A DNA stretch of 42,798 nt, taken from positions 1 through 42,798 of the forward strand of contig JAJDBH010000168.1 in assembly GCA_029261455.1 (NCBI GenBank), given 5' to 3'. This DNA is from Nitrospinaceae bacterium. GTDB taxonomy: Bacteria; Nitrospinota; Nitrospinia; Nitrospinales; VA-1. The position numbers and the translations under genes were made by a program. The stretch's first letter is position 1; every line of letters begins with the position of its first letter. Below the pieces are notes generated by a model. It had not been told where the DNA came from and searched no databases. It saw nothing but the letters and a program-made list of their open reading frames with translations. Positions 1-42,798 of this stretch are shown one piece after another.

Positions 1-13
1 TGGAGTAAAAGTC

Positions 14-2215
14 ATGAGCGTTAAATTACCCCACCGAGTTGGAGGCTGGGGTGCCATTCGCTATTCACTTAAAATGGCGCGTCGGGCCGGAGGATTGTGG
101 CCCATGCTTAAGGCACTGGCTTCCCGAAATAACTGCAAAAGTTGTGCTTTGGGAATGGGTGGGCAAACAGGTGGTATGCGCGATGAGAAAAACCACTTCC
201 CCGCTGTTTGTAACAAGTCTTTCATGGCTCAGGCCTCAGATATGCAAGGAGCCTTGCCAGAAGACTTCTTCGATAAATTCGATATTGATACGCTTTCAAA
301 GTGGTCTCCCCGTGAACTAGAATTAAGTGGACGTTTGACTCAGCCTGTATTTTGCGATGCTGGGGACACACATTACCGCCCAATACCCTGGTCAGAAGCT
401 TTTGATCGAGTGGTCGAAAAACTTAAGTCAACATCAGCCGATCGGTCTTTCTTTTATGCCAGCGGACGTTCTTCCAATGAAGCCGGTTTTCTTCTGCAAC
501 TATTTGCCCGAATATATGGAACGAACAACGTCAATAATTGCTCTTATTATTGTCATCAAGCTTCTGGAGTAGGACTTAGCCAAAGCCTGGGAACCAGCAC
601 CGCCACTGTTGAGTTGGATGATCTCGATCACGCCGACCTGATTTTTCTAATTGGGGCAAATCCAGCTTCCAACCATCCACGTTTCATGCGCACACTCATG
701 GATGTGCGCCGACGTGGTGGACAAGTGATAGTGATCAATCCTGCAAGAGAACGTGGACTGGAAAACTTCAGTGTCCCTTCTGATATACGAAGCCTGTTAT
801 TTGGTTCAGAAATCGCCAGCCTCTACCTGCAACCCCATATAGGCGGAGACATTGCCCTTTTAAAATCCCTTGCAAAAGCACTGTTAGAAAGGTCAGATAA
901 ACACCCTCATTTATTGGACCGAAGCTTTATCAACGGTCATACGCAAAATTTCGCGGAAACTGAAAAGGATATTAGGGCCGAGTCTTGGGAGACTTTAGAA
1001 ATCGCTTCTGGAATTTCACGCGAAGAAATAGAAAAAACCGCAGACATATACTCTAAAAGTAAAAATACCGTGTTTGCCTGGGCAATGGGAATCACCCACC
1101 ATACCTTTGGTGTGGATAATGTCCAAGCCATTGTCAACCTGGCACTCATGCGTGGAATGGTCGGGAGAAAACATGCGGGACTTCTGCCCTTGAGAGGACA
1201 CAGCAACGTGCAGGGAATCGGTTCGATGGGTTTCACCCCACAATTAAAGCAAGCGGTGCTGAACAACCTGGAAGCTAAATTCCCCATTACCCTACCCACA
1301 GAACCGGGACTTGATACCCTTGCTTGTGTAGAGGCCGCCAACAACAGAGAAGTCGATTTTGCTTTCAGTCTGGGAGGAAATTTATATAGCTCAAACCCAG
1401 ACTCCCAATTCGCTCAGACAGCCCTTGCCGAAATTGGCTTTAGTCTTTTTCTCAACACCACTTTGAATCAAGGACATTTTCTCGGACGTGGTCGAACCAG
1501 TCTCATTCTTCCTGTACTAGCTCGAGATGAAGAACCGGAGCCAACAACACAAGAGAGCATGTTCAGCTATATCAGGCTCAGTGACGGAGGACTTCAACGC
1601 TATTCAGGGCCCAGGAGCGAAGTTAAAATAATCGCCGAAATAGCCCAGCGGGTTCTGGAGAATTCCCAACTACCATGGGAATCTTTAGGTAATACGGGCG
1701 ATATCCGGGAACTCATAGGTGCCATCATACCAGGGTTCGAACTCTTAAAAAATATCGACCAGACACGTAAGGAATTCCATATTGAGGGAAGAATTCTCCA
1801 CACTCCCCTATTCCCTAAACCTGACGGTAAAGCCTGTTTTAAAGTCTGCCCCATTCCTGCCGTTAGGGGAAACAAGGAAAACAGTTTTATTTTAATGACA
1901 ATCCGCTCGGAAGGCCAATTCAACACCGTGGTCTATGAAACGGATGATAGATATCGTGGAATTTCATCCCGAAATGTCGTTTTGATGAACGAAGAAGATA
2001 TAAAAGAAATCGGGTTGAACCATGGAGACATGGTGACTGTGAAAAATGACACTGGGGTCATGGCTGGACAAAAATTACAAGCCTACCCTATCAAACCGGG
2101 CAATATCATGATGTATTATCCTGAAAGTAATGTTCTGGTACCACGAAAATTTGATTCCCAATCGAAAACTCCTTCATTTAAATCCATAGAAGTATTTTTG
2201 GAAAAACAGCTATGA
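14..2215 (+). CDS. FdhF/YdeP-type molybdopterin oxidoreductase, alpha subunit
   Basis: This 733-residue protein resembles the YdeP/FdhF-like branch of bis-MGD molybdoenzymes, cytoplasmic oxidoreductases of mostly unknown substrate. An N-terminal Cys cluster (C41, C44, C66) could hold an iron-sulfur centre, although a fourth ligand is not obvious. The region around C176 and C180, followed by HQASGVGL, matches the conserved cofactor-site segment of this branch, and a molybdopterin-dinucleotide-binding domain closes the protein (about 610-730). The length is near that of E. coli YdeP (about 760). The start is supported by GGAG 8 bases upstream. The stop overlaps the next gene's start as ATGA, so the two are probably translated together. 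No formate dehydrogenase partner or electron-carrier subunit is in view, so the substrate is left open. Confidence 0.85.
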   Translation: MSVKLPHRVGGWGAIRYSLKMARRAGGLWPMLKALASRNNCKSCALGMGGQTGGMRDEKNHFPAVCNKSFMAQASDMQGALPEDFFDKFDIDTLSKWSPRELELSGRLTQPVFCDAGDTHYRPIPWSEAFDRVVEKLKSTSADRSFFYASGRSSNEAGFLLQLFARIYGTNNVNNCSYYCHQASGVGLSQSLGTSTATVELDDLDHADLIFLIGANPASNHPRFMRTLMDVRRRGGQVIVINPARERGLENFSVPSDIRSLLFGSEIASLYLQPHIGGDIALLKSLAKALLERSDKHPHLLDRSFINGHTQNFAETEKDIRAESWETLEIASGISREEIEKTADIYSKSKNTVFAWAMGITHHTFGVDNVQAIVNLALMRGMVGRKHAGLLPLRGHSNVQGIGSMGFTPQLKQAVLNNLEAKFPITLPTEPGLDTLACVEAANNREVDFAFSLGGNLYSSNPDSQFAQTALAEIGFSLFLNTTLNQGHFLGRGRTSLILPVLARDEEPEPTTQESMFSYIRLSDGGLQRYSGPRSEVKIIAEIAQRVLENSQLPWESLGNTGDIRELIGAIIPGFELLKNIDQTRKEFHIEGRILHTPLFPKPDGKACFKVCPIPAVRGNKENSFILMTIRSEGQFNTVVYETDDRYRGISSRNVVLMNEEDIKEIGLNHGDMVTVKNDTGVMAGQKLQAYPIKPGNIMMYYPESNVLVPRKFDSQSKTPSFKSIEVFLEKQL

Positions 2216-2988
2216 AAAAAGATCTCCACTCCTCAAGTTATTTATTGACAATTTTTTTATCGGCATTTTTTATTATTACACCGGCAAAATCTGCAGCTGA
2301 ACGTTCCAAGCCTTTTGTAAAAAAAATCCGGGTTACTGGCAATACCCTCATAGACTCCTATGATATGGATACTTATCTTGACTTGGGAAATGGACTGACC
2401 ATGACTCCAGAAATCATGGATATGGTTATAAGGGAAATAAAAGCCAACTACCACTATCACGGTTATCCTGCTATAGAAGCCTATTCGATACTCAGAGTTC
2501 GAAATGGAGTTATGACCATAAAGATAGACGAAAAGAATGAGTATCGCTGGGGCAAACCTCGCGCTGAAAGAGCCGTGTTAAAAAAAGCTTTTCTTCATGA
2601 TATTACCCTCACTGAAACCAGAAAACAGGAAATCATGAATACCTTATTGAAAGGCTACCAGAAGCAAAAGAAAATTGAAGAAATTGTAGAAGGGTTTCTT
2701 GTAGAAAAACAAAGAAGCCGAATAGAAGAAATTCAGTACCAAAGAAGAGCGGCTATGCGTGAAAAAATCGTCGACAAAGTTAAAGAGTTTCAGGCGGTAA
2801 AGAAAAACATCGAAGAACAGGAAAACAAAAGAGTTGAGGAAATGAGGAATCGGATTCTATCCGCCGGACTCAAAAAAATTGACGACTCTGCTGAAGGACG
2901 TACAAAATTGATTTCCGGCGAATACACCGATTTGGATGAATTTCTGGACAACGTAATGTTTGAAGAAATGCTCAACCCAGGGCTTTAA
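2212..2988 (+). CDS. Periplasmic POTRA-domain protein with helical C-terminus
   Basis: The 258-residue product has a signal peptide (about 1-28, ending near AKSA) and a POTRA domain like those of two-partner-secretion (ShlB-type) transporters (about 34-106, KKIRVTGNTLI onward). A Lys/Glu-rich, probably coiled-coil region follows (about 120-220). There is no beta-barrel, so it is not a complete Omp85/TpsB transporter; a periplasmic scaffold or chaperone-like role is an inference. The 4-base overlap with the molybdoenzyme gene suggests coupling, yet the molybdoenzyme has no export signal, so the functional tie is unclear. Its stop codon overlaps that of the opposing regulator gene by 4 bases. 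Confidence 0.7.
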   Translation: MKKDLHSSSYLLTIFLSAFFIITPAKSAAERSKPFVKKIRVTGNTLIDSYDMDTYLDLGNGLTMTPEIMDMVIREIKANYHYHGYPAIEAYSILRVRNGVMTIKIDEKNEYRWGKPRAERAVLKKAFLHDITLTETRKQEIMNTLLKGYQKQKKIEEIVEGFLVEKQRSRIEEIQYQRRAAMREKIVDKVKEFQAVKKNIEEQENKRVEEMRNRILSAGLKKIDDSAEGRTKLISGEYTDLDEFLDNVMFEEMLNPGL

Positions 2989-3395
2989 CTTAATGCAGAA
3001 AGAAATCCATGCATCTGAGCTTTTTTCTTGGCATCCCCTTCTTTGTAAACATTAATCACCATTTCGACAACGCCTTTCAACTTCCTGTCCTGCATCATAA
3101 ACATAAAATCTTCATAAAGACGGGTCTGCTCTGTAGATTTGTCTGCCTCAGGAACCAACTCCCTAGTCACCGGCCCTCGACCATTTAATAGCCAATAAAT
3201 ATTTAAGTCCGTATAGATAGACAAGTTTGATAAGGTCGTCGCCGAAGGTAAAGACTTATCATTTTCCAAATCAGAAAGTGACCCCTGTGAAACCTTGATC
3301 AAACGTGACAATTCCATAAGTTTTAATGGAACAGACTTCCGCCATGCCCGCAATCGTTTCCCGGTAGTACTATGACCTTCGATTTTAATACTCAT
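2985..3395 (-). CDS. XRE-family helix-turn-helix regulator (paralogue A)
   Basis: A 136-residue DNA-binding protein with an N-terminal XRE/Cro-type HTH (about 10-65, including KVSQGSLSDLENDKSLPSA) and a helical C-terminus rich in Lys and Asp. I place the start at the ATG at 3395 because GGAGGAG lies 9 bases upstream; an ATG at 3413 would put that Shine-Dalgarno inside the gene. It closely resembles a second regulator at 36387-36686, sharing an IEG near the start, the R-x-WRK block, the GSLS helix and the LPSA-TL segment. Upstream (3396-3665) are the 10-bp palindrome GTGATATCAC and the inverted repeat GCTGTT-TC-AACAGC, which could be operators. Targets are unknown. Confidence 0.75.
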   Translation of the reverse strand: MSIKIEGHSTTGKRLRAWRKSVPLKLMELSRLIKVSQGSLSDLENDKSLPSATTLSNLSIYTDLNIYWLLNGRGPVTRELVPEADKSTEQTRLYEDFMFMMQDRKLKGVVEMVINVYKEGDAKKKAQMHGFLSALS

Positions 3396-3469
3396 TTGCA
3401 AAAACTCCTCCATTAAGTATGAAACTATCGCCCCCCGTTCGAGAGGGCAACTCTACGTTCCCTGTTAAG

Positions 3470-3507
3470 GTGATATCACAACATCCATATCCGGCTGTTT
3501 CAACAGC
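3470..3507. promoter_or_regulatory. Possible operator region: two palindromes upstream of the XRE gene
   Basis: GTGATATCAC (3470-3479) is a perfect 10-bp palindrome, and GCTGTT-TC-AACAGC (3494-3507) is a perfect 6-bp inverted repeat. Both lie 75-112 bases upstream of the XRE regulator start. They may be binding sites for that regulator or another; the function is inferred from position and symmetry only. Confidence 0.35.
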
Positions 3508-3665
3508 TTAAGATCAATATAAGGATATTGTGTTAACAAAAAATCAAGATGATGTTACAGTCCTGTCACTTTTTTATTTGCATGTTGAAAATAAAAATGA
3601 TTTGAGGAAGTATCAAAGGTAGGGATCAATCTTTTAGATGAAGAAATCCAACACTAGCAAGGAGG

Positions 3666-4361
3666 TCAGTCGACCTTTTCAAAGCGATAACCTACTCCAC
3701 GAACAGTTTTGATGTACTTGCCAGCCTCCTTTAGCTTGGAGCGTAATCGCTGTATATGTGTGTCAATAGTTCTGGAAAATACTCCATCACCATATTCCCA
3801 GATTTGCTCCAGAAGGAAGTCACGGGTTTTTATTCTTCCGGGGTTTTTAATCAGGTAGGAGAGAAGTTTAAACTCCGTCAATGTCAATTCCACTACTTGG
3901 CCATCAATCTGAACTTCATGTCGGCTCAGATCAATAGACAATGGCCCGACTTGAATATACTCAGAAGCACCGGGGTTATCCTGGAAATGGAAAATACGTT
4001 TAAGTAAGCCCTTGACCCTCAGAATCAGCTCCCTGGGATTATAAGGTTTGGTCACATAGTCATCAGCACCAAATTCCAAACCTAAAATCCTATCGACTTC
4101 ATCATCTCTGGCAGTGAGCATGATAATCGCAAGGTCTCGGGTCTTATCGTCGGACCGCAAAGCTTTGCAAACATCCATTCCATTCATTCGAGGCATGTTA
4201 ACGTCTAAAATAACCAGATCCGGCAAACTAGCCTGTATGTTCTCGATAGCTGCCTCACCATCAGGGGCAGTATCTACTTCGAAGCCTTCCTTGCGGAGTT
4301 TCAGTTCCAAGGCGGCTAAAAGCTCTTCATCATCATCGACTAAAAGAATACGGTGAGTCAT
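3666..4361 (-). CDS. OmpR/PhoB-family response regulator
   Basis: A 231-residue two-domain transcription factor. The receiver domain (about 1-120) has the acidic pocket D9-D11, the phospho-acceptor D53 in LVILDVNMPRMNG, switch T83 and K105. The C-terminal winged helix (about 135-230) carries LTLTEFKLLSYL and the ending TVRGVGYRFE of the OmpR/PhoB class. No histidine kinase gene is adjacent on either side, so it is an orphan here and its stimulus cannot be read from the window. The 8-bp inverted repeat at 4402-4427, just upstream, may be an operator. The call is secure at family level; the subfamily symbol is not assigned. Confidence 0.93.
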   Translation of the reverse strand: MTHRILLVDDDEELLAALELKLRKEGFEVDTAPDGEAAIENIQASLPDLVILDVNMPRMNGMDVCKALRSDDKTRDLAIIMLTARDDEVDRILGLEFGADDYVTKPYNPRELILRVKGLLKRIFHFQDNPGASEYIQVGPLSIDLSRHEVQIDGQVVELTLTEFKLLSYLIKNPGRIKTRDFLLEQIWEYGDGVFSRTIDTHIQRLRSKLKEAGKYIKTVRGVGYRFEKVD

Positions 4362-4401
4362 TTTTTACCTGATTTTAAAAACATTCAATTGTTTTCGTCT
4401 A

Positions 4402-4427
4402 AATATTGAAAATATTTTATCAATATT
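4402..4427. repeat. Inverted repeat upstream of the response-regulator gene
   Basis: AATATTGA (4402-4409) and TCAATATT (4420-4427) form a perfect 8-bp inverted repeat with a 10-base spacer, centre to centre 18 bases. It lies between the hydrolase stop and the response-regulator start, 41 bases upstream of the latter. It could be an autoregulatory site; the surrounding DNA is very AT-rich, so chance symmetry is possible. Confidence 0.4.
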
Positions 4428-4446
4428 CAACTTGGTTTGGTCTGAG

Positions 4447-5106
4447 TTACTCCGCAATTATTAAACCCTTCAACCGGAAAAACTCCATACAATCCGCTAC
4501 TATCCAATCAATACATGACAAAAGACCATGGTCGGAATCCAGTTCTTTTAACTGGCACCAAGGACGCTGTCCGGCAAAATCTCTAGACTCCTGAATATTA
4601 ACCGTTTCGTCATGTAGGCCATGAACAATACGGATCGGTATATTGCGAGTTAACGATAAAGAGTCCCAGTTTAAAGCATCTCTAAACAAATTAGTGCTTA
4701 AATTTACTTCCCTATTGTAGCTGTAATGAAATACCCGGATCAAGTCTGGAGTCGAAGAAAGGGAATCCTTATCCCAGCTCATATTATCCATCCAGCGATT
4801 GAGTAAATTAAAGCCAGGGGCCATCAAATAAAGAGCCTTTATCTCTTTCCGAGTTTCTGCAATTAGTGCCGCAATATAGGCCCCCATGCTACTTCCGATC
4901 AAAGCAAAATCTACACCGGGCTTCCCATCAATGATGCTTTGAACCAGTGATATTTGCTTTGTCAGGGTCATGTTTTCAAAGTCGCCCTGTTGCAAGTCTG
5001 GAATCGTAATGGAAAGCTGAGCTTTCTCAAAATGTTTTCTAAATATACAGGCTTTTTGAGAACCTGGCCCTGAAGCAAACCCGTGCAGATAAATGAATTC
5101 TGTCAT
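4447..5106 (-). CDS. Alpha/beta hydrolase, YqiA-like esterase family
   Basis: A 219-residue cytoplasmic hydrolase of the small YqiA/UPF0227-like group. It begins with the strand FIYLHGFASGPGSQK, an oxyanion-loop signature of the family, and has the nucleophile elbow GSSMG (Ser about 73). The Asp of VHGLHDETV and the His of DSDHGL complete a plausible catalytic triad. The substrate is unknown; relatives are short-chain acyl esterases. An ATG at 5106 follows an in-frame GTG at 5109, and either could start translation. It lies 12 bases after the AmpG-like permease stop on the same strand, so the two are probably co-transcribed. Confidence 0.8.
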   Translation of the reverse strand: MTEFIYLHGFASGPGSQKACIFRKHFEKAQLSITIPDLQQGDFENMTLTKQISLVQSIIDGKPGVDFALIGSSMGAYIAALIAETRKEIKALYLMAPGFNLLNRWMDNMSWDKDSLSSTPDLIRVFHYSYNREVNLSTNLFRDALNWDSLSLTRNIPIRIVHGLHDETVNIQESRDFAGQRPWCQLKELDSDHGLLSCIDWIVADCMEFFRLKGLIIAE

Positions 5107-5118
5107 CACAAAATATCT

Positions 5119-6354
5119 CTATTTTAGAAGGCCTTTTCCCTTTTCCAAGGTTTGGACACTTTCGCGCATTTTCCACAAAAGCACCAGTCCTGGTAGCGCG
5201 GCTAGAAATGTGATCAGGAAAAATAACAGCCAGCCAAACTCATCGACCAGAACACCCGATGTTGGCCCCACAAACACCCGCCCCAAGGAAGCTAATGCCG
5301 ACAACAAGGCAAACTGCGTTGCGGTAAAGTTATGGTTACACAACGCCATCAAAAATGCCACGAAAGCCGCAGTCCCCATCCCGCCGGCCAGATTTTCAAA
5401 ACCTATGGTGAAAACCAACATTGGATAACTCTTTCCGAGCATAGCCAATACCATGAATGATAAATTCGAAACAGCCTGTAAAATTCCAAAAAGTAAAAGT
5501 GAGCGAAAAAGACCCAAACGAGCCATGAGAGCACCGCCAAATAGTGCCCCCACTATCGTTGCGACAAGCCCCATACCTTTATTTATGGCCCCAACTTCAC
5601 CGACAGAAAACCCCACTCCTCGAATCAAAAAGCTTGTGGTCAGGCTCCCCGCAAAGGCATCGCCCAGTTTATAAAGAACGATCAGCGCCAGCATCGCCCA
5701 AGCACCCTTCCGTGAAAAGAATTCAACCAAAGGGCCGCTAACAGCCTCCTGCAAGGTTTTAGGTGGCGTCCCAGGATCTTCGGGCTCGGGACCCAGCCAA
5801 GTTGCCGTCATTCCCAGAACCATCAATACTGCCATAACCATATAGGTTGATTGCCATCCCAAAATACCTGACAAGATCAAAGCCAGTGCCCCGGAAATCA
5901 GCATCGCAATTCTATATCCAGTGACCGAAACTGCCGCCCCCAACCCCCGCTCTTTCTCCCTCAGCACTTCTGCCCGGTAAGCATCGATAACGATATCCTG
6001 CGAAGACGAAGCAAACGCTAAGCCAAAGGCGAAAAAAGCAAGCAACCAAGGAGTCTTAGCGGGAGAAATCATACTCATCGCAAAAATCAAAATGAGCAAT
6101 AAAACCTGAAACACCAAAATCCAACCCCGTCTACGACCAAATAAAGGAAAAGCAAATCGGTCAAGCAGTGGAGACCAGAGAAACTTCAACGTATATGGCA
6201 AACCCACCAGAGTGAACAAGCCAATGGTTTTGATATCTACTCCTTCCACAGTTAACCAGGCCTGCAAGGTCCCCCCCGATAATGCCAGAGGAAGACCAGA
6301 GGAGAACCCTAAAAACAAAATGGTTGCCACTCTGCGGTTTAAAATTGAACTCAT
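5119..6354 (-). CDS. ampG: AmpG-family MFS permease (muropeptide transporter-like)
   Basis: This 411-residue polytopic inner-membrane protein has about 12 predicted hydrophobic segments and the AmpG hallmark SSQDIVIDAYRAEVL around residues 116-131. AmpG imports anhydro-muropeptides from the periplasm for peptidoglycan recycling. The N-terminal motif GFSSGLPLAL and the FLWSPLLDR loop fit the family too. The length is shorter than E. coli AmpG (491) but usual for the broader family. A hydrolase gene follows 12 bases downstream. No ampD or beta-lactamase gene is near, so recycling is the likelier role than resistance signalling, and a different solute cannot be excluded. Confidence 0.8.
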   Translation of the reverse strand: MSSILNRRVATILFLGFSSGLPLALSGGTLQAWLTVEGVDIKTIGLFTLVGLPYTLKFLWSPLLDRFAFPLFGRRRGWILVFQVLLLILIFAMSMISPAKTPWLLAFFAFGLAFASSSQDIVIDAYRAEVLREKERGLGAAVSVTGYRIAMLISGALALILSGILGWQSTYMVMAVLMVLGMTATWLGPEPEDPGTPPKTLQEAVSGPLVEFFSRKGAWAMLALIVLYKLGDAFAGSLTTSFLIRGVGFSVGEVGAINKGMGLVATIVGALFGGALMARLGLFRSLLLFGILQAVSNLSFMVLAMLGKSYPMLVFTIGFENLAGGMGTAAFVAFLMALCNHNFTATQFALLSALASLGRVFVGPTSGVLVDEFGWLLFFLITFLAALPGLVLLWKMRESVQTLEKGKGLLK

Positions 6355-6655
6355 AAATACTCAATAAAATTAGCTAGTTAAGGTGATTCACTTGACAAAT
6401 AAGGACAAGTTAAAACCGGGCCTATTGTTGTTATTCAAACCCCTTATAACATTAACGCTGTGGAGTTTCAGGAAATTTACTTGGAACACCAGACCTGTTT
6501 TGCCAGTATGGGCAATTGACATCTGGTAACATCATTAAATAAAATTGAATTATAGAGCCATGATTACAGCGGGGCACGATACCTATAAATTCTTGTTTTT
6601 ATATAACCTTTTCTTGCTTTTTTACCGATATGCAGATGAACCAAGAGACTAAATT
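6355..6655. other. Divergent intergenic region between ampG and the motor operon
   Basis: This 301-base region holds no credible gene. It carries one good sigma70-like promoter pointing to motB (6516-6545). A second TTGACA at about 6394 has no convincing -10 box at the usual distance. No clear CRP-type site was seen. Confidence 0.6.
6516..6545 (+). promoter_or_regulatory. Predicted sigma70-like promoter of the motB-cyaA-motA operon
   Basis: TTGACA (6516-6521), an 18-base spacer and TAAAAT (6540-6545) give a near-consensus promoter. Transcription would begin near 6552, about 100 bases upstream of motB. It is seen by consensus only. Confidence 0.5.
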
Positions 6656-8233
6656 ATGAAAAACATGGAATCCCTGCAACTGGTCAAAGAGCAACTCAAA
6701 ATAAAGGCAGTCGAGTTGCGCAAAGCCCACGAAGAAAATGGGAACGTTAAAAAACAAATTAAGGACTTGATCACCTTTAATCAAACTGAAGTGAAAAAGC
6801 TCAAAGAGGTTGCCAAACAAGCCGAGGCAGAAGCTACTGAGCAAAAAAGTCAGGCAGAGGCAGCCCGTCTCGCAAAACATGTTGGAGTAGAAGCCGGTAA
6901 AAAGGAAAAGAAAGAAGAGGAAGCCGAAATGTCCTCGCGCATAGAAGCTAAAATGGACGATAAAATGAAGGGCAAAATGCTCGAGCTTACTAACCGAGTC
7001 GATGCTCTCCGGGAGCGCGTTGAAAAAGAAAAAGGTACCAATAAAAAGTTTTCACGAGAGCGCGATGTTTTGATGAAAGAGTTAAAACGTCTCCGGCAAG
7101 ATACAGGAACCACTGACAACCTGAAAAAGAAGATTGAAGGTCTAAAGGCAGAGCTAACCAAAGCCAAAAGAACTTCCATGTCATCGGGTACTGTCACAGA
7201 GGATATTGTTAAAGAAAAAGACACACTCATTAAAAAATATGAAGACATGCTTTATGGCGGTATGGATGCAGGTGAAGACGGGATGCTGCCCTCTGAAATA
7301 ATTCAGGAACTGAAGGAAGAAGTCGAGGACTTGGAAAAAGAGCGCCGCAGAATGATCGTTGACATGGAAATGCTCAAAGAAGACAACGCCGAAATGGACA
7401 TGAAAATCACCTTAATGGAAGAGGAAAAAGGTCGGTCCGGTAAGAGTGGTGGCGGTGATGGTGGTGATTTTCGCCCTGTTGAAGGCCGCTCAGCACAGAC
7501 CTCTGAGTTCTCGGGGGGATTGGAAAACTTTCTCATCACCTATTCTGACATGATCACACTAATTCTGGTGGTCTTTGTATTGATGTACAGCGTATCAAAG
7601 TTGGACGAAAACAAGTTTGCCGAGGCTCTTTCATCGTTCCAAACTAAAAGAATGCGTATTGAAAGCGTCAATGTTCGCTTGAGCAAAGCAGAAATGAAAA
7701 TGCTAGAGCGTGTAAGAGAATTAGTTAAAGACAATGTTGATGCAGAAAGCCTTGCCCGCAGTGATACGCGGACTATTCTTCACCGTCTGCCTACCTCAGA
7801 CCTATTTGATCCTGGCGAAGCCTTCTTCAGTGAGGGTGCCGAAGACCTTATCATTTCCACAATCAAGGAAGATATGCAGGAAGGTGTCAAACAGGTCATG
7901 GTTGATGGCCACACTGATAACGTTCCAATGAAGAGTGCCAAGTATCCTTCAAACTGGGAACTTTCGGCTGCCAGAGCCTCGAAGGTGGCTCGATTTATCA
8001 TAGAAAAAATGCGCTTTCCACCAGACCGAATTGTCGTGACAGGCTACGGGGAATTCCGACCTATTAAAGAAAACATAAGCGATGATAACCGTGCCGCTAA
8101 TCGCCGGGTCGAAATCAAAATCTTGAAAGCACTTGAAGTTGCGAAAGATGAGGCCAAAAAACCGAGGAAAAGAACTCCAGCACGGGGGAAAAACGAAGCT
8201 TCTAGTTTGAGTTTGAAACAACCTGCTAAATAA
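6656..8233 (+). CDS. motB: MotB-like stator protein with a long cytoplasmic coiled-coil extension
   Basis: This 525-residue protein has an unusual order of parts. Residues 1-255 are highly charged, Glu/Lys-rich heptad sequence predicted as coiled coil; a Gly/Ser linker follows (260-272). A single membrane segment (about 296-315) begins with NFLITYSDMITL, where D298 matches the proton- or sodium-binding Asp of MotB (D32 in E. coli). The C-terminal OmpA-like peptidoglycan-binding domain (about 380-490) has VDGHTDNVP, NWELSAARA and NRRVEI. Ordinary MotB has only about 30 residues before the membrane segment, so the 280-residue extension is the odd feature. It is first in a run with a class I adenylate cyclase, motA and a pentapeptide gene. 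No flagellar genes are in the window. Confidence 0.9.
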   Translation: MKNMESLQLVKEQLKIKAVELRKAHEENGNVKKQIKDLITFNQTEVKKLKEVAKQAEAEATEQKSQAEAARLAKHVGVEAGKKEKKEEEAEMSSRIEAKMDDKMKGKMLELTNRVDALRERVEKEKGTNKKFSRERDVLMKELKRLRQDTGTTDNLKKKIEGLKAELTKAKRTSMSSGTVTEDIVKEKDTLIKKYEDMLYGGMDAGEDGMLPSEIIQELKEEVEDLEKERRRMIVDMEMLKEDNAEMDMKITLMEEEKGRSGKSGGGDGGDFRPVEGRSAQTSEFSGGLENFLITYSDMITLILVVFVLMYSVSKLDENKFAEALSSFQTKRMRIESVNVRLSKAEMKMLERVRELVKDNVDAESLARSDTRTILHRLPTSDLFDPGEAFFSEGAEDLIISTIKEDMQEGVKQVMVDGHTDNVPMKSAKYPSNWELSAARASKVARFIIEKMRFPPDRIVVTGYGEFRPIKENISDDNRAANRRVEIKILKALEVAKDEAKKPRKRTPARGKNEASSLSLKQPAK

Positions 8234-8322
8234 CCATTGGGGCCTGTTCTATTTTGAGGCAGTTTTTTAACAGTTTTTAGAGTAAAATTACTAATAAATC
8301 CTAAAACCAACGTTCTTTAGTT

Positions 8323-10515
8323 ATGGAATCAACTGAAAAACCTAACATCAGCCAGACGGAAGCTCCTATTTTAGATGAGGCTCCCCAAAAACCTGATATT
8401 GCGCCAAAGATATCGAAAGAAGCCATTGAAAAGGCTCAAAAAGTACTCAATAAAACAGATGAGGAAATGCTTTTTTCGAACCGGCAGGATTTTTTAATGT
8501 TCAACAGATTTAAAATAGATCGAAACTTGATCACCCTTTCTGAAATTGACCGCCTGATTTTTCTGGTTGCTCCACGCCTGCTTCACGTTCACCAGGAAGG
8601 CCTGCCCGGTTATTTTGAAGGTGCCCCCCCCTGCGGCATTCATAACTTCAATTTGGACAGGGAATCACAAGTAGCCGCTGAAAAATTGTTCCCGGACGTC
8701 ATCATTCGCAGAAATCCTGAACTGAAGCCAGTCATCCACACCGCATTGCTCATGGGCAGTGTCGGCTCTATTGCTCAAACCAAAAAATCTGATCTCGATT
8801 ACACCCTGCTGGTAGACAAAAAAGATTTCACCGAAGAAAGTATGAAACTGTTTCAAAAAAAGCTGAACTTGATAGAAACATGGACCTGGGACAACTTTAA
8901 ACTTGAGACCCATTTTTTCATTAATGATTTTGAAGAAGTTAAAAACAATATCTTCGGTGAAAGTGACAGTGAAAGCACTGGATCCGCTCTGGCCAAACTC
9001 CTGAAAGAAGAAATGTATCGAACCATGATCATTGTCAGCGGAAAAATACCATTCTGGCTGATTGCTCCGGTAGATTGTGATGACGATCGATATTACGAAT
9101 TATATGAAAAGTTACTAACCGGGAAAACCCTGCTCAAAAAAGAAGAGTTCATCGATATGGGTAATGTTGATGATATCTCTCAGGGAGAGTTTTTTGGTGG
9201 ATCAATTTGGGCTCTTATCAAATCTTTCAAATCGCCTTTCAAGACGCTCATGAAAATGGGGGTCTTAGAAGAATACATGTTTGGTGACACGAAATCGAAC
9301 CTGCTATGCCATCAAATCAAAGACAAATACTTTAACGATATCCCTTATCTTGACATAGACCCCTATCTGGGAATGTTTGAACGAGTACAAAAGTTTTTTA
9401 CGGAATCAAAATCAGAAGAAGAAGTCGATGCGTTGAGACATGCCTTCTACTTGAAGGTGGGCACCCAGGTCACCGCAGATGAATACGAAAAAGGGTCGGA
9501 TATTTGGAGAAAGAGCACCCTGATCAAAATGCTTAAAGAGTGGGGATGGAGTGCAGAGAAAATTGAAAAACTGAATCAGTATTCCAACTGGCAAATGATG
9601 CACAAGGTAGACTTGGGAAACCGCATCAATAAAATTTTGATGGCTTCCTATAAAAATATTTCTGAAAAGAACAAGACCCTTGATCCCAGCGAAAGTTTGA
9701 TCACCGAGAAGGACACTCATCTTTTGGGTCGAAAGCTTTTCAGTTTCTACAGAGCCGCTCCCAACAAAGTTGATAACCTGGGCGCTTTGGTCGATGGTAA
9801 AACTGCTGAAAATGAATTGACTTTTATTTTGGAACAGAAAAGTAGGACCGACAAACCAGAGTGGTACCTTGTTCGAGGCAGAACCCGGGCTTTTCTGGAG
9901 CAAATTGACAAAGAGGATATTATCAGGAAATCTTCAACCCTTCCATTCCTTCTGGCTTTCACCGTTTTCAACAATCTTTACAGTGAAAAAACTGAAGTTT
10001 TATTAAGATCTGAAGGGGACAGCATCAAAGAAAATGATTTGATTGCACTACTAAAGATACTCAAAAACTTTATCGAGTCCGTCAACATCGCGGCGCTGTC
10101 TAATGAAGATTTACTGGGCGATGCAAAAATCAACCAGTTATTCCTGCTAGTGGACTTTGGCAATCCTCCGCCACCAGAAATCACTATGGGAAATATCAGA
10201 GACTGCAGAAACAACGATGAATTAAATCAATTTATCAACAAACGAATCGAACGGACCAAAAGTATCACCGCTATTTATTTGACCTCATGGGGTGAACTTT
10301 TTTGCAAATCGTATGCAGGATTAAACTGTATGCCTCGATGCATCACCGAACTGAGCGCCCAAATGAGCCCGGAAAGGGTTGAAAGATTGGATTTTCTTAA
10401 GGTTTACATCCCCAGCGGCCGAAAAGAAATATTACAGATACATTGGCTGAACAACTATATATCGCGTTCATTAAAGATTCGAGCCACGGCTCACATGGGA
10501 AAAGCCGCCAGTTAA
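8323..10515 (+). CDS. cyaA: Class I adenylate cyclase (CyaA family)
   Basis: This 730-residue protein matches the catalytic half of enterobacterial class I adenylate cyclase, which makes cAMP from ATP. The nucleotidyltransferase motif MGSVGSIAQTKKSDLDY (144-160) carries the metal-binding D157 and D159. Further family blocks are EEMYRTMIIVSGK (229-241), FFGGSIWALIKSFKSPFK (290-307) and IDPYLGMFERV near 346-356. The C-terminal half (about 430-730) differs from the E. coli regulatory domain as far as I can judge, and the protein is shorter (730 against 848). The first about 50 residues look disordered. It lies 89 bases after motB and 35 bases before motA on the same strand, which is unusual company. 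No strong Shine-Dalgarno precedes the ATG. Confidence 0.88.
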   Translation: MESTEKPNISQTEAPILDEAPQKPDIAPKISKEAIEKAQKVLNKTDEEMLFSNRQDFLMFNRFKIDRNLITLSEIDRLIFLVAPRLLHVHQEGLPGYFEGAPPCGIHNFNLDRESQVAAEKLFPDVIIRRNPELKPVIHTALLMGSVGSIAQTKKSDLDYTLLVDKKDFTEESMKLFQKKLNLIETWTWDNFKLETHFFINDFEEVKNNIFGESDSESTGSALAKLLKEEMYRTMIIVSGKIPFWLIAPVDCDDDRYYELYEKLLTGKTLLKKEEFIDMGNVDDISQGEFFGGSIWALIKSFKSPFKTLMKMGVLEEYMFGDTKSNLLCHQIKDKYFNDIPYLDIDPYLGMFERVQKFFTESKSEEEVDALRHAFYLKVGTQVTADEYEKGSDIWRKSTLIKMLKEWGWSAEKIEKLNQYSNWQMMHKVDLGNRINKILMASYKNISEKNKTLDPSESLITEKDTHLLGRKLFSFYRAAPNKVDNLGALVDGKTAENELTFILEQKSRTDKPEWYLVRGRTRAFLEQIDKEDIIRKSSTLPFLLAFTVFNNLYSEKTEVLLRSEGDSIKENDLIALLKILKNFIESVNIAALSNEDLLGDAKINQLFLLVDFGNPPPPEITMGNIRDCRNNDELNQFINKRIERTKSITAIYLTSWGELFCKSYAGLNCMPRCITELSAQMSPERVERLDFLKVYIPSGRKEILQIHWLNNYISRSLKIRATAHMGKAAS

Positions 10516-10550
10516 TTCTAAAGCTTTTTACCTCAGTTTGATCAAATTCT

Positions 10551-11378
10551 ATGGCCACAGCAACTCAAGAAGCACAAGGCACAGCCGCAAACGTTGCTCA
10601 GGAAGAACGTCAGGATACAGGAATAGACACTGGCACCCTGATGGGAGTCCTTGCAGGGATTTTTCTCATTGCTGTGGCAATCGTTCGTGGTGGAGATGCA
10701 GGGGTTTTCATCAATATCAACAGTGGCCTGATCGTAGTGGGAGGTTCAATAGCAACAGCTTTTATCGCATTTCCTGCAAAGAAGATCACCACACTGATGC
10801 CGGTTTTATACAATGCCTTCAAACCTGGCGTTTATGAACCCGAAGATTATGTCGATGACATCATGAGGTTGGCCTCTAAATATCGTTCCGGCGGTATGAA
10901 ACAACTGGAAAATGAAGAAGGCAAAGTAGATAACCGTTTTTTGAAAAACGGAATAGCAATGATCGTGGATGGCTACAATGCTAAAGAGATTCACGAACTT
11001 ATGGACCGGGAAATGAACGCTATGCTCGACCGGCACAATTCCGGGCAAAAGGTTTTACGTTTCATGTCCGTTCAAGCCCCTGTATTTGGTATGGCAGGCA
11101 CCCTGATCGGTCTGGTACAGATGTTAATGCATATTGACGATCCATCAACTATTGGCCCTGCTCTGGCTACTGCGTTGATCACTACTTTTTATGGCCTCAT
11201 GCTGGCCAACCTCGTTCTCACTCCACTTGCAGCAAAACTGAGCATGAGAACAGATATGGAGGGTGTTTTGGGCAGGTCAATTCGAGTAGGTATCATTGGG
11301 ATTCATGACAGGGTCAATCCGCAAAAAATCCAGCGGAACATGAACGCGCTCCTACCACCATCGCAACAGAGGGAATAA
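10551..11378 (+). CDS. motA: MotA-like stator subunit
   Basis: A 275-residue inner-membrane protein of the MotA/TolQ/ExbB family. Four membrane segments are visible (about 28-45, 55-75, 172-193, 203-225) with a cytoplasmic loop of about 95 residues between the second and third. The conserved stator segment APVFGMAGTLIGLVQML has P177 (P173 in E. coli), and TPLAAKL holds the second conserved proline, P225. It lacks the long cytoplasmic tail of Zorya-type ZorA. Paired with the MotB-like protein it should form an ion-driven 5:2 stator unit. The pentapeptide gene begins directly after its stop codon. Whether it powers a flagellum, gliding or another rotor is not decided by the window. Confidence 0.9.
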   Translation: MATATQEAQGTAANVAQEERQDTGIDTGTLMGVLAGIFLIAVAIVRGGDAGVFININSGLIVVGGSIATAFIAFPAKKITTLMPVLYNAFKPGVYEPEDYVDDIMRLASKYRSGGMKQLENEEGKVDNRFLKNGIAMIVDGYNAKEIHELMDREMNAMLDRHNSGQKVLRFMSVQAPVFGMAGTLIGLVQMLMHIDDPSTIGPALATALITTFYGLMLANLVLTPLAAKLSMRTDMEGVLGRSIRVGIIGIHDRVNPQKIQRNMNALLPPSQQRE

Positions 11379-12230
11379 ATGTCAAACGTTGATGAGATGA
11401 TCACATTAGTTCTGAAAGAGCCCAAGCAGGATGGGGCCGATTTCAGCGGTTTCGACTTAAAAGGCATGAGCCTCAATGGTGCCAGCTTTGTTTATGCCAC
11501 GTTGGTTGAGGCAAATATAGACGATTCCGAACTACGCGAAATAGACTTTTCCCAGGCTTCACTGGAAAAATCGTCTATGAAAAACGCCAAGATTAAAAAC
11601 CTGAACTTTACGGGAACGAACCTTGAAGGGGTCAATTTTGAAGGTTCCACTCTAATAGATTGTAATTTTAAAAATGCCAATCTAACTAGTTGCGATTTTT
11701 CTCAAACCAAAATAACCGACTGTGATTTCCAGGGAGCAAACCTGGGCCATGCCAGCTTTTATTCCGCCACTATAGATAACTGTAATCTGGCATTTGCCCG
11801 AATGATGTACACTTTTATGAAACAAGTTGTCATCAATAAATCTCGCTTGGGAGGCATCAATGCACGAGGTTCCGACTTCAGCTTTTCCAAGTTGACCGAA
11901 GTGGACTTAAAAGGTTCCATCCTTAAATATGCGGATCTTAATTCCTGCACCTTTAAAGATGTAAATTTGAGCAACGCAAACCTGATTGGCGTGGAGTTAA
12001 AAGACGCTCAATGCAAAGAGATTGTTTGGGAAGAGGCCAACCTTGAAGGGTCCGACCTGACTTACGCCAATATGGAGGGAGGCAATCTTAAAAATGCCTT
12101 TCTTCTGGAAGCCAATTTACATGGCACCAACTTCACTAATGCCAACCTTGCAGACGCATATCTGGTGGACGCTAACATTGCGAAAGCGATCACCAAGGGA
12201 GCAAACCTGGAAAACACCATCCTGGCCTGA
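11379..12230 (+). CDS. Pentapeptide-repeat protein
   Basis: A 283-residue protein made almost wholly of A(N/D)LXX pentapeptide repeats from about residue 18 to the end, for example DFSGFDLKGMSLNGASF and ANLEGSDLTYANMEGGNL. Such proteins fold as right-handed quadrilateral beta helices. There is no signal peptide or membrane segment, so it is probably cytoplasmic. Its ATG follows the motA stop with no gap, making it the last gene of the motor operon, and its stop is 8 bases from that of the opposing lipoprotein gene. A scaffold or interaction role with the stator or cyclase is inference from position; Qnr-like DNA mimicry is an alternative I see no specific support for. Confidence 0.88.
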   Translation: MSNVDEMITLVLKEPKQDGADFSGFDLKGMSLNGASFVYATLVEANIDDSELREIDFSQASLEKSSMKNAKIKNLNFTGTNLEGVNFEGSTLIDCNFKNANLTSCDFSQTKITDCDFQGANLGHASFYSATIDNCNLAFARMMYTFMKQVVINKSRLGGINARGSDFSFSKLTEVDLKGSILKYADLNSCTFKDVNLSNANLIGVELKDAQCKEIVWEEANLEGSDLTYANMEGGNLKNAFLLEANLHGTNFTNANLADAYLVDANIAKAITKGANLENTILA

Positions 12231-12238
12231 ACAACTGC

Positions 12239-13117
12239 TTATTTCTCTTCAATGATAATTTCCGACGCGCACCGGAATCCCACATTCTCAAAAAAATCAT
12301 TCGGGTTGGCCTCGGTGCGGGTGAATGCAAAACGATAGGCATCCAAAAAATAATGCCCTGCCTTCTGGAACCCATTTCCCCTCAAGACTTTCAGCTCTCT
12401 ACCAAACCTTGAATTCGACTTTGTGTTTCCGGGATAAGGAAGATACCAGTCCAGAGTCCATTCCATAACATTGCCCGATAAGCCATAAATTCCATACGGA
12501 CTAACATCTTCAGGATAGGCGGTAACCAATGCAGTTTTTCGGTCTCCATCAATACCCAGGTTTGACTTACCTTTAACAAACTCTTTTCCCCACGGATATG
12601 GCAGACCATCTGGACCTCTAGCTGACTTTTCCCATTGCGCTTCTGTGGGGAGTTGTTTTCCCGCCCACATACAATAAGACCATCCCTCCCACCAAGTAAC
12701 TTGTGTGACTGGATGCAAAGCTTGCTCTTCAGGGAAACTGCCGTCCTCCCAATGGGCAGGCCGGTCAGTGAACTGAGTGGCTGTGAGGAACTTTAAATAC
12801 TCTGCATTGGTCACTTCATAACGATCCATATAGAACGGTCCCAAAAAGAGTTTTTGCTCTGGATGCTGATCGAGATAAAGAGGTTTAACCGCGCCAATTT
12901 TTTTATGCGTACCCTCCGTATCGACCTTGTCCGTTCCCATGATGAATTCACCAGAAGGAACCAAAACCATCTCTTTCTGATCTCTCTCCGAAACCTTTAT
13001 CGGAGTTAAAATATCTTTCTCACAGTCGCATAACTCACACCCCGAAAGAAAAAACAAAAGCAATATAAAAACAGCTGGGGTATAGTTTTTAAAATTGATA
13101 CGAGAACAATTCACCAT
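12239..13117 (-). CDS. Lipoprotein with formylglycine-generating-enzyme (SUMF1-like) fold
   Basis: A 292-residue lipoprotein: a hydrophobic signal, then lipobox LSGC with C27. The FGE-sulfatase domain runs from about 45 to 288, with MVLVPSGEFIMGTD, the YEVTNAEYLKFL block, LPTEAQWEKSARG, GNVMEWT and the terminal VGFRCASE. The paired Cys residues of true formylglycine-generating enzyme are not seen at the RG-FQKAGHYF-DAYR segment, so sulfatase-activating catalysis is unlikely and a binding or structural role is inferred. ATG 13117 and GTG 13114 are both possible starts; AAGAGG lies 4 and 7 bases upstream of them, the latter spacing being better. The ATG overlaps the start codon of the divergent propeller gene. 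Confidence 0.8.
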   Translation of the reverse strand: MVNCSRINFKNYTPAVFILLLFFLSGCELCDCEKDILTPIKVSERDQKEMVLVPSGEFIMGTDKVDTEGTHKKIGAVKPLYLDQHPEQKLFLGPFYMDRYEVTNAEYLKFLTATQFTDRPAHWEDGSFPEEQALHPVTQVTWWEGWSYCMWAGKQLPTEAQWEKSARGPDGLPYPWGKEFVKGKSNLGIDGDRKTALVTAYPEDVSPYGIYGLSGNVMEWTLDWYLPYPGNTKSNSRFGRELKVLRGNGFQKAGHYFLDAYRFAFTRTEANPNDFFENVGFRCASEIIIEEK

Positions 13118-14300
13118 GCGACCTCTTAAATTTATAATTAAAACCTTCGTCATTATATTCATTTTTAGTGCTGGTGCTAGCTTTATCGCTGTTGACACCG
13201 CTAGTGCTTTCAGTGTGTCGATTTCGGACAAAACTTCAGGGGAGCCCTACCCTCATATCCTGAAAAAGCAAACCTTTGACCTAAACACCAGAAACATTAA
13301 AGTTCTGACCTCTCAAGGTCGGTACCTATGGATGGGGACCGGGCTGGGAGTCATCCGCTACGACACTAACGCCAACGATAACTATGAAGTCTACGACAAC
13401 CAGAATCATTTACTCAGCAATGGAATTTTTTCCATCGCTTTTGATTCACAAAACTTGCCGTGGATTGGAACCTACGGTGGCGGACTCAGCCACCTTAACG
13501 GTCATGAATGGACCCATTTCAACACACCGCAAGGTTTGAACGATGCCTTTGTCTACGACATAGAGTTCGACAAAAATGTTCTTTGGCTGGCAACCTGGAG
13601 CGGTGTGAACCGGGTGACTGGAAACCCCTCAGAGAGGAAAAACTGGCAAAGTTTTACAGTGGAAAATACCGAGGGCGGCTTGATCGATGACTGGGTTTAC
13701 GCTGTTGAAATTGAATCCGCAGAAAAAATCTGGTTCGGCACAGAGTCTGGAGTCTCTTCTTTTCAAAATGGAAAATGGCAAGCCTTCAATCATAAAGATG
13801 GACTCGGAGCACCCTACGAACAAGTACAGCGAGAGAATCAGGGAATTATGTCACTCTTTCAAGGCCAGCATCACTCCGCCCAGGCATCTCCTTCTATTCC
13901 CAATCTACAAACCTCGGACTACCGCCCAAATTATGTCGTCTCCATGCTACTGGACGAGAAAAAACGTTTGTGGATAGGAACCTGGGGAGGAGGCTTGAGT
14001 CTACTCGATACCCAAACCCTGACCTTTCGAAATTTCACCATAAAAGATGGACTACCGGGCAACTTCATCCTCTCACTGGAACTAGATAAATCAGGAGGGT
14101 TGTGGATAGGCACCAATGATGGACTGAGCCGTTTCAACGGCAAAACCTTTCTAAACTTTTCTGCCATCAATGGACTCAAATCAAAATTCATTTTCAGCAT
14201 CGAAGCAGCCTCCGACCATTCATTATGGGTGGGAGGCAATAGTTCTCTCACACGGTTGCTTCTCGACCCCAAAACCGGCATCCCGATCAATATCAAATAG
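13116..14300 (+). CDS. Exported Reg_prop (two-component-regulator propeller) repeat protein
   Basis: A 394-residue exported protein with a signal peptide (about 1-31, ending near TASAF) and a beta-propeller of repeated LW(I/M)GT-x-GG blades: WMGTGLGVIRY, WIGTYGGGLSHL, WLATWSGVNRV, IWFGTESGVSSF, LWIGTWGGGLSLL, LWIGTNDGLSRF and LWVGGNSSLTRL. Reg_prop domains normally form the periplasmic sensor of hybrid histidine kinases, but here there is no membrane-anchored kinase part, so this is a stand-alone propeller that may bind a glycan or a partner. The start is chosen to fit the signal peptide; an in-frame TTG lies 21 bases upstream. It is head to head with the lipoprotein gene, with which it may share a role. 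Confidence 0.8.
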   Translation: MRPLKFIIKTFVIIFIFSAGASFIAVDTASAFSVSISDKTSGEPYPHILKKQTFDLNTRNIKVLTSQGRYLWMGTGLGVIRYDTNANDNYEVYDNQNHLLSNGIFSIAFDSQNLPWIGTYGGGLSHLNGHEWTHFNTPQGLNDAFVYDIEFDKNVLWLATWSGVNRVTGNPSERKNWQSFTVENTEGGLIDDWVYAVEIESAEKIWFGTESGVSSFQNGKWQAFNHKDGLGAPYEQVQRENQGIMSLFQGQHHSAQASPSIPNLQTSDYRPNYVVSMLLDEKKRLWIGTWGGGLSLLDTQTLTFRNFTIKDGLPGNFILSLELDKSGGLWIGTNDGLSRFNGKTFLNFSAINGLKSKFIFSIEAASDHSLWVGGNSSLTRLLLDPKTGIPINIK

Positions 14301-14854
14301 CTCAATGTAACACTTGCAGGGAAGCATAGAATAAGGCTTGAGTGAACCCCTATATTCACAGTCTGGCAAAGCAGACCAATACCACGCTCCCACCCTGGCA
14401 AATGTCTAAACCAGTGGCCTCCTGTACACCAAGTAAACGAAATATGTCAAAGAGGCCATGGGAAAACTGAATAAAATCAGATTGAACGAAATTTTATCTA
14501 TTTTGCACATAGATGACAAACAAGGCCAAATTTGGCCACTCAGTCGAAATATTTAAACTTTTGAGGCCTCTTTTCCACTAAATCAATTATGTTTGATTAT
14601 TTTGTCACACTTGCTATTTAACAATTACAAAGTCTTGCTTTAAATATCCGCCTACCTTACAGTTAATCTATACACACTTATTTTTTGCCTTCCAATATTT
14701 CACCTGCTCATGCGGGTTATAACTAAAGGGAAGCCAATTGTTTTTGATGTGGACGTTAATAGTTTGGAATTCCAATAATTTTTCGTTTTTACGTACGTAA
14801 TTTGAGCTCCTAGCAGAATAGAAGCTCAGAAAAATTTATACAGGAGTAAGGAAG
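14301..14854. other. 554-base intergenic region rich in inverted repeats
   Basis: No credible gene is present. Symmetry elements include TGGCCTC/GAGGCCA (14415-14421 and 14452-14458), the palindrome GGCCAAATTTGGCC (14524-14537), GAGGCCTC (14563-14570), TTGGAATTCCAA (14764-14775), TTACGTACGTAA (14789-14800) and TGAGCT/AGCTCA (14803-14808 and 14823-14828). The last three lie within 100 bases of the chemoreceptor start and could shape its mRNA leader or bind regulators. I found no convincing sigma28 (FliA) promoter. Confidence 0.5.
14764..14828. promoter_or_regulatory. Three successive inverted repeats in the chemoreceptor leader
   Basis: Two perfect 12-bp palindromes, TTGGAATTCCAA (14764-14775) and TTACGTACGTAA (14789-14800), are followed by a TGAGCT/AGCTCA stem (14803-14828) ending 26 bases before the start codon at 14855. 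Regulatory function is inferred from density and position. Confidence 0.35.
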
Positions 14855-16873
14855 ATGAACAGATTAGCTACTCAACAACAAGTTTCGAAATCAGGTTTTT
14901 TTAGTCTATTTGAAAAAGGGAAAAATCATCAAATTGAATTAGAGAAAGAAAGAGAAAAGCAGCTTGAATTGCAAGCAAAACTAAATGCCATTGACAAATC
15001 TCAGGGCACTATTGAATTTAATTTGGATGGAACAGTCATCACGGCCAATGAAAATTTTTTAAATGCCATGGGTTATACATTGAAAGAGGCGATAGGCCAA
15101 CATCATAGAGTTTTTTGCGAACCTTCCTATGCAAAAAGTAATGAGTATAAAATGTTTTGGGAAAAACTCAATCGAGGCGAGTTTGATGCCGGGGAATACA
15201 AGAGAATCGGAAAAGGCGGAAAAGAGATTTGGATTCAAGCTACCTACAATCCAATTTTTGATTCACACAATAAACCTGTAAAGGTAGTAAAGTTTGCCAC
15301 GGATATTACTGAACAAACGATGAAGAATGCCGAGTACGAGGGAAAAGTAGATGCCATTGGAAAATCTCAAGGCACTATTGAGTTTAACATGGATGGAACA
15401 GTCATCACGGCCAACGATAATTTTTTGAAGGTTATGGGGTATACCTTGAATGAGGGGGTTGGTCAGCATCATAGAGTTTTTTGCGAACCTTCTTATGCAA
15501 AAAGCAATGAGTATAAAATGTTTTGGGAAAAACTCAATCGTGGTGAGTTTGATTCGGGAGAATACAAGAGAATCGGGAAAGGTGGAAAAGAAATTTGGAT
15601 TCAGGCTTCATACAACCCGATCTTTGACTTGAACGGCAAACCCTTCAAGGTCGTAAAATTTGCTACCGAGATTACTAAGCAGAAGATGGAGGCAGCTGAA
15701 AGCCAGGCGAAACTGGATGCCATTGACAAGTCTCAGGGTACCATTGAGTTTAATATGGATGGCACTGTCATTACGGCCAACGATAATTTTTTGAAGGTTA
15801 TGGGGTATACCTTGAATGAGGGAGTTGGCCAGCATCATAGAGTTTTCTGCGAACCTTCATATACACAAAGCAATGAATATAAAATGTTTTGGGAAAAACT
15901 CAACCGGGGGGAATTTGATTCCGGGGAATACAAGAGAATAGGAAAAGGCGGAAAGGAAGTTTGGATTCAAGCTACCTATAACCCGATATTGGATTTAAAC
16001 GGTAAAGTCTTTAAGGTTATAAAATTTGCTACAGACATAACTGAGAAGAAGAAGATGGAGGAAAAAATCAAATCTGTAATGGAGAAAGTATCAGAAAAAG
16101 CACAGACCCTTGCCGGAGCCTCGGAGGAGTTGACCGCTACCAGTCAGCAGATGTCTGCCAATGCTGAAGAAACTTCGGCTCAGTCCAATGTTGTCTCTTC
16201 TGCTGCCGATCAAGTGAATCAGAATATTCAAACAGTGGCTACGGGCTCAGAGGAAATGAGTGCAAGCATTAAAGAAATCGCGAATAATGCCAATCAAGCT
16301 ACCAAAGTCACCAGCGATGCGGTTGAACTGGTTGAGACCACAAATAAAACAGTGACCACATTGGGCGAAAGTTCGACAGAGATTGGCCAGGTCATCAAGG
16401 TCATTACCTCCATAGCTGAACAGACCAACCTTCTTGCCCTAAATGCCACAATTGAGGCGGCACGTGCTGGTGAAGCTGGGAAAGGATTTGCAGTTGTTGC
16501 GAATGAAGTTAAGGAACTGGCCAACCAGACAGCTAAAGCGACTGAAGACATCAGCAACAAGATTCAGGCTATTCAAACAGATACTGAAAGTGCTGTTTCG
16601 GCTATTGGTGAGATCAGTACGGTTATTGGGCAGATCAGTGATATCTCCAACACCATTGCCAGCTCGGTGGAAGAACAGTCAGCCACAACCAACGAGATCA
16701 CTCGTAATGTCGCAGAGGCTTCCCGAGGGTCTCAGGAAATTGTCGAGAACATTTCGAGTGTGGCTAAAGCAGCTCAAAGCACCAACGAAGGTGCCTCCCA
16801 TACTCAGCAAGCCGCAGGAGAATTAGCAAAAATGGCAACAGATCTACAAAATATTGTTGGAGAGATGAACTAG
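14855..16873 (+). CDS. Soluble methyl-accepting chemotaxis protein with three tandem PAS domains
   Basis: This 672-residue chemoreceptor has no signal peptide or membrane segment, so it should act in the cytoplasm. Three PAS domains (about 42-163, 164-285, 286-400) repeat every 122 residues with near identity, each with [41 protein letters not shown] and KRIGKGGKE. This is the PAS type found in aerotaxis- and redox-sensing receptors, though no cofactor ligand can be assigned with certainty. The C-terminal signalling hairpin (about 410-672) contains the kinase-contact tip [21 protein letters not shown] terminal pentapeptide tether for CheR is absent. No che genes are adjacent. GGAG and AAGGAAG precede the start. 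Confidence 0.93.
14978..16054 (+). repeat. Three tandem 366-bp PAS-coding repeats
   Basis: Units begin near 14978, 15344 and 15710 with a period of 366 bases (122 codons). Long stretches are identical at DNA level, so the amplification is recent or kept alike by gene conversion. The second and third units are closest to each other, sharing GYTLNEGVG where the first has GYTLKEAIG. Confidence 0.9.
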
Positions 16874-16954
16874 GACATTCGGATCTGAAGCAAGATGTGA
16901 ATGATAGGCGTCGAGAAGATGAAAGGAAAAGCTTCTGACTTGAGTTTTATTCCA

Positions 16955-16970
16955 GAGGGCCTCGGCCCTC
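16955..16970. terminator. Hairpin downstream of the chemoreceptor gene
   Basis: GAGGGC-CTCG-GCCCTC is a perfect 6-bp stem with a 4-base loop, 82 bases past the chemoreceptor stop. It lacks a proper T-run, so it is a weak terminator candidate or an mRNA 3' end stabiliser. Confidence 0.35.
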
Positions 16971-17084
16971 GCCTTTAACCAACCAGCCACTCACCATTTA
17001 GAATCGGAAAGAACTATTATAGTTAAATACTCAATTGCATCCAACCCACTTGCTAGTGCTCAATTGAACCCTACGTCAAGTTGA

Positions 17085-17369
17085 TCAGAAGTCCTCGTCG
17101 TCGGGATCATCTTCTACGAAAGCCTCATCCACCTGAGCTTGCTCGGCTTCATCTACCAGTGCCTTGATTTGTTCATAGCCCGTTGCCAGTTTCTGAATAT
17201 TGACCAGTAGTGTTATCAATTCTGCATCCGGGCAATCGCGGATTCCAGCGACAAGAGCTCCCCGCTCATCCTCATCATATTTCTTATCCCATTTATCAAA
17301 AACGCTGAGGATTTTATTCTTACAATGAATTAAATCATAAAAAAAGCTTTGAATTTCTATTTTCGGCAT
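17085..17369 (-). CDS. Small acidic hypothetical protein
   Basis: I do not recognise this 94-residue protein. It is predicted helical, with a Cys at 16 and again at 46, and ends in a strongly acidic tail (about 82-94, EDDPDDEDF). There is no signal peptide or membrane segment. AGGA at a proper distance precedes the ATG. It stands alone: the chemoreceptor gene lies upstream on the opposite strand and a DUF1566 gene diverges from it. The reading frame and ribosome site make it probably real; function is unknown. Confidence 0.6.
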   Translation of the reverse strand: MPKIEIQSFFYDLIHCKNKILSVFDKWDKKYDEDERGALVAGIRDCPDAELITLLVNIQKLATGYEQIKALVDEAEQAQVDEAFVEDDPDDEDF

Positions 17370-17415
17370 AACATTCCTGAGTTATAAAATTAAATTGATG
17401 TTTAGTTTACGCTGT

Positions 17416-17449
17416 AAATCCCTCCAGCCTCTTGGGGTTGGGGGGATTT
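17416..17449. repeat. Hairpin-forming inverted repeat in a divergent intergenic region
   Basis: AAATCCC (17416-17422) and GGGATTT (17443-17449) form a 7-bp stem, extendable by imperfect C/G pairing inside. It sits between two divergent genes and has no T-run. Function is unknown. Confidence 0.35.
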
Positions 17450-17608
17450 GCATAGCCTGCTTGGAAATAGAGCTAATATTTCTCTATACTAACTGCAAAA
17501 CCGTTCCGCTTTTCTATTTACACATTTTTTAACCCTGATATTATATGTTGTGTGCCCCCGCAGGCAAAATGATATCTCTTCCACTCAAAAATTATTTTTT
17601 AAAAACTC

Positions 17609-18091
17609 ATGTCTGACGAAGATCGCTTTAAAGATAACGGTAATGAAACTCTGACTGATACCAAGTACAACCTGACCTGGACCAAGGAAGACAGCTACCA
17701 AATGCGCAACAAATGGTGCTCATGGAAAGGTGCCAACAACTATATAGAATGGCTCAATGAACAAAAGTTTGCCGGTTTCGATGATTGGAGACTGCCAAAA
17801 AGCCAGGAATGTAGAAATCTATATGACCACGAATGTAAAAATACCGACTTTGACGGCGACATCGTACATCTAGACTATAAATTCCCAGAGGGTTGCGGTT
17901 CCACATACTGGTGTGTGGAAGAACACGGAACCAACGCTATTGCCTATAATTTTTATAGCGATCGAGCCTATCAGGTGAGAAAAAAGGCCAAGGATGAAGA
18001 AAATATGTGTTGCCGAGCTATTCGTACTTCTGGACCTGCAGTAAAGAAAAGTGGCCGTTTATCCAACACAGGCCGCTCAAGAAGAGAATAG
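17609..18091 (+). CDS. DUF1566 (Lcl_C) domain protein
   Basis: A 160-residue protein with the DUF1566/Lcl C-terminal fold, seen as an N-terminal TDTKYNLTWTKED, the block FAGFDDWRLPKSQECRNLYD (about 50-70), a central ST-YWC and the closing CCRAIRTS. The domain is related to the C-type-lectin-like fold of FGE proteins and is usually found on surface or exported proteins, but no signal peptide is seen here. Its biochemical role is not known. The C-terminal 20 residues are basic and probably disordered. No good Shine-Dalgarno precedes the ATG. The alanine racemase gene follows 97 bases downstream. Confidence 0.75.
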   Translation: MSDEDRFKDNGNETLTDTKYNLTWTKEDSYQMRNKWCSWKGANNYIEWLNEQKFAGFDDWRLPKSQECRNLYDHECKNTDFDGDIVHLDYKFPEGCGSTYWCVEEHGTNAIAYNFYSDRAYQVRKKAKDEENMCCRAIRTSGPAVKKSGRLSNTGRSRRE

Positions 18092-18188
18092 TCGAGCCCC
18101 GCCCGGTAGGAGCAGGCTCCACGCCATCGGCTGTCGCATTGATGTTACACTGACCCTTAACCGATTAATAACCCCGTATTACTCATTC

Positions 18189-19328
18189 ATGGCACACCAC
18201 CGAGCCACTCGCGCTGAAATTGATCTACAAGCATTTCGCCACAATTTTCAAAACCTGAGGAACCACCTCGGATCAAAAATTAAAATCATGGCAGTTGTAA
18301 AAGCCGATGGTTATGGTCATGGTGCCCTGCCCTGTGCCCGCATTGCAGTCGAATGCGGCGCAGACTATCTCGGTGCCGGGGTGGTTGAAGAGGGTATCGA
18401 ACTTAGACAAAGTGGCATTGACACCCCTATCCTGGTATTGGGCAGTATCTTTCCCGATGAGGCAGAAGACCTAGTCCGTCACGACCTTGCAACAATAGTT
18501 TGCACTTTGTCCCTGGCCCAGGCCCTTGCAAAAGCAGCTGAAAAGCAGAATAAAACCGTATCGGTTCATATTAAAATTGATACTGGAATGAACCGGCTTG
18601 GAGTAACTCCTGAAAATTTACCCGAGCTTCTCAATCAAATTTGCGAACTACCAAACTTAAAGCTTGAAGGCATCTCCACCCATTTTGCTTCCGCCGATGA
18701 TGAAGACCTTTCGATCACCCAAGCACAGCTCAAAAAATTTCATACCGCACTTACTATTTTGCAAAATGACGATGTGCCAATAATCCATTCGGCCAATACC
18801 TCTGCCCTGTTTAAGTTTCCTGAAAGTCATTTCGATATGGTTCGACCTGGACTCATCCTTTACGGTGCTCTACCGTCCCCGTCCTTACAAGCGATTCTTA
18901 ATGAGAAAGAAAACCTGAGTCCGTTTCAGCCTGTCATGCAATGGAAAAGCCAGATCATTCTGGTTAAATCTATTTCTAAGGGCCAGCCCATCAGTTATTC
19001 TGGAAGCTTCACAACCAAACGGGACAGCCTCATCGCTACCCTGCCCATTGGTTATGCAGACGGACTCCACCGCAGTTTATCTAATAAAATGGAAGTCCTC
19101 ATCCGAGGCAAACGCGCTCCCCAAATCGGAAATATTTGTATGGATATGACTCTCATCGATGTCACCGATATTCAGGATGTCCAGGCAGAAGACGAAATCG
19201 TTCTGTTCGGCAAACAGGGGGATCAGTTGATAGCAGTGGAAGAGATGGCTACAAAAGGGGATACTATCGCTTACGAAATTCTCTGCAATGTCGGTAAACG
19301 GGTGCCTCGGGTCTACCTGAACGAATAG
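18189..19328 (+). CDS. alr: Alanine racemase
   Basis: A 379-residue, PLP-dependent cytoplasmic enzyme interconverting L- and D-alanine for peptidoglycan. The PLP lysine K38 lies in AVVKADGYGHG, and the second catalytic base is Tyr about 270 in ISYSGSF; the RPGLILYGA and NICMDMTLIDVT blocks are also typical. I place the start at the ATG at 18189 (MAHHRATRAEIDL), which agrees with the family; an open frame extends back into the DUF1566 gene without homology. The stop abuts that of pyrD on the other strand with no base between. Confidence 0.95.
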   Translation: MAHHRATRAEIDLQAFRHNFQNLRNHLGSKIKIMAVVKADGYGHGALPCARIAVECGADYLGAGVVEEGIELRQSGIDTPILVLGSIFPDEAEDLVRHDLATIVCTLSLAQALAKAAEKQNKTVSVHIKIDTGMNRLGVTPENLPELLNQICELPNLKLEGISTHFASADDEDLSITQAQLKKFHTALTILQNDDVPIIHSANTSALFKFPESHFDMVRPGLILYGALPSPSLQAILNEKENLSPFQPVMQWKSQIILVKSISKGQPISYSGSFTTKRDSLIATLPIGYADGLHRSLSNKMEVLIRGKRAPQIGNICMDMTLIDVTDIQDVQAEDEIVLFGKQGDQLIAVEEMATKGDTIAYEILCNVGKRVPRVYLNE

Positions 19329-20234
19329 TTAATCTTCTTCCATTTTCAACTCAGAAAGATTCTTCACTCCATTTGACAGGCAATATTTACGGATTCCATC
19401 AATCACATGAAGGGTGGATGCAGGGTCGATAAAATTTGCAGTTCCTATCTGAACCGCTTTAGCTCCTGCCAACAAAAACTCTACAGCATCTTCACCGCTA
19501 GTTATTCCGCCAATGCCAATAACCGGAATTTTCACCGCCCTTACCGTTTGATACACAAGATTCAAAGCCAGAGGTTTAATGGCAGGCCCCGAAAGCCCAC
19601 CTGTTCTATTGGCCAGATAAGGTTTTCTGGTTTTCAAATCAATAGACATCCCCACAAAAGTGTTGCACACCGACAAGGCATCGGCTCCGGCATTTTCTGC
19701 GGCCTTCGCCAACAAGGTGATATCTGTAACATTAGGAGATAGTTTAACAATAAGAAATTTCTCAGTCACTTTTCGAACAGCAGAAACAACCTCAGTCAAA
19801 ACTTCCGGGTCAGAACTGAATTGCAAACCGCCCTTCTCCACGTTGGGGCAGGAAACATTCATCTCTAAAGCATCCAACCGTTCTATAGCCGACAAAGCTT
19901 GAGCCATTTCTACATACTCTTGGCTTGTGTCACCAAAAAAATTAACGATAACACGTGTGTTCAAGTTTTCCAGTTGCGGTAGCTTCTCAGATAAAAAAGC
20001 CTTCAGTCCGATATTCTCCAGTCCAATTGCGTTGAGCATGCCAGAAGAAGTTTCAATCACTCTTGGTACGGGGTTGCCCGTTTTAGGTTGCAAAGAAAGC
20101 CCTTTTGTCGAGAATCCACCCAGAGCATTCAAGTCCACGAGCGAACGATATTCCAAGCCATATCCAAAAGTTCCAGAGGCTGCTATGACCGGGTTGTTCA
20201 AACACAAACTGCCTAAATTGACCGACAGGTCCAT
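19329..20234 (-). CDS. pyrD: Dihydroorotate dehydrogenase, class 1B catalytic subunit
   Basis: A 301-residue FMN enzyme oxidising dihydroorotate to orotate in pyrimidine synthesis. The class 1 signature is clear: the N-terminal NPVIAASGTFGYG, the catalytic Cys C129 in MNVSCPNV (class 2 uses Ser) and the phosphate-binding GIGGI and GAKAVQIGTA. The length and pattern fit the class 1B PyrDB subunit, which normally pairs with the iron-sulfur flavoprotein PyrK; pyrK is not in the window. It is tail to tail with alr, and a promoter-bearing 185-base gap separates it from the SPOR gene. Confidence 0.94.
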   Translation of the reverse strand: MDLSVNLGSLCLNNPVIAASGTFGYGLEYRSLVDLNALGGFSTKGLSLQPKTGNPVPRVIETSSGMLNAIGLENIGLKAFLSEKLPQLENLNTRVIVNFFGDTSQEYVEMAQALSAIERLDALEMNVSCPNVEKGGLQFSSDPEVLTEVVSAVRKVTEKFLIVKLSPNVTDITLLAKAAENAGADALSVCNTFVGMSIDLKTRKPYLANRTGGLSGPAIKPLALNLVYQTVRAVKIPVIGIGGITSGEDAVEFLLAGAKAVQIGTANFIDPASTLHVIDGIRKYCLSNGVKNLSELKMEED

Positions 20235-20255
20235 GACTAGCTCTTCCTTATCTTA

Positions 20256-20284
20256 TTGACAATTAAGGGTTTATCGGATATATT
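20256..20284 (+). promoter_or_regulatory. Predicted sigma70-like promoter of the SPOR gene
   Basis: TTGACA (20256-20261), a 17-base spacer and TATATT (20279-20284) give a near-consensus promoter. The start would be near 20291, leaving a leader of about 130 bases before the SPOR gene. Confidence 0.55.
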
Positions 20285-20419
20285 TTTTAATACTTAGGGT
20301 AGACAGAGCCAAATATCCTCTGTTCTTTATATCCTAACATTCACAACTGAAGTTGTCCCCAATAATTAAAACAACAGAATGTTTTAATTTTAAAAACCAT
20401 CTAACAAGGGCCATAGATC

Positions 20420-21427
20420 ATGCTGGAAACCAGAGAACAGGAAACATTGCCTTTCGAAGAAGACACCCAACCTCCGAAAGAAATAACCAAATATCATAAA
20501 CGAATTGACGACCTCCTTGAAGACGCCGAAATTGAAGCAGAGATGGAAGCGGAAAAGAAAATCCGGTCAAAAAATTCGCGCATGTTTTCTATCTCCATGA
20601 CCGGCATCGCACTGTTAGCACTGGTTTATTTCCAGGTCAATCATCAAAGCCCTATTACGCCTGTTAAATCTGCAAAGGATACATCGGCAAACAAGCCAGA
20701 AACAGCAGAAGAAAGATTAGCCAAACAGGTTCCCGTGGTAGAAGATGGATCAAGTGGCTCCAACTTGCCGATACCGCAGTCTTTAAGTTCAACACAACCT
20801 CTTGAGAATCCATTCCTCACTCCTCCAAAAGCTAAGAGCACTAAGCCTCCAACCAAGGTCAAAGAAGTAAAGAAAGCGCCTAGAATTGTTAAGGCCTCAT
20901 CAAGCCCTAAACCAAAGTCTAGCCCTAAGCCAAAACCCAGCCCTAAAAAAATAGCACCCATCGCAAAAAGTGAAAGCTCAAAGTTTTTTATTCAGGCAGG
21001 CGCATTTGGAGTCAAGAAAAATGCCGAATCACTCTTAACGCGACTCAAGAACAAAGGTTTTTCACCTTCTATTCAGACACGATCAAAAATATCAAGCCAG
21101 CATATTGTAACAGTGGGGAGTTTTATCAATACCAAGGCTGGAGATGACATATTAAAAGAGTTAACTGGCAAAGGATTCAACGCATCCTATTACAAGGCTT
21201 CCAAGAACACCTTCAGCATTAAGGTTGGTCAATTCAGTAACCTTAAAGATGCTCAGAAAGCACAGGACCGTCTGAGCTTAAAGGGTTTTTTATCTGAATC
21301 GCACAAGGCTGATGTCCCTGTAAAAACATATATGGTGCAGCTGGGAGTTTTCCCTAACCGCGAAAAAGCTCGTCTCACCCAGGAAAAACTAACCCGAGCA
21401 GGATTTTCAAAAACATTTATACGCTAA
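20420..21427 (+). CDS. Membrane-anchored SPOR-repeat protein
   Basis: A 335-residue inner-membrane protein with an acidic cytoplasmic N-terminus (1-50), one membrane segment (about 55-73), a Pro/Lys/Ser-rich periplasmic linker (about 135-180) and three SPOR-like repeats (about 187-258, 263-297, 302-335) with IQAGAFG, IKVGQFS and VQLGVFP. SPOR domains bind denuded glycan strands of septal peptidoglycan, so a role at the division site is likely, as for FtsN or DedD; the order of parts is like theirs. The last repeat is short and ends at the protein end. It stands alone behind its own promoter. Confidence 0.85.
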   Translation: MLETREQETLPFEEDTQPPKEITKYHKRIDDLLEDAEIEAEMEAEKKIRSKNSRMFSISMTGIALLALVYFQVNHQSPITPVKSAKDTSANKPETAEERLAKQVPVVEDGSSGSNLPIPQSLSSTQPLENPFLTPPKAKSTKPPTKVKEVKKAPRIVKASSSPKPKSSPKPKPSPKKIAPIAKSESSKFFIQAGAFGVKKNAESLLTRLKNKGFSPSIQTRSKISSQHIVTVGSFINTKAGDDILKELTGKGFNASYYKASKNTFSIKVGQFSNLKDAQKAQDRLSLKGFLSESHKADVPVKTYMVQLGVFPNREKARLTQEKLTRAGFSKTFIR

Positions 21428-21576
21428 GCAGCGTACCTCCATGGTAATGGCACTCTCTGACTAACAAAGACTGTCTCGGCTTGATGACCTCTTGCTAATT
21501 CCCTTCTACGTGTGGTATCTCTTCAGTTTCCAGCCTCTATCATTGGCTATCATTATTTTTATCAGCTAAGGCTTAA

Positions 21577-22518
21577 ATGATTGACCTTATACAGATCATC
21601 GCCGGACTAGTATTTTTATTTTATGGAGGGAACTTTCTTGTAACTGGCAGTGTTCGGCTGGCTAGCTCCCTGAAGATCAGTCCCTTTATAATTGGTGCCA
21701 CCGTTATTGCGTTCGGGACATCAGCCCCAGAACTGGCCGTTGCCATTCTTGCCGCTCTGGATGGTAATTCGGAGTTGGCTATGGGCAATGTCATCGGTAG
21801 TAATATCGCTAACATTGGTCTTGTACTTGGACTGACCTCTCTCATCTGTACCATGTCAATCGCACCCGACCGCCTTAAACGAGAGTCTCCTCCGCTCTTA
21901 TTGGCTTCACTTCTTATCTTGATCATCACCTGGAATCTGGAAATCAACCGCTATGAAGGGCTTTTCATGGTTTTCCTTTTAGGCCTTTATATATGGCGGT
22001 CATTCAGCCATAAGGAAGATTTTTCTGAAGAACCAGAAGAGGAGTCTAATCTCTTTGCGGGGAAAGGTCCCGCTCTTCAAACATTGCTGATCTTCATAGG
22101 GCTTGTACTTTTAGTTGGAGGAGCCAAGCTATTAGTCGAAGGTGGGGTTGGTATAGCCCGTCACTTTGGGATCAGCGAATGGTTCATAGGCATCACCATC
22201 GTTGCCATAGGAACCAGTCTTCCTGAAATTGTTTCTTCCCTGATCGCCGCTAAAAGAGGGCATGGAGAAATGGCTATCGGAAATATCTTTGGAAGTAATA
22301 TCTTCAATATTCTGATGGTTCTGGGGCTTACCGCAACCGTTCATCCTTTACAAATCAAGGAACCCATTCAACCAGACTTACTAATCACCACTGCTATCAC
22401 CGGGCTCTTAGTGGCAATGATTGCGTTTGGCAACCACTCCCTCGGCAAACTAAAGGGAGCTATTTTACTTTTGGCTTATTTTCTTTATATAGGACTGAAG
22501 GGAGCCGGGATTCTTTAA
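21577..22518 (+). CDS. CaCA-family calcium/sodium antiporter
   Basis: A 313-residue inner-membrane transporter of the YrbG-like calcium:cation antiporter family. Two inverted halves are visible, each with the alpha-repeat motif: GNVIGSNIANIGLVLG (70-85) and GNIFGSNIFNILMVLG (about 233-248); FGTSAPEL and IGTSLPEI supply the ion-binding acidic residues. About ten membrane segments with an acidic loop (about 147-162) between the halves. It probably exports Ca2+ against Na+ or H+. The stop is 3 bases from the opposing bactofilin gene. Confidence 0.92.
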   Translation: MIDLIQIIAGLVFLFYGGNFLVTGSVRLASSLKISPFIIGATVIAFGTSAPELAVAILAALDGNSELAMGNVIGSNIANIGLVLGLTSLICTMSIAPDRLKRESPPLLLASLLILIITWNLEINRYEGLFMVFLLGLYIWRSFSHKEDFSEEPEEESNLFAGKGPALQTLLIFIGLVLLVGGAKLLVEGGVGIARHFGISEWFIGITIVAIGTSLPEIVSSLIAAKRGHGEMAIGNIFGSNIFNILMVLGLTATVHPLQIKEPIQPDLLITTAITGLLVAMIAFGNHSLGKLKGAILLLAYFLYIGLKGAGIL

Positions 22519-22521
22519 ACG

Positions 22522-24534
22522 TTATCCGGCAGGGGCGGACTTAGGCTTTACATTCTTAAATTTCCACAGTTGTTGCTTGTAATAAGGGTTGTTGGGCTTC
22601 AGCTTAATGGCTTCTTGAATTTTCGCCATCGCCTTTTCAGTTTCCCCTCGAACATAAAGAATCTCTGAAAGAGTATCAATGAATCCAGATTGGTTGGGAA
22701 AAGCTTCCAGAGTCTGACTTGAAAGTTCAAAAGCCTTTTTAAGCTTAATGCCTTTCTTTGCGTACAACCAGGCCAGACGATTCATGGTTTTATAATTACT
22801 TTTGTCTAACTCAAAAGATTTTTCACAATGCTTGGTGGCAACCGTAAAGTAACCTTTCTTCGTATAAACATTGCAGATCGCAAAAAATATTTTCGGATTA
22901 CCCTTCTCGCTCTTGGAAATAGGAAGCAGTAGCTCCAACGATTTATCCAGTTCTTTTTTCTCAACCAAGGCCAGCACAAGCCCCATAATAAAGTCTGAGT
23001 TTTTAGGTTCCAAGTCTAAAGCTTTTTGGAATTCATCTTTCGCCGCGTCCACTTTCTCTCTACCCAGCAACACCATGCCCAATTCATAATGGGAAGGTCC
23101 GTGACTGGCATCTAGAGAAATAGCATTAGATAATAGCGACTGAGCGCGGCCCCATTTTTCTTCATTAGAAACCAGTCTTCCCAACTCGTAATGACTTTGA
23201 GCGTCTTTTGGGTTTAGCTTTATGGCCTTTTCCAATGCCACTTGAGCTTTTGTGTTGTCGTTTTTGTCTACGTAAATTTTCCCCAGCCGGGCTTGAACTA
23301 CAGGGTTATCAGAGTCAAGAGTTTCTGCAACCTTGTAGGTTTCAAGAGACTCCTCAAGCATACCTTTGGTGTAATACCAATCGGCAATACGAATTTGTGC
23401 GGAGAAGTTTTGCGGAAACAAATCTGCCGCTTTTTTAAAGGCCTTCACCGCCTCATCTTCCTTCCCGCTTTCTAAAAGAAGTCTTCCTAAAGTCAGGTGC
23501 AGGCTGGATTTATCATTTTTAAGATTTATCGCCGCACTAATTTCAGCAATGGCTTCATCATATAAGTTTTCCTGAGAATAAAGCTGACTCAACGCTTCAT
23601 GAGGTTCAAAAGAATTCTCGTCCAATCCCACGCTCATCTTTAGAGATTCACGAGCTTTATCCATATCCTTCTGTTCCAGATATAAAAGGCCCATATTGTA
23701 GAAAGCAGCCCCACTCTTAGGATCATTTTCTACAGCTTGTTGATAAGACTCAATTGCCTCTTTCAGTTGTCCCTTGGAAGAATAAGTTTTTGCCTGCTTA
23801 ATACGGTACTCACCATTTGCCGGGCTTAAGTCAATAGCTCTTTGAAACTGCGCCAACGCATCGTTGTAACGTTTGTCTTCAAAATAAATGTCTCCCAGTC
23901 CCGCATAAACTCTAGATTCAACACGGGAAACAGTAAGAGCTTTTTTAAATATTATCTCAGCATCGGCGAAGCTTTTTTCGGCAACAAGCTCGTAGCCTTG
24001 CTTAATCATGGGCTCTAATTCATCTCCCTCTCTTGGGTAAAGCCAAGTTACTCCAGCAATGACCAGAACAACAGCAGCTATTCCAGCAGCTTTTTTCAAG
24101 GGGAAAAATGATTTGCTAGCAGAAGCAGATGACTTCGGAGCACTGGAGGATTTGGAAACCTTCGCCGTTTTAGGAACAGGCCTTTCCAGGGCTTCCATTT
24201 CCTCTTTTACGGTTTTTGGGGCTTCATCGATCATCTTACAACGACCTTCGAAGTTTGAACCTTCATCGATGATCAAATGGTAGGTGGATATATCGCCCGT
24301 CAATCGGCTGTCGTTCATCAGAGCGACCTTATTATCCGCAAACAGGTTACCTTGAATAAAACCCATATTTGTTACGTTATGGGTTTTGATATTGCCTAAG
24401 ATTTTGCCTGACTTTCCGATAACGAAATGGTCAGAGGAGTAAATTTCTCCTTCAAAATCCCCATCAAAGTGAACCGCTCCTTTGACCCAGAGAGTGCCTT
24501 TGAGCCTGATTCCTTTTTCAAAATAGGAGTCCAT
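22522..24534 (-). CDS. Bactofilin-transmembrane-TPR fusion protein
   Basis: A 670-residue protein joining two well-known modules. Residues about 1-105 are a bactofilin beta-helix (IRLKGTLWVKGAVHFDGDFE, GKSGKILGNI, GNLFADNKVAL). A Ser/Lys-rich linker and one membrane segment (about 149-166) follow. Residues about 175-660 hold about a dozen TPR units such as AEIIFKKAL, ALAQFQRAIDLSPANGEY and AEKAMAKIQEAIKLKPNN. Bactofilins polymerise into cytoskeletal filaments on the membrane; the TPR part would then lie outside the cytoplasm if the topology is simple. Ordinary bactofilins are 100-200 residues, so the fusion is notable. The gene diverges from rph. Confidence 0.88.
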   Translation of the reverse strand: MDSYFEKGIRLKGTLWVKGAVHFDGDFEGEIYSSDHFVIGKSGKILGNIKTHNVTNMGFIQGNLFADNKVALMNDSRLTGDISTYHLIIDEGSNFEGRCKMIDEAPKTVKEEMEALERPVPKTAKVSKSSSAPKSSASASKSFFPLKKAAGIAAVVLVIAGVTWLYPREGDELEPMIKQGYELVAEKSFADAEIIFKKALTVSRVESRVYAGLGDIYFEDKRYNDALAQFQRAIDLSPANGEYRIKQAKTYSSKGQLKEAIESYQQAVENDPKSGAAFYNMGLLYLEQKDMDKARESLKMSVGLDENSFEPHEALSQLYSQENLYDEAIAEISAAINLKNDKSSLHLTLGRLLLESGKEDEAVKAFKKAADLFPQNFSAQIRIADWYYTKGMLEESLETYKVAETLDSDNPVVQARLGKIYVDKNDNTKAQVALEKAIKLNPKDAQSHYELGRLVSNEEKWGRAQSLLSNAISLDASHGPSHYELGMVLLGREKVDAAKDEFQKALDLEPKNSDFIMGLVLALVEKKELDKSLELLLPISKSEKGNPKIFFAICNVYTKKGYFTVATKHCEKSFELDKSNYKTMNRLAWLYAKKGIKLKKAFELSSQTLEAFPNQSGFIDTLSEILYVRGETEKAMAKIQEAIKLKPNNPYYKQQLWKFKNVKPKSAPAG

Positions 24535-24602
24535 AAGCTTGCGAAAAAAATCCGATAAGTTTTATAAAATTGGAATGATCTGGATAGTACCAAATATTTG
24601 AA

Positions 24603-24624
24603 TAAGTTACAAGCTAGTAACTTA
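24603..24624. repeat. Perfect 8-bp inverted repeat between bactofilin-TPR and rph
   Basis: TAAGTTAC (24603-24610), a 6-base spacer and GTAACTTA (24617-24624). It lies in the divergent region 69-90 bases upstream of the bactofilin-TPR start and could be an operator. Nothing else supports a function. Confidence 0.35.
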
Positions 24625-24813
24625 CGCTGTGCCCTGCTGAAACTCAGCCAGCCTTCTGATAGTTCCATGCAGATTTCGCCAGCCAAAGCTTCTCGTTCAA
24701 TGCATACCAATATTTCTGGCAGTTGAAAAACTGACTCATAACTGCTAATTTACATCTTTTCAGATTTCCAGCTTGCCAAAACCTTATCACCTTTACTTTT
24801 TTCAAGGAGTACC

Positions 24814-25530
24814 ATGTCCAGAAATCTAGGCCGCGCCTTCAACGTATGCAGAAAAATCAAAGTCATTAAAAACTTCACCATGCACCCGGCTGGCTCGGTC
24901 CTCATTCAGATGGGAGACACCAAAGTAATTTGTGCTGCAACGGTGGAAGAAAAAGTCCCTTCCTTCCTAAGAGGCAAGAATAGCGGCTGGGTCACAGCGG
25001 AATACTCCATGCTCCCCTCTGCCACAAATACTCGAAGTCCTCGAGAAGCATCCCGTGGCAAACTATCGGGAAGAACTCAGGAGATCCAGAGACTCATCGG
25101 GCGTTCACTCCGCACAGTCATCGACCTTAAAAAACTGGGCGAACGCACCATCTGGCTCGACTGCGATGTCATTCAAGCAGATGGTGGTACCCGTTGCGCT
25201 TCCATTACAGGGGCCTTCATGGCAACTGTTCTGGCCTTGAAAAAGTTGAAAAAAGAAAAGTTGATCGATGAACTGCCGATCAAGGACTATGTCGCCGCAA
25301 TCAGTGTCGGCATCGTCAATGAAAAGAAAATGCTCGACTTGGATTACTCAGAAGACTCCACAGCCGATGTCGACCTCAATATCGTCAAAACCGGGTCCGG
25401 CGGCTACGTCGAAATTCAGGGAACTGCCGAACAAGAACCTTTCGATGACAAACAACTAGACGGGCTCCTCAAACTCGCCGACAAAGGCATCAAAGAACTC
25501 ATCGAATTACAGAAAAAAACCGTCGGCTAA
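24814..25530 (+). CDS. rph: Ribonuclease PH
   Basis: A 238-residue phosphorolytic 3'-5' exoribonuclease that trims tRNA and rRNA 3' ends. The family blocks are clear: [33 protein letters not shown][16 protein letters not shown] (substrate and phosphate-binding arginines) and [19 protein letters not shown]. The length is standard. AAGGAG precedes the ATG. A hairpin with a T-run follows at 25614-25648. It often neighbours a non-canonical-NTP pyrophosphatase gene, but none is here. Confidence 0.95.
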
Positions 25531-25885
25531 CCACTCGGCGTGGGGCCAACTTGCGATGGCTTTATTTGGCTAGCAAAAAGTTATCTCGGATCAACGGGTG
25601 ATATTGGTATGCTCCCCCTTCAACGAAGGGGGTTGGTGAGATTTTTTTCTGTTTTGCAACAAAGCGCTGGTTTACTGAACTTCCCCCAAAATCCCCACCC
25701 TAAAAAATCATCCCTCATGCTATAATTTTAACAGAAATGTTAGTCATGGTAATAAACTGGCTTTTCCGTATAAGTTCAATTCAAAAAGCAACTTGAGTCT
25801 TGAACTAGAATAAAAATGTCGTATGCAGAATTTCACATTATTCTCAAGGACAGATATACGCAAAATATACAGGGAGCGCCAAATA
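25531..25885. other. Intergenic region after rph
   Basis: This 355-base region holds no credible gene; a 61-codon open frame over a hairpin looks random. It contains the candidate terminator at 25614-25648, pyrimidine-rich CCCCC tracts, and the leader of the broken secreted-protein gene with AGGGAG 9 bases before its ATG. Confidence 0.55.
25614..25648 (+). terminator. Candidate rho-independent terminator after rph
   Basis: CCCCCTTC (25614-25621), loop AAC and GAAGGGGG (25625-25632) make a perfect 8-bp stem. A run of seven T (25642-25648) follows after 9 bases, a longer gap than usual. This may instead be a dispersed palindromic element, since the hairpin is strong and separate from the stop by about 80 bases. 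Confidence 0.5.
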
Positions 25886-27247
25886 ATGTCAGGTATCCAA
25901 AAACTTAGAAATTTCATTTTATTATTTGCTATTGCTCTATTTTGTAGCGCCCAGTCATCTTGCTAGCAAGCCCCCAGTTTTTACGACTCTCCTATCGGCA
26001 AATCACTCAAGACACGCCAAAAAGAATTTGGTCCCAAAAAACTATATTCCAACCTTGGTGAATTCAGAGGCGCAAAAGGGGATGAAACAACGTGGTTTGG
26101 CCATGGAGCTGCAGATTTCAAAATTGGTCGTATTGATGTGTATTCTCCAGATGTTGGAGAAGTTCAGTTTTTTGGAGCGAGCAACGTCGGTAAAAACGCA
26201 GGGATGCCACCAATCAAAATTGGTCATTTTGGTCTACATCATTTTAACAATTCAGCCTCGCTTCCAATTGACCCGCGCACACTCGGGGACCCAAAAGCTA
26301 AAACTTTCATTGTTGATCCCGGTGATCCTATCACTGTAATAAAAGGTGGTGTGCCGATTCAGGCAACCCTTAAAAAGAAAAAAAAATTTATTAAAGGTGT
26401 TTGGCAAAACCCGACTGATAATAAATGGTATCCGGCTTTTTATTACAACCGCCGATTTCCAATTGGCAATGCAACGGGTCCCGATCTTCATGTTACTTAT
26501 TACGACAGCGTAACGGCTGGCTTTAGAAGTCGCACAAACCTAAGGAACGCCTTGTCTGTGTTTCGTTATAAGAATAGTAAGCCCCCTGCTATCAGCCATT
26601 TCAGGTTATTTGCTCAAGAGGGATCCACACAGGTAACAACTAAAGGTAATAAAAAATTTATTGCCGACAATATCAAAAACAACCAAGGCACCATGGATAT
26701 CCCCAAAGACAAGGGTGTCGACATTGTCATTACCACCGCTTCATTTGGTCAAAATTCCAATAGTGCCTCTGGAATTCATAAACTTTCTTACACCGTTTAT
26801 AAAATTCTTATTGCTGGCGATACACCATCCGGCCCCGTTATTAATATTGGCGGCAAAAGAGCCGGAGAATACAAAGCACAAAGCATTATGCATACCTATG
26901 ACTCGTTGCTATCGATCAATCGGGACAAACAACTGATAGCTCATCGGCCTTATTATGTACCGCCAACTAACGGACCAGCTTCTCTTTACACCGATGTTAA
27001 TAAAAACAAACACACCTCGTTTGTTGTCAGTAACCTGAGTGGTGACGATACCAATCACTGGGAGTTAGAGGATACAGGAGCATTTCCTGATGGGGAATAT
27101 ATCGTACGAGTACGTGCCTGGAATATTGCCAAATCAAACGGTGAAGGAAACGTACCCGATCTGAATGAAAAAATTATGGATACCAAAGTCTTGATCGAAA
27201 CAAATGTACCTAAAAAATTAAGATATATAACAATTCAAAAGCCATAG
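25886..27247 (+). pseudogene. Secreted protein of unknown function, interrupted by an in-frame UAG
   Basis: Reading from the ATG at 25886 (AGGGAG 9 bases upstream) gives a 26-residue signal peptide with a hydrophobic core FILLFAIALF, then TAG at 25964-25966, then an open frame in the same phase through to 27247 (453 codons in all, without other stops). The mature part after the stop begins QAPSFYDSPIGKSLK. I do not recognise the family; the C-terminal third has a beta-rich, Ig-like look with DGEYIVRVRAWN. An internal ATG at 26138 opens a 369-residue frame but lacks a signal and a clear ribosome site. Explanations are a recent nonsense mutation, a base-call error or UAG readthrough. TAG serves as an ordinary stop elsewhere in the window. 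Confidence 0.65.
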
Positions 27248-27332
27248 AAAAACTTCATAAACTGATATGTTCAGATTTTCTAGACACCTTGAGCCTGGGT
27301 TTACGATAACTCGGCCTTGCCAAATAACTGGT

Positions 27333-27354
27333 GCAGGATCGCAATGATCCCTGC
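27333..27354. repeat. Imperfect hairpin between the broken gene and nth
   Basis: GCAGGATC (27333-27340) pairs with GATCC-C-TGC (27346-27354) around a GCAAT loop with one bulge. It lies between convergent genes and may serve as a weak bidirectional 3' end; no T-run. Confidence 0.3.
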
Positions 27355-27457
27355 CTCGCCACTCCTAATTGTTGATAGCCACTTAAATACTCTGCCCACA
27401 TTGGACCGCCGTAAATGTGTCAATTAGTTTCTTTGTCCCATGGTGAAAGAATTGATG

Positions 27458-28117
27458 TTAATTGGTTCCACGCCGAGTGGTAACACCAATTTTGGGACAG
27501 GCATCGGCAATCGCACACAACCCACAAAATGGTGAGACTGGTTTACAGATGTTCTGGCCAAAGGTAACCAGCAAATCGTTGTACCCCTTCCAGTAACGAC
27601 GTGGCAGTATTTCCCGCAATACCATTTCAGTAGCATCCGGAGTATTCGTTTTCACATAACCCCAACGATTTGAAATGCGGTGGACGTGGATGTCGACACA
27701 GATTCCGGGTTTATCGTGCCCCAGAATCAAAGTCAGGTTAGCGGTTTTGCGCCCTACCCCTTTTAGCTTTAACAACTCTTCCAGCTTATCGGGAACCTTC
27801 CCCTCATAATTATCCACCAGGTCTTTACATAGTTCTTTCAACGATTGAGTTTTGTTACGAAAAAATGCAGCTGGATAGATAGCCTTTTCTATTTTTGCGT
27901 TGGAAAGTTTCATTAACTGGGCCGGATTTTTAGCTAGTTTGAACAACCGGGCCGAGGCGGGTTCGGTGACTTCATCTCGGGTTCGCAAACTGATAATGCA
28001 ACTGACCAGCACCGCAAAAGGGTCGTTCTTCTGGCTGATGACGGTCACACTAGGGGTTCGAAAACCACGAACTGCCTTTTTCACACGAGGCAAAACCTTA
28101 CTTATAGGGAATTCCAT
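27458..28117 (-). CDS. nth: Endonuclease III (DNA glycosylase/AP lyase)
   Basis: A 219-residue base-excision-repair enzyme that removes oxidised pyrimidines. The helix-hairpin-helix LKGVGRKTAN holds the catalytic lysine K124, the catalytic aspartate D142 is in CVDIHVHRISNR, and the [4Fe-4S] cluster ligands C191, C198, C201 and C207 keep the canonical C-x6-C-x2-C-x5-C spacing. The length is usual. It is divergent from ilvN with 143 bases between. Confidence 0.95.
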   Translation of the reverse strand: MEFPISKVLPRVKKAVRGFRTPSVTVISQKNDPFAVLVSCIISLRTRDEVTEPASARLFKLAKNPAQLMKLSNAKIEKAIYPAAFFRNKTQSLKELCKDLVDNYEGKVPDKLEELLKLKGVGRKTANLTLILGHDKPGICVDIHVHRISNRWGYVKTNTPDATEMVLREILPRRYWKGYNDLLVTFGQNICKPVSPFCGLCAIADACPKIGVTTRRGTN

Positions 28118-28260
28118 GATTATTCTCGACGGGGCACTCTTTTTGCCCTCAAAAGCAATTCTTATTAGTAAAAAAGCGTTGATTTTGCTACTATAAGAGT
28201 TTTTAAAAAACCCATCCCCATAAGTGGTTAGGGCGAACCTTAAACCCGGATTCCAAGAAA

Positions 28261-28749
28261 ATGCAGCATACCATTTCTGTATTAATGAACAACCGTTTCG
28301 GTGTTCTGTCTCGCGTATCAGGTCTTTTCAGTAGCCGTGGATTCAATATTGAGAGCCTCAATGTCGCGGAAAGCTCTGATCCGACAGTTTCCCGCATGAC
28401 CATAGTCACCCGAGGTGACACAGCTAAAATTGAACAGGTCACCAAACAACTCAACAAACTGGTCGATGTCATCAAAGTCGTTGATCTGACAGAAGAGAGT
28501 TTTGTTGATCGTGAATTACTATTAATAAAAATGAACGCTGAAGCTCGAGTCCGAGAAGAGATCCTTAGAATTGTTGATCTGTTTCGGGCCAAGGTTGTCG
28601 ATGTGAGCCCCAGCACATATACCATCGAGATCACTGGCGATGAAGGAAAATTAACCGGCTTTCTGGATATGTTGAGTCCGTTGGGAATCCAGGAAATTGT
28701 CCGGTCTGGAAGAATAGCTATCAGTCGCGGAAATAAATCGATCAATTAA
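28261..28749 (+). CDS. ilvN: Acetolactate synthase, small regulatory subunit
   Basis: A 162-residue regulatory subunit of acetohydroxyacid synthase in valine, leucine and isoleucine synthesis. An N-terminal ACT domain (about 1-75) has HTISVLMNNRFGVLSRVSGLF and NIESLNV, the valine-binding side; the C-terminal domain (about 80-160) is the usual one of IlvN/IlvH. Its catalytic partner ilvB, usually directly upstream, is absent: nth lies there on the other strand. ilvC follows 27 bases downstream, so the pair is probably one transcript with psd and pssA. Confidence 0.94.
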   Translation: MQHTISVLMNNRFGVLSRVSGLFSSRGFNIESLNVAESSDPTVSRMTIVTRGDTAKIEQVTKQLNKLVDVIKVVDLTEESFVDRELLLIKMNAEARVREEILRIVDLFRAKVVDVSPSTYTIEITGDEGKLTGFLDMLSPLGIQEIVRSGRIAISRGNKSIN

Positions 28750-28776
28750 TTTTGCACAAAGATAAGGAGAACTGTT

Positions 28777-29778
28777 TTGTCGAAGATTCTTTATAACAAA
28801 GATGCGGATATCAAAATCTTAAAAAAGAAAACCATTGCCATTATTGGTTACGGTAGCCAGGGCCATGCCCATGCCAGAAACCTGCACGATAGTGGAATGA
28901 AAGTCGTTGTCGGACTCAGAAAAGGCAGCGATTTCTGGAAAAGAGCTGAAAAGGATGGACTGAACGTCATGACCGTTGCGGAAGCCACTAAAAAATCCGA
29001 TATCATGATGATCCTCATTCCTGATGACAAGCAGAAGGCCATGTATGAAAAAGACATCGAGCCTAACTTGAAAAAAGGCATGGCTCTAGCGTTTGGACAT
29101 GGATTCAATATTCACTTTGGCCAAATTGTTCCTCCCAAAGATGTCGATGTATTCATGGTCGCTCCAAAAGGCCCCGGTCATCTGGTCCGAAGAACTTATG
29201 AGCAGGGTGCAGGCGTTCCTTGTCTAATGGCGATCCATCAGAACGTCACCAAAAATGCCAGAAAGATTGCCCTCGCTTATGCCAAGGGCATCGGTGGAAC
29301 CCGTGCAGGTGTCCTCGAAACAAATTTTAAGGAAGAGACTGAAACCGATCTCTTTGGTGAGCAGGCAGTCTTGTGCGGAGGTGTCTCCGAATTGATCCGT
29401 GCTGGATACGACACTCTCGTAGATGCCGGATACAATCCAGACCTGGCTTATTTCGAGTGTCTTCACGAACTCAAGCTGATCGTTGACCTCATATATGAGG
29501 GCGGTATCGGCAATATGCGTTATTCCATCAGTACCACTGCCGCATATGGCGACGTAACACGTGGGCCACGCATCATCACTCAAGATACTCGTGATGAAAT
29601 GAAAAAGATTCTTGGCGAGATTCAAGACGGAAGTTTTGCTAAAGAATTTATTCTGGAAAACATGGCTAACCGCCCAATGTTTAATGCTCGACTGGCACGG
29701 GACAAAGAACATCGTATCGAAGTGGTCGGAGAAAAGCTCAGAAAGATGATGCCTTTCGTTGGCAAGAAAGCGCAGTAA
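28777..29778 (+). CDS. ilvC: Ketol-acid reductoisomerase
   Basis: A 333-residue class I enzyme that rearranges and reduces acetolactate with NADPH. The Rossmann motif [13 protein letters not shown] (24-36) and the C-terminal Mg-binding domain with [25 protein letters not shown] are clear, and the length is exact for the short form. The start is a TTG at 28777, supported by AAGGAGA 7 bases upstream and family N-terminus ([11 protein letters not shown]); no ATG or GTG fits. It follows ilvN and precedes psd by 6 bases. Confidence 0.95.
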
Positions 29779-29784
29779 TATACT

Positions 29785-30417
29785 ATGCGCATTCCAATTG
29801 CTAAAGAGGGGTATATGTTCATCATTCCCCTTGTTGTTTTCACCTGGGGATTCTGTGCTCTATCCTGGTTCTGGGCCACCGGACTTTTTGGCGGGCTATT
29901 ACTTTTCGTCACCTGGTTTTTTCGTGACCCTGAAAGGGATATACCCGAAGACCCAAATGCCATTGTTTCACCCGGGGATGGCAGAATCGTTGAGATTGTG
30001 CCAGAACAGGACCCCCTGCTTGAAAAAGAAGGCTATACAAGAATCAGTGTTTTCCTGAACGTGTTTAACGTTCATGTCAATCGTGTACCCATCGCCGGGA
30101 AAATTCTGGCCTACCGCTATAACAAGGGAAAGTTCCTAAATGCGGCCAGCCACAAGGCTTCTCTGGATAACGAACAAAGCGCTATCCTATTGAATAATGG
30201 TCATGTTACACTTTTAGTGAAACAAATCGCCGGATTGATTGCTCGCAGGATTGTATGCTATGCAAAAGAAGGCGATGACTATCAACGAGGACAGCGGTAT
30301 GGCCTGATCCGTTTCGGCTCACGCATGGATGTCTTTGTCCCTGAAGGTACAGAAATAAAAGTCGCCATCGGAGATATTGTTAGCGGAGGAAGCTCCATTA
30401 TTGGATATTTAAAATAG
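29785..30417 (+). CDS. psd: Phosphatidylserine decarboxylase proenzyme (short, PSD-A type)
   Basis: A 210-residue membrane-associated enzyme that decarboxylates phosphatidylserine to phosphatidylethanolamine. The hydrophobic N-terminus (about 11-45), FRDPERDIP, SPGDGRI, the block FLNVFNVHVNRVPI and the self-cleavage site FGSRMD, with S179 becoming the pyruvoyl group, define the short bacterial form. The cleaved GS differs from the LGST of the longer E. coli type, as expected. Only one base separates it from pssA, which makes its substrate. Confidence 0.94.
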   Translation: MRIPIAKEGYMFIIPLVVFTWGFCALSWFWATGLFGGLLLFVTWFFRDPERDIPEDPNAIVSPGDGRIVEIVPEQDPLLEKEGYTRISVFLNVFNVHVNRVPIAGKILAYRYNKGKFLNAASHKASLDNEQSAILLNNGHVTLLVKQIAGLIARRIVCYAKEGDDYQRGQRYGLIRFGSRMDVFVPEGTEIKVAIGDIVSGGSSIIGYLK

Positions 30418-30418
30418 T

Positions 30419-31168
30419 ATGGAACCTAAAAAAGGCATTCATATTCTGCCCAGCTTATTCACCACAGGAAACGTGTTCTGTGGTTTCTACGCCTTTGTCG
30501 CGGTGTTGAATGAACAGTTTTATTACGCCGCATGGGCCATCGCGATAGGAATGATTTTTGACGGGCTCGATGGCCGCATCGCCCGGTTAACTAAAACCAC
30601 CAGCGCATTCGGCGAACAATACGATTCTTTAGCAGACATCATCACCTTTGGTATGGCCCCTGCCTTCCTCGCTTACTCATGGGTATTAAAACCCTTTGGT
30701 CGATTAGGTTGGATGGCGGCTTTCCTGTTCCTGCTATGTGCTGCTTTAAGACTGGCTCGCTTCAATGTGACCAAACCCGAAACCCGCAGTCAGCATTTCA
30801 TCGGCTTGCCAAGTCCAGCGGCGGCAGTGGTGGTAGCATCCATCGTTATTGCTTTTGAAGACCTATTTGCGACGCGTATGAATCCATTCATAATGGTGAT
30901 GGTGGTTTATACTCTGGCATTCCTCATGGTCAGCAATATTAAATACCCCGCCTTCAAACAATTTGAATTTAAAAAACGGGTGGTGTTCTCCCGTTTTCTA
31001 TTCGTAATCTTATTTATTTATGTTCTGGCGACGATACCGCGAGTCGCCTTATTTATTCTGGGTATCACTTACGCTGTTATCGGCCCGATAGGCTTGTTAT
31101 TAGCAAATAGAAAACAGGAGGCTGAGTCTAAAGAGACATCCCCTCCTCCAGTAAACAGTTCCCACTAA
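30419..31168 (+). CDS. pssA: CDP-diacylglycerol-serine O-phosphatidyltransferase
   Basis: A 249-residue integral membrane enzyme making phosphatidylserine from CDP-diacylglycerol and serine. It has the full CDP-alcohol phosphatidyltransferase motif D48-x2-D51-G-x2-A-R-x8-G-x3-D69-x3-D73 and about six to eight membrane segments. With psd it forms the two-step route to phosphatidylethanolamine, supporting a typical Gram-negative membrane. The last about 20 residues are hydrophilic. It follows psd by one base and precedes accD by 96 bases. Confidence 0.94.
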   Translation: MEPKKGIHILPSLFTTGNVFCGFYAFVAVLNEQFYYAAWAIAIGMIFDGLDGRIARLTKTTSAFGEQYDSLADIITFGMAPAFLAYSWVLKPFGRLGWMAAFLFLLCAALRLARFNVTKPETRSQHFIGLPSPAAAVVVASIVIAFEDLFATRMNPFIMVMVVYTLAFLMVSNIKYPAFKQFEFKKRVVFSRFLFVILFIYVLATIPRVALFILGITYAVIGPIGLLLANRKQEAESKETSPPPVNSSH

Positions 31169-31264
31169 GGTGGGGGTCTGTCAAACCAGCAAAATTTTCT
31201 GATCACTCATAAAAATATTAGTCTCACCCCTGAAGATACAGGAGTGAGCTGGAGAAACTTATAG

Positions 31265-32173
31265 ATGTCATGGATAGATAAAATCAAGGCAGGAATTGGC
31301 GGAAAAAAAACTGCTAAGGATGAAGATCTCTGGGTTGAATGTAAAAAGTGTAAAGAACAGATTTTTATCGCAGAGCTGGAAACCAACCTGAAGGTCTGCC
31401 CGCATTGCGATTACCATTTCCGACTAGAGACCCGGCAACGAATCCATCAACTCATAGATCAGGAGTCCTTTAAAGAATACGACCAAGGGCTGACATCCTC
31501 CGACCCTTTAAAGTTTAAGGACACCAAAAAATATAAGGACCGTATCAAGTCATTGGCAAAAAAAGGCAACACCAACGATGCCGTGATTACCGGTTCCGGG
31601 ACCATAGAAGACCTACCTGTCGAACTCTGTGTATTCGACTTCAGTTTCATGGGGGGAAGTATGGGTTCCGTGGTGGGAGAAAAAATCACCCGCGCTATCG
31701 AACGAGCAATGGAGAACAAATCGGCTTTGATCATCGCAAGTTGTTCTGGCGGCGCAAGAATGCAGGAGGGTATTTTTTCACTCATGCAAATGGCTAAAAC
31801 TTCTGCTGCACTCAGCCAACTGAGCAATCAGAAAATTCCTTACATCTCTATCCTTACAGATCCGACTATGGGCGGTGTCTCCGCCAGTTTTTCCATGCTT
31901 GGTGATATTATCCTCGCTGAACCGGGTGCCCTGATAGGGTTTGCCGGACCGCGTGTCATCGAACAAACTCTTAAACAAAAACTTCCAGATGGATTCCAAA
32001 GAGCAGAGTTTTTATTGGAACATGGTCTCATCGATAACGTGGTACACCGCAAAGACTTAAAGTCTACCCTCGCCCATTTATTGAAAATGTTAAAAAACAG
32101 CCCTGCCCCGGCAATAGTACCCCCCGAAGAAGAACCTGTCCTCACCAAACCGCCCGAACTTCTCGGCGCCTAG
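31265..32173 (+). CDS. accD: Acetyl-CoA carboxylase carboxyltransferase, beta subunit
   Basis: A 302-residue subunit that, with AccA, transfers CO2 from carboxybiotin to acetyl-CoA for fatty-acid synthesis. The N-terminal zinc ribbon has C26, C29, C45 and C48 (CKKC and CPHC). The crotonase-fold half shows SGGARMQEGIFSLMQMAKT, the oxyanion-forming GGVSASF and GFAGPRVIEQT. The last about 25 residues are Pro-rich. A good terminator follows at 32205-32237. No folC or trp genes, common neighbours, are adjacent. Confidence 0.95.
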   Translation: MSWIDKIKAGIGGKKTAKDEDLWVECKKCKEQIFIAELETNLKVCPHCDYHFRLETRQRIHQLIDQESFKEYDQGLTSSDPLKFKDTKKYKDRIKSLAKKGNTNDAVITGSGTIEDLPVELCVFDFSFMGGSMGSVVGEKITRAIERAMENKSALIIASCSGGARMQEGIFSLMQMAKTSAALSQLSNQKIPYISILTDPTMGGVSASFSMLGDIILAEPGALIGFAGPRVIEQTLKQKLPDGFQRAEFLLEHGLIDNVVHRKDLKSTLAHLLKMLKNSPAPAIVPPEEEPVLTKPPELLGA

Positions 32174-32204
32174 TCGCGAGCCGCGAAAAGCAGCACACAC
32201 CTGA

Positions 32205-32237
32205 TATTATTCCTGCACCTGAAGGATAATAGTTTTT
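32205..32237 (+). terminator. Rho-independent terminator after accD
   Basis: TATTATTCCT (32205-32214) pairs with AGGATAATA (32223-32231) with one bulged T, followed at once by GTTTTT (32232-32237). It lies 32 bases past the accD stop, between convergent genes. Confidence 0.6.
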
Positions 32238-32271
32238 GCTGGTAGCCTAAGGATTGCTTATTAGAGAAAGT

Positions 32272-33018
32272 CTATCTTGCAGGAATAAGTTTATCGATTT
32301 CTTGTTTGAACGCGATAAAAGGGCGGGTTCCAGCGATGAGGATGCCGGTCACCATATCATCGGTGGTCTTCCCTATTACAAAGGCGGGAGTACCTCTAAT
32401 GCCAGCATTTCTGGCATCCTGCAAATCCTGATTGATATCACTTTTAAATTTGCCAGAGGTTAAGCAGGTTTTAAACGGATCTTCTTGCAGCCCAATAGAG
32501 ACTGCATAACCGAGAATATCATCGGGGTTTAGTTTCCCTCCCCCTTCAAACAGGGCATCGTGCATTTCCCAGAATTTATTTTGTTCCCCAGCACAGTGGG
32601 AAGCAATGGCGGCGGGTTTGGCATACTGATGGTTTGGCAGGGGTAGATCGCGCAGGACAAAGCGCAGTTTTCCAGTATCGACATATTGCTTCTTCAACTC
32701 TTTATACGCTCTGGAATAAAACCCCTGGCAAAACGGACACTGATAATCAGTGAATTCCACAATCGTAACGGGTGCTTTCAAGCCCCCTAGCACAGGATTC
32801 CCCACTGTCGAAACACTAGCCGAAGTAGGTCGAGCAGGCCTTGCCTTGGCTTGTGGGCCTTTTTGTTTTACCTGATTGAGTTCCTGCCGGATGGATTTTA
32901 GTTCTTCGAGGATTGCATTGCCCTGCTCTTTACTAATACCCTCAAACTGAGACTCCATAAATATAAGAGACCCTAGAAGGACTAAAACCAGCAAAATAAG
33001 AATCGTGACCGACTTCAT
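32272..33018 (-). CDS. DsbA-family thiol-disulfide oxidoreductase, membrane-anchored
   Basis: A 248-residue periplasmic protein: an uncleaved or signal-type hydrophobic N-terminus (about 4-21), a short helical segment (about 28-52), a Pro/Ala linker, and a DsbA-like thioredoxin fold (about 75-245). The active site is C94-P-F-C97 in FTDYQCPFC, and the cis-proline is P211 in GIRGTPAFVIG. The sequence is nearest the Com1/BdbD-like branch with a large helical insertion. It should oxidise or isomerise disulfides in exported proteins. No DsbB-type partner is in the window. Confidence 0.88.
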   Translation of the reverse strand: MKSVTILILLVLVLLGSLIFMESQFEGISKEQGNAILEELKSIRQELNQVKQKGPQAKARPARPTSASVSTVGNPVLGGLKAPVTIVEFTDYQCPFCQGFYSRAYKELKKQYVDTGKLRFVLRDLPLPNHQYAKPAAIASHCAGEQNKFWEMHDALFEGGGKLNPDDILGYAVSIGLQEDPFKTCLTSGKFKSDINQDLQDARNAGIRGTPAFVIGKTTDDMVTGILIAGTRPFIAFKQEIDKLIPAR

Positions 33019-33065
33019 AAGTTGATCCTTGGAAGAGAATGAGACAGGGGTTCATTCACCCAGCA

Positions 33066-33082
33066 ACCCTCTAAAAGAGGGT
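33066..33082. repeat. Hairpin between the Cld-family and DsbA-family genes
   Basis: ACCCTCT-AAA-AGAGGGT is a perfect 7-bp stem with a 3-base loop, located downstream of the Cld-family gene and upstream of the DsbA-family gene on the minus strand. No T-run follows on the minus strand, so it may be an RNA 3' end element or operator. Confidence 0.35.
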
Positions 33083-33177
33083 ACTATAAACCAACATTCA
33101 GAATAGCTTAATCAGTCGAGACAACTCGTTGCTCGTCAGAAGGCTATTACTCACTGGCCCCTCGCCGAGTGGGGGGG

Positions 33178-34137
33178 CTAGCAGCCCAAGCTTTTGACTG
33201 TGTCCTCAATAGACATAGCGATACAGGTGAAAATGGGGGTATCTTCTTTCACGTACCGACTTCCCTCTGTTTCTCGCAACTCTTGCACCAAATCGAGGAA
33301 ATCATCGGGAGAATCAGATTCGAAAGCCACCACAAACTCGTAGTCATCAATACCAAAACTATAGGTGGTGTTCAATTTTACAGAAGGATATTTGTTACCG
33401 ATAAAAATATGCTCGTCCATAATTCCCTGACGGGTGAACTGAGTCAGCAGATACCATTCGCGTGTTTTAACGAAAGGATAAATGAAAAGATATTTCGCCT
33501 TACCTGGGATGATATGCGTACGATCTTCTTCATGCTCTGGATTAATGAAATCCATATACATGGATCGTTTGGTCATAGACAGGTAAGTATAGGGAACGTT
33601 CAAATATTTTCCCAAACCGGTCTGCAACAGACGGGTGGTCATTTTCTGGAACTCTTCCATGCTGTAGCAGATGCGCCATGTCATGATATCGACATCGCCA
33701 CGAATCCCAACCATGGAGTAACAGAGCAATATCATATCGGAACTATTGTCGTATTCCTCGAGAACATCGATAAACTCTTTCATGCCTTTGTCGCGTTCTT
33801 CCTGAGGCAGTCTGCGAAATGCAGGATCGAGTTTATAAAAAGTGAAACTGACATATTGACGTTGAACAGGTGGCTCTCCACCATTAGCTTTTTGAGCCTC
33901 TTCGCGTTTTTTCTTGGCCAGTTCCATAGCTTCACCCTCACGTTCCTGCCGGGCACGTGAAACCACGCCATCATCGACCACTGCGATGTTCTTGTCCTTT
34001 GCATAATTCTCAATGCCACGCACAACGCTCTTGCGGACAAAAAACGGAACATTCTTCATGCGGGTCTGAGCTTCATCGGTCCATTCAAGCTCCAAGGCAG
34101 GCATGAAATCTTCTAACTCTTTATCGTCAATACTCAT
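33178..34137 (-). CDS. PCP_red-chlorite dismutase (HemQ-like) fusion protein
   Basis: A 319-residue two-domain protein. Residues about 16-65 (LEWTDEAQTRMKNVPFFVR onward) match the PCP_red domain found at the end of the light-independent protochlorophyllide reductase B subunit. Residues about 92-315 are a chlorite dismutase/HemQ-family ferredoxin-like haem domain with FIYPFVKTREWYLL, the proximal haem ligand H243 in MDEHIFIG, and TYSFGIDDYEFVVAFES. The distal position used as Arg in true chlorite dismutases and Gln in HemQ appears to be Leu (L255). A haem-synthesis or haem-handling role (coproheme decarboxylase-like) is therefore more likely than chlorite breakdown; that is inference. A charged linker joins the domains. 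Confidence 0.82.
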   Translation of the reverse strand: MSIDDKELEDFMPALELEWTDEAQTRMKNVPFFVRKSVVRGIENYAKDKNIAVVDDGVVSRARQEREGEAMELAKKKREEAQKANGGEPPVQRQYVSFTFYKLDPAFRRLPQEERDKGMKEFIDVLEEYDNSSDMILLCYSMVGIRGDVDIMTWRICYSMEEFQKMTTRLLQTGLGKYLNVPYTYLSMTKRSMYMDFINPEHEEDRTHIIPGKAKYLFIYPFVKTREWYLLTQFTRQGIMDEHIFIGNKYPSVKLNTTYSFGIDDYEFVVAFESDSPDDFLDLVQELRETEGSRYVKEDTPIFTCIAMSIEDTVKSLGC

Positions 34138-34297
34138 AGTTTGTTCTCAATATGAAATGGGTTTTTGGAAAGCAGTATTATATCTGAAACCATTTAAAAA
34201 TCAAAGCCTATTCCCTCTCCCGGGATTGGGTGGCAAAGACCCAGTTCTGGACCTAAGTTACTACTAAGAAACAATCAGAATTTATAAGGTATTTATC

Positions 34298-35515
34298 ATG
34301 GACTCCACCACCACATATTCGAAAGCACAAAGTTTTATTGATCTCGAAAATGAGTTTGGGGCGAACAATTATAAGCCCCTTGATGTCGTTTTGGCCCGGG
34401 GCCAGGGCGTCTGGGTCTGGGATGTGGAAGGCAAAAAATATCTGGATATGCTGGCGTCGTATTCTGCCCTCAACCAAGGGCACTGCCATCCCCGCATTCT
34501 GACTGCCTTGATCGAACAAGCCAAAAAGCTTACCCTGGTTTCCCGGGCTTTCCGTACCGATCAGTTAGGTCCTTTTTATAAAGAAATCTGCGAAATGACC
34601 CATTCACACAGTGTTTTGCCGATGAACAGCGGTGCCGAAGCCGTCGAAACTGCCATCAAAGCCGCCCGTAAATGGGGGTACAGGATTAAAGAGATCCCCG
34701 ATAACATGGCCGAAATTATCGTCTGTGCTAATAATTTTCATGGCCGGACCACCACCATCGTTGGCTTCAGCTCAGAACTACAATATCGCGACGGATTTGG
34801 TCCCTTTACTCCGGGATTCGTCACCATTCCCTTTGGGGATGCAGAAGCCCTCGAATGGGCCATCACCCCGAATACTGCTGCCTTTCTCGTGGAACCCATT
34901 CAGGGCGAAGGGGGAATCATCGTCCCACCTACCGGGTACTTGAAAAAGGTGCGTGAGATCTGCGACCGTTATAACGTTCTACTCATTCTTGACGAAATCC
35001 AAACAGGACTCGGCAGAACCGGAAAATTATTTGCTGAAGAACACGAGGGCATCGAGTCAGACCTCACGGTGGTGGGCAAAGCACTCTCAGGCGGAGTCTA
35101 CCCCGTCTCCGCCGTGCTCTCAAATAAGGAAGCTTTGTCTGTTTTCGAACCCGGTGATCATGGTAGCACCTTCGGGGGTAACCCCCTCGCCTGCGCTGTT
35201 GCCCGGGCAGCACTGAAAGTAATAATAGATGAAAATCTTATTGAAAATTCATTAGTTATGGGTCATCACTTAAAGGAAAACATTAGACGAATCCCCTCCC
35301 CTTACGTGAAAGAAGTGCGAGGTATGGGGCTAATGATTGGGGTGGAATTGAAGAAGTCTGCCGGTGGTGCAAGGAAGTTCTGCGAAGCTTTAATGGAGAA
35401 AGGCATCCTCTGCAAAGAGACACATAAACACGTGATCCGTTTCGCTCCACCTCTAGTAATCACTAAAGAAGAACTCGATTGGGCCCTTGAGCGGATTGAA
35501 TCCGTCTTGACGTGA
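34298..35515 (+). CDS. rocD: Ornithine-oxo-acid transaminase
   Basis: A 405-residue class III PLP aminotransferase. The PLP lysine is K261 in [16 protein letters not shown]232 lies in [16 protein letters not shown], and the motifs [19 protein letters not shown] and [16 protein letters not shown] are those of RocD, which converts ornithine and an oxo acid to glutamate semialdehyde. The length is normal. Related acetylornithine transaminases lack the [11 protein letters not shown] segment seen here, so RocD is preferred. A degenerate copy of its last 17 codons lies 290 bases downstream at 35807-35857. Confidence 0.92.
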
Positions 35516-35550
35516 CCCGCCTAATATCAAATCAGGCATGGACGAATATC

Positions 35551-35796
35551 ATGGACATTCAAACTCTGACAGCGTTTTTTATGTGGTGCGTAATCATCAA
35601 CGGCACCGTGTTCGTCTTCTGGGCCGCAACATGTATCTTTGCACCAGACTTCCTGTATCGCATGCACCATAAGTGGTTTTCCATTTCCCGAGAAACTTTC
35701 AATACAGTGATTTACTCTTTCCTGGCGATATTCAAAATCGTCTTTCTGGCTTTCAGTGTTACTCCTTACATAGCTCTGCTGATCATTGGTCAATAA
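35551..35796 (+). CDS. DUF6868-family small membrane protein
   Basis: An 81-residue protein with two membrane segments (about 7-29 and 52-78) joined by FLYRMHHKWFSISRETFN, a pattern I recognise from the DUF6868 family, whose function is unknown. I start at ATG 35551 (MDIQTLTAFFMWC), the family N-terminus; an open frame extends back to a GTG overlapping the rocD stop but adds unmatched residues. It lies between rocD and a fragment of a second rocD tail. Confidence 0.8.
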   Translation: MDIQTLTAFFMWCVIINGTVFVFWAATCIFAPDFLYRMHHKWFSISRETFNTVIYSFLAIFKIVFLAFSVTPYIALLIIGQ

Positions 35797-35806
35797 TACA
35801 ATAGGA

Positions 35807-35857
35807 CGAAAAGAACTCAACTTGGCTCTTGAGAGAGTTGAGAGTGTATTAGCGTAA
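35807..35857 (+). pseudogene. Relic of a second rocD-like 3' end
   Basis: Read from 35807, the frame gives RKELNLALERVESVLA then TAA. The rocD C-terminus is [16 protein letters not shown] then TGA: 10 of 16 residues agree and the stop codons coincide. The resemblance seems to run a little past the stop, with CCCGCC and a following A/T-rich ATC-containing segment in both. No upstream aminotransferase sequence remains, so this is the stub of a duplicated or displaced aminotransferase gene. Confidence 0.65.
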
Positions 35858-36135
35858 TATCCCGCCATTATCAGACGCTTTCACCTCAAGTCAGCGAAAC
35901 AATTCTTAAAGGTTTCCCTTAATTGCAGTAAAAATTAATATGCGCATCAACAAGAGAAATGTAAATTTAATCACTCAAATAGTGCAGAAACAATTTCAGA
36001 CAAAAATATTCTCTTTTAAAAACAAATACTTAAAAGACTTGCACCATTCCGGCATGCCTTTTGCTCTATATGTGAATATGATCCGTTGAAGGCCGAATCG
36101 AATTGACTTTAAACTCTAAGCTAAAGGATAAAAAC

Positions 36136-36354
36136 ATGTCGAAAGTAAAACATCCACAAGCCGACAAAGAAAACTCCGTCAAACCCATTGCCAAACAGCT
36201 TGAGGAACTTTCAGGGACGCTTGAGAACTGGCTACAGTCCAGACAGGATAGACTCAAGGCTCAAGCCAAACTCTTACAAAGCTGCAAAAATGATAACGAT
36301 GTCAAACGCTATAAAGCTATGGGACTTTTAGATTTTAAGGGCACTTCAATATAA
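36136..36354 (+). CDS. Small charged hypothetical protein
   Basis: I do not recognise this 72-residue protein. It is hydrophilic and predicted helical, with a basic N-terminus, a middle LEELSGTLENWLQSRQDRL and no signal peptide or membrane segment. The ATG at 36136 has AAAGGA 7 bases upstream, which makes it the likely start rather than an in-frame TTG at 36103. It converges on an XRE regulator 32 bases away. The ribosome site is the main support. Confidence 0.55.
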   Translation: MSKVKHPQADKENSVKPIAKQLEELSGTLENWLQSRQDRLKAQAKLLQSCKNDNDVKRYKAMGLLDFKGTSI

Positions 36355-36386
36355 ACTGACCGCTATCTAGAATAGTGGTTCTCCGC

Positions 36387-36686
36387 TCATTTTTTCTTTT
36401 GTAAAACCACATGGAAAACTTTGTCATCCACCTCCACAATTAAGGGTTGTGGGGCAACAGGTTGTTTACCGAGAATTTGACCGGTTAAAACATATCCTAC
36501 GTTCAAATCTGTGTTCAGATGAATGGATGCGAGAGTTGAAGCTGATGGAAGGTTTTTGCCTCTTTCGATTTCCGACAAACTTCCACTGGAGATATTCAAA
36601 CGCCGCGCCAACTCATATCCCTTTATGCCCTGATCCTTCCTCCAACTGCGAATACGCTGGCCCATCCCTTCGATCTTGCTTTCCAT
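36387..36686 (-). CDS. XRE-family helix-turn-helix regulator (paralogue B)
   Basis: A 99-residue regulator with an XRE HTH (about 9-63: MGQRIRSWRKDQGIKGYELA, then SSGSLSEIERGKNLPSAST). It resembles the 136-residue regulator at 2985-3395, sharing IEG, the R-x-WRK block, GSLS-(D/E)-(L/I)-E, LPSA-TL and TDLN; the C-terminal tails differ. AGAGGA lies 7 bases upstream of the ATG. It is divergent from another HTH gene at 36869, with a strong promoter in the gap. Targets are unknown. Confidence 0.78.
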   Translation of the reverse strand: MESKIEGMGQRIRSWRKDQGIKGYELARRLNISSGSLSEIERGKNLPSASTLASIHLNTDLNVGYVLTGQILGKQPVAPQPLIVEVDDKVFHVVLQKKK

Positions 36687-36731
36687 AGCACTATCCTCTA
36701 ACCTATAAAATTATCACATCTCAACACGAAC

Positions 36732-36774
36732 TAAGTCTTAAGTCGTTGACAACACACTACTTTACTGGGATAAT
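36732..36774 (+). promoter_or_regulatory. Strong predicted sigma70-like promoter with direct repeat
   Basis: TTGACA (36746-36751), 17 bases and GATAAT (36769-36774) are near consensus. Two copies of TAAGTC (36732-36737 and 36739-36744), 7 bases apart, abut the -35 box and could bind one of the flanking HTH regulators. Transcription would start near 36781, about 88 bases before the gene at 36869. Confidence 0.55.
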
Positions 36775-36868
36775 TCTACTCTTATAGAACCCAAAACCAC
36801 CCTACACATGGAAATATAGCACTATAATGACGACTGTCAATGGATAAAAGTAACCCTAAGGTTATTAT

Positions 36869-37390
36869 ATGACCTCCTCTATGTTTGACAAATTTCGCAT
36901 TCGCCAAATGGCAATGCGCAAAGGCTTGGGGCTGACATTGAAAGATTTGGCCGCGCGCGCCAATTCCTCCTACAAAACAGCTGTCTCCTGGGAATCAGAG
37001 GAAAGTCCCAAACGCAAAGATCCTGATATTCTTTTGAGTATCTGTGATGTGTTTCAAGAAGAGTTGGGTAAAAAGTTCCCCGACCACCAATTCAACAAGA
37101 CGGAGGTCAAAAAGTATCTCGAAGAAGGAACAGGCGATCTGGGTCCGGCAGGTCAGTTACTTTTCGAACAACCCACCCCCTACGGCAATAAACCGGAAGA
37201 AAGCAAAATACAAAACCCGCAAGTTATGGAGAGCCTCGAAATGCAGATCCTCGGTAATATCTCACAGGATATTATGGAGAGTGGAACCAAAACACAGAAA
37301 GACAGACTAAAAAAAGCCGGCAGGCTCTTCCTCCGTACCGCCCTAGATATAGCAGAAGAAATGGATTCTAAGCGCAGCGATAATAAATAG
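36869..37390 (+). CDS. HTH domain protein with helical C-terminus
   Basis: A 173-residue protein whose N-terminal 65 residues (IRQMAMRKGLGLTLKDLAARANSSYKTAVSWES) look like an XRE-type HTH of diverged kind. The middle (about 75-120) is polar, and the C-terminus (about 120-165) is helical and could mediate oligomerisation. TAAGG lies 7 bases upstream of the ATG. It is divergent from the XRE regulator at 36387-36686. I cannot name a closer family. Confidence 0.6.
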   Translation: MTSSMFDKFRIRQMAMRKGLGLTLKDLAARANSSYKTAVSWESEESPKRKDPDILLSICDVFQEELGKKFPDHQFNKTEVKKYLEEGTGDLGPAGQLLFEQPTPYGNKPEESKIQNPQVMESLEMQILGNISQDIMESGTKTQKDRLKKAGRLFLRTALDIAEEMDSKRSDNK

Positions 37391-37436
37391 CCATTGCACG
37401 GCGCTTCGTGGTGTCTGCAAGATGTTCCAGTCGATT

Positions 37437-37451
37437 CCAGCGTCACGCTGG
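37437..37451. repeat. Hairpin between convergent genes
   Basis: CCAGCG-TCA-CGCTGG is a perfect 6-bp stem with a 3-base loop between the HTH gene and the opposing TPR gene. It is a possible bidirectional 3' end without a T-run. Confidence 0.3.
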
Positions 37452-37481
37452 TAGCTTGTCATGTGGTGGTTTTCATTGGCC

Positions 37482-37497
37482 GCCGGGCCTGCCCGGC
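37482..37497. repeat. GC-rich hairpin at the TPR gene stop
   Basis: GCCGGGC-CT-GCCCGGC is a perfect 7-bp inverted repeat with a 2-base centre, overlapping the last base of the TPR gene's stop codon. It probably marks the 3' end of the TPR transcript or of the opposing gene. Confidence 0.4.
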
Positions 37498-37961
37498 TAG
37501 TTTAGGTTGGCTCGGCAGCGGGCGATATACGTTCTATTGATCAGAGCATAGGGTTGAACTTCGAGAGCCAGTTTGAAAGCCAATATAGCTTCCTCAAACC
37601 GTTTCAACTCATAGAGACACATGCCCATTCCGTTCAAGGCACCAAAATGGTGAGGGATTCGTCGCAACACCTCATCGCATTCCTTAACCGCTTCATCATA
37701 CTGCCCCATCATGAACAATAGAGTAGCCAGCTTGTTATGCGCTTCCGCAAAATCAGGGCATTTCTCGACCAGAATCTGGAACGCGATCAAAGCCTCATCC
37801 TGTTTTTGCTGATCCATCAACTCGGTTCCTTCGTTGAGTTCACGTTCCAACTCCATGCCCTCCTGCTGGTGCCAGAGAATCCATAAGTCACGTGTGGCCT
37901 TCTCGCGAACGGCGGGGTCTTCGTTCTTCAAATCTTCCAGCAACTGTCCAGTTTTATCCAT
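37497..37961 (-). CDS. TPR-repeat protein
   Basis: A 154-residue protein with about three TPR units (about 46-148: ELMDQQKQDEALIAFQILVEK, FAEAHNKLATLLFMMGQYDE, LNGMGMCLYELKRFEEAILA). There is no signal peptide or membrane segment, so it is probably a cytoplasmic protein-interaction module. The first 25 residues have a HEAT-like DPAVREKATRDLW look. The start is ATG 37961; no Shine-Dalgarno is seen, but TATACT lies 6 bases before the ATG, so the mRNA may be leaderless. Function is unknown. Confidence 0.8.
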   Translation of the reverse strand: MDKTGQLLEDLKNEDPAVREKATRDLWILWHQQEGMELERELNEGTELMDQQKQDEALIAFQILVEKCPDFAEAHNKLATLLFMMGQYDEAVKECDEVLRRIPHHFGALNGMGMCLYELKRFEEAILAFKLALEVQPYALINRTYIARCRANLN

Positions 37962-37967
37962 AATGCT

Positions 37968-37973
37968 AGTATA
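37968..37973 (-). promoter_or_regulatory. Candidate -10 box for a leaderless TPR mRNA
   Basis: TATACT on the minus strand is followed by AGCATT and then the ATG at 37961, so transcription would begin at the start codon itself. A good -35 box is not evident at 17 bases. Confidence 0.4.
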
Positions 37974-38004
37974 ACGGAGAATCACCAGAGAGGAAAACTC
38001 AAGA

Positions 38005-38130
38005 ATGGGTTACATAAACAAAAAGAACGCCCAACGGCAGGCAAAGATCAAATGGTGGGGCTGGTTGCTACTCGCCCTCTTCTTCTTCGGCATGTGGGTG
38101 GCCCACCAAAGCATCCACCAGATGCGCTAA
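38005..38130 (+). CDS. Tiny single-pass membrane protein
   Basis: A 41-residue open frame: basic N-terminus MGYINKKNAQRQAKIK, one Trp-flanked membrane segment (about 17-33, WWGWLLLALFFFGMWV) and a short polar tail ending HQMR. The positive-inside pattern predicts the N-terminus in the cytoplasm. AGAGGA lies about 12 bases upstream. It is divergent from the TPR gene by 43 bases. The amphipathic logic of the sequence supports a real gene, although length makes this tentative. No family is recognised. Confidence 0.5.
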   Translation: MGYINKKNAQRQAKIKWWGWLLLALFFFGMWVAHQSIHQMR

Positions 38131-38148
38131 CTGCTCGCCGCAGGGGCA

Positions 38149-38286
38149 ATGAAAAAAACCATTCGCGTAACGCTGGACTTAGTCGGCTCGTGCCCCCGAG
38201 GGGTATTCACGGCTCCTGTGGAAGCCGGCAAACAACTCAAAACGGACAACCCTTATAAAGGGTTATTTTCCCTCGTCTGTAAGTAA
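38149..38286 (+). CDS. Small hypothetical protein
   Basis: A 45-residue open frame, 18 bases after the tiny membrane protein, with AGGGG a few bases before the ATG. The start MKKTIRVTLD is a typical beta strand; two Cys (15 and 44) sit in GSCPRG and LVCK. No signal peptide or membrane segment. I do not recognise it; co-transcription with the preceding gene is likely if both are real. Confidence 0.4.
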   Translation: MKKTIRVTLDLVGSCPRGVFTAPVEAGKQLKTDNPYKGLFSLVCK

Positions 38287-38391
38287 TTCATCCAATTAAA
38301 GACTAAAATTTATAGTCGCTGCTGCTTTTGAACTCTATTCAGTCAGCTATCACCAATGACAATGAACCCAAACCAAACATAAACAAATAAG

Positions 38392-38808
38392 ATGAGAAAA
38401 ATAATTTTTTCTACATTGGTTTTGAGCTGGGCTTTAGTTATAGCTCCTGTCTTTGCCGATGAGCACCCCCTGACCATCCAGGACGGCGTACTTTCGGAAG
38501 CCATGCAGCATCATGAGAATGGTATTGCAAGTTTTAACCATGGAAATTATGACGAGGCCTATAAGCATTTTCGCAATGTTTTAAAAATCGCTCCATCCGC
38601 AGAAAGCTATTTCAATGGAGCCTTGAGCCTGCACAAATTGGGTTTTTCCAAAGAGGCAGCCAACCATTTTTATTACGCCAAAAAATACGCAAAGGGCAAC
38701 GATAAAATCCTCCAGTCTAAATTGTTAAATAAATATGTTTCTGATAAGCCCAGTACTAAAAGGCGGAAGTCGGTGCAACGTGCCCCTTATAGAAGAGAGG
38801 GTTCCTGA
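38392..38808 (+). CDS. Exported TPR-like small protein
   Basis: A 138-residue protein with a signal peptide (about 1-22, ending VFADE) and a pair of TPR-like helices (about 40-105: ENGIASFNHGNYDEAYKHFRNVLK and YFNGALSLHKLGFSKEAANHFYYA). The C-terminus is strongly basic (KRRKSVQRAPYRRE). It should act in the periplasm as an interaction module. The Shine-Dalgarno is weak (AATAAG region). It converges on the CBS gene 43 bases away. Confidence 0.7.
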   Translation: MRKIIFSTLVLSWALVIAPVFADEHPLTIQDGVLSEAMQHHENGIASFNHGNYDEAYKHFRNVLKIAPSAESYFNGALSLHKLGFSKEAANHFYYAKKYAKGNDKILQSKLLNKYVSDKPSTKRRKSVQRAPYRREGS

Positions 38809-38851
38809 TTAGGAACAGAGTTGCTCAGTTCAGCTATACGGCGCTGATCTC

Positions 38852-39283
38852 TCACGCCGGAGACAAAGTTTTCATTTCCTGGAGACTCCCTCTACCATAT
38901 TTTTTCGTGTAGTAACTGACAAAATCTTTCATTGAAAGAATACCCATAATCAGTTCATCTTCAGTAACGGCAACATGTCGAATTTTGTGCTTACCCATTA
39001 GTAAAAAAGCGTGCATCATTGACTTGTCACTTTCAATGCTGATTATCGTTTTCTCCATTATAAATCTAACTTTGGTATCATTGGGGTTCAATCCTTCTCC
39101 CACAATTTTTCTAGATATATCGGATTCAGTTACAATTCCCCAGTTTTCACCGCCACCTACAACGATTAAAGCGTTTACATTTTTCTCAAGCATTTGCCTT
39201 GCCGCATCCGCAGCCGTAGCTTCAGTATTGACACAAAAATTGGATTCATCGACATAGTTAACGTTATCTTTTACCTGATCCAT
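38852..39283 (-). CDS. Two-CBS-domain protein
   Basis: A 143-residue cytoplasmic protein made of a CBS pair (about 10-62 and 72-130) with NALIVVGGGENWGIVTESDI and HVAVTEDELIMGILSMKDF. CBS pairs bind adenosine nucleotides and usually regulate a partner; here it is stand-alone. AAGGGGG lies just upstream of the chosen ATG. The partner and the ligand are unknown; no channel or IMPDH gene is near. Confidence 0.85.
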   Translation of the reverse strand: MDQVKDNVNYVDESNFCVNTEATAADAARQMLEKNVNALIVVGGGENWGIVTESDISRKIVGEGLNPNDTKVRFIMEKTIISIESDKSMMHAFLLMGKHKIRHVAVTEDELIMGILSMKDFVSYYTKKYGRGSLQEMKTLSPA

Positions 39284-39660
39284 CCATTCCCCCTTCTTAA
39301 ACCGAGACTTCCCATATGGACAGAAAAGTTCATGGAATAAGAATAGATATAGTTTTGAGACAATACATCAGCCATAAAAGTTATTTTATTAAAATAAAAT
39401 GTCTGAGATAAGATTTACCTTTTCATTAATACAGGCAAAATCTATGCCTAAATCAGGGCACGAAAAAATGCCTTTGCTTTATATACATTAGGGTTATTGA
39501 GATAGAGAGGAACGAATTTTATCAATTCATTTTTACAATAATAGCGAGGGGCGTGTAAAAATACTTACATTGAAACTATTGATTTCTTCGCTTTCGGGTT
39601 AAACTTTTTTTGTGGCTTGTTGGTTCCGCTTATGACCGGACCAGAAGCGTAACGCTAGAC
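39284..39660. other. 377-base AT-rich intergenic region
   Basis: I see no credible gene. The region contains the palindrome TTATTTTA-T-TAAAATAA (39381-39397) about 100 bases upstream of the CBS gene start, and two short stems around AGGCA/TGCCT (39434-39451). The rest is AT-rich with no recognisable promoter or RNA gene. Confidence 0.5.
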
Positions 39661-39993
39661 TCAGCTAAACGGTGTGGAGCTGAGACAGAACGAATCCAGA
39701 AACTCCTCTATTCGACGATTATGCGGGTCCGTAGGGGCTTCCTCTGTAACTTGATACGAGTGAAACTCATGCCATGTGTGGTCTAAATTGTCGATATATT
39801 TCTCGAAATGTAAATCGGGCAAGTTCGACTTGGAAACCTCAAAATATAACCGATCAATCAACACCTCTTCTGTCGCTGATATCAACTCATCAATTGCCAT
39901 TGAGTTGGGATTTTTAAAAATGACTTCTCCCCATCTTTTGAAGTTTCCAGAGTCTCGATATAGGTACTCAAATTTAATATTCATAAAGGCCAT
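39661..39993 (-). CDS. Conserved-looking hypothetical protein (restriction locus neighbour)
   Basis: A 110-residue acidic protein with the start FEYLYRDSGNFKRWGEVIF and the block LPDLHFEKYIDNLDHTWHEF. I have an impression of widespread hypothetical proteins with this pattern but cannot name a function. GAGGA lies 9 bases before ATG 39993, inside the preceding gene, and only 2 bases separate the two genes, so they are co-transcribed. Together they diverge from the controller/EVE-HNH pair. Confidence 0.65.
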   Translation of the reverse strand: MAFMNIKFEYLYRDSGNFKRWGEVIFKNPNSMAIDELISATEEVLIDRLYFEVSKSNLPDLHFEKYIDNLDHTWHEFHSYQVTEEAPTDPHNRRIEEFLDSFCLSSTPFS

Positions 39994-39995
39994 TT

Positions 39996-40445
39996 TCAAC
40001 TTTCCTCTGTTCCTTCTCTCCGATGATAGCAGACCGATTTCAGCTCTATAAGAGCACTGAGAATGCCTGATAGTTCGGCAATAAAAAAATTCGGGTCTGC
40101 CAGATTTTCTGCCGCTTGAACAATCGCCTTCTCGACAGAATGAGAATTTTCAGTATCAGGCTTATGATTCATCCAGTAGAGCAAATTCATGGAATCTAAG
40201 TTAGTCTCTGGCTCCATATTCATCTCGTTTTTCAACTGGGCAAATGCAGCACTAGCACCCAACTCACCGAGGAAACGAGCGATAGCGTCGTCCACATCAG
40301 ACATAATTATGCGCCCATCCCCTTCTGCATTTTTTACCAGTTGGGTGAACACATAAATGAACCCACTAATTGACCCCGAATGTTTCAACACTCCTTCCAA
40401 ATAACAGTCGCTGATCTCCTGTTCAGTATTGAAAATATTTTTCAA
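39996..40445 (-). CDS. Hypothetical protein beside the restriction cassette
   Basis: A 149-residue acidic, predicted mostly helical protein that I do not recognise. It starts with TTG at 40445, supported by AAGGAGG 5 bases upstream; the nearer ATG is out of frame. A middle MNMEPETNLDSMNLLYWMN and a His/Cys-containing C-terminus are visible; no signal peptide or membrane segment. It shares the divergent region holding the GACT/AGTC operator with the controller gene, so it could be controlled with it. Confidence 0.6.
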   Translation of the reverse strand: MKNIFNTEQEISDCYLEGVLKHSGSISGFIYVFTQLVKNAEGDGRIIMSDVDDAIARFLGELGASAAFAQLKNEMNMEPETNLDSMNLLYWMNHKPDTENSHSVEKAIVQAAENLADPNFFIAELSGILSALIELKSVCYHRREGTEES

Positions 40446-40526
40446 ATCATCCTCCTTTACGGTAGAACTCTTTGCTTCTCAAATCAACATTTCCTCAGTT
40501 TCACCTTAATCAGCCTATCACAAACT

Positions 40527-40558
40527 TAGACTATAGTCTATGGACTGTTTCGTAAGTC
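40527..40558. promoter_or_regulatory. C-box-like operator of the restriction controller
   Basis: The perfect 14-bp palindrome TAGACTATAGTCTA (40527-40540) contains GACT-AT-AGTC, followed by a second GACT (40543-40546) and AGTC (40555-40558). Paired GACT/AGTC half sites are the known binding pattern of restriction-modification controller (C) proteins. The proximal pair overlaps the predicted -35 box, the distal palindrome lies upstream of it. Confidence 0.7.
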
Positions 40559-40569
40559 TCTTCTATTCT
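40541..40569 (+). promoter_or_regulatory. Predicted leaderless promoter of the controller gene
   Basis: TGGACT (40541-40546), 17 bases and TATTCT (40564-40569) place the transcription start at about 40577, the A of the controller's ATG. No Shine-Dalgarno precedes that ATG. Leaderless controller-gene mRNAs are known in several restriction-modification systems. Confidence 0.5.
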
Positions 40570-40576
40570 CCATCAT

Positions 40577-40786
40577 ATGTTTGGAGAACAACTAAAAGAC
40601 GCTAGAAAAAAAGCTAAATTGACCCAAGAAGAATTGGCCGGTTTAGCCAATGTTCATCCCACCTATATCAGTCATCTGGAAAATAATAAAAAGTCTCCCA
40701 CCTTGGACACACTTTTTCGAATTTGTGAACCACTCGGAATCTCCGCCTCCAAATTAATTGCAAGAGTTGAGAAAACGAGAAAATGA
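40577..40786 (+). CDS. XRE-type controller (C) protein of a restriction cassette
   Basis: A 69-residue protein that is nearly all XRE HTH: FGEQLKDARKKAKLTQEELA, then NVHPTYISHLENNKKSPTL with the recognition helix. Size and sequence fit the controller proteins that time restriction gene expression by binding C boxes. The stop overlaps the nuclease start as ATGA, so the two are translationally coupled. Upstream is a C-box-like operator on an apparently leaderless promoter. The controller call rests on size, operator and neighbour; a general XRE repressor is the alternative. Confidence 0.85.
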   Translation: MFGEQLKDARKKAKLTQEELAGLANVHPTYISHLENNKKSPTLDTLFRICEPLGISASKLIARVEKTRK

Positions 40787-41754
40787 AATACTGGTGGGTT
40801 AATCAAAATCAAACCGCTAAACAAGAAATTGAAGGTGGCTATATGTGGTCACCAAAACGTAACCGGGATAATAGCTATAACCAGTTCTATAAAAACATGC
40901 GTTTAGTGGAAAATGGCAATATCGTATTTTCGTATTATGACAAGCGTATCCAACAATTAGGTATCATCAAAAGACCAGGATTTTCTAGAATTCAACCTTC
41001 AGAGTTTGGGCAAACCGGCGAACAATGGAATAGTGATGGTTGGCTAGTACTCGTTGATTGGCAAAAGCTGACTTCCCCAATAAGTCCAAAGAAATTCTTT
41101 CACCAACTTAAATCAACACTCCCAGATAAATACTCTCCGTTAAACAAAGAAACTGGCGACGGTTTACAAAATTATCTTTCAGCAGTTCCTGGGCCTATGG
41201 CCACTATTATTCTTGAGAAACTTGGAATCACAGAAAGCGACATCGTCGAAATGTCATGGAAAGCAGGTGACGGTGAAGATGCTTTACAGCAACTAGATGC
41301 TATTCTTGAACAGCAAATCCTCAACAACACCGAAATTGACGAAACTGAACAAGACGCTACAGTCAAGGCTCGTCGTGGCCAAGGGCGCTATCGGAAAAAC
41401 CTTTTAGGTTTTGAAAAAAGTTGTCGAATTACAGGGGTAACTGATCAAAGGTTACTTAGGGCAAGCCATATTAAACCTTGGCGGTCTTGTGCAAACAATC
41501 ATGAGCGACTGGATGGGAATAACGGCTTACTTTTAACCCCTCATATTGACCATCTTTTTGACCAAGGTTACATCACCTTTAATGACCAAGGAGACCTTTT
41601 AGTTTCATCGCGGATCGACCCAAACCAGCTTTCACGAATTGGTATCTCATCAAACCCTTCTGTTAATGTGGGAACATTCACTAGTGAACAAAAATTCTAT
41701 TTAAAATTCCATAGGGCTGAAGTCTATTTAGATGATAATCAACAAAAAGAATGA
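40783..41754 (+). CDS. EVE-HNH modification-dependent restriction endonuclease
   Basis: A 323-residue two-domain nuclease. The N-terminal part (about 2-100: KYWWVNQNQTAKQEIEGGY, WSPKR, NIVFSYYDK, GII) resembles the EVE domain of the PUA-like fold, which reads modified bases. The C-terminal part (about 205-265) is an HNH_2 nuclease: CRITG, ASHIKPW (H229), N246-N247 and TPHIDHLFD (H254, H257). This pairing is that of type IV, modification-dependent restriction. The middle (about 105-195) is an uncharacterised helical linker. No methyltransferase is near, as expected for type IV. It is coupled to the controller gene by a 4-base overlap. Target modification is not readable from sequence. Confidence 0.82.
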   Translation: MKYWWVNQNQTAKQEIEGGYMWSPKRNRDNSYNQFYKNMRLVENGNIVFSYYDKRIQQLGIIKRPGFSRIQPSEFGQTGEQWNSDGWLVLVDWQKLTSPISPKKFFHQLKSTLPDKYSPLNKETGDGLQNYLSAVPGPMATIILEKLGITESDIVEMSWKAGDGEDALQQLDAILEQQILNNTEIDETEQDATVKARRGQGRYRKNLLGFEKSCRITGVTDQRLLRASHIKPWRSCANNHERLDGNNGLLLTPHIDHLFDQGYITFNDQGDLLVSSRIDPNQLSRIGISSNPSVNVGTFTSEQKFYLKFHRAEVYLDDNQQKE

Positions 41755-41778
41755 AGGATTAAAGCTAGGCTGCGGGGC

Positions 41779-42798
41779 CTACCCCGCGAAGGTGGGCATC
41801 GTTGCCAGTTTTTTCCATTTATTGAAGTAGTAGCGGATTCTGCCGTCTTTGGTGGGGTAGATTTTTTCGTATTTCTTTTCCCCGCCCTCTTCTGTCTCCA
41901 CAATCACTATTTTCTTATCAAGCAGTTGGGTGGATTTCGCCACGTAGAGGAATGTGTAGGGCTGGTCTCTTGCGATCATGCGGTGCAGCTCACGCGCCAT
42001 GCTGATTTGTTTCTCCCGGTCATATTCCCGGCGGATTCTTGTTATCAGCCGGTCTGCCTCCGCATTTTTATAGCCAACAAAGTTTAACTGCTGGGGCCCT
42101 GCCTGACTTGAGTGCCAGAGCTGGTACAGGTCCGGGTCGATGCCCATGCTCCAACCCAGTACCAGCGCATCGTATTTGAGGGTGTTGACGAAATCTTTGA
42201 GGAACACAGCCCACTCGAACAGTTGCGTGTTGCATTTGATGCCGATTTTGCGCCAGCTCTCCTGCACGATGGTGAGAATGTTTTTGCGCACTGGGTTGCC
42301 GCTATTGGTGATGAGGTTGAACTCGAAGATCTTGCCGTCTTTCTCCAGCCAGCCATCGGCATTCTTCTTCCAGCCTTTTGCGTTTAACATTACCAGTGCG
42401 CCTTCAGGGTCGTAAGGCAAGGGTTTGACTTCTGGGTCGTACCAGTCGGTGATTTTCGGGTAGGGCCCTGTCACCCTCTCCCCTTCCCCATAAAGAATGT
42501 ATTGAATGATCGGGTCAATATCGATCGCCATGCCGAGGGCCACGCGCACATCTCTATCCGCAAACAATGGATTGCGCAGGTTATAGCCTATATAAGAATA
42601 GAAATAGCCGAGGCTGGAAAAACTCTGGTATTTATCGTCAGTGGAAAACCGTGCCACCTGATGCGGTTGCACGGCATAGTTATCCACCGCCCCGGCATAG
42701 AACTCCATCTCCTGAGTCAGCGTGTCGGGAATGATGCGCATGACATATTCTTCATATTCGGGTGCGCCCTCCCAATACTTATCGTTGCGGACAAGACG
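41779..42798 (-). CDS. ABC peptide-importer substrate-binding protein, partial (5' end outside)
   Basis: The frame is open to the window edge: reading from 42798 gives RLVRNDKYWEGAPEYEEYV, then a further 320 residues to the stop at 41779. This is the C-terminal two thirds of a family 5 (DppA/OppA-type) extracellular solute-binding protein, with FADRDVRVALGMAIDI, YDPEGALVMLNAKGW, WRKIGIKCNTQLFEW and YKNAEADRLITRIR. It captures peptides or similar solutes in the periplasm for an ABC importer. The signal peptide and permease genes would lie beyond the window. Its GC content looks higher than that of the neighbouring restriction cassette. Confidence 0.9.
   Translation of the reverse strand, partial: RLVRNDKYWEGAPEYEEYVMRIIPDTLTQEMEFYAGAVDNYAVQPHQVARFSTDDKYQSFSSLGYFYSYIGYNLRNPLFADRDVRVALGMAIDIDPIIQYILYGEGERVTGPYPKITDWYDPEVKPLPYDPEGALVMLNAKGWKKNADGWLEKDGKIFEFNLITNSGNPVRKNILTIVQESWRKIGIKCNTQLFEWAVFLKDFVNTLKYDALVLGWSMGIDPDLYQLWHSSQAGPQQLNFVGYKNAEADRLITRIRREYDREKQISMARELHRMIARDQPYTFLYVAKSTQLLDKKIVIVETEEGGEKKYEKIYPTKDGRIRYYFNKWKKLATMPTFAG

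Follow-up and report, generated by a model that had tools for sequence, protein, structure and literature searches.

The window analysed here is the whole stretch of 42,798 nucleotides from a Nitrospinaceae bacterium. Open reading frame calls and a Pfam profile search place four genes on its forward strand between positions 6656 and 12230, in the order motB-cyaA-motA-pentapeptide (Table 1), with successive gaps of 89 bases (motB to cyaA), 35 bases (cyaA to motA) and 0 bases (motA to the pentapeptide gene). The start codon of motB is either the one at 6656 or the one at 6665. A first-pass annotation of the sequence had described four genes on one strand with the pentapeptide gene abutting motA, and this arrangement is confirmed.

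Table 1. Features of the four-gene locus and of its flanks, with positions in the window
Feature	Positions	Strand	Description
MFS gene, upstream flank	5119-6354	opposite to operon	
Sigma-28 (FliA)-type promoter-like element	6604-6631	+	TAACC-N15-ACCGATAT; spans from 52 to 25 bases upstream of the motB ATG
motB, type 3 (long)	6656-8233	+	525 aa; MotB_plug 53 bits, OmpA 58 bits; helical extension at the N-terminus (about 1-285), then hydrophobic helix/plug and OmpA-like domain
cyaA, class I adenylate cyclase	8323-10515	+	730 aa; Adenyl_cycl_N 155 bits, Adenylate_cycl 256 bits
motA, type 3, PomA/MotP-like	10551-11378	+	275 aa; MotA_ExbB (PF01618) 90 bits
pent, pentapeptide-repeat protein, constant partner of cyaA	11379-12230	+	283 aa; PF00805, 169 bits
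FGE-sulfatase gene, downstream flank	12239-13231	opposite to operon	

The product of cyaA passes the cut-offs of both class I Pfam profiles (PF12633, 154.7 bits; PF01295, 256.4 bits; cut-offs 27) and scores 446 bits with the NCBIfam model NF006981, under its cut-off of 802. Class I cyclases are mostly familiar as gammaproteobacterial catabolite regulators, and those of the enteric type have a full-length PF01295 region. The CyaA of the window shares with them both domains, the GS-x9-SDxD motif and a nucleotidyltransferase-like fold, but it aligns to positions 1-419 of the 601 of PF01295 and to nothing in 420-601, which means that a part of the C-terminal region is missing; it also differs by the Thr which replaces the Trp after SDxD(Y/F), by its location in a stator operon and by its pentapeptide partner. 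The GS (145-146) and SDLD (156-159) residues are intact, as had been announced from the sequence: G145, S146, S156, D157 and D159 are invariant in all 18 sequences of alignment A1, and GS and SDxD are present in the window and in 47/47 relatives of the order. With these motifs intact, CyaA is predicted to be an active class I cyclase which would produce cAMP; the pocket is preserved as far as GS and SDLD are concerned, while the Thr found throughout the order in place of the adjoining Trp leaves the predicted activity in some doubt. The structure model (pLDDT 82.5) gave no Foldseek match below E 0.001, the best ones being nucleotidyltransferases at 1.9e-3; lower rows contain chains of HIV reverse transcriptase, which are noise. 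No solved relative was found by sequence search. The C-terminal half of the cyclase had been put forward as a candidate sensor. Nothing was found in its favour: Pfam and NCBIfam give no extra domain in this part, and the fold search gives nucleotidyltransferases and unrelated weak matches. In a phage collection, four records match CyaA, all of them from Salmonella or Escherichia.

The two stator proteins, which we call type 3, have the defining parts of a flagellar stator pair, namely the MotA_ExbB domain in MotA and the plug, channel Asp and OmpA domain in MotB. About 285 residues, predicted to be cytoplasmic and helical, precede the single hydrophobic helix of MotB (292-310); the Pfam matches span 287-330 (MotB_plug) and 384-483 (OmpA), and the channel residue Asp298 is invariant in 14/14 sequences of alignment A2. 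MotA was compared in an alignment with types 1 and 2, and aligns with ordinary MotA save for a short N-terminal extension. The best NCBIfam models are MotS for MotB, under its cut-off, and PomA for MotA (201.5 bits, under the cut-off of 341). The pair resembles PomAB/MotPS-type stators by these nearest models and by the plug, channel Asp and OmpA domain, and differs from them by the long extension of MotB, by the first place of motB and by the cyaA gene splitting motB from motA. The type 3 pair may drive the flagellar motor, as its co-occurrence with FlhA and the sigma-28-type element would suggest (see below); the same genome also encodes an ordinary motAB and a PilZ-linked motAB.

We compared the locus with 47 further loci from the order Nitrospinales and with 9 loci from other orders. 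The order motB-cyaA-motA-pent is found in 31 of these 47 loci, over four families, and three more end at a contig edge before motB. Hence, the gene order is not a matter of chance, and it is not unique to this genome, an outcome which the first-pass annotation had named as a refutation. The succession of cyaA and then the pentapeptide gene is kept in 47/47 Nitrospinales loci, the latter gene following either cyaA or motA in every one of them (47/47), whereas in the other orders cyaA stands by itself (9/9 loci). The pentapeptide protein is matched at E <= 1e-50 in 49 of the 77 genomes of the phylum, all of them within the order.

The promoter-like element located before motB is spaced like its flagellin counterpart in the same genome (L245, TAAAG-N15-CCCGATAG). 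In the window, TAA-N18-CCGATA has a single match for 0.28 expected, and at least one match occurs in 23 of 100 shuffles. The element is found upstream of motB in 20 of the 31 loci and in 8 of 12 genera, at 20-26 bases from the start; it precedes 25 of 30 flagellins, 4 of 277 neighbour genes and none of the 114 internal genes (cyaA, motA or pent). Since the final pattern, TAA-N17/18-CCGATA, was picked after the motB sites had been seen, the associated p of 6e-20 is descriptive. The 11 loci where the element is missing before motB comprise all 10 of genera g4, g7, g5 and g13 and one of the three of g14; this last locus carries a near-match. Among the seven loci of g15 and g16 which begin with cyaA, five have CCGACA for CCGATA, one has the exact element and one lacks it, and neither of the two g8 loci has it. 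The element is retained where motB is decayed or internally deleted (L046, L190) and before a rearranged operon (L035). A weight matrix built from 14 flagellin promoters gives the window site 4.4, below several control sites. This matrix was dropped as too narrow: among motB sites only that of L066 (19.7) exceeded 12, a value also exceeded by three sites of neighbour genes and by one of an internal motA (L048, 13.2). Nor did we retain TTGACA-18-TAAAAT at 6516-6545 as evidence for a promoter, the sigma-70 scan having given 3 sites for 10.5 expected. A FliA-family gene scoring above cut-off lies about 2 kb from flhA in genome G000, and the cyaA-less genomes G049 and G023 retain FliA. From its sequence, the element before motB appears to be of the kind that precedes flagellin genes in this group of genomes, and the operon would be transcribed by FliA. 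The four genes had been supposed to lie behind one promoter. Their being a single unit agrees with the distribution of this element, other kinds of promoters being possible inside the operon, and the sequence gives no sign of separate transcription.

The four genomes examined whose flagella are lost or degraded (G030, G031, G049, G065) have lost all four genes of the operon and kept the flanking genes, and tblastn found no remnants of the four genes at the empty sites. Over 64 genomes of the order, 49 have both cyaA and FlhA, 1 has cyaA only, 6 have FlhA only and 8 have neither (p 5.5e-6), FlhA being counted as present for the weak fragments of G053, G054 and G021 and for the broken FlhA of G030. 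The counts are, in the same order, 23, 0, 2 and 3 for the 28 genomes at least 90% complete (p 0.003), and 46, 4, 6 and 8 when FliG replaces FlhA (p 2.2e-4); the control, the adjoining MFS gene against FliG, gives p 0.31. These Fisher tests take as independent genomes which are related and incomplete. In bacteria of the Nitrospina group, cyaA tends to vanish when flagella are lost; taken with its place in the operon and with the promoter-like element, this suggests that a cAMP signal is tied to swimming.

Seven genomes with cyaA have 5-43 cNMP-binding matches each, against 0, 0, 0, 3 and 6 in five genomes without it. Ten cNMP-binding proteins from genomes of the group include c-di-GMP enzymes of the cNMP-PAS-GGDEF(-EAL) type, a cNMP-linked kinase and single-domain proteins, and the genome of the window encodes a cNMP Na+/H+ exchanger-like protein (L224). 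Class III cyclases number two in G000 and are absent from four of the five cyaA-less genomes and from two cyaA-bearing ones. Since such cyclases also occur, cAMP could come from enzymes other than CyaA, and its being the sole cyclase was ruled out.

The explanation which we consider the most probable, judging from the genomic evidence, is that the operon is a late-flagellar unit of the sigma-28 (FliA) type, coupling cAMP synthesis to the flagellar programme. Once the hook-basal body is finished, FliA would become active and the operon would be transcribed alongside the flagellins, providing a third stator set (the long MotB and MotA), CyaA and the pentapeptide-repeat protein, the constant partner of CyaA, which it probably scaffolds or regulates. 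This cAMP would be sensed by the large set of cNMP-binding proteins, many of them with a single domain, which may in turn tune motility and energetics.

A more direct coupling seems to us unlikely, despite the place of cyaA between motB and motA in the 31 loci. In such a scheme, CyaA, together with the pentapeptide protein, would bind the cytoplasmic helical extension of the long MotB, and cAMP production would vary with the engagement of the stator, with load or with the flow of ions. The extensions of MotB types 2 and 3 have a common N-terminal motif, KEQL/KEQV..K..EL (type 1 MotB has no extension), and the fusion of a receiver domain to MotB in G034 (L097) indicates that this end of MotB can carry a signal input in this genus; moreover, MotC of P. 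aeruginosa is reported to bind and stimulate the c-di-GMP cyclase SadC (PMC12288467). However, at least four branches have lost motA, motB or both, by decay or absence, and still carry cyaA and the pentapeptide gene, which means that the cyclase does not need the type 3 stator. In G059, motA is lost (a gap of 143 bases) and motB is truncated where the contig ends, a piece of its C-terminal part remaining, so that this genome was counted for the loss of motA only. Furthermore, the stator genes adjoining cyaA are divergent in G032 (MotA 48%, MotB 33-37%) whereas cyaA retains 75% identity, and a second copy in G043 resembles G032 in this respect. The model of MotB, with long helices of low confidence (pTM 0.27), is too poor for conclusions. 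The first-pass annotation had linked cAMP production to stator assembly or ion flow: a functional link of the cyclase with flagella is supported by the conservation over the order, the shared sigma-28-type element and the loss together with flagella, but the necessity of the stator is not supported, given its losses. We read the stator as a companion of the cAMP module and not as its necessary sensor, the third stator being optional.

It is rather improbable, in our opinion, that the association is a genomic accident, a housekeeping cyclase and its pentapeptide partner merely sharing a promoter with a stator and being lost jointly in lineages without flagella because genome streamlining discards cAMP signalling for other reasons. 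The five cyaA-less genomes closely examined are small (1.4-2.6 Mb in the assemblies), their cNMP-binding proteins are few or absent, and the distribution of class III cyclases, which some cyaA-bearing genomes also lack, could be understood in the same way. Yet flanking genes, that for MFS among them, persist in these small genomes where examined, the element persists before cyaA once motB is broken, and the gene order is the same across four families.

Two kinds of defence system were set aside: a Zorya-type anti-phage stator (ZorAB are relatives of MotAB, ZorA having a long cytoplasmic tail and ZorC/ZorD or ZorE as neighbours), in which the cyclase and the pentapeptide protein would act as effectors, has practically no chance of being correct and was rejected on a PADLOC run of the four operon proteins, where MotB weakly matches ZorB profiles (best 67 bits) and CyaA, MotA and the pentapeptide protein match nothing, ZorA included, while MotA, at 275 aa, has no long cytoplasmic tail, the flanking genes bear other Pfam domains, and the operon is inherited at a stable locus and lost with flagella. 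A Hailong-type pair of nucleotidyltransferase and pentapeptide protein was likewise rejected, the HalA match being weak (residues 66-137, 40.7 bits for a cut-off of 250) and CyaA having no PADLOC match (2023 library).

As for known systems, the late-flagellar unit that we favour can be compared with MotCD-SadC-FlgZ of P. aeruginosa (a stator, a c-di-GMP cyclase and a c-di-GMP-binding protein), where a second-messenger enzyme is also tied to one of several stators; there the messenger is c-di-GMP and the link comes from binding and genetics, whereas here it is cAMP and the link comes from genomics (PMC12288467). In V. cholerae AJ10, the class I CyaA and its cAMP raise the output of the flagellar motor via Na+ antiporters and the sodium motive force, which recalls the exchanger-like protein of our genome; the input is light and the available text mentions no stator operon, whereas the cyclase of the window lies inside one (PMC13079933). 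We give little credence to a broader scheme, where two of the several Nitrospinales stators would share the docking coil of MotB as a second-messenger port, one wired to cAMP and one to c-di-GMP, CyaA reporting the state of the motor as cAMP and cAMP-controlled c-di-GMP enzymes feeding back on the other stator. The stator of the c-di-GMP side is followed by a PilZ gene and, in one family, preceded by a cNMP-PAS-GGDEF-EAL gene.

Finally, a conserved cyclase operon linked to the flagellum would show that marine nitrite oxidisers use cAMP as a late-flagellar signal, and would supply a concrete partner for an unstudied pentapeptide protein. The repeated loss of the stator with the cyclase kept, and the repeated loss of the four genes with flagella, provide a natural experiment on the role of the cyclase. 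Directed tests would also become possible on the cNMP-binding proteins, which are numerous in these bacteria of central ecological importance.

The motB-cyaA-motA-pent arrangement (pent, the pentapeptide-repeat gene) is genuine, conserved and linked to flagella. As the first-pass annotation had it, the class I adenylate cyclase gene cyaA is embedded in a stator operon: the four ORFs share the forward strand, flanked by MFS and FGE-sulfatase genes on the opposite strand, and their order is kept in 31 of 47 loci of the order Nitrospinales (L058, with a split motB, among them). The window CyaA is the sole PF01295 match of its genome (84.5% complete), and the named sequences closest to it come from MAGs labelled Nitrospinaceae, Nitrospinota or Nitrospina sp., which places the window in this group of nitrite oxidisers. 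A profile search found PF01295 in 56 of the 77 genomes of the phylum. Besides the window there are 61 such places, of which five are cyaA fragments at contig ends and 56 were read with their flanks (47 from the order, nine from other orders of the class). Three further order-level loci have the same arrangement with a contig end cutting before motB, 11 have cyaA-pent without motA, and in two (L035 and L040) the genes ahead of cyaA encode a divergent stator; pent follows downstream on the same strand in all 47. Among the fragments, genomes G051 and G038 each show two contigs, one with motB-cyaA and the other with cyaA-motA-pent, and G066 has an internally deleted motB ahead of cyaA. None of the nine loci of other orders (some on short contigs) has, by blastp, a stator or pentapeptide neighbour of cyaA, nor has any of 16 loci outside the order (L154-L166, L170, L179, L181), drawn from 75 named loci and covering other Nitrospinota, Tectomicrobia, Alteromonadales and Desulfobacterales. 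Intergenic gaps run from -8 to 23 bases for motA-pent, from 24 to 220 for motB-cyaA and from -178 to 35 for cyaA-motA, where the strongly negative values are probably the product of over-long predicted starts. Searches of the open PMC library turned up no account of the arrangement, and nothing on Nitrospina with an adenylate cyclase or on a cyaA/motA/motB operon with a pentapeptide gene; a word search of the main text of the N. gracilis genome paper (PMC3578206) gave neither "flagell-" nor "adenylate".

Features of the operon, of other stators and of cNMP-domain proteins (G000, the window's genome)
Feature	Place	Coordinates	Strand	Remarks
Promoter-like element	window	6604-6630		
motB	window	6656-8233	+	ORF
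cyaA	window	8323-10515	+	ORF; both class I domains
motA	window	10551-11378	+	ORF
Pentapeptide-repeat gene	window	11379-12230	+	ORF
MCPsignal chemotaxis-type signalling protein	window	14855-16873		three closely similar PAS domains
Ordinary motA-motB (268 aa)	L092, G000			behind receiver-HD protein
motA-long motB (530 aa)-PilZ gene	L091, G000 C67	10133-12927		
cNMP-domain gene	L095, family f4	6101-8215		cNMP-PAS-GGDEF-EAL by Pfam
cNMP-domain gene	L100, family f4	10711-12822		cNMP match
Receiver domain fused to MotB N terminus	L097, G034 C32	4219-6351		711 aa
Three adjoining stand-alone cNMP-binding genes	L220, G000 C167	4922-6594		119-141 codons
Four adjoining stand-alone cNMP-binding genes	L221, G000 C141	3994-5639		119-141 codons
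cNMP-PAS-histidine kinase-receiver protein	G000			domain scan
cNMP-PAS proteins (two)	G000			domain scan
cNMP-PAS-GGDEF protein	G000			at contig end; domain scan
Na+/H+ exchanger-like protein with cNMP domain	G000			at contig end; domain scan
cNMP-LuxR-type regulator	G000			domain scan

The link with flagella appears in Fisher tests, which ignore the relatedness of the genomes. Of the 64 genomes in the order, 49 have both cyaA and FlhA, one has cyaA only, six have FlhA only and eight have neither (p 5.5e-6); for FliG the counts are 46/4/6/8 (p 2.2e-4). Restricted to the 28 genomes of at least 90% completeness, the counts are 23/0/2/3 for FlhA (p 0.003) and 22/1/2/3 for FliG (p 0.011). The two FlhA exceptions in this set are G030, where a stop codon breaks the FlhA match, and G029, in which cyaA was not found and the contig ends 250 bases from motB. 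As a control, the adjacent MFS gene was set against FliG alone and showed no association (p 0.31). More direct evidence than these tests comes from empty sites: all four operon genes are gone between the neighbouring MFS and FGE genes in G030 (98% complete, gap of 750 bases), G031 (97%, 2643), G049 (95%, 756) and G065 (72%, 670), which fall in three genera. Three of the gaps hold unrelated ORFs, and tblastn at E 1e-3 found no remnants of the four genes in them; the examination covered these four and G029, out of the 14 genomes of the order that have no cyaA. G049 is without FlhA and MotB and retains FliG and FliA; G030 retains one flagellin-like match.

Upstream of the group's flagellin genes stands TAAAG-N15/16-CCGATA (TAA-N17/18-CCGATA in 25 of 30 loci), a pattern that fits the sigma-28 consensus. 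The N18 form, TAA-N18-CCGATA, occurs once in the window (0.28 expected), 25 bases before the motB start. It precedes motB in 20 of 31 loci and 8 of 12 genera, at a distance of 20 to 26 bases, and is absent in genera g4 (four loci), g7 (four), g5 (one) and g13 (one) and at one of three g14 loci, which reads CCGTTA. It is retained where motB has decayed (L046) or is internally deleted (L190). Of the seven g15/g16 loci that begin with cyaA, five have a CCGACA variant at -135 and one has the exact form at -86; L061 of that group and both g8 loci have no element. The pattern was found 0 times in 114 before cyaA (motB-bearing loci), motA and pent, and 4 times in 277 before neighbour genes, all DUF1566 genes (4 of 24 loci with such a gene near the operon: L064, L076, L080, L081); this is either chance or a further late-flagellar gene. 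Of 52 distinct N18-form sites in 1,565,356 bases, some overlapping, 20 precede the operon motB, one the rearranged operon of L035, two the broken motB genes and 17 flagellin ORFs, with 12 elsewhere; the loci were picked around such genes, so that the proportion does not describe whole genomes. A stricter matrix, trained on flagellin promoters, passes over the window site. On contig C49 of G000, flhA has a FliA-family gene about 2 kb away that scores above the curated cut-off.

G000, which is incomplete, has three MotB_plug matches; its third stator set is the window's motB and motA. A PilZ-like gene follows long motB in eight of nine such loci (L091, L095, L100, L102, L104, L189, L200, L201; not L098), assigned by Pfam at L091 and elsewhere by similarity to that gene, which suggests a c-di-GMP-linked stator. 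At L095 and L100 the cNMP-domain gene lies directly ahead of this stator, where a route from cAMP through c-di-GMP to the stator is possible. Both kinds of long MotB share a motif at the N terminus and an extended N-terminal stretch, and ordinary MotB has neither; the long MotB model is weak (pLDDT 64.5, pTM 0.27).

The window CyaA has a GS-x9-SDLD motif at residues 145-159 and gave a good model (pLDDT 82.5, pTM 0.75, 18 sequences). Its top Foldseek matches are spectinomycin/streptomycin adenylyltransferases (E 1.9e-3 at best, probability 0.84-1.00 for the group), a ranking expected for the nucleotidyltransferase fold; no solved structure related by sequence was found. The C-terminal half had been proposed as a sensor, and we found no added sensor domain there. 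The residue after SDxD(Y/F) is Thr in the window CyaA and in all 47 of its relatives in the order, and Trp in 18 of 18 sequences outside it (two sets, of 8 and 10); a single sequence of the second set carries SAID rather than SDxD.

G000 has 28 PF00027 matches. Seven cyaA-bearing genomes have 5-43 each, and five cyaA-less ones have 0, 0, 0, 3 and 6 (12 genomes tested). Ten cNMP proteins were scanned for domains, six of them from G000; judging by their family, they may bind cAMP. Of 21 genomes tested, 15 have class III cyclases, with two in G000, and the cNMP receptors may therefore respond to more than a single cyclase; G034 and G059 carry cyaA and gave no class III match. At L215, L216, L217 and L218, in four genera, a protein of about 800 residues with two cNMP domains is encoded about 10 kb from ordinary flagellar motAB; one of the two scanned has a metallo-beta-lactamase match.

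The constant pair of the operon is cyaA and pent. In a maximum-likelihood CyaA tree (56 proteins, with one fragment excluded), the loci without intact stator genes (g15/g16, g8, G034, G059) need at least four changes on well-supported branches. In G034, decayed motB and motA pieces persist, with an unrelated ORF, apparently a transposase, between them; G059 has lost motA, and a contig end cuts its motB. At L040, the second copy in G043, motA remnants lie between cyaA and pent and a divergent, contig-cut motA in front, an apparent stator swap in which the original motA decayed, L035 also having its divergent stator ahead of cyaA. Since cyaA and pent were kept through these changes and beside these remnants, the cyclase is independent of this stator, and the earlier proposal that cAMP output is tied to its assembly or ion flow is not borne out.

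The most parsimonious mechanism is that a cAMP-making pair is expressed together with the final stage of flagellar assembly. Parts of the operon reading have precedents in the stator protein MotC with the cyclase SadC and FlgZ (PMC12288467) and in cAMP and sodium motive force in V. cholerae (PMC13079933). A physical stator-cyclase switch would be a special case, attractive but unsupported, the cyclase being kept in the very genomes and genera where this stator has decayed or gone. On the co-expression reading, the predicted pair would be switched on as the flagellum reaches its final stage of assembly.
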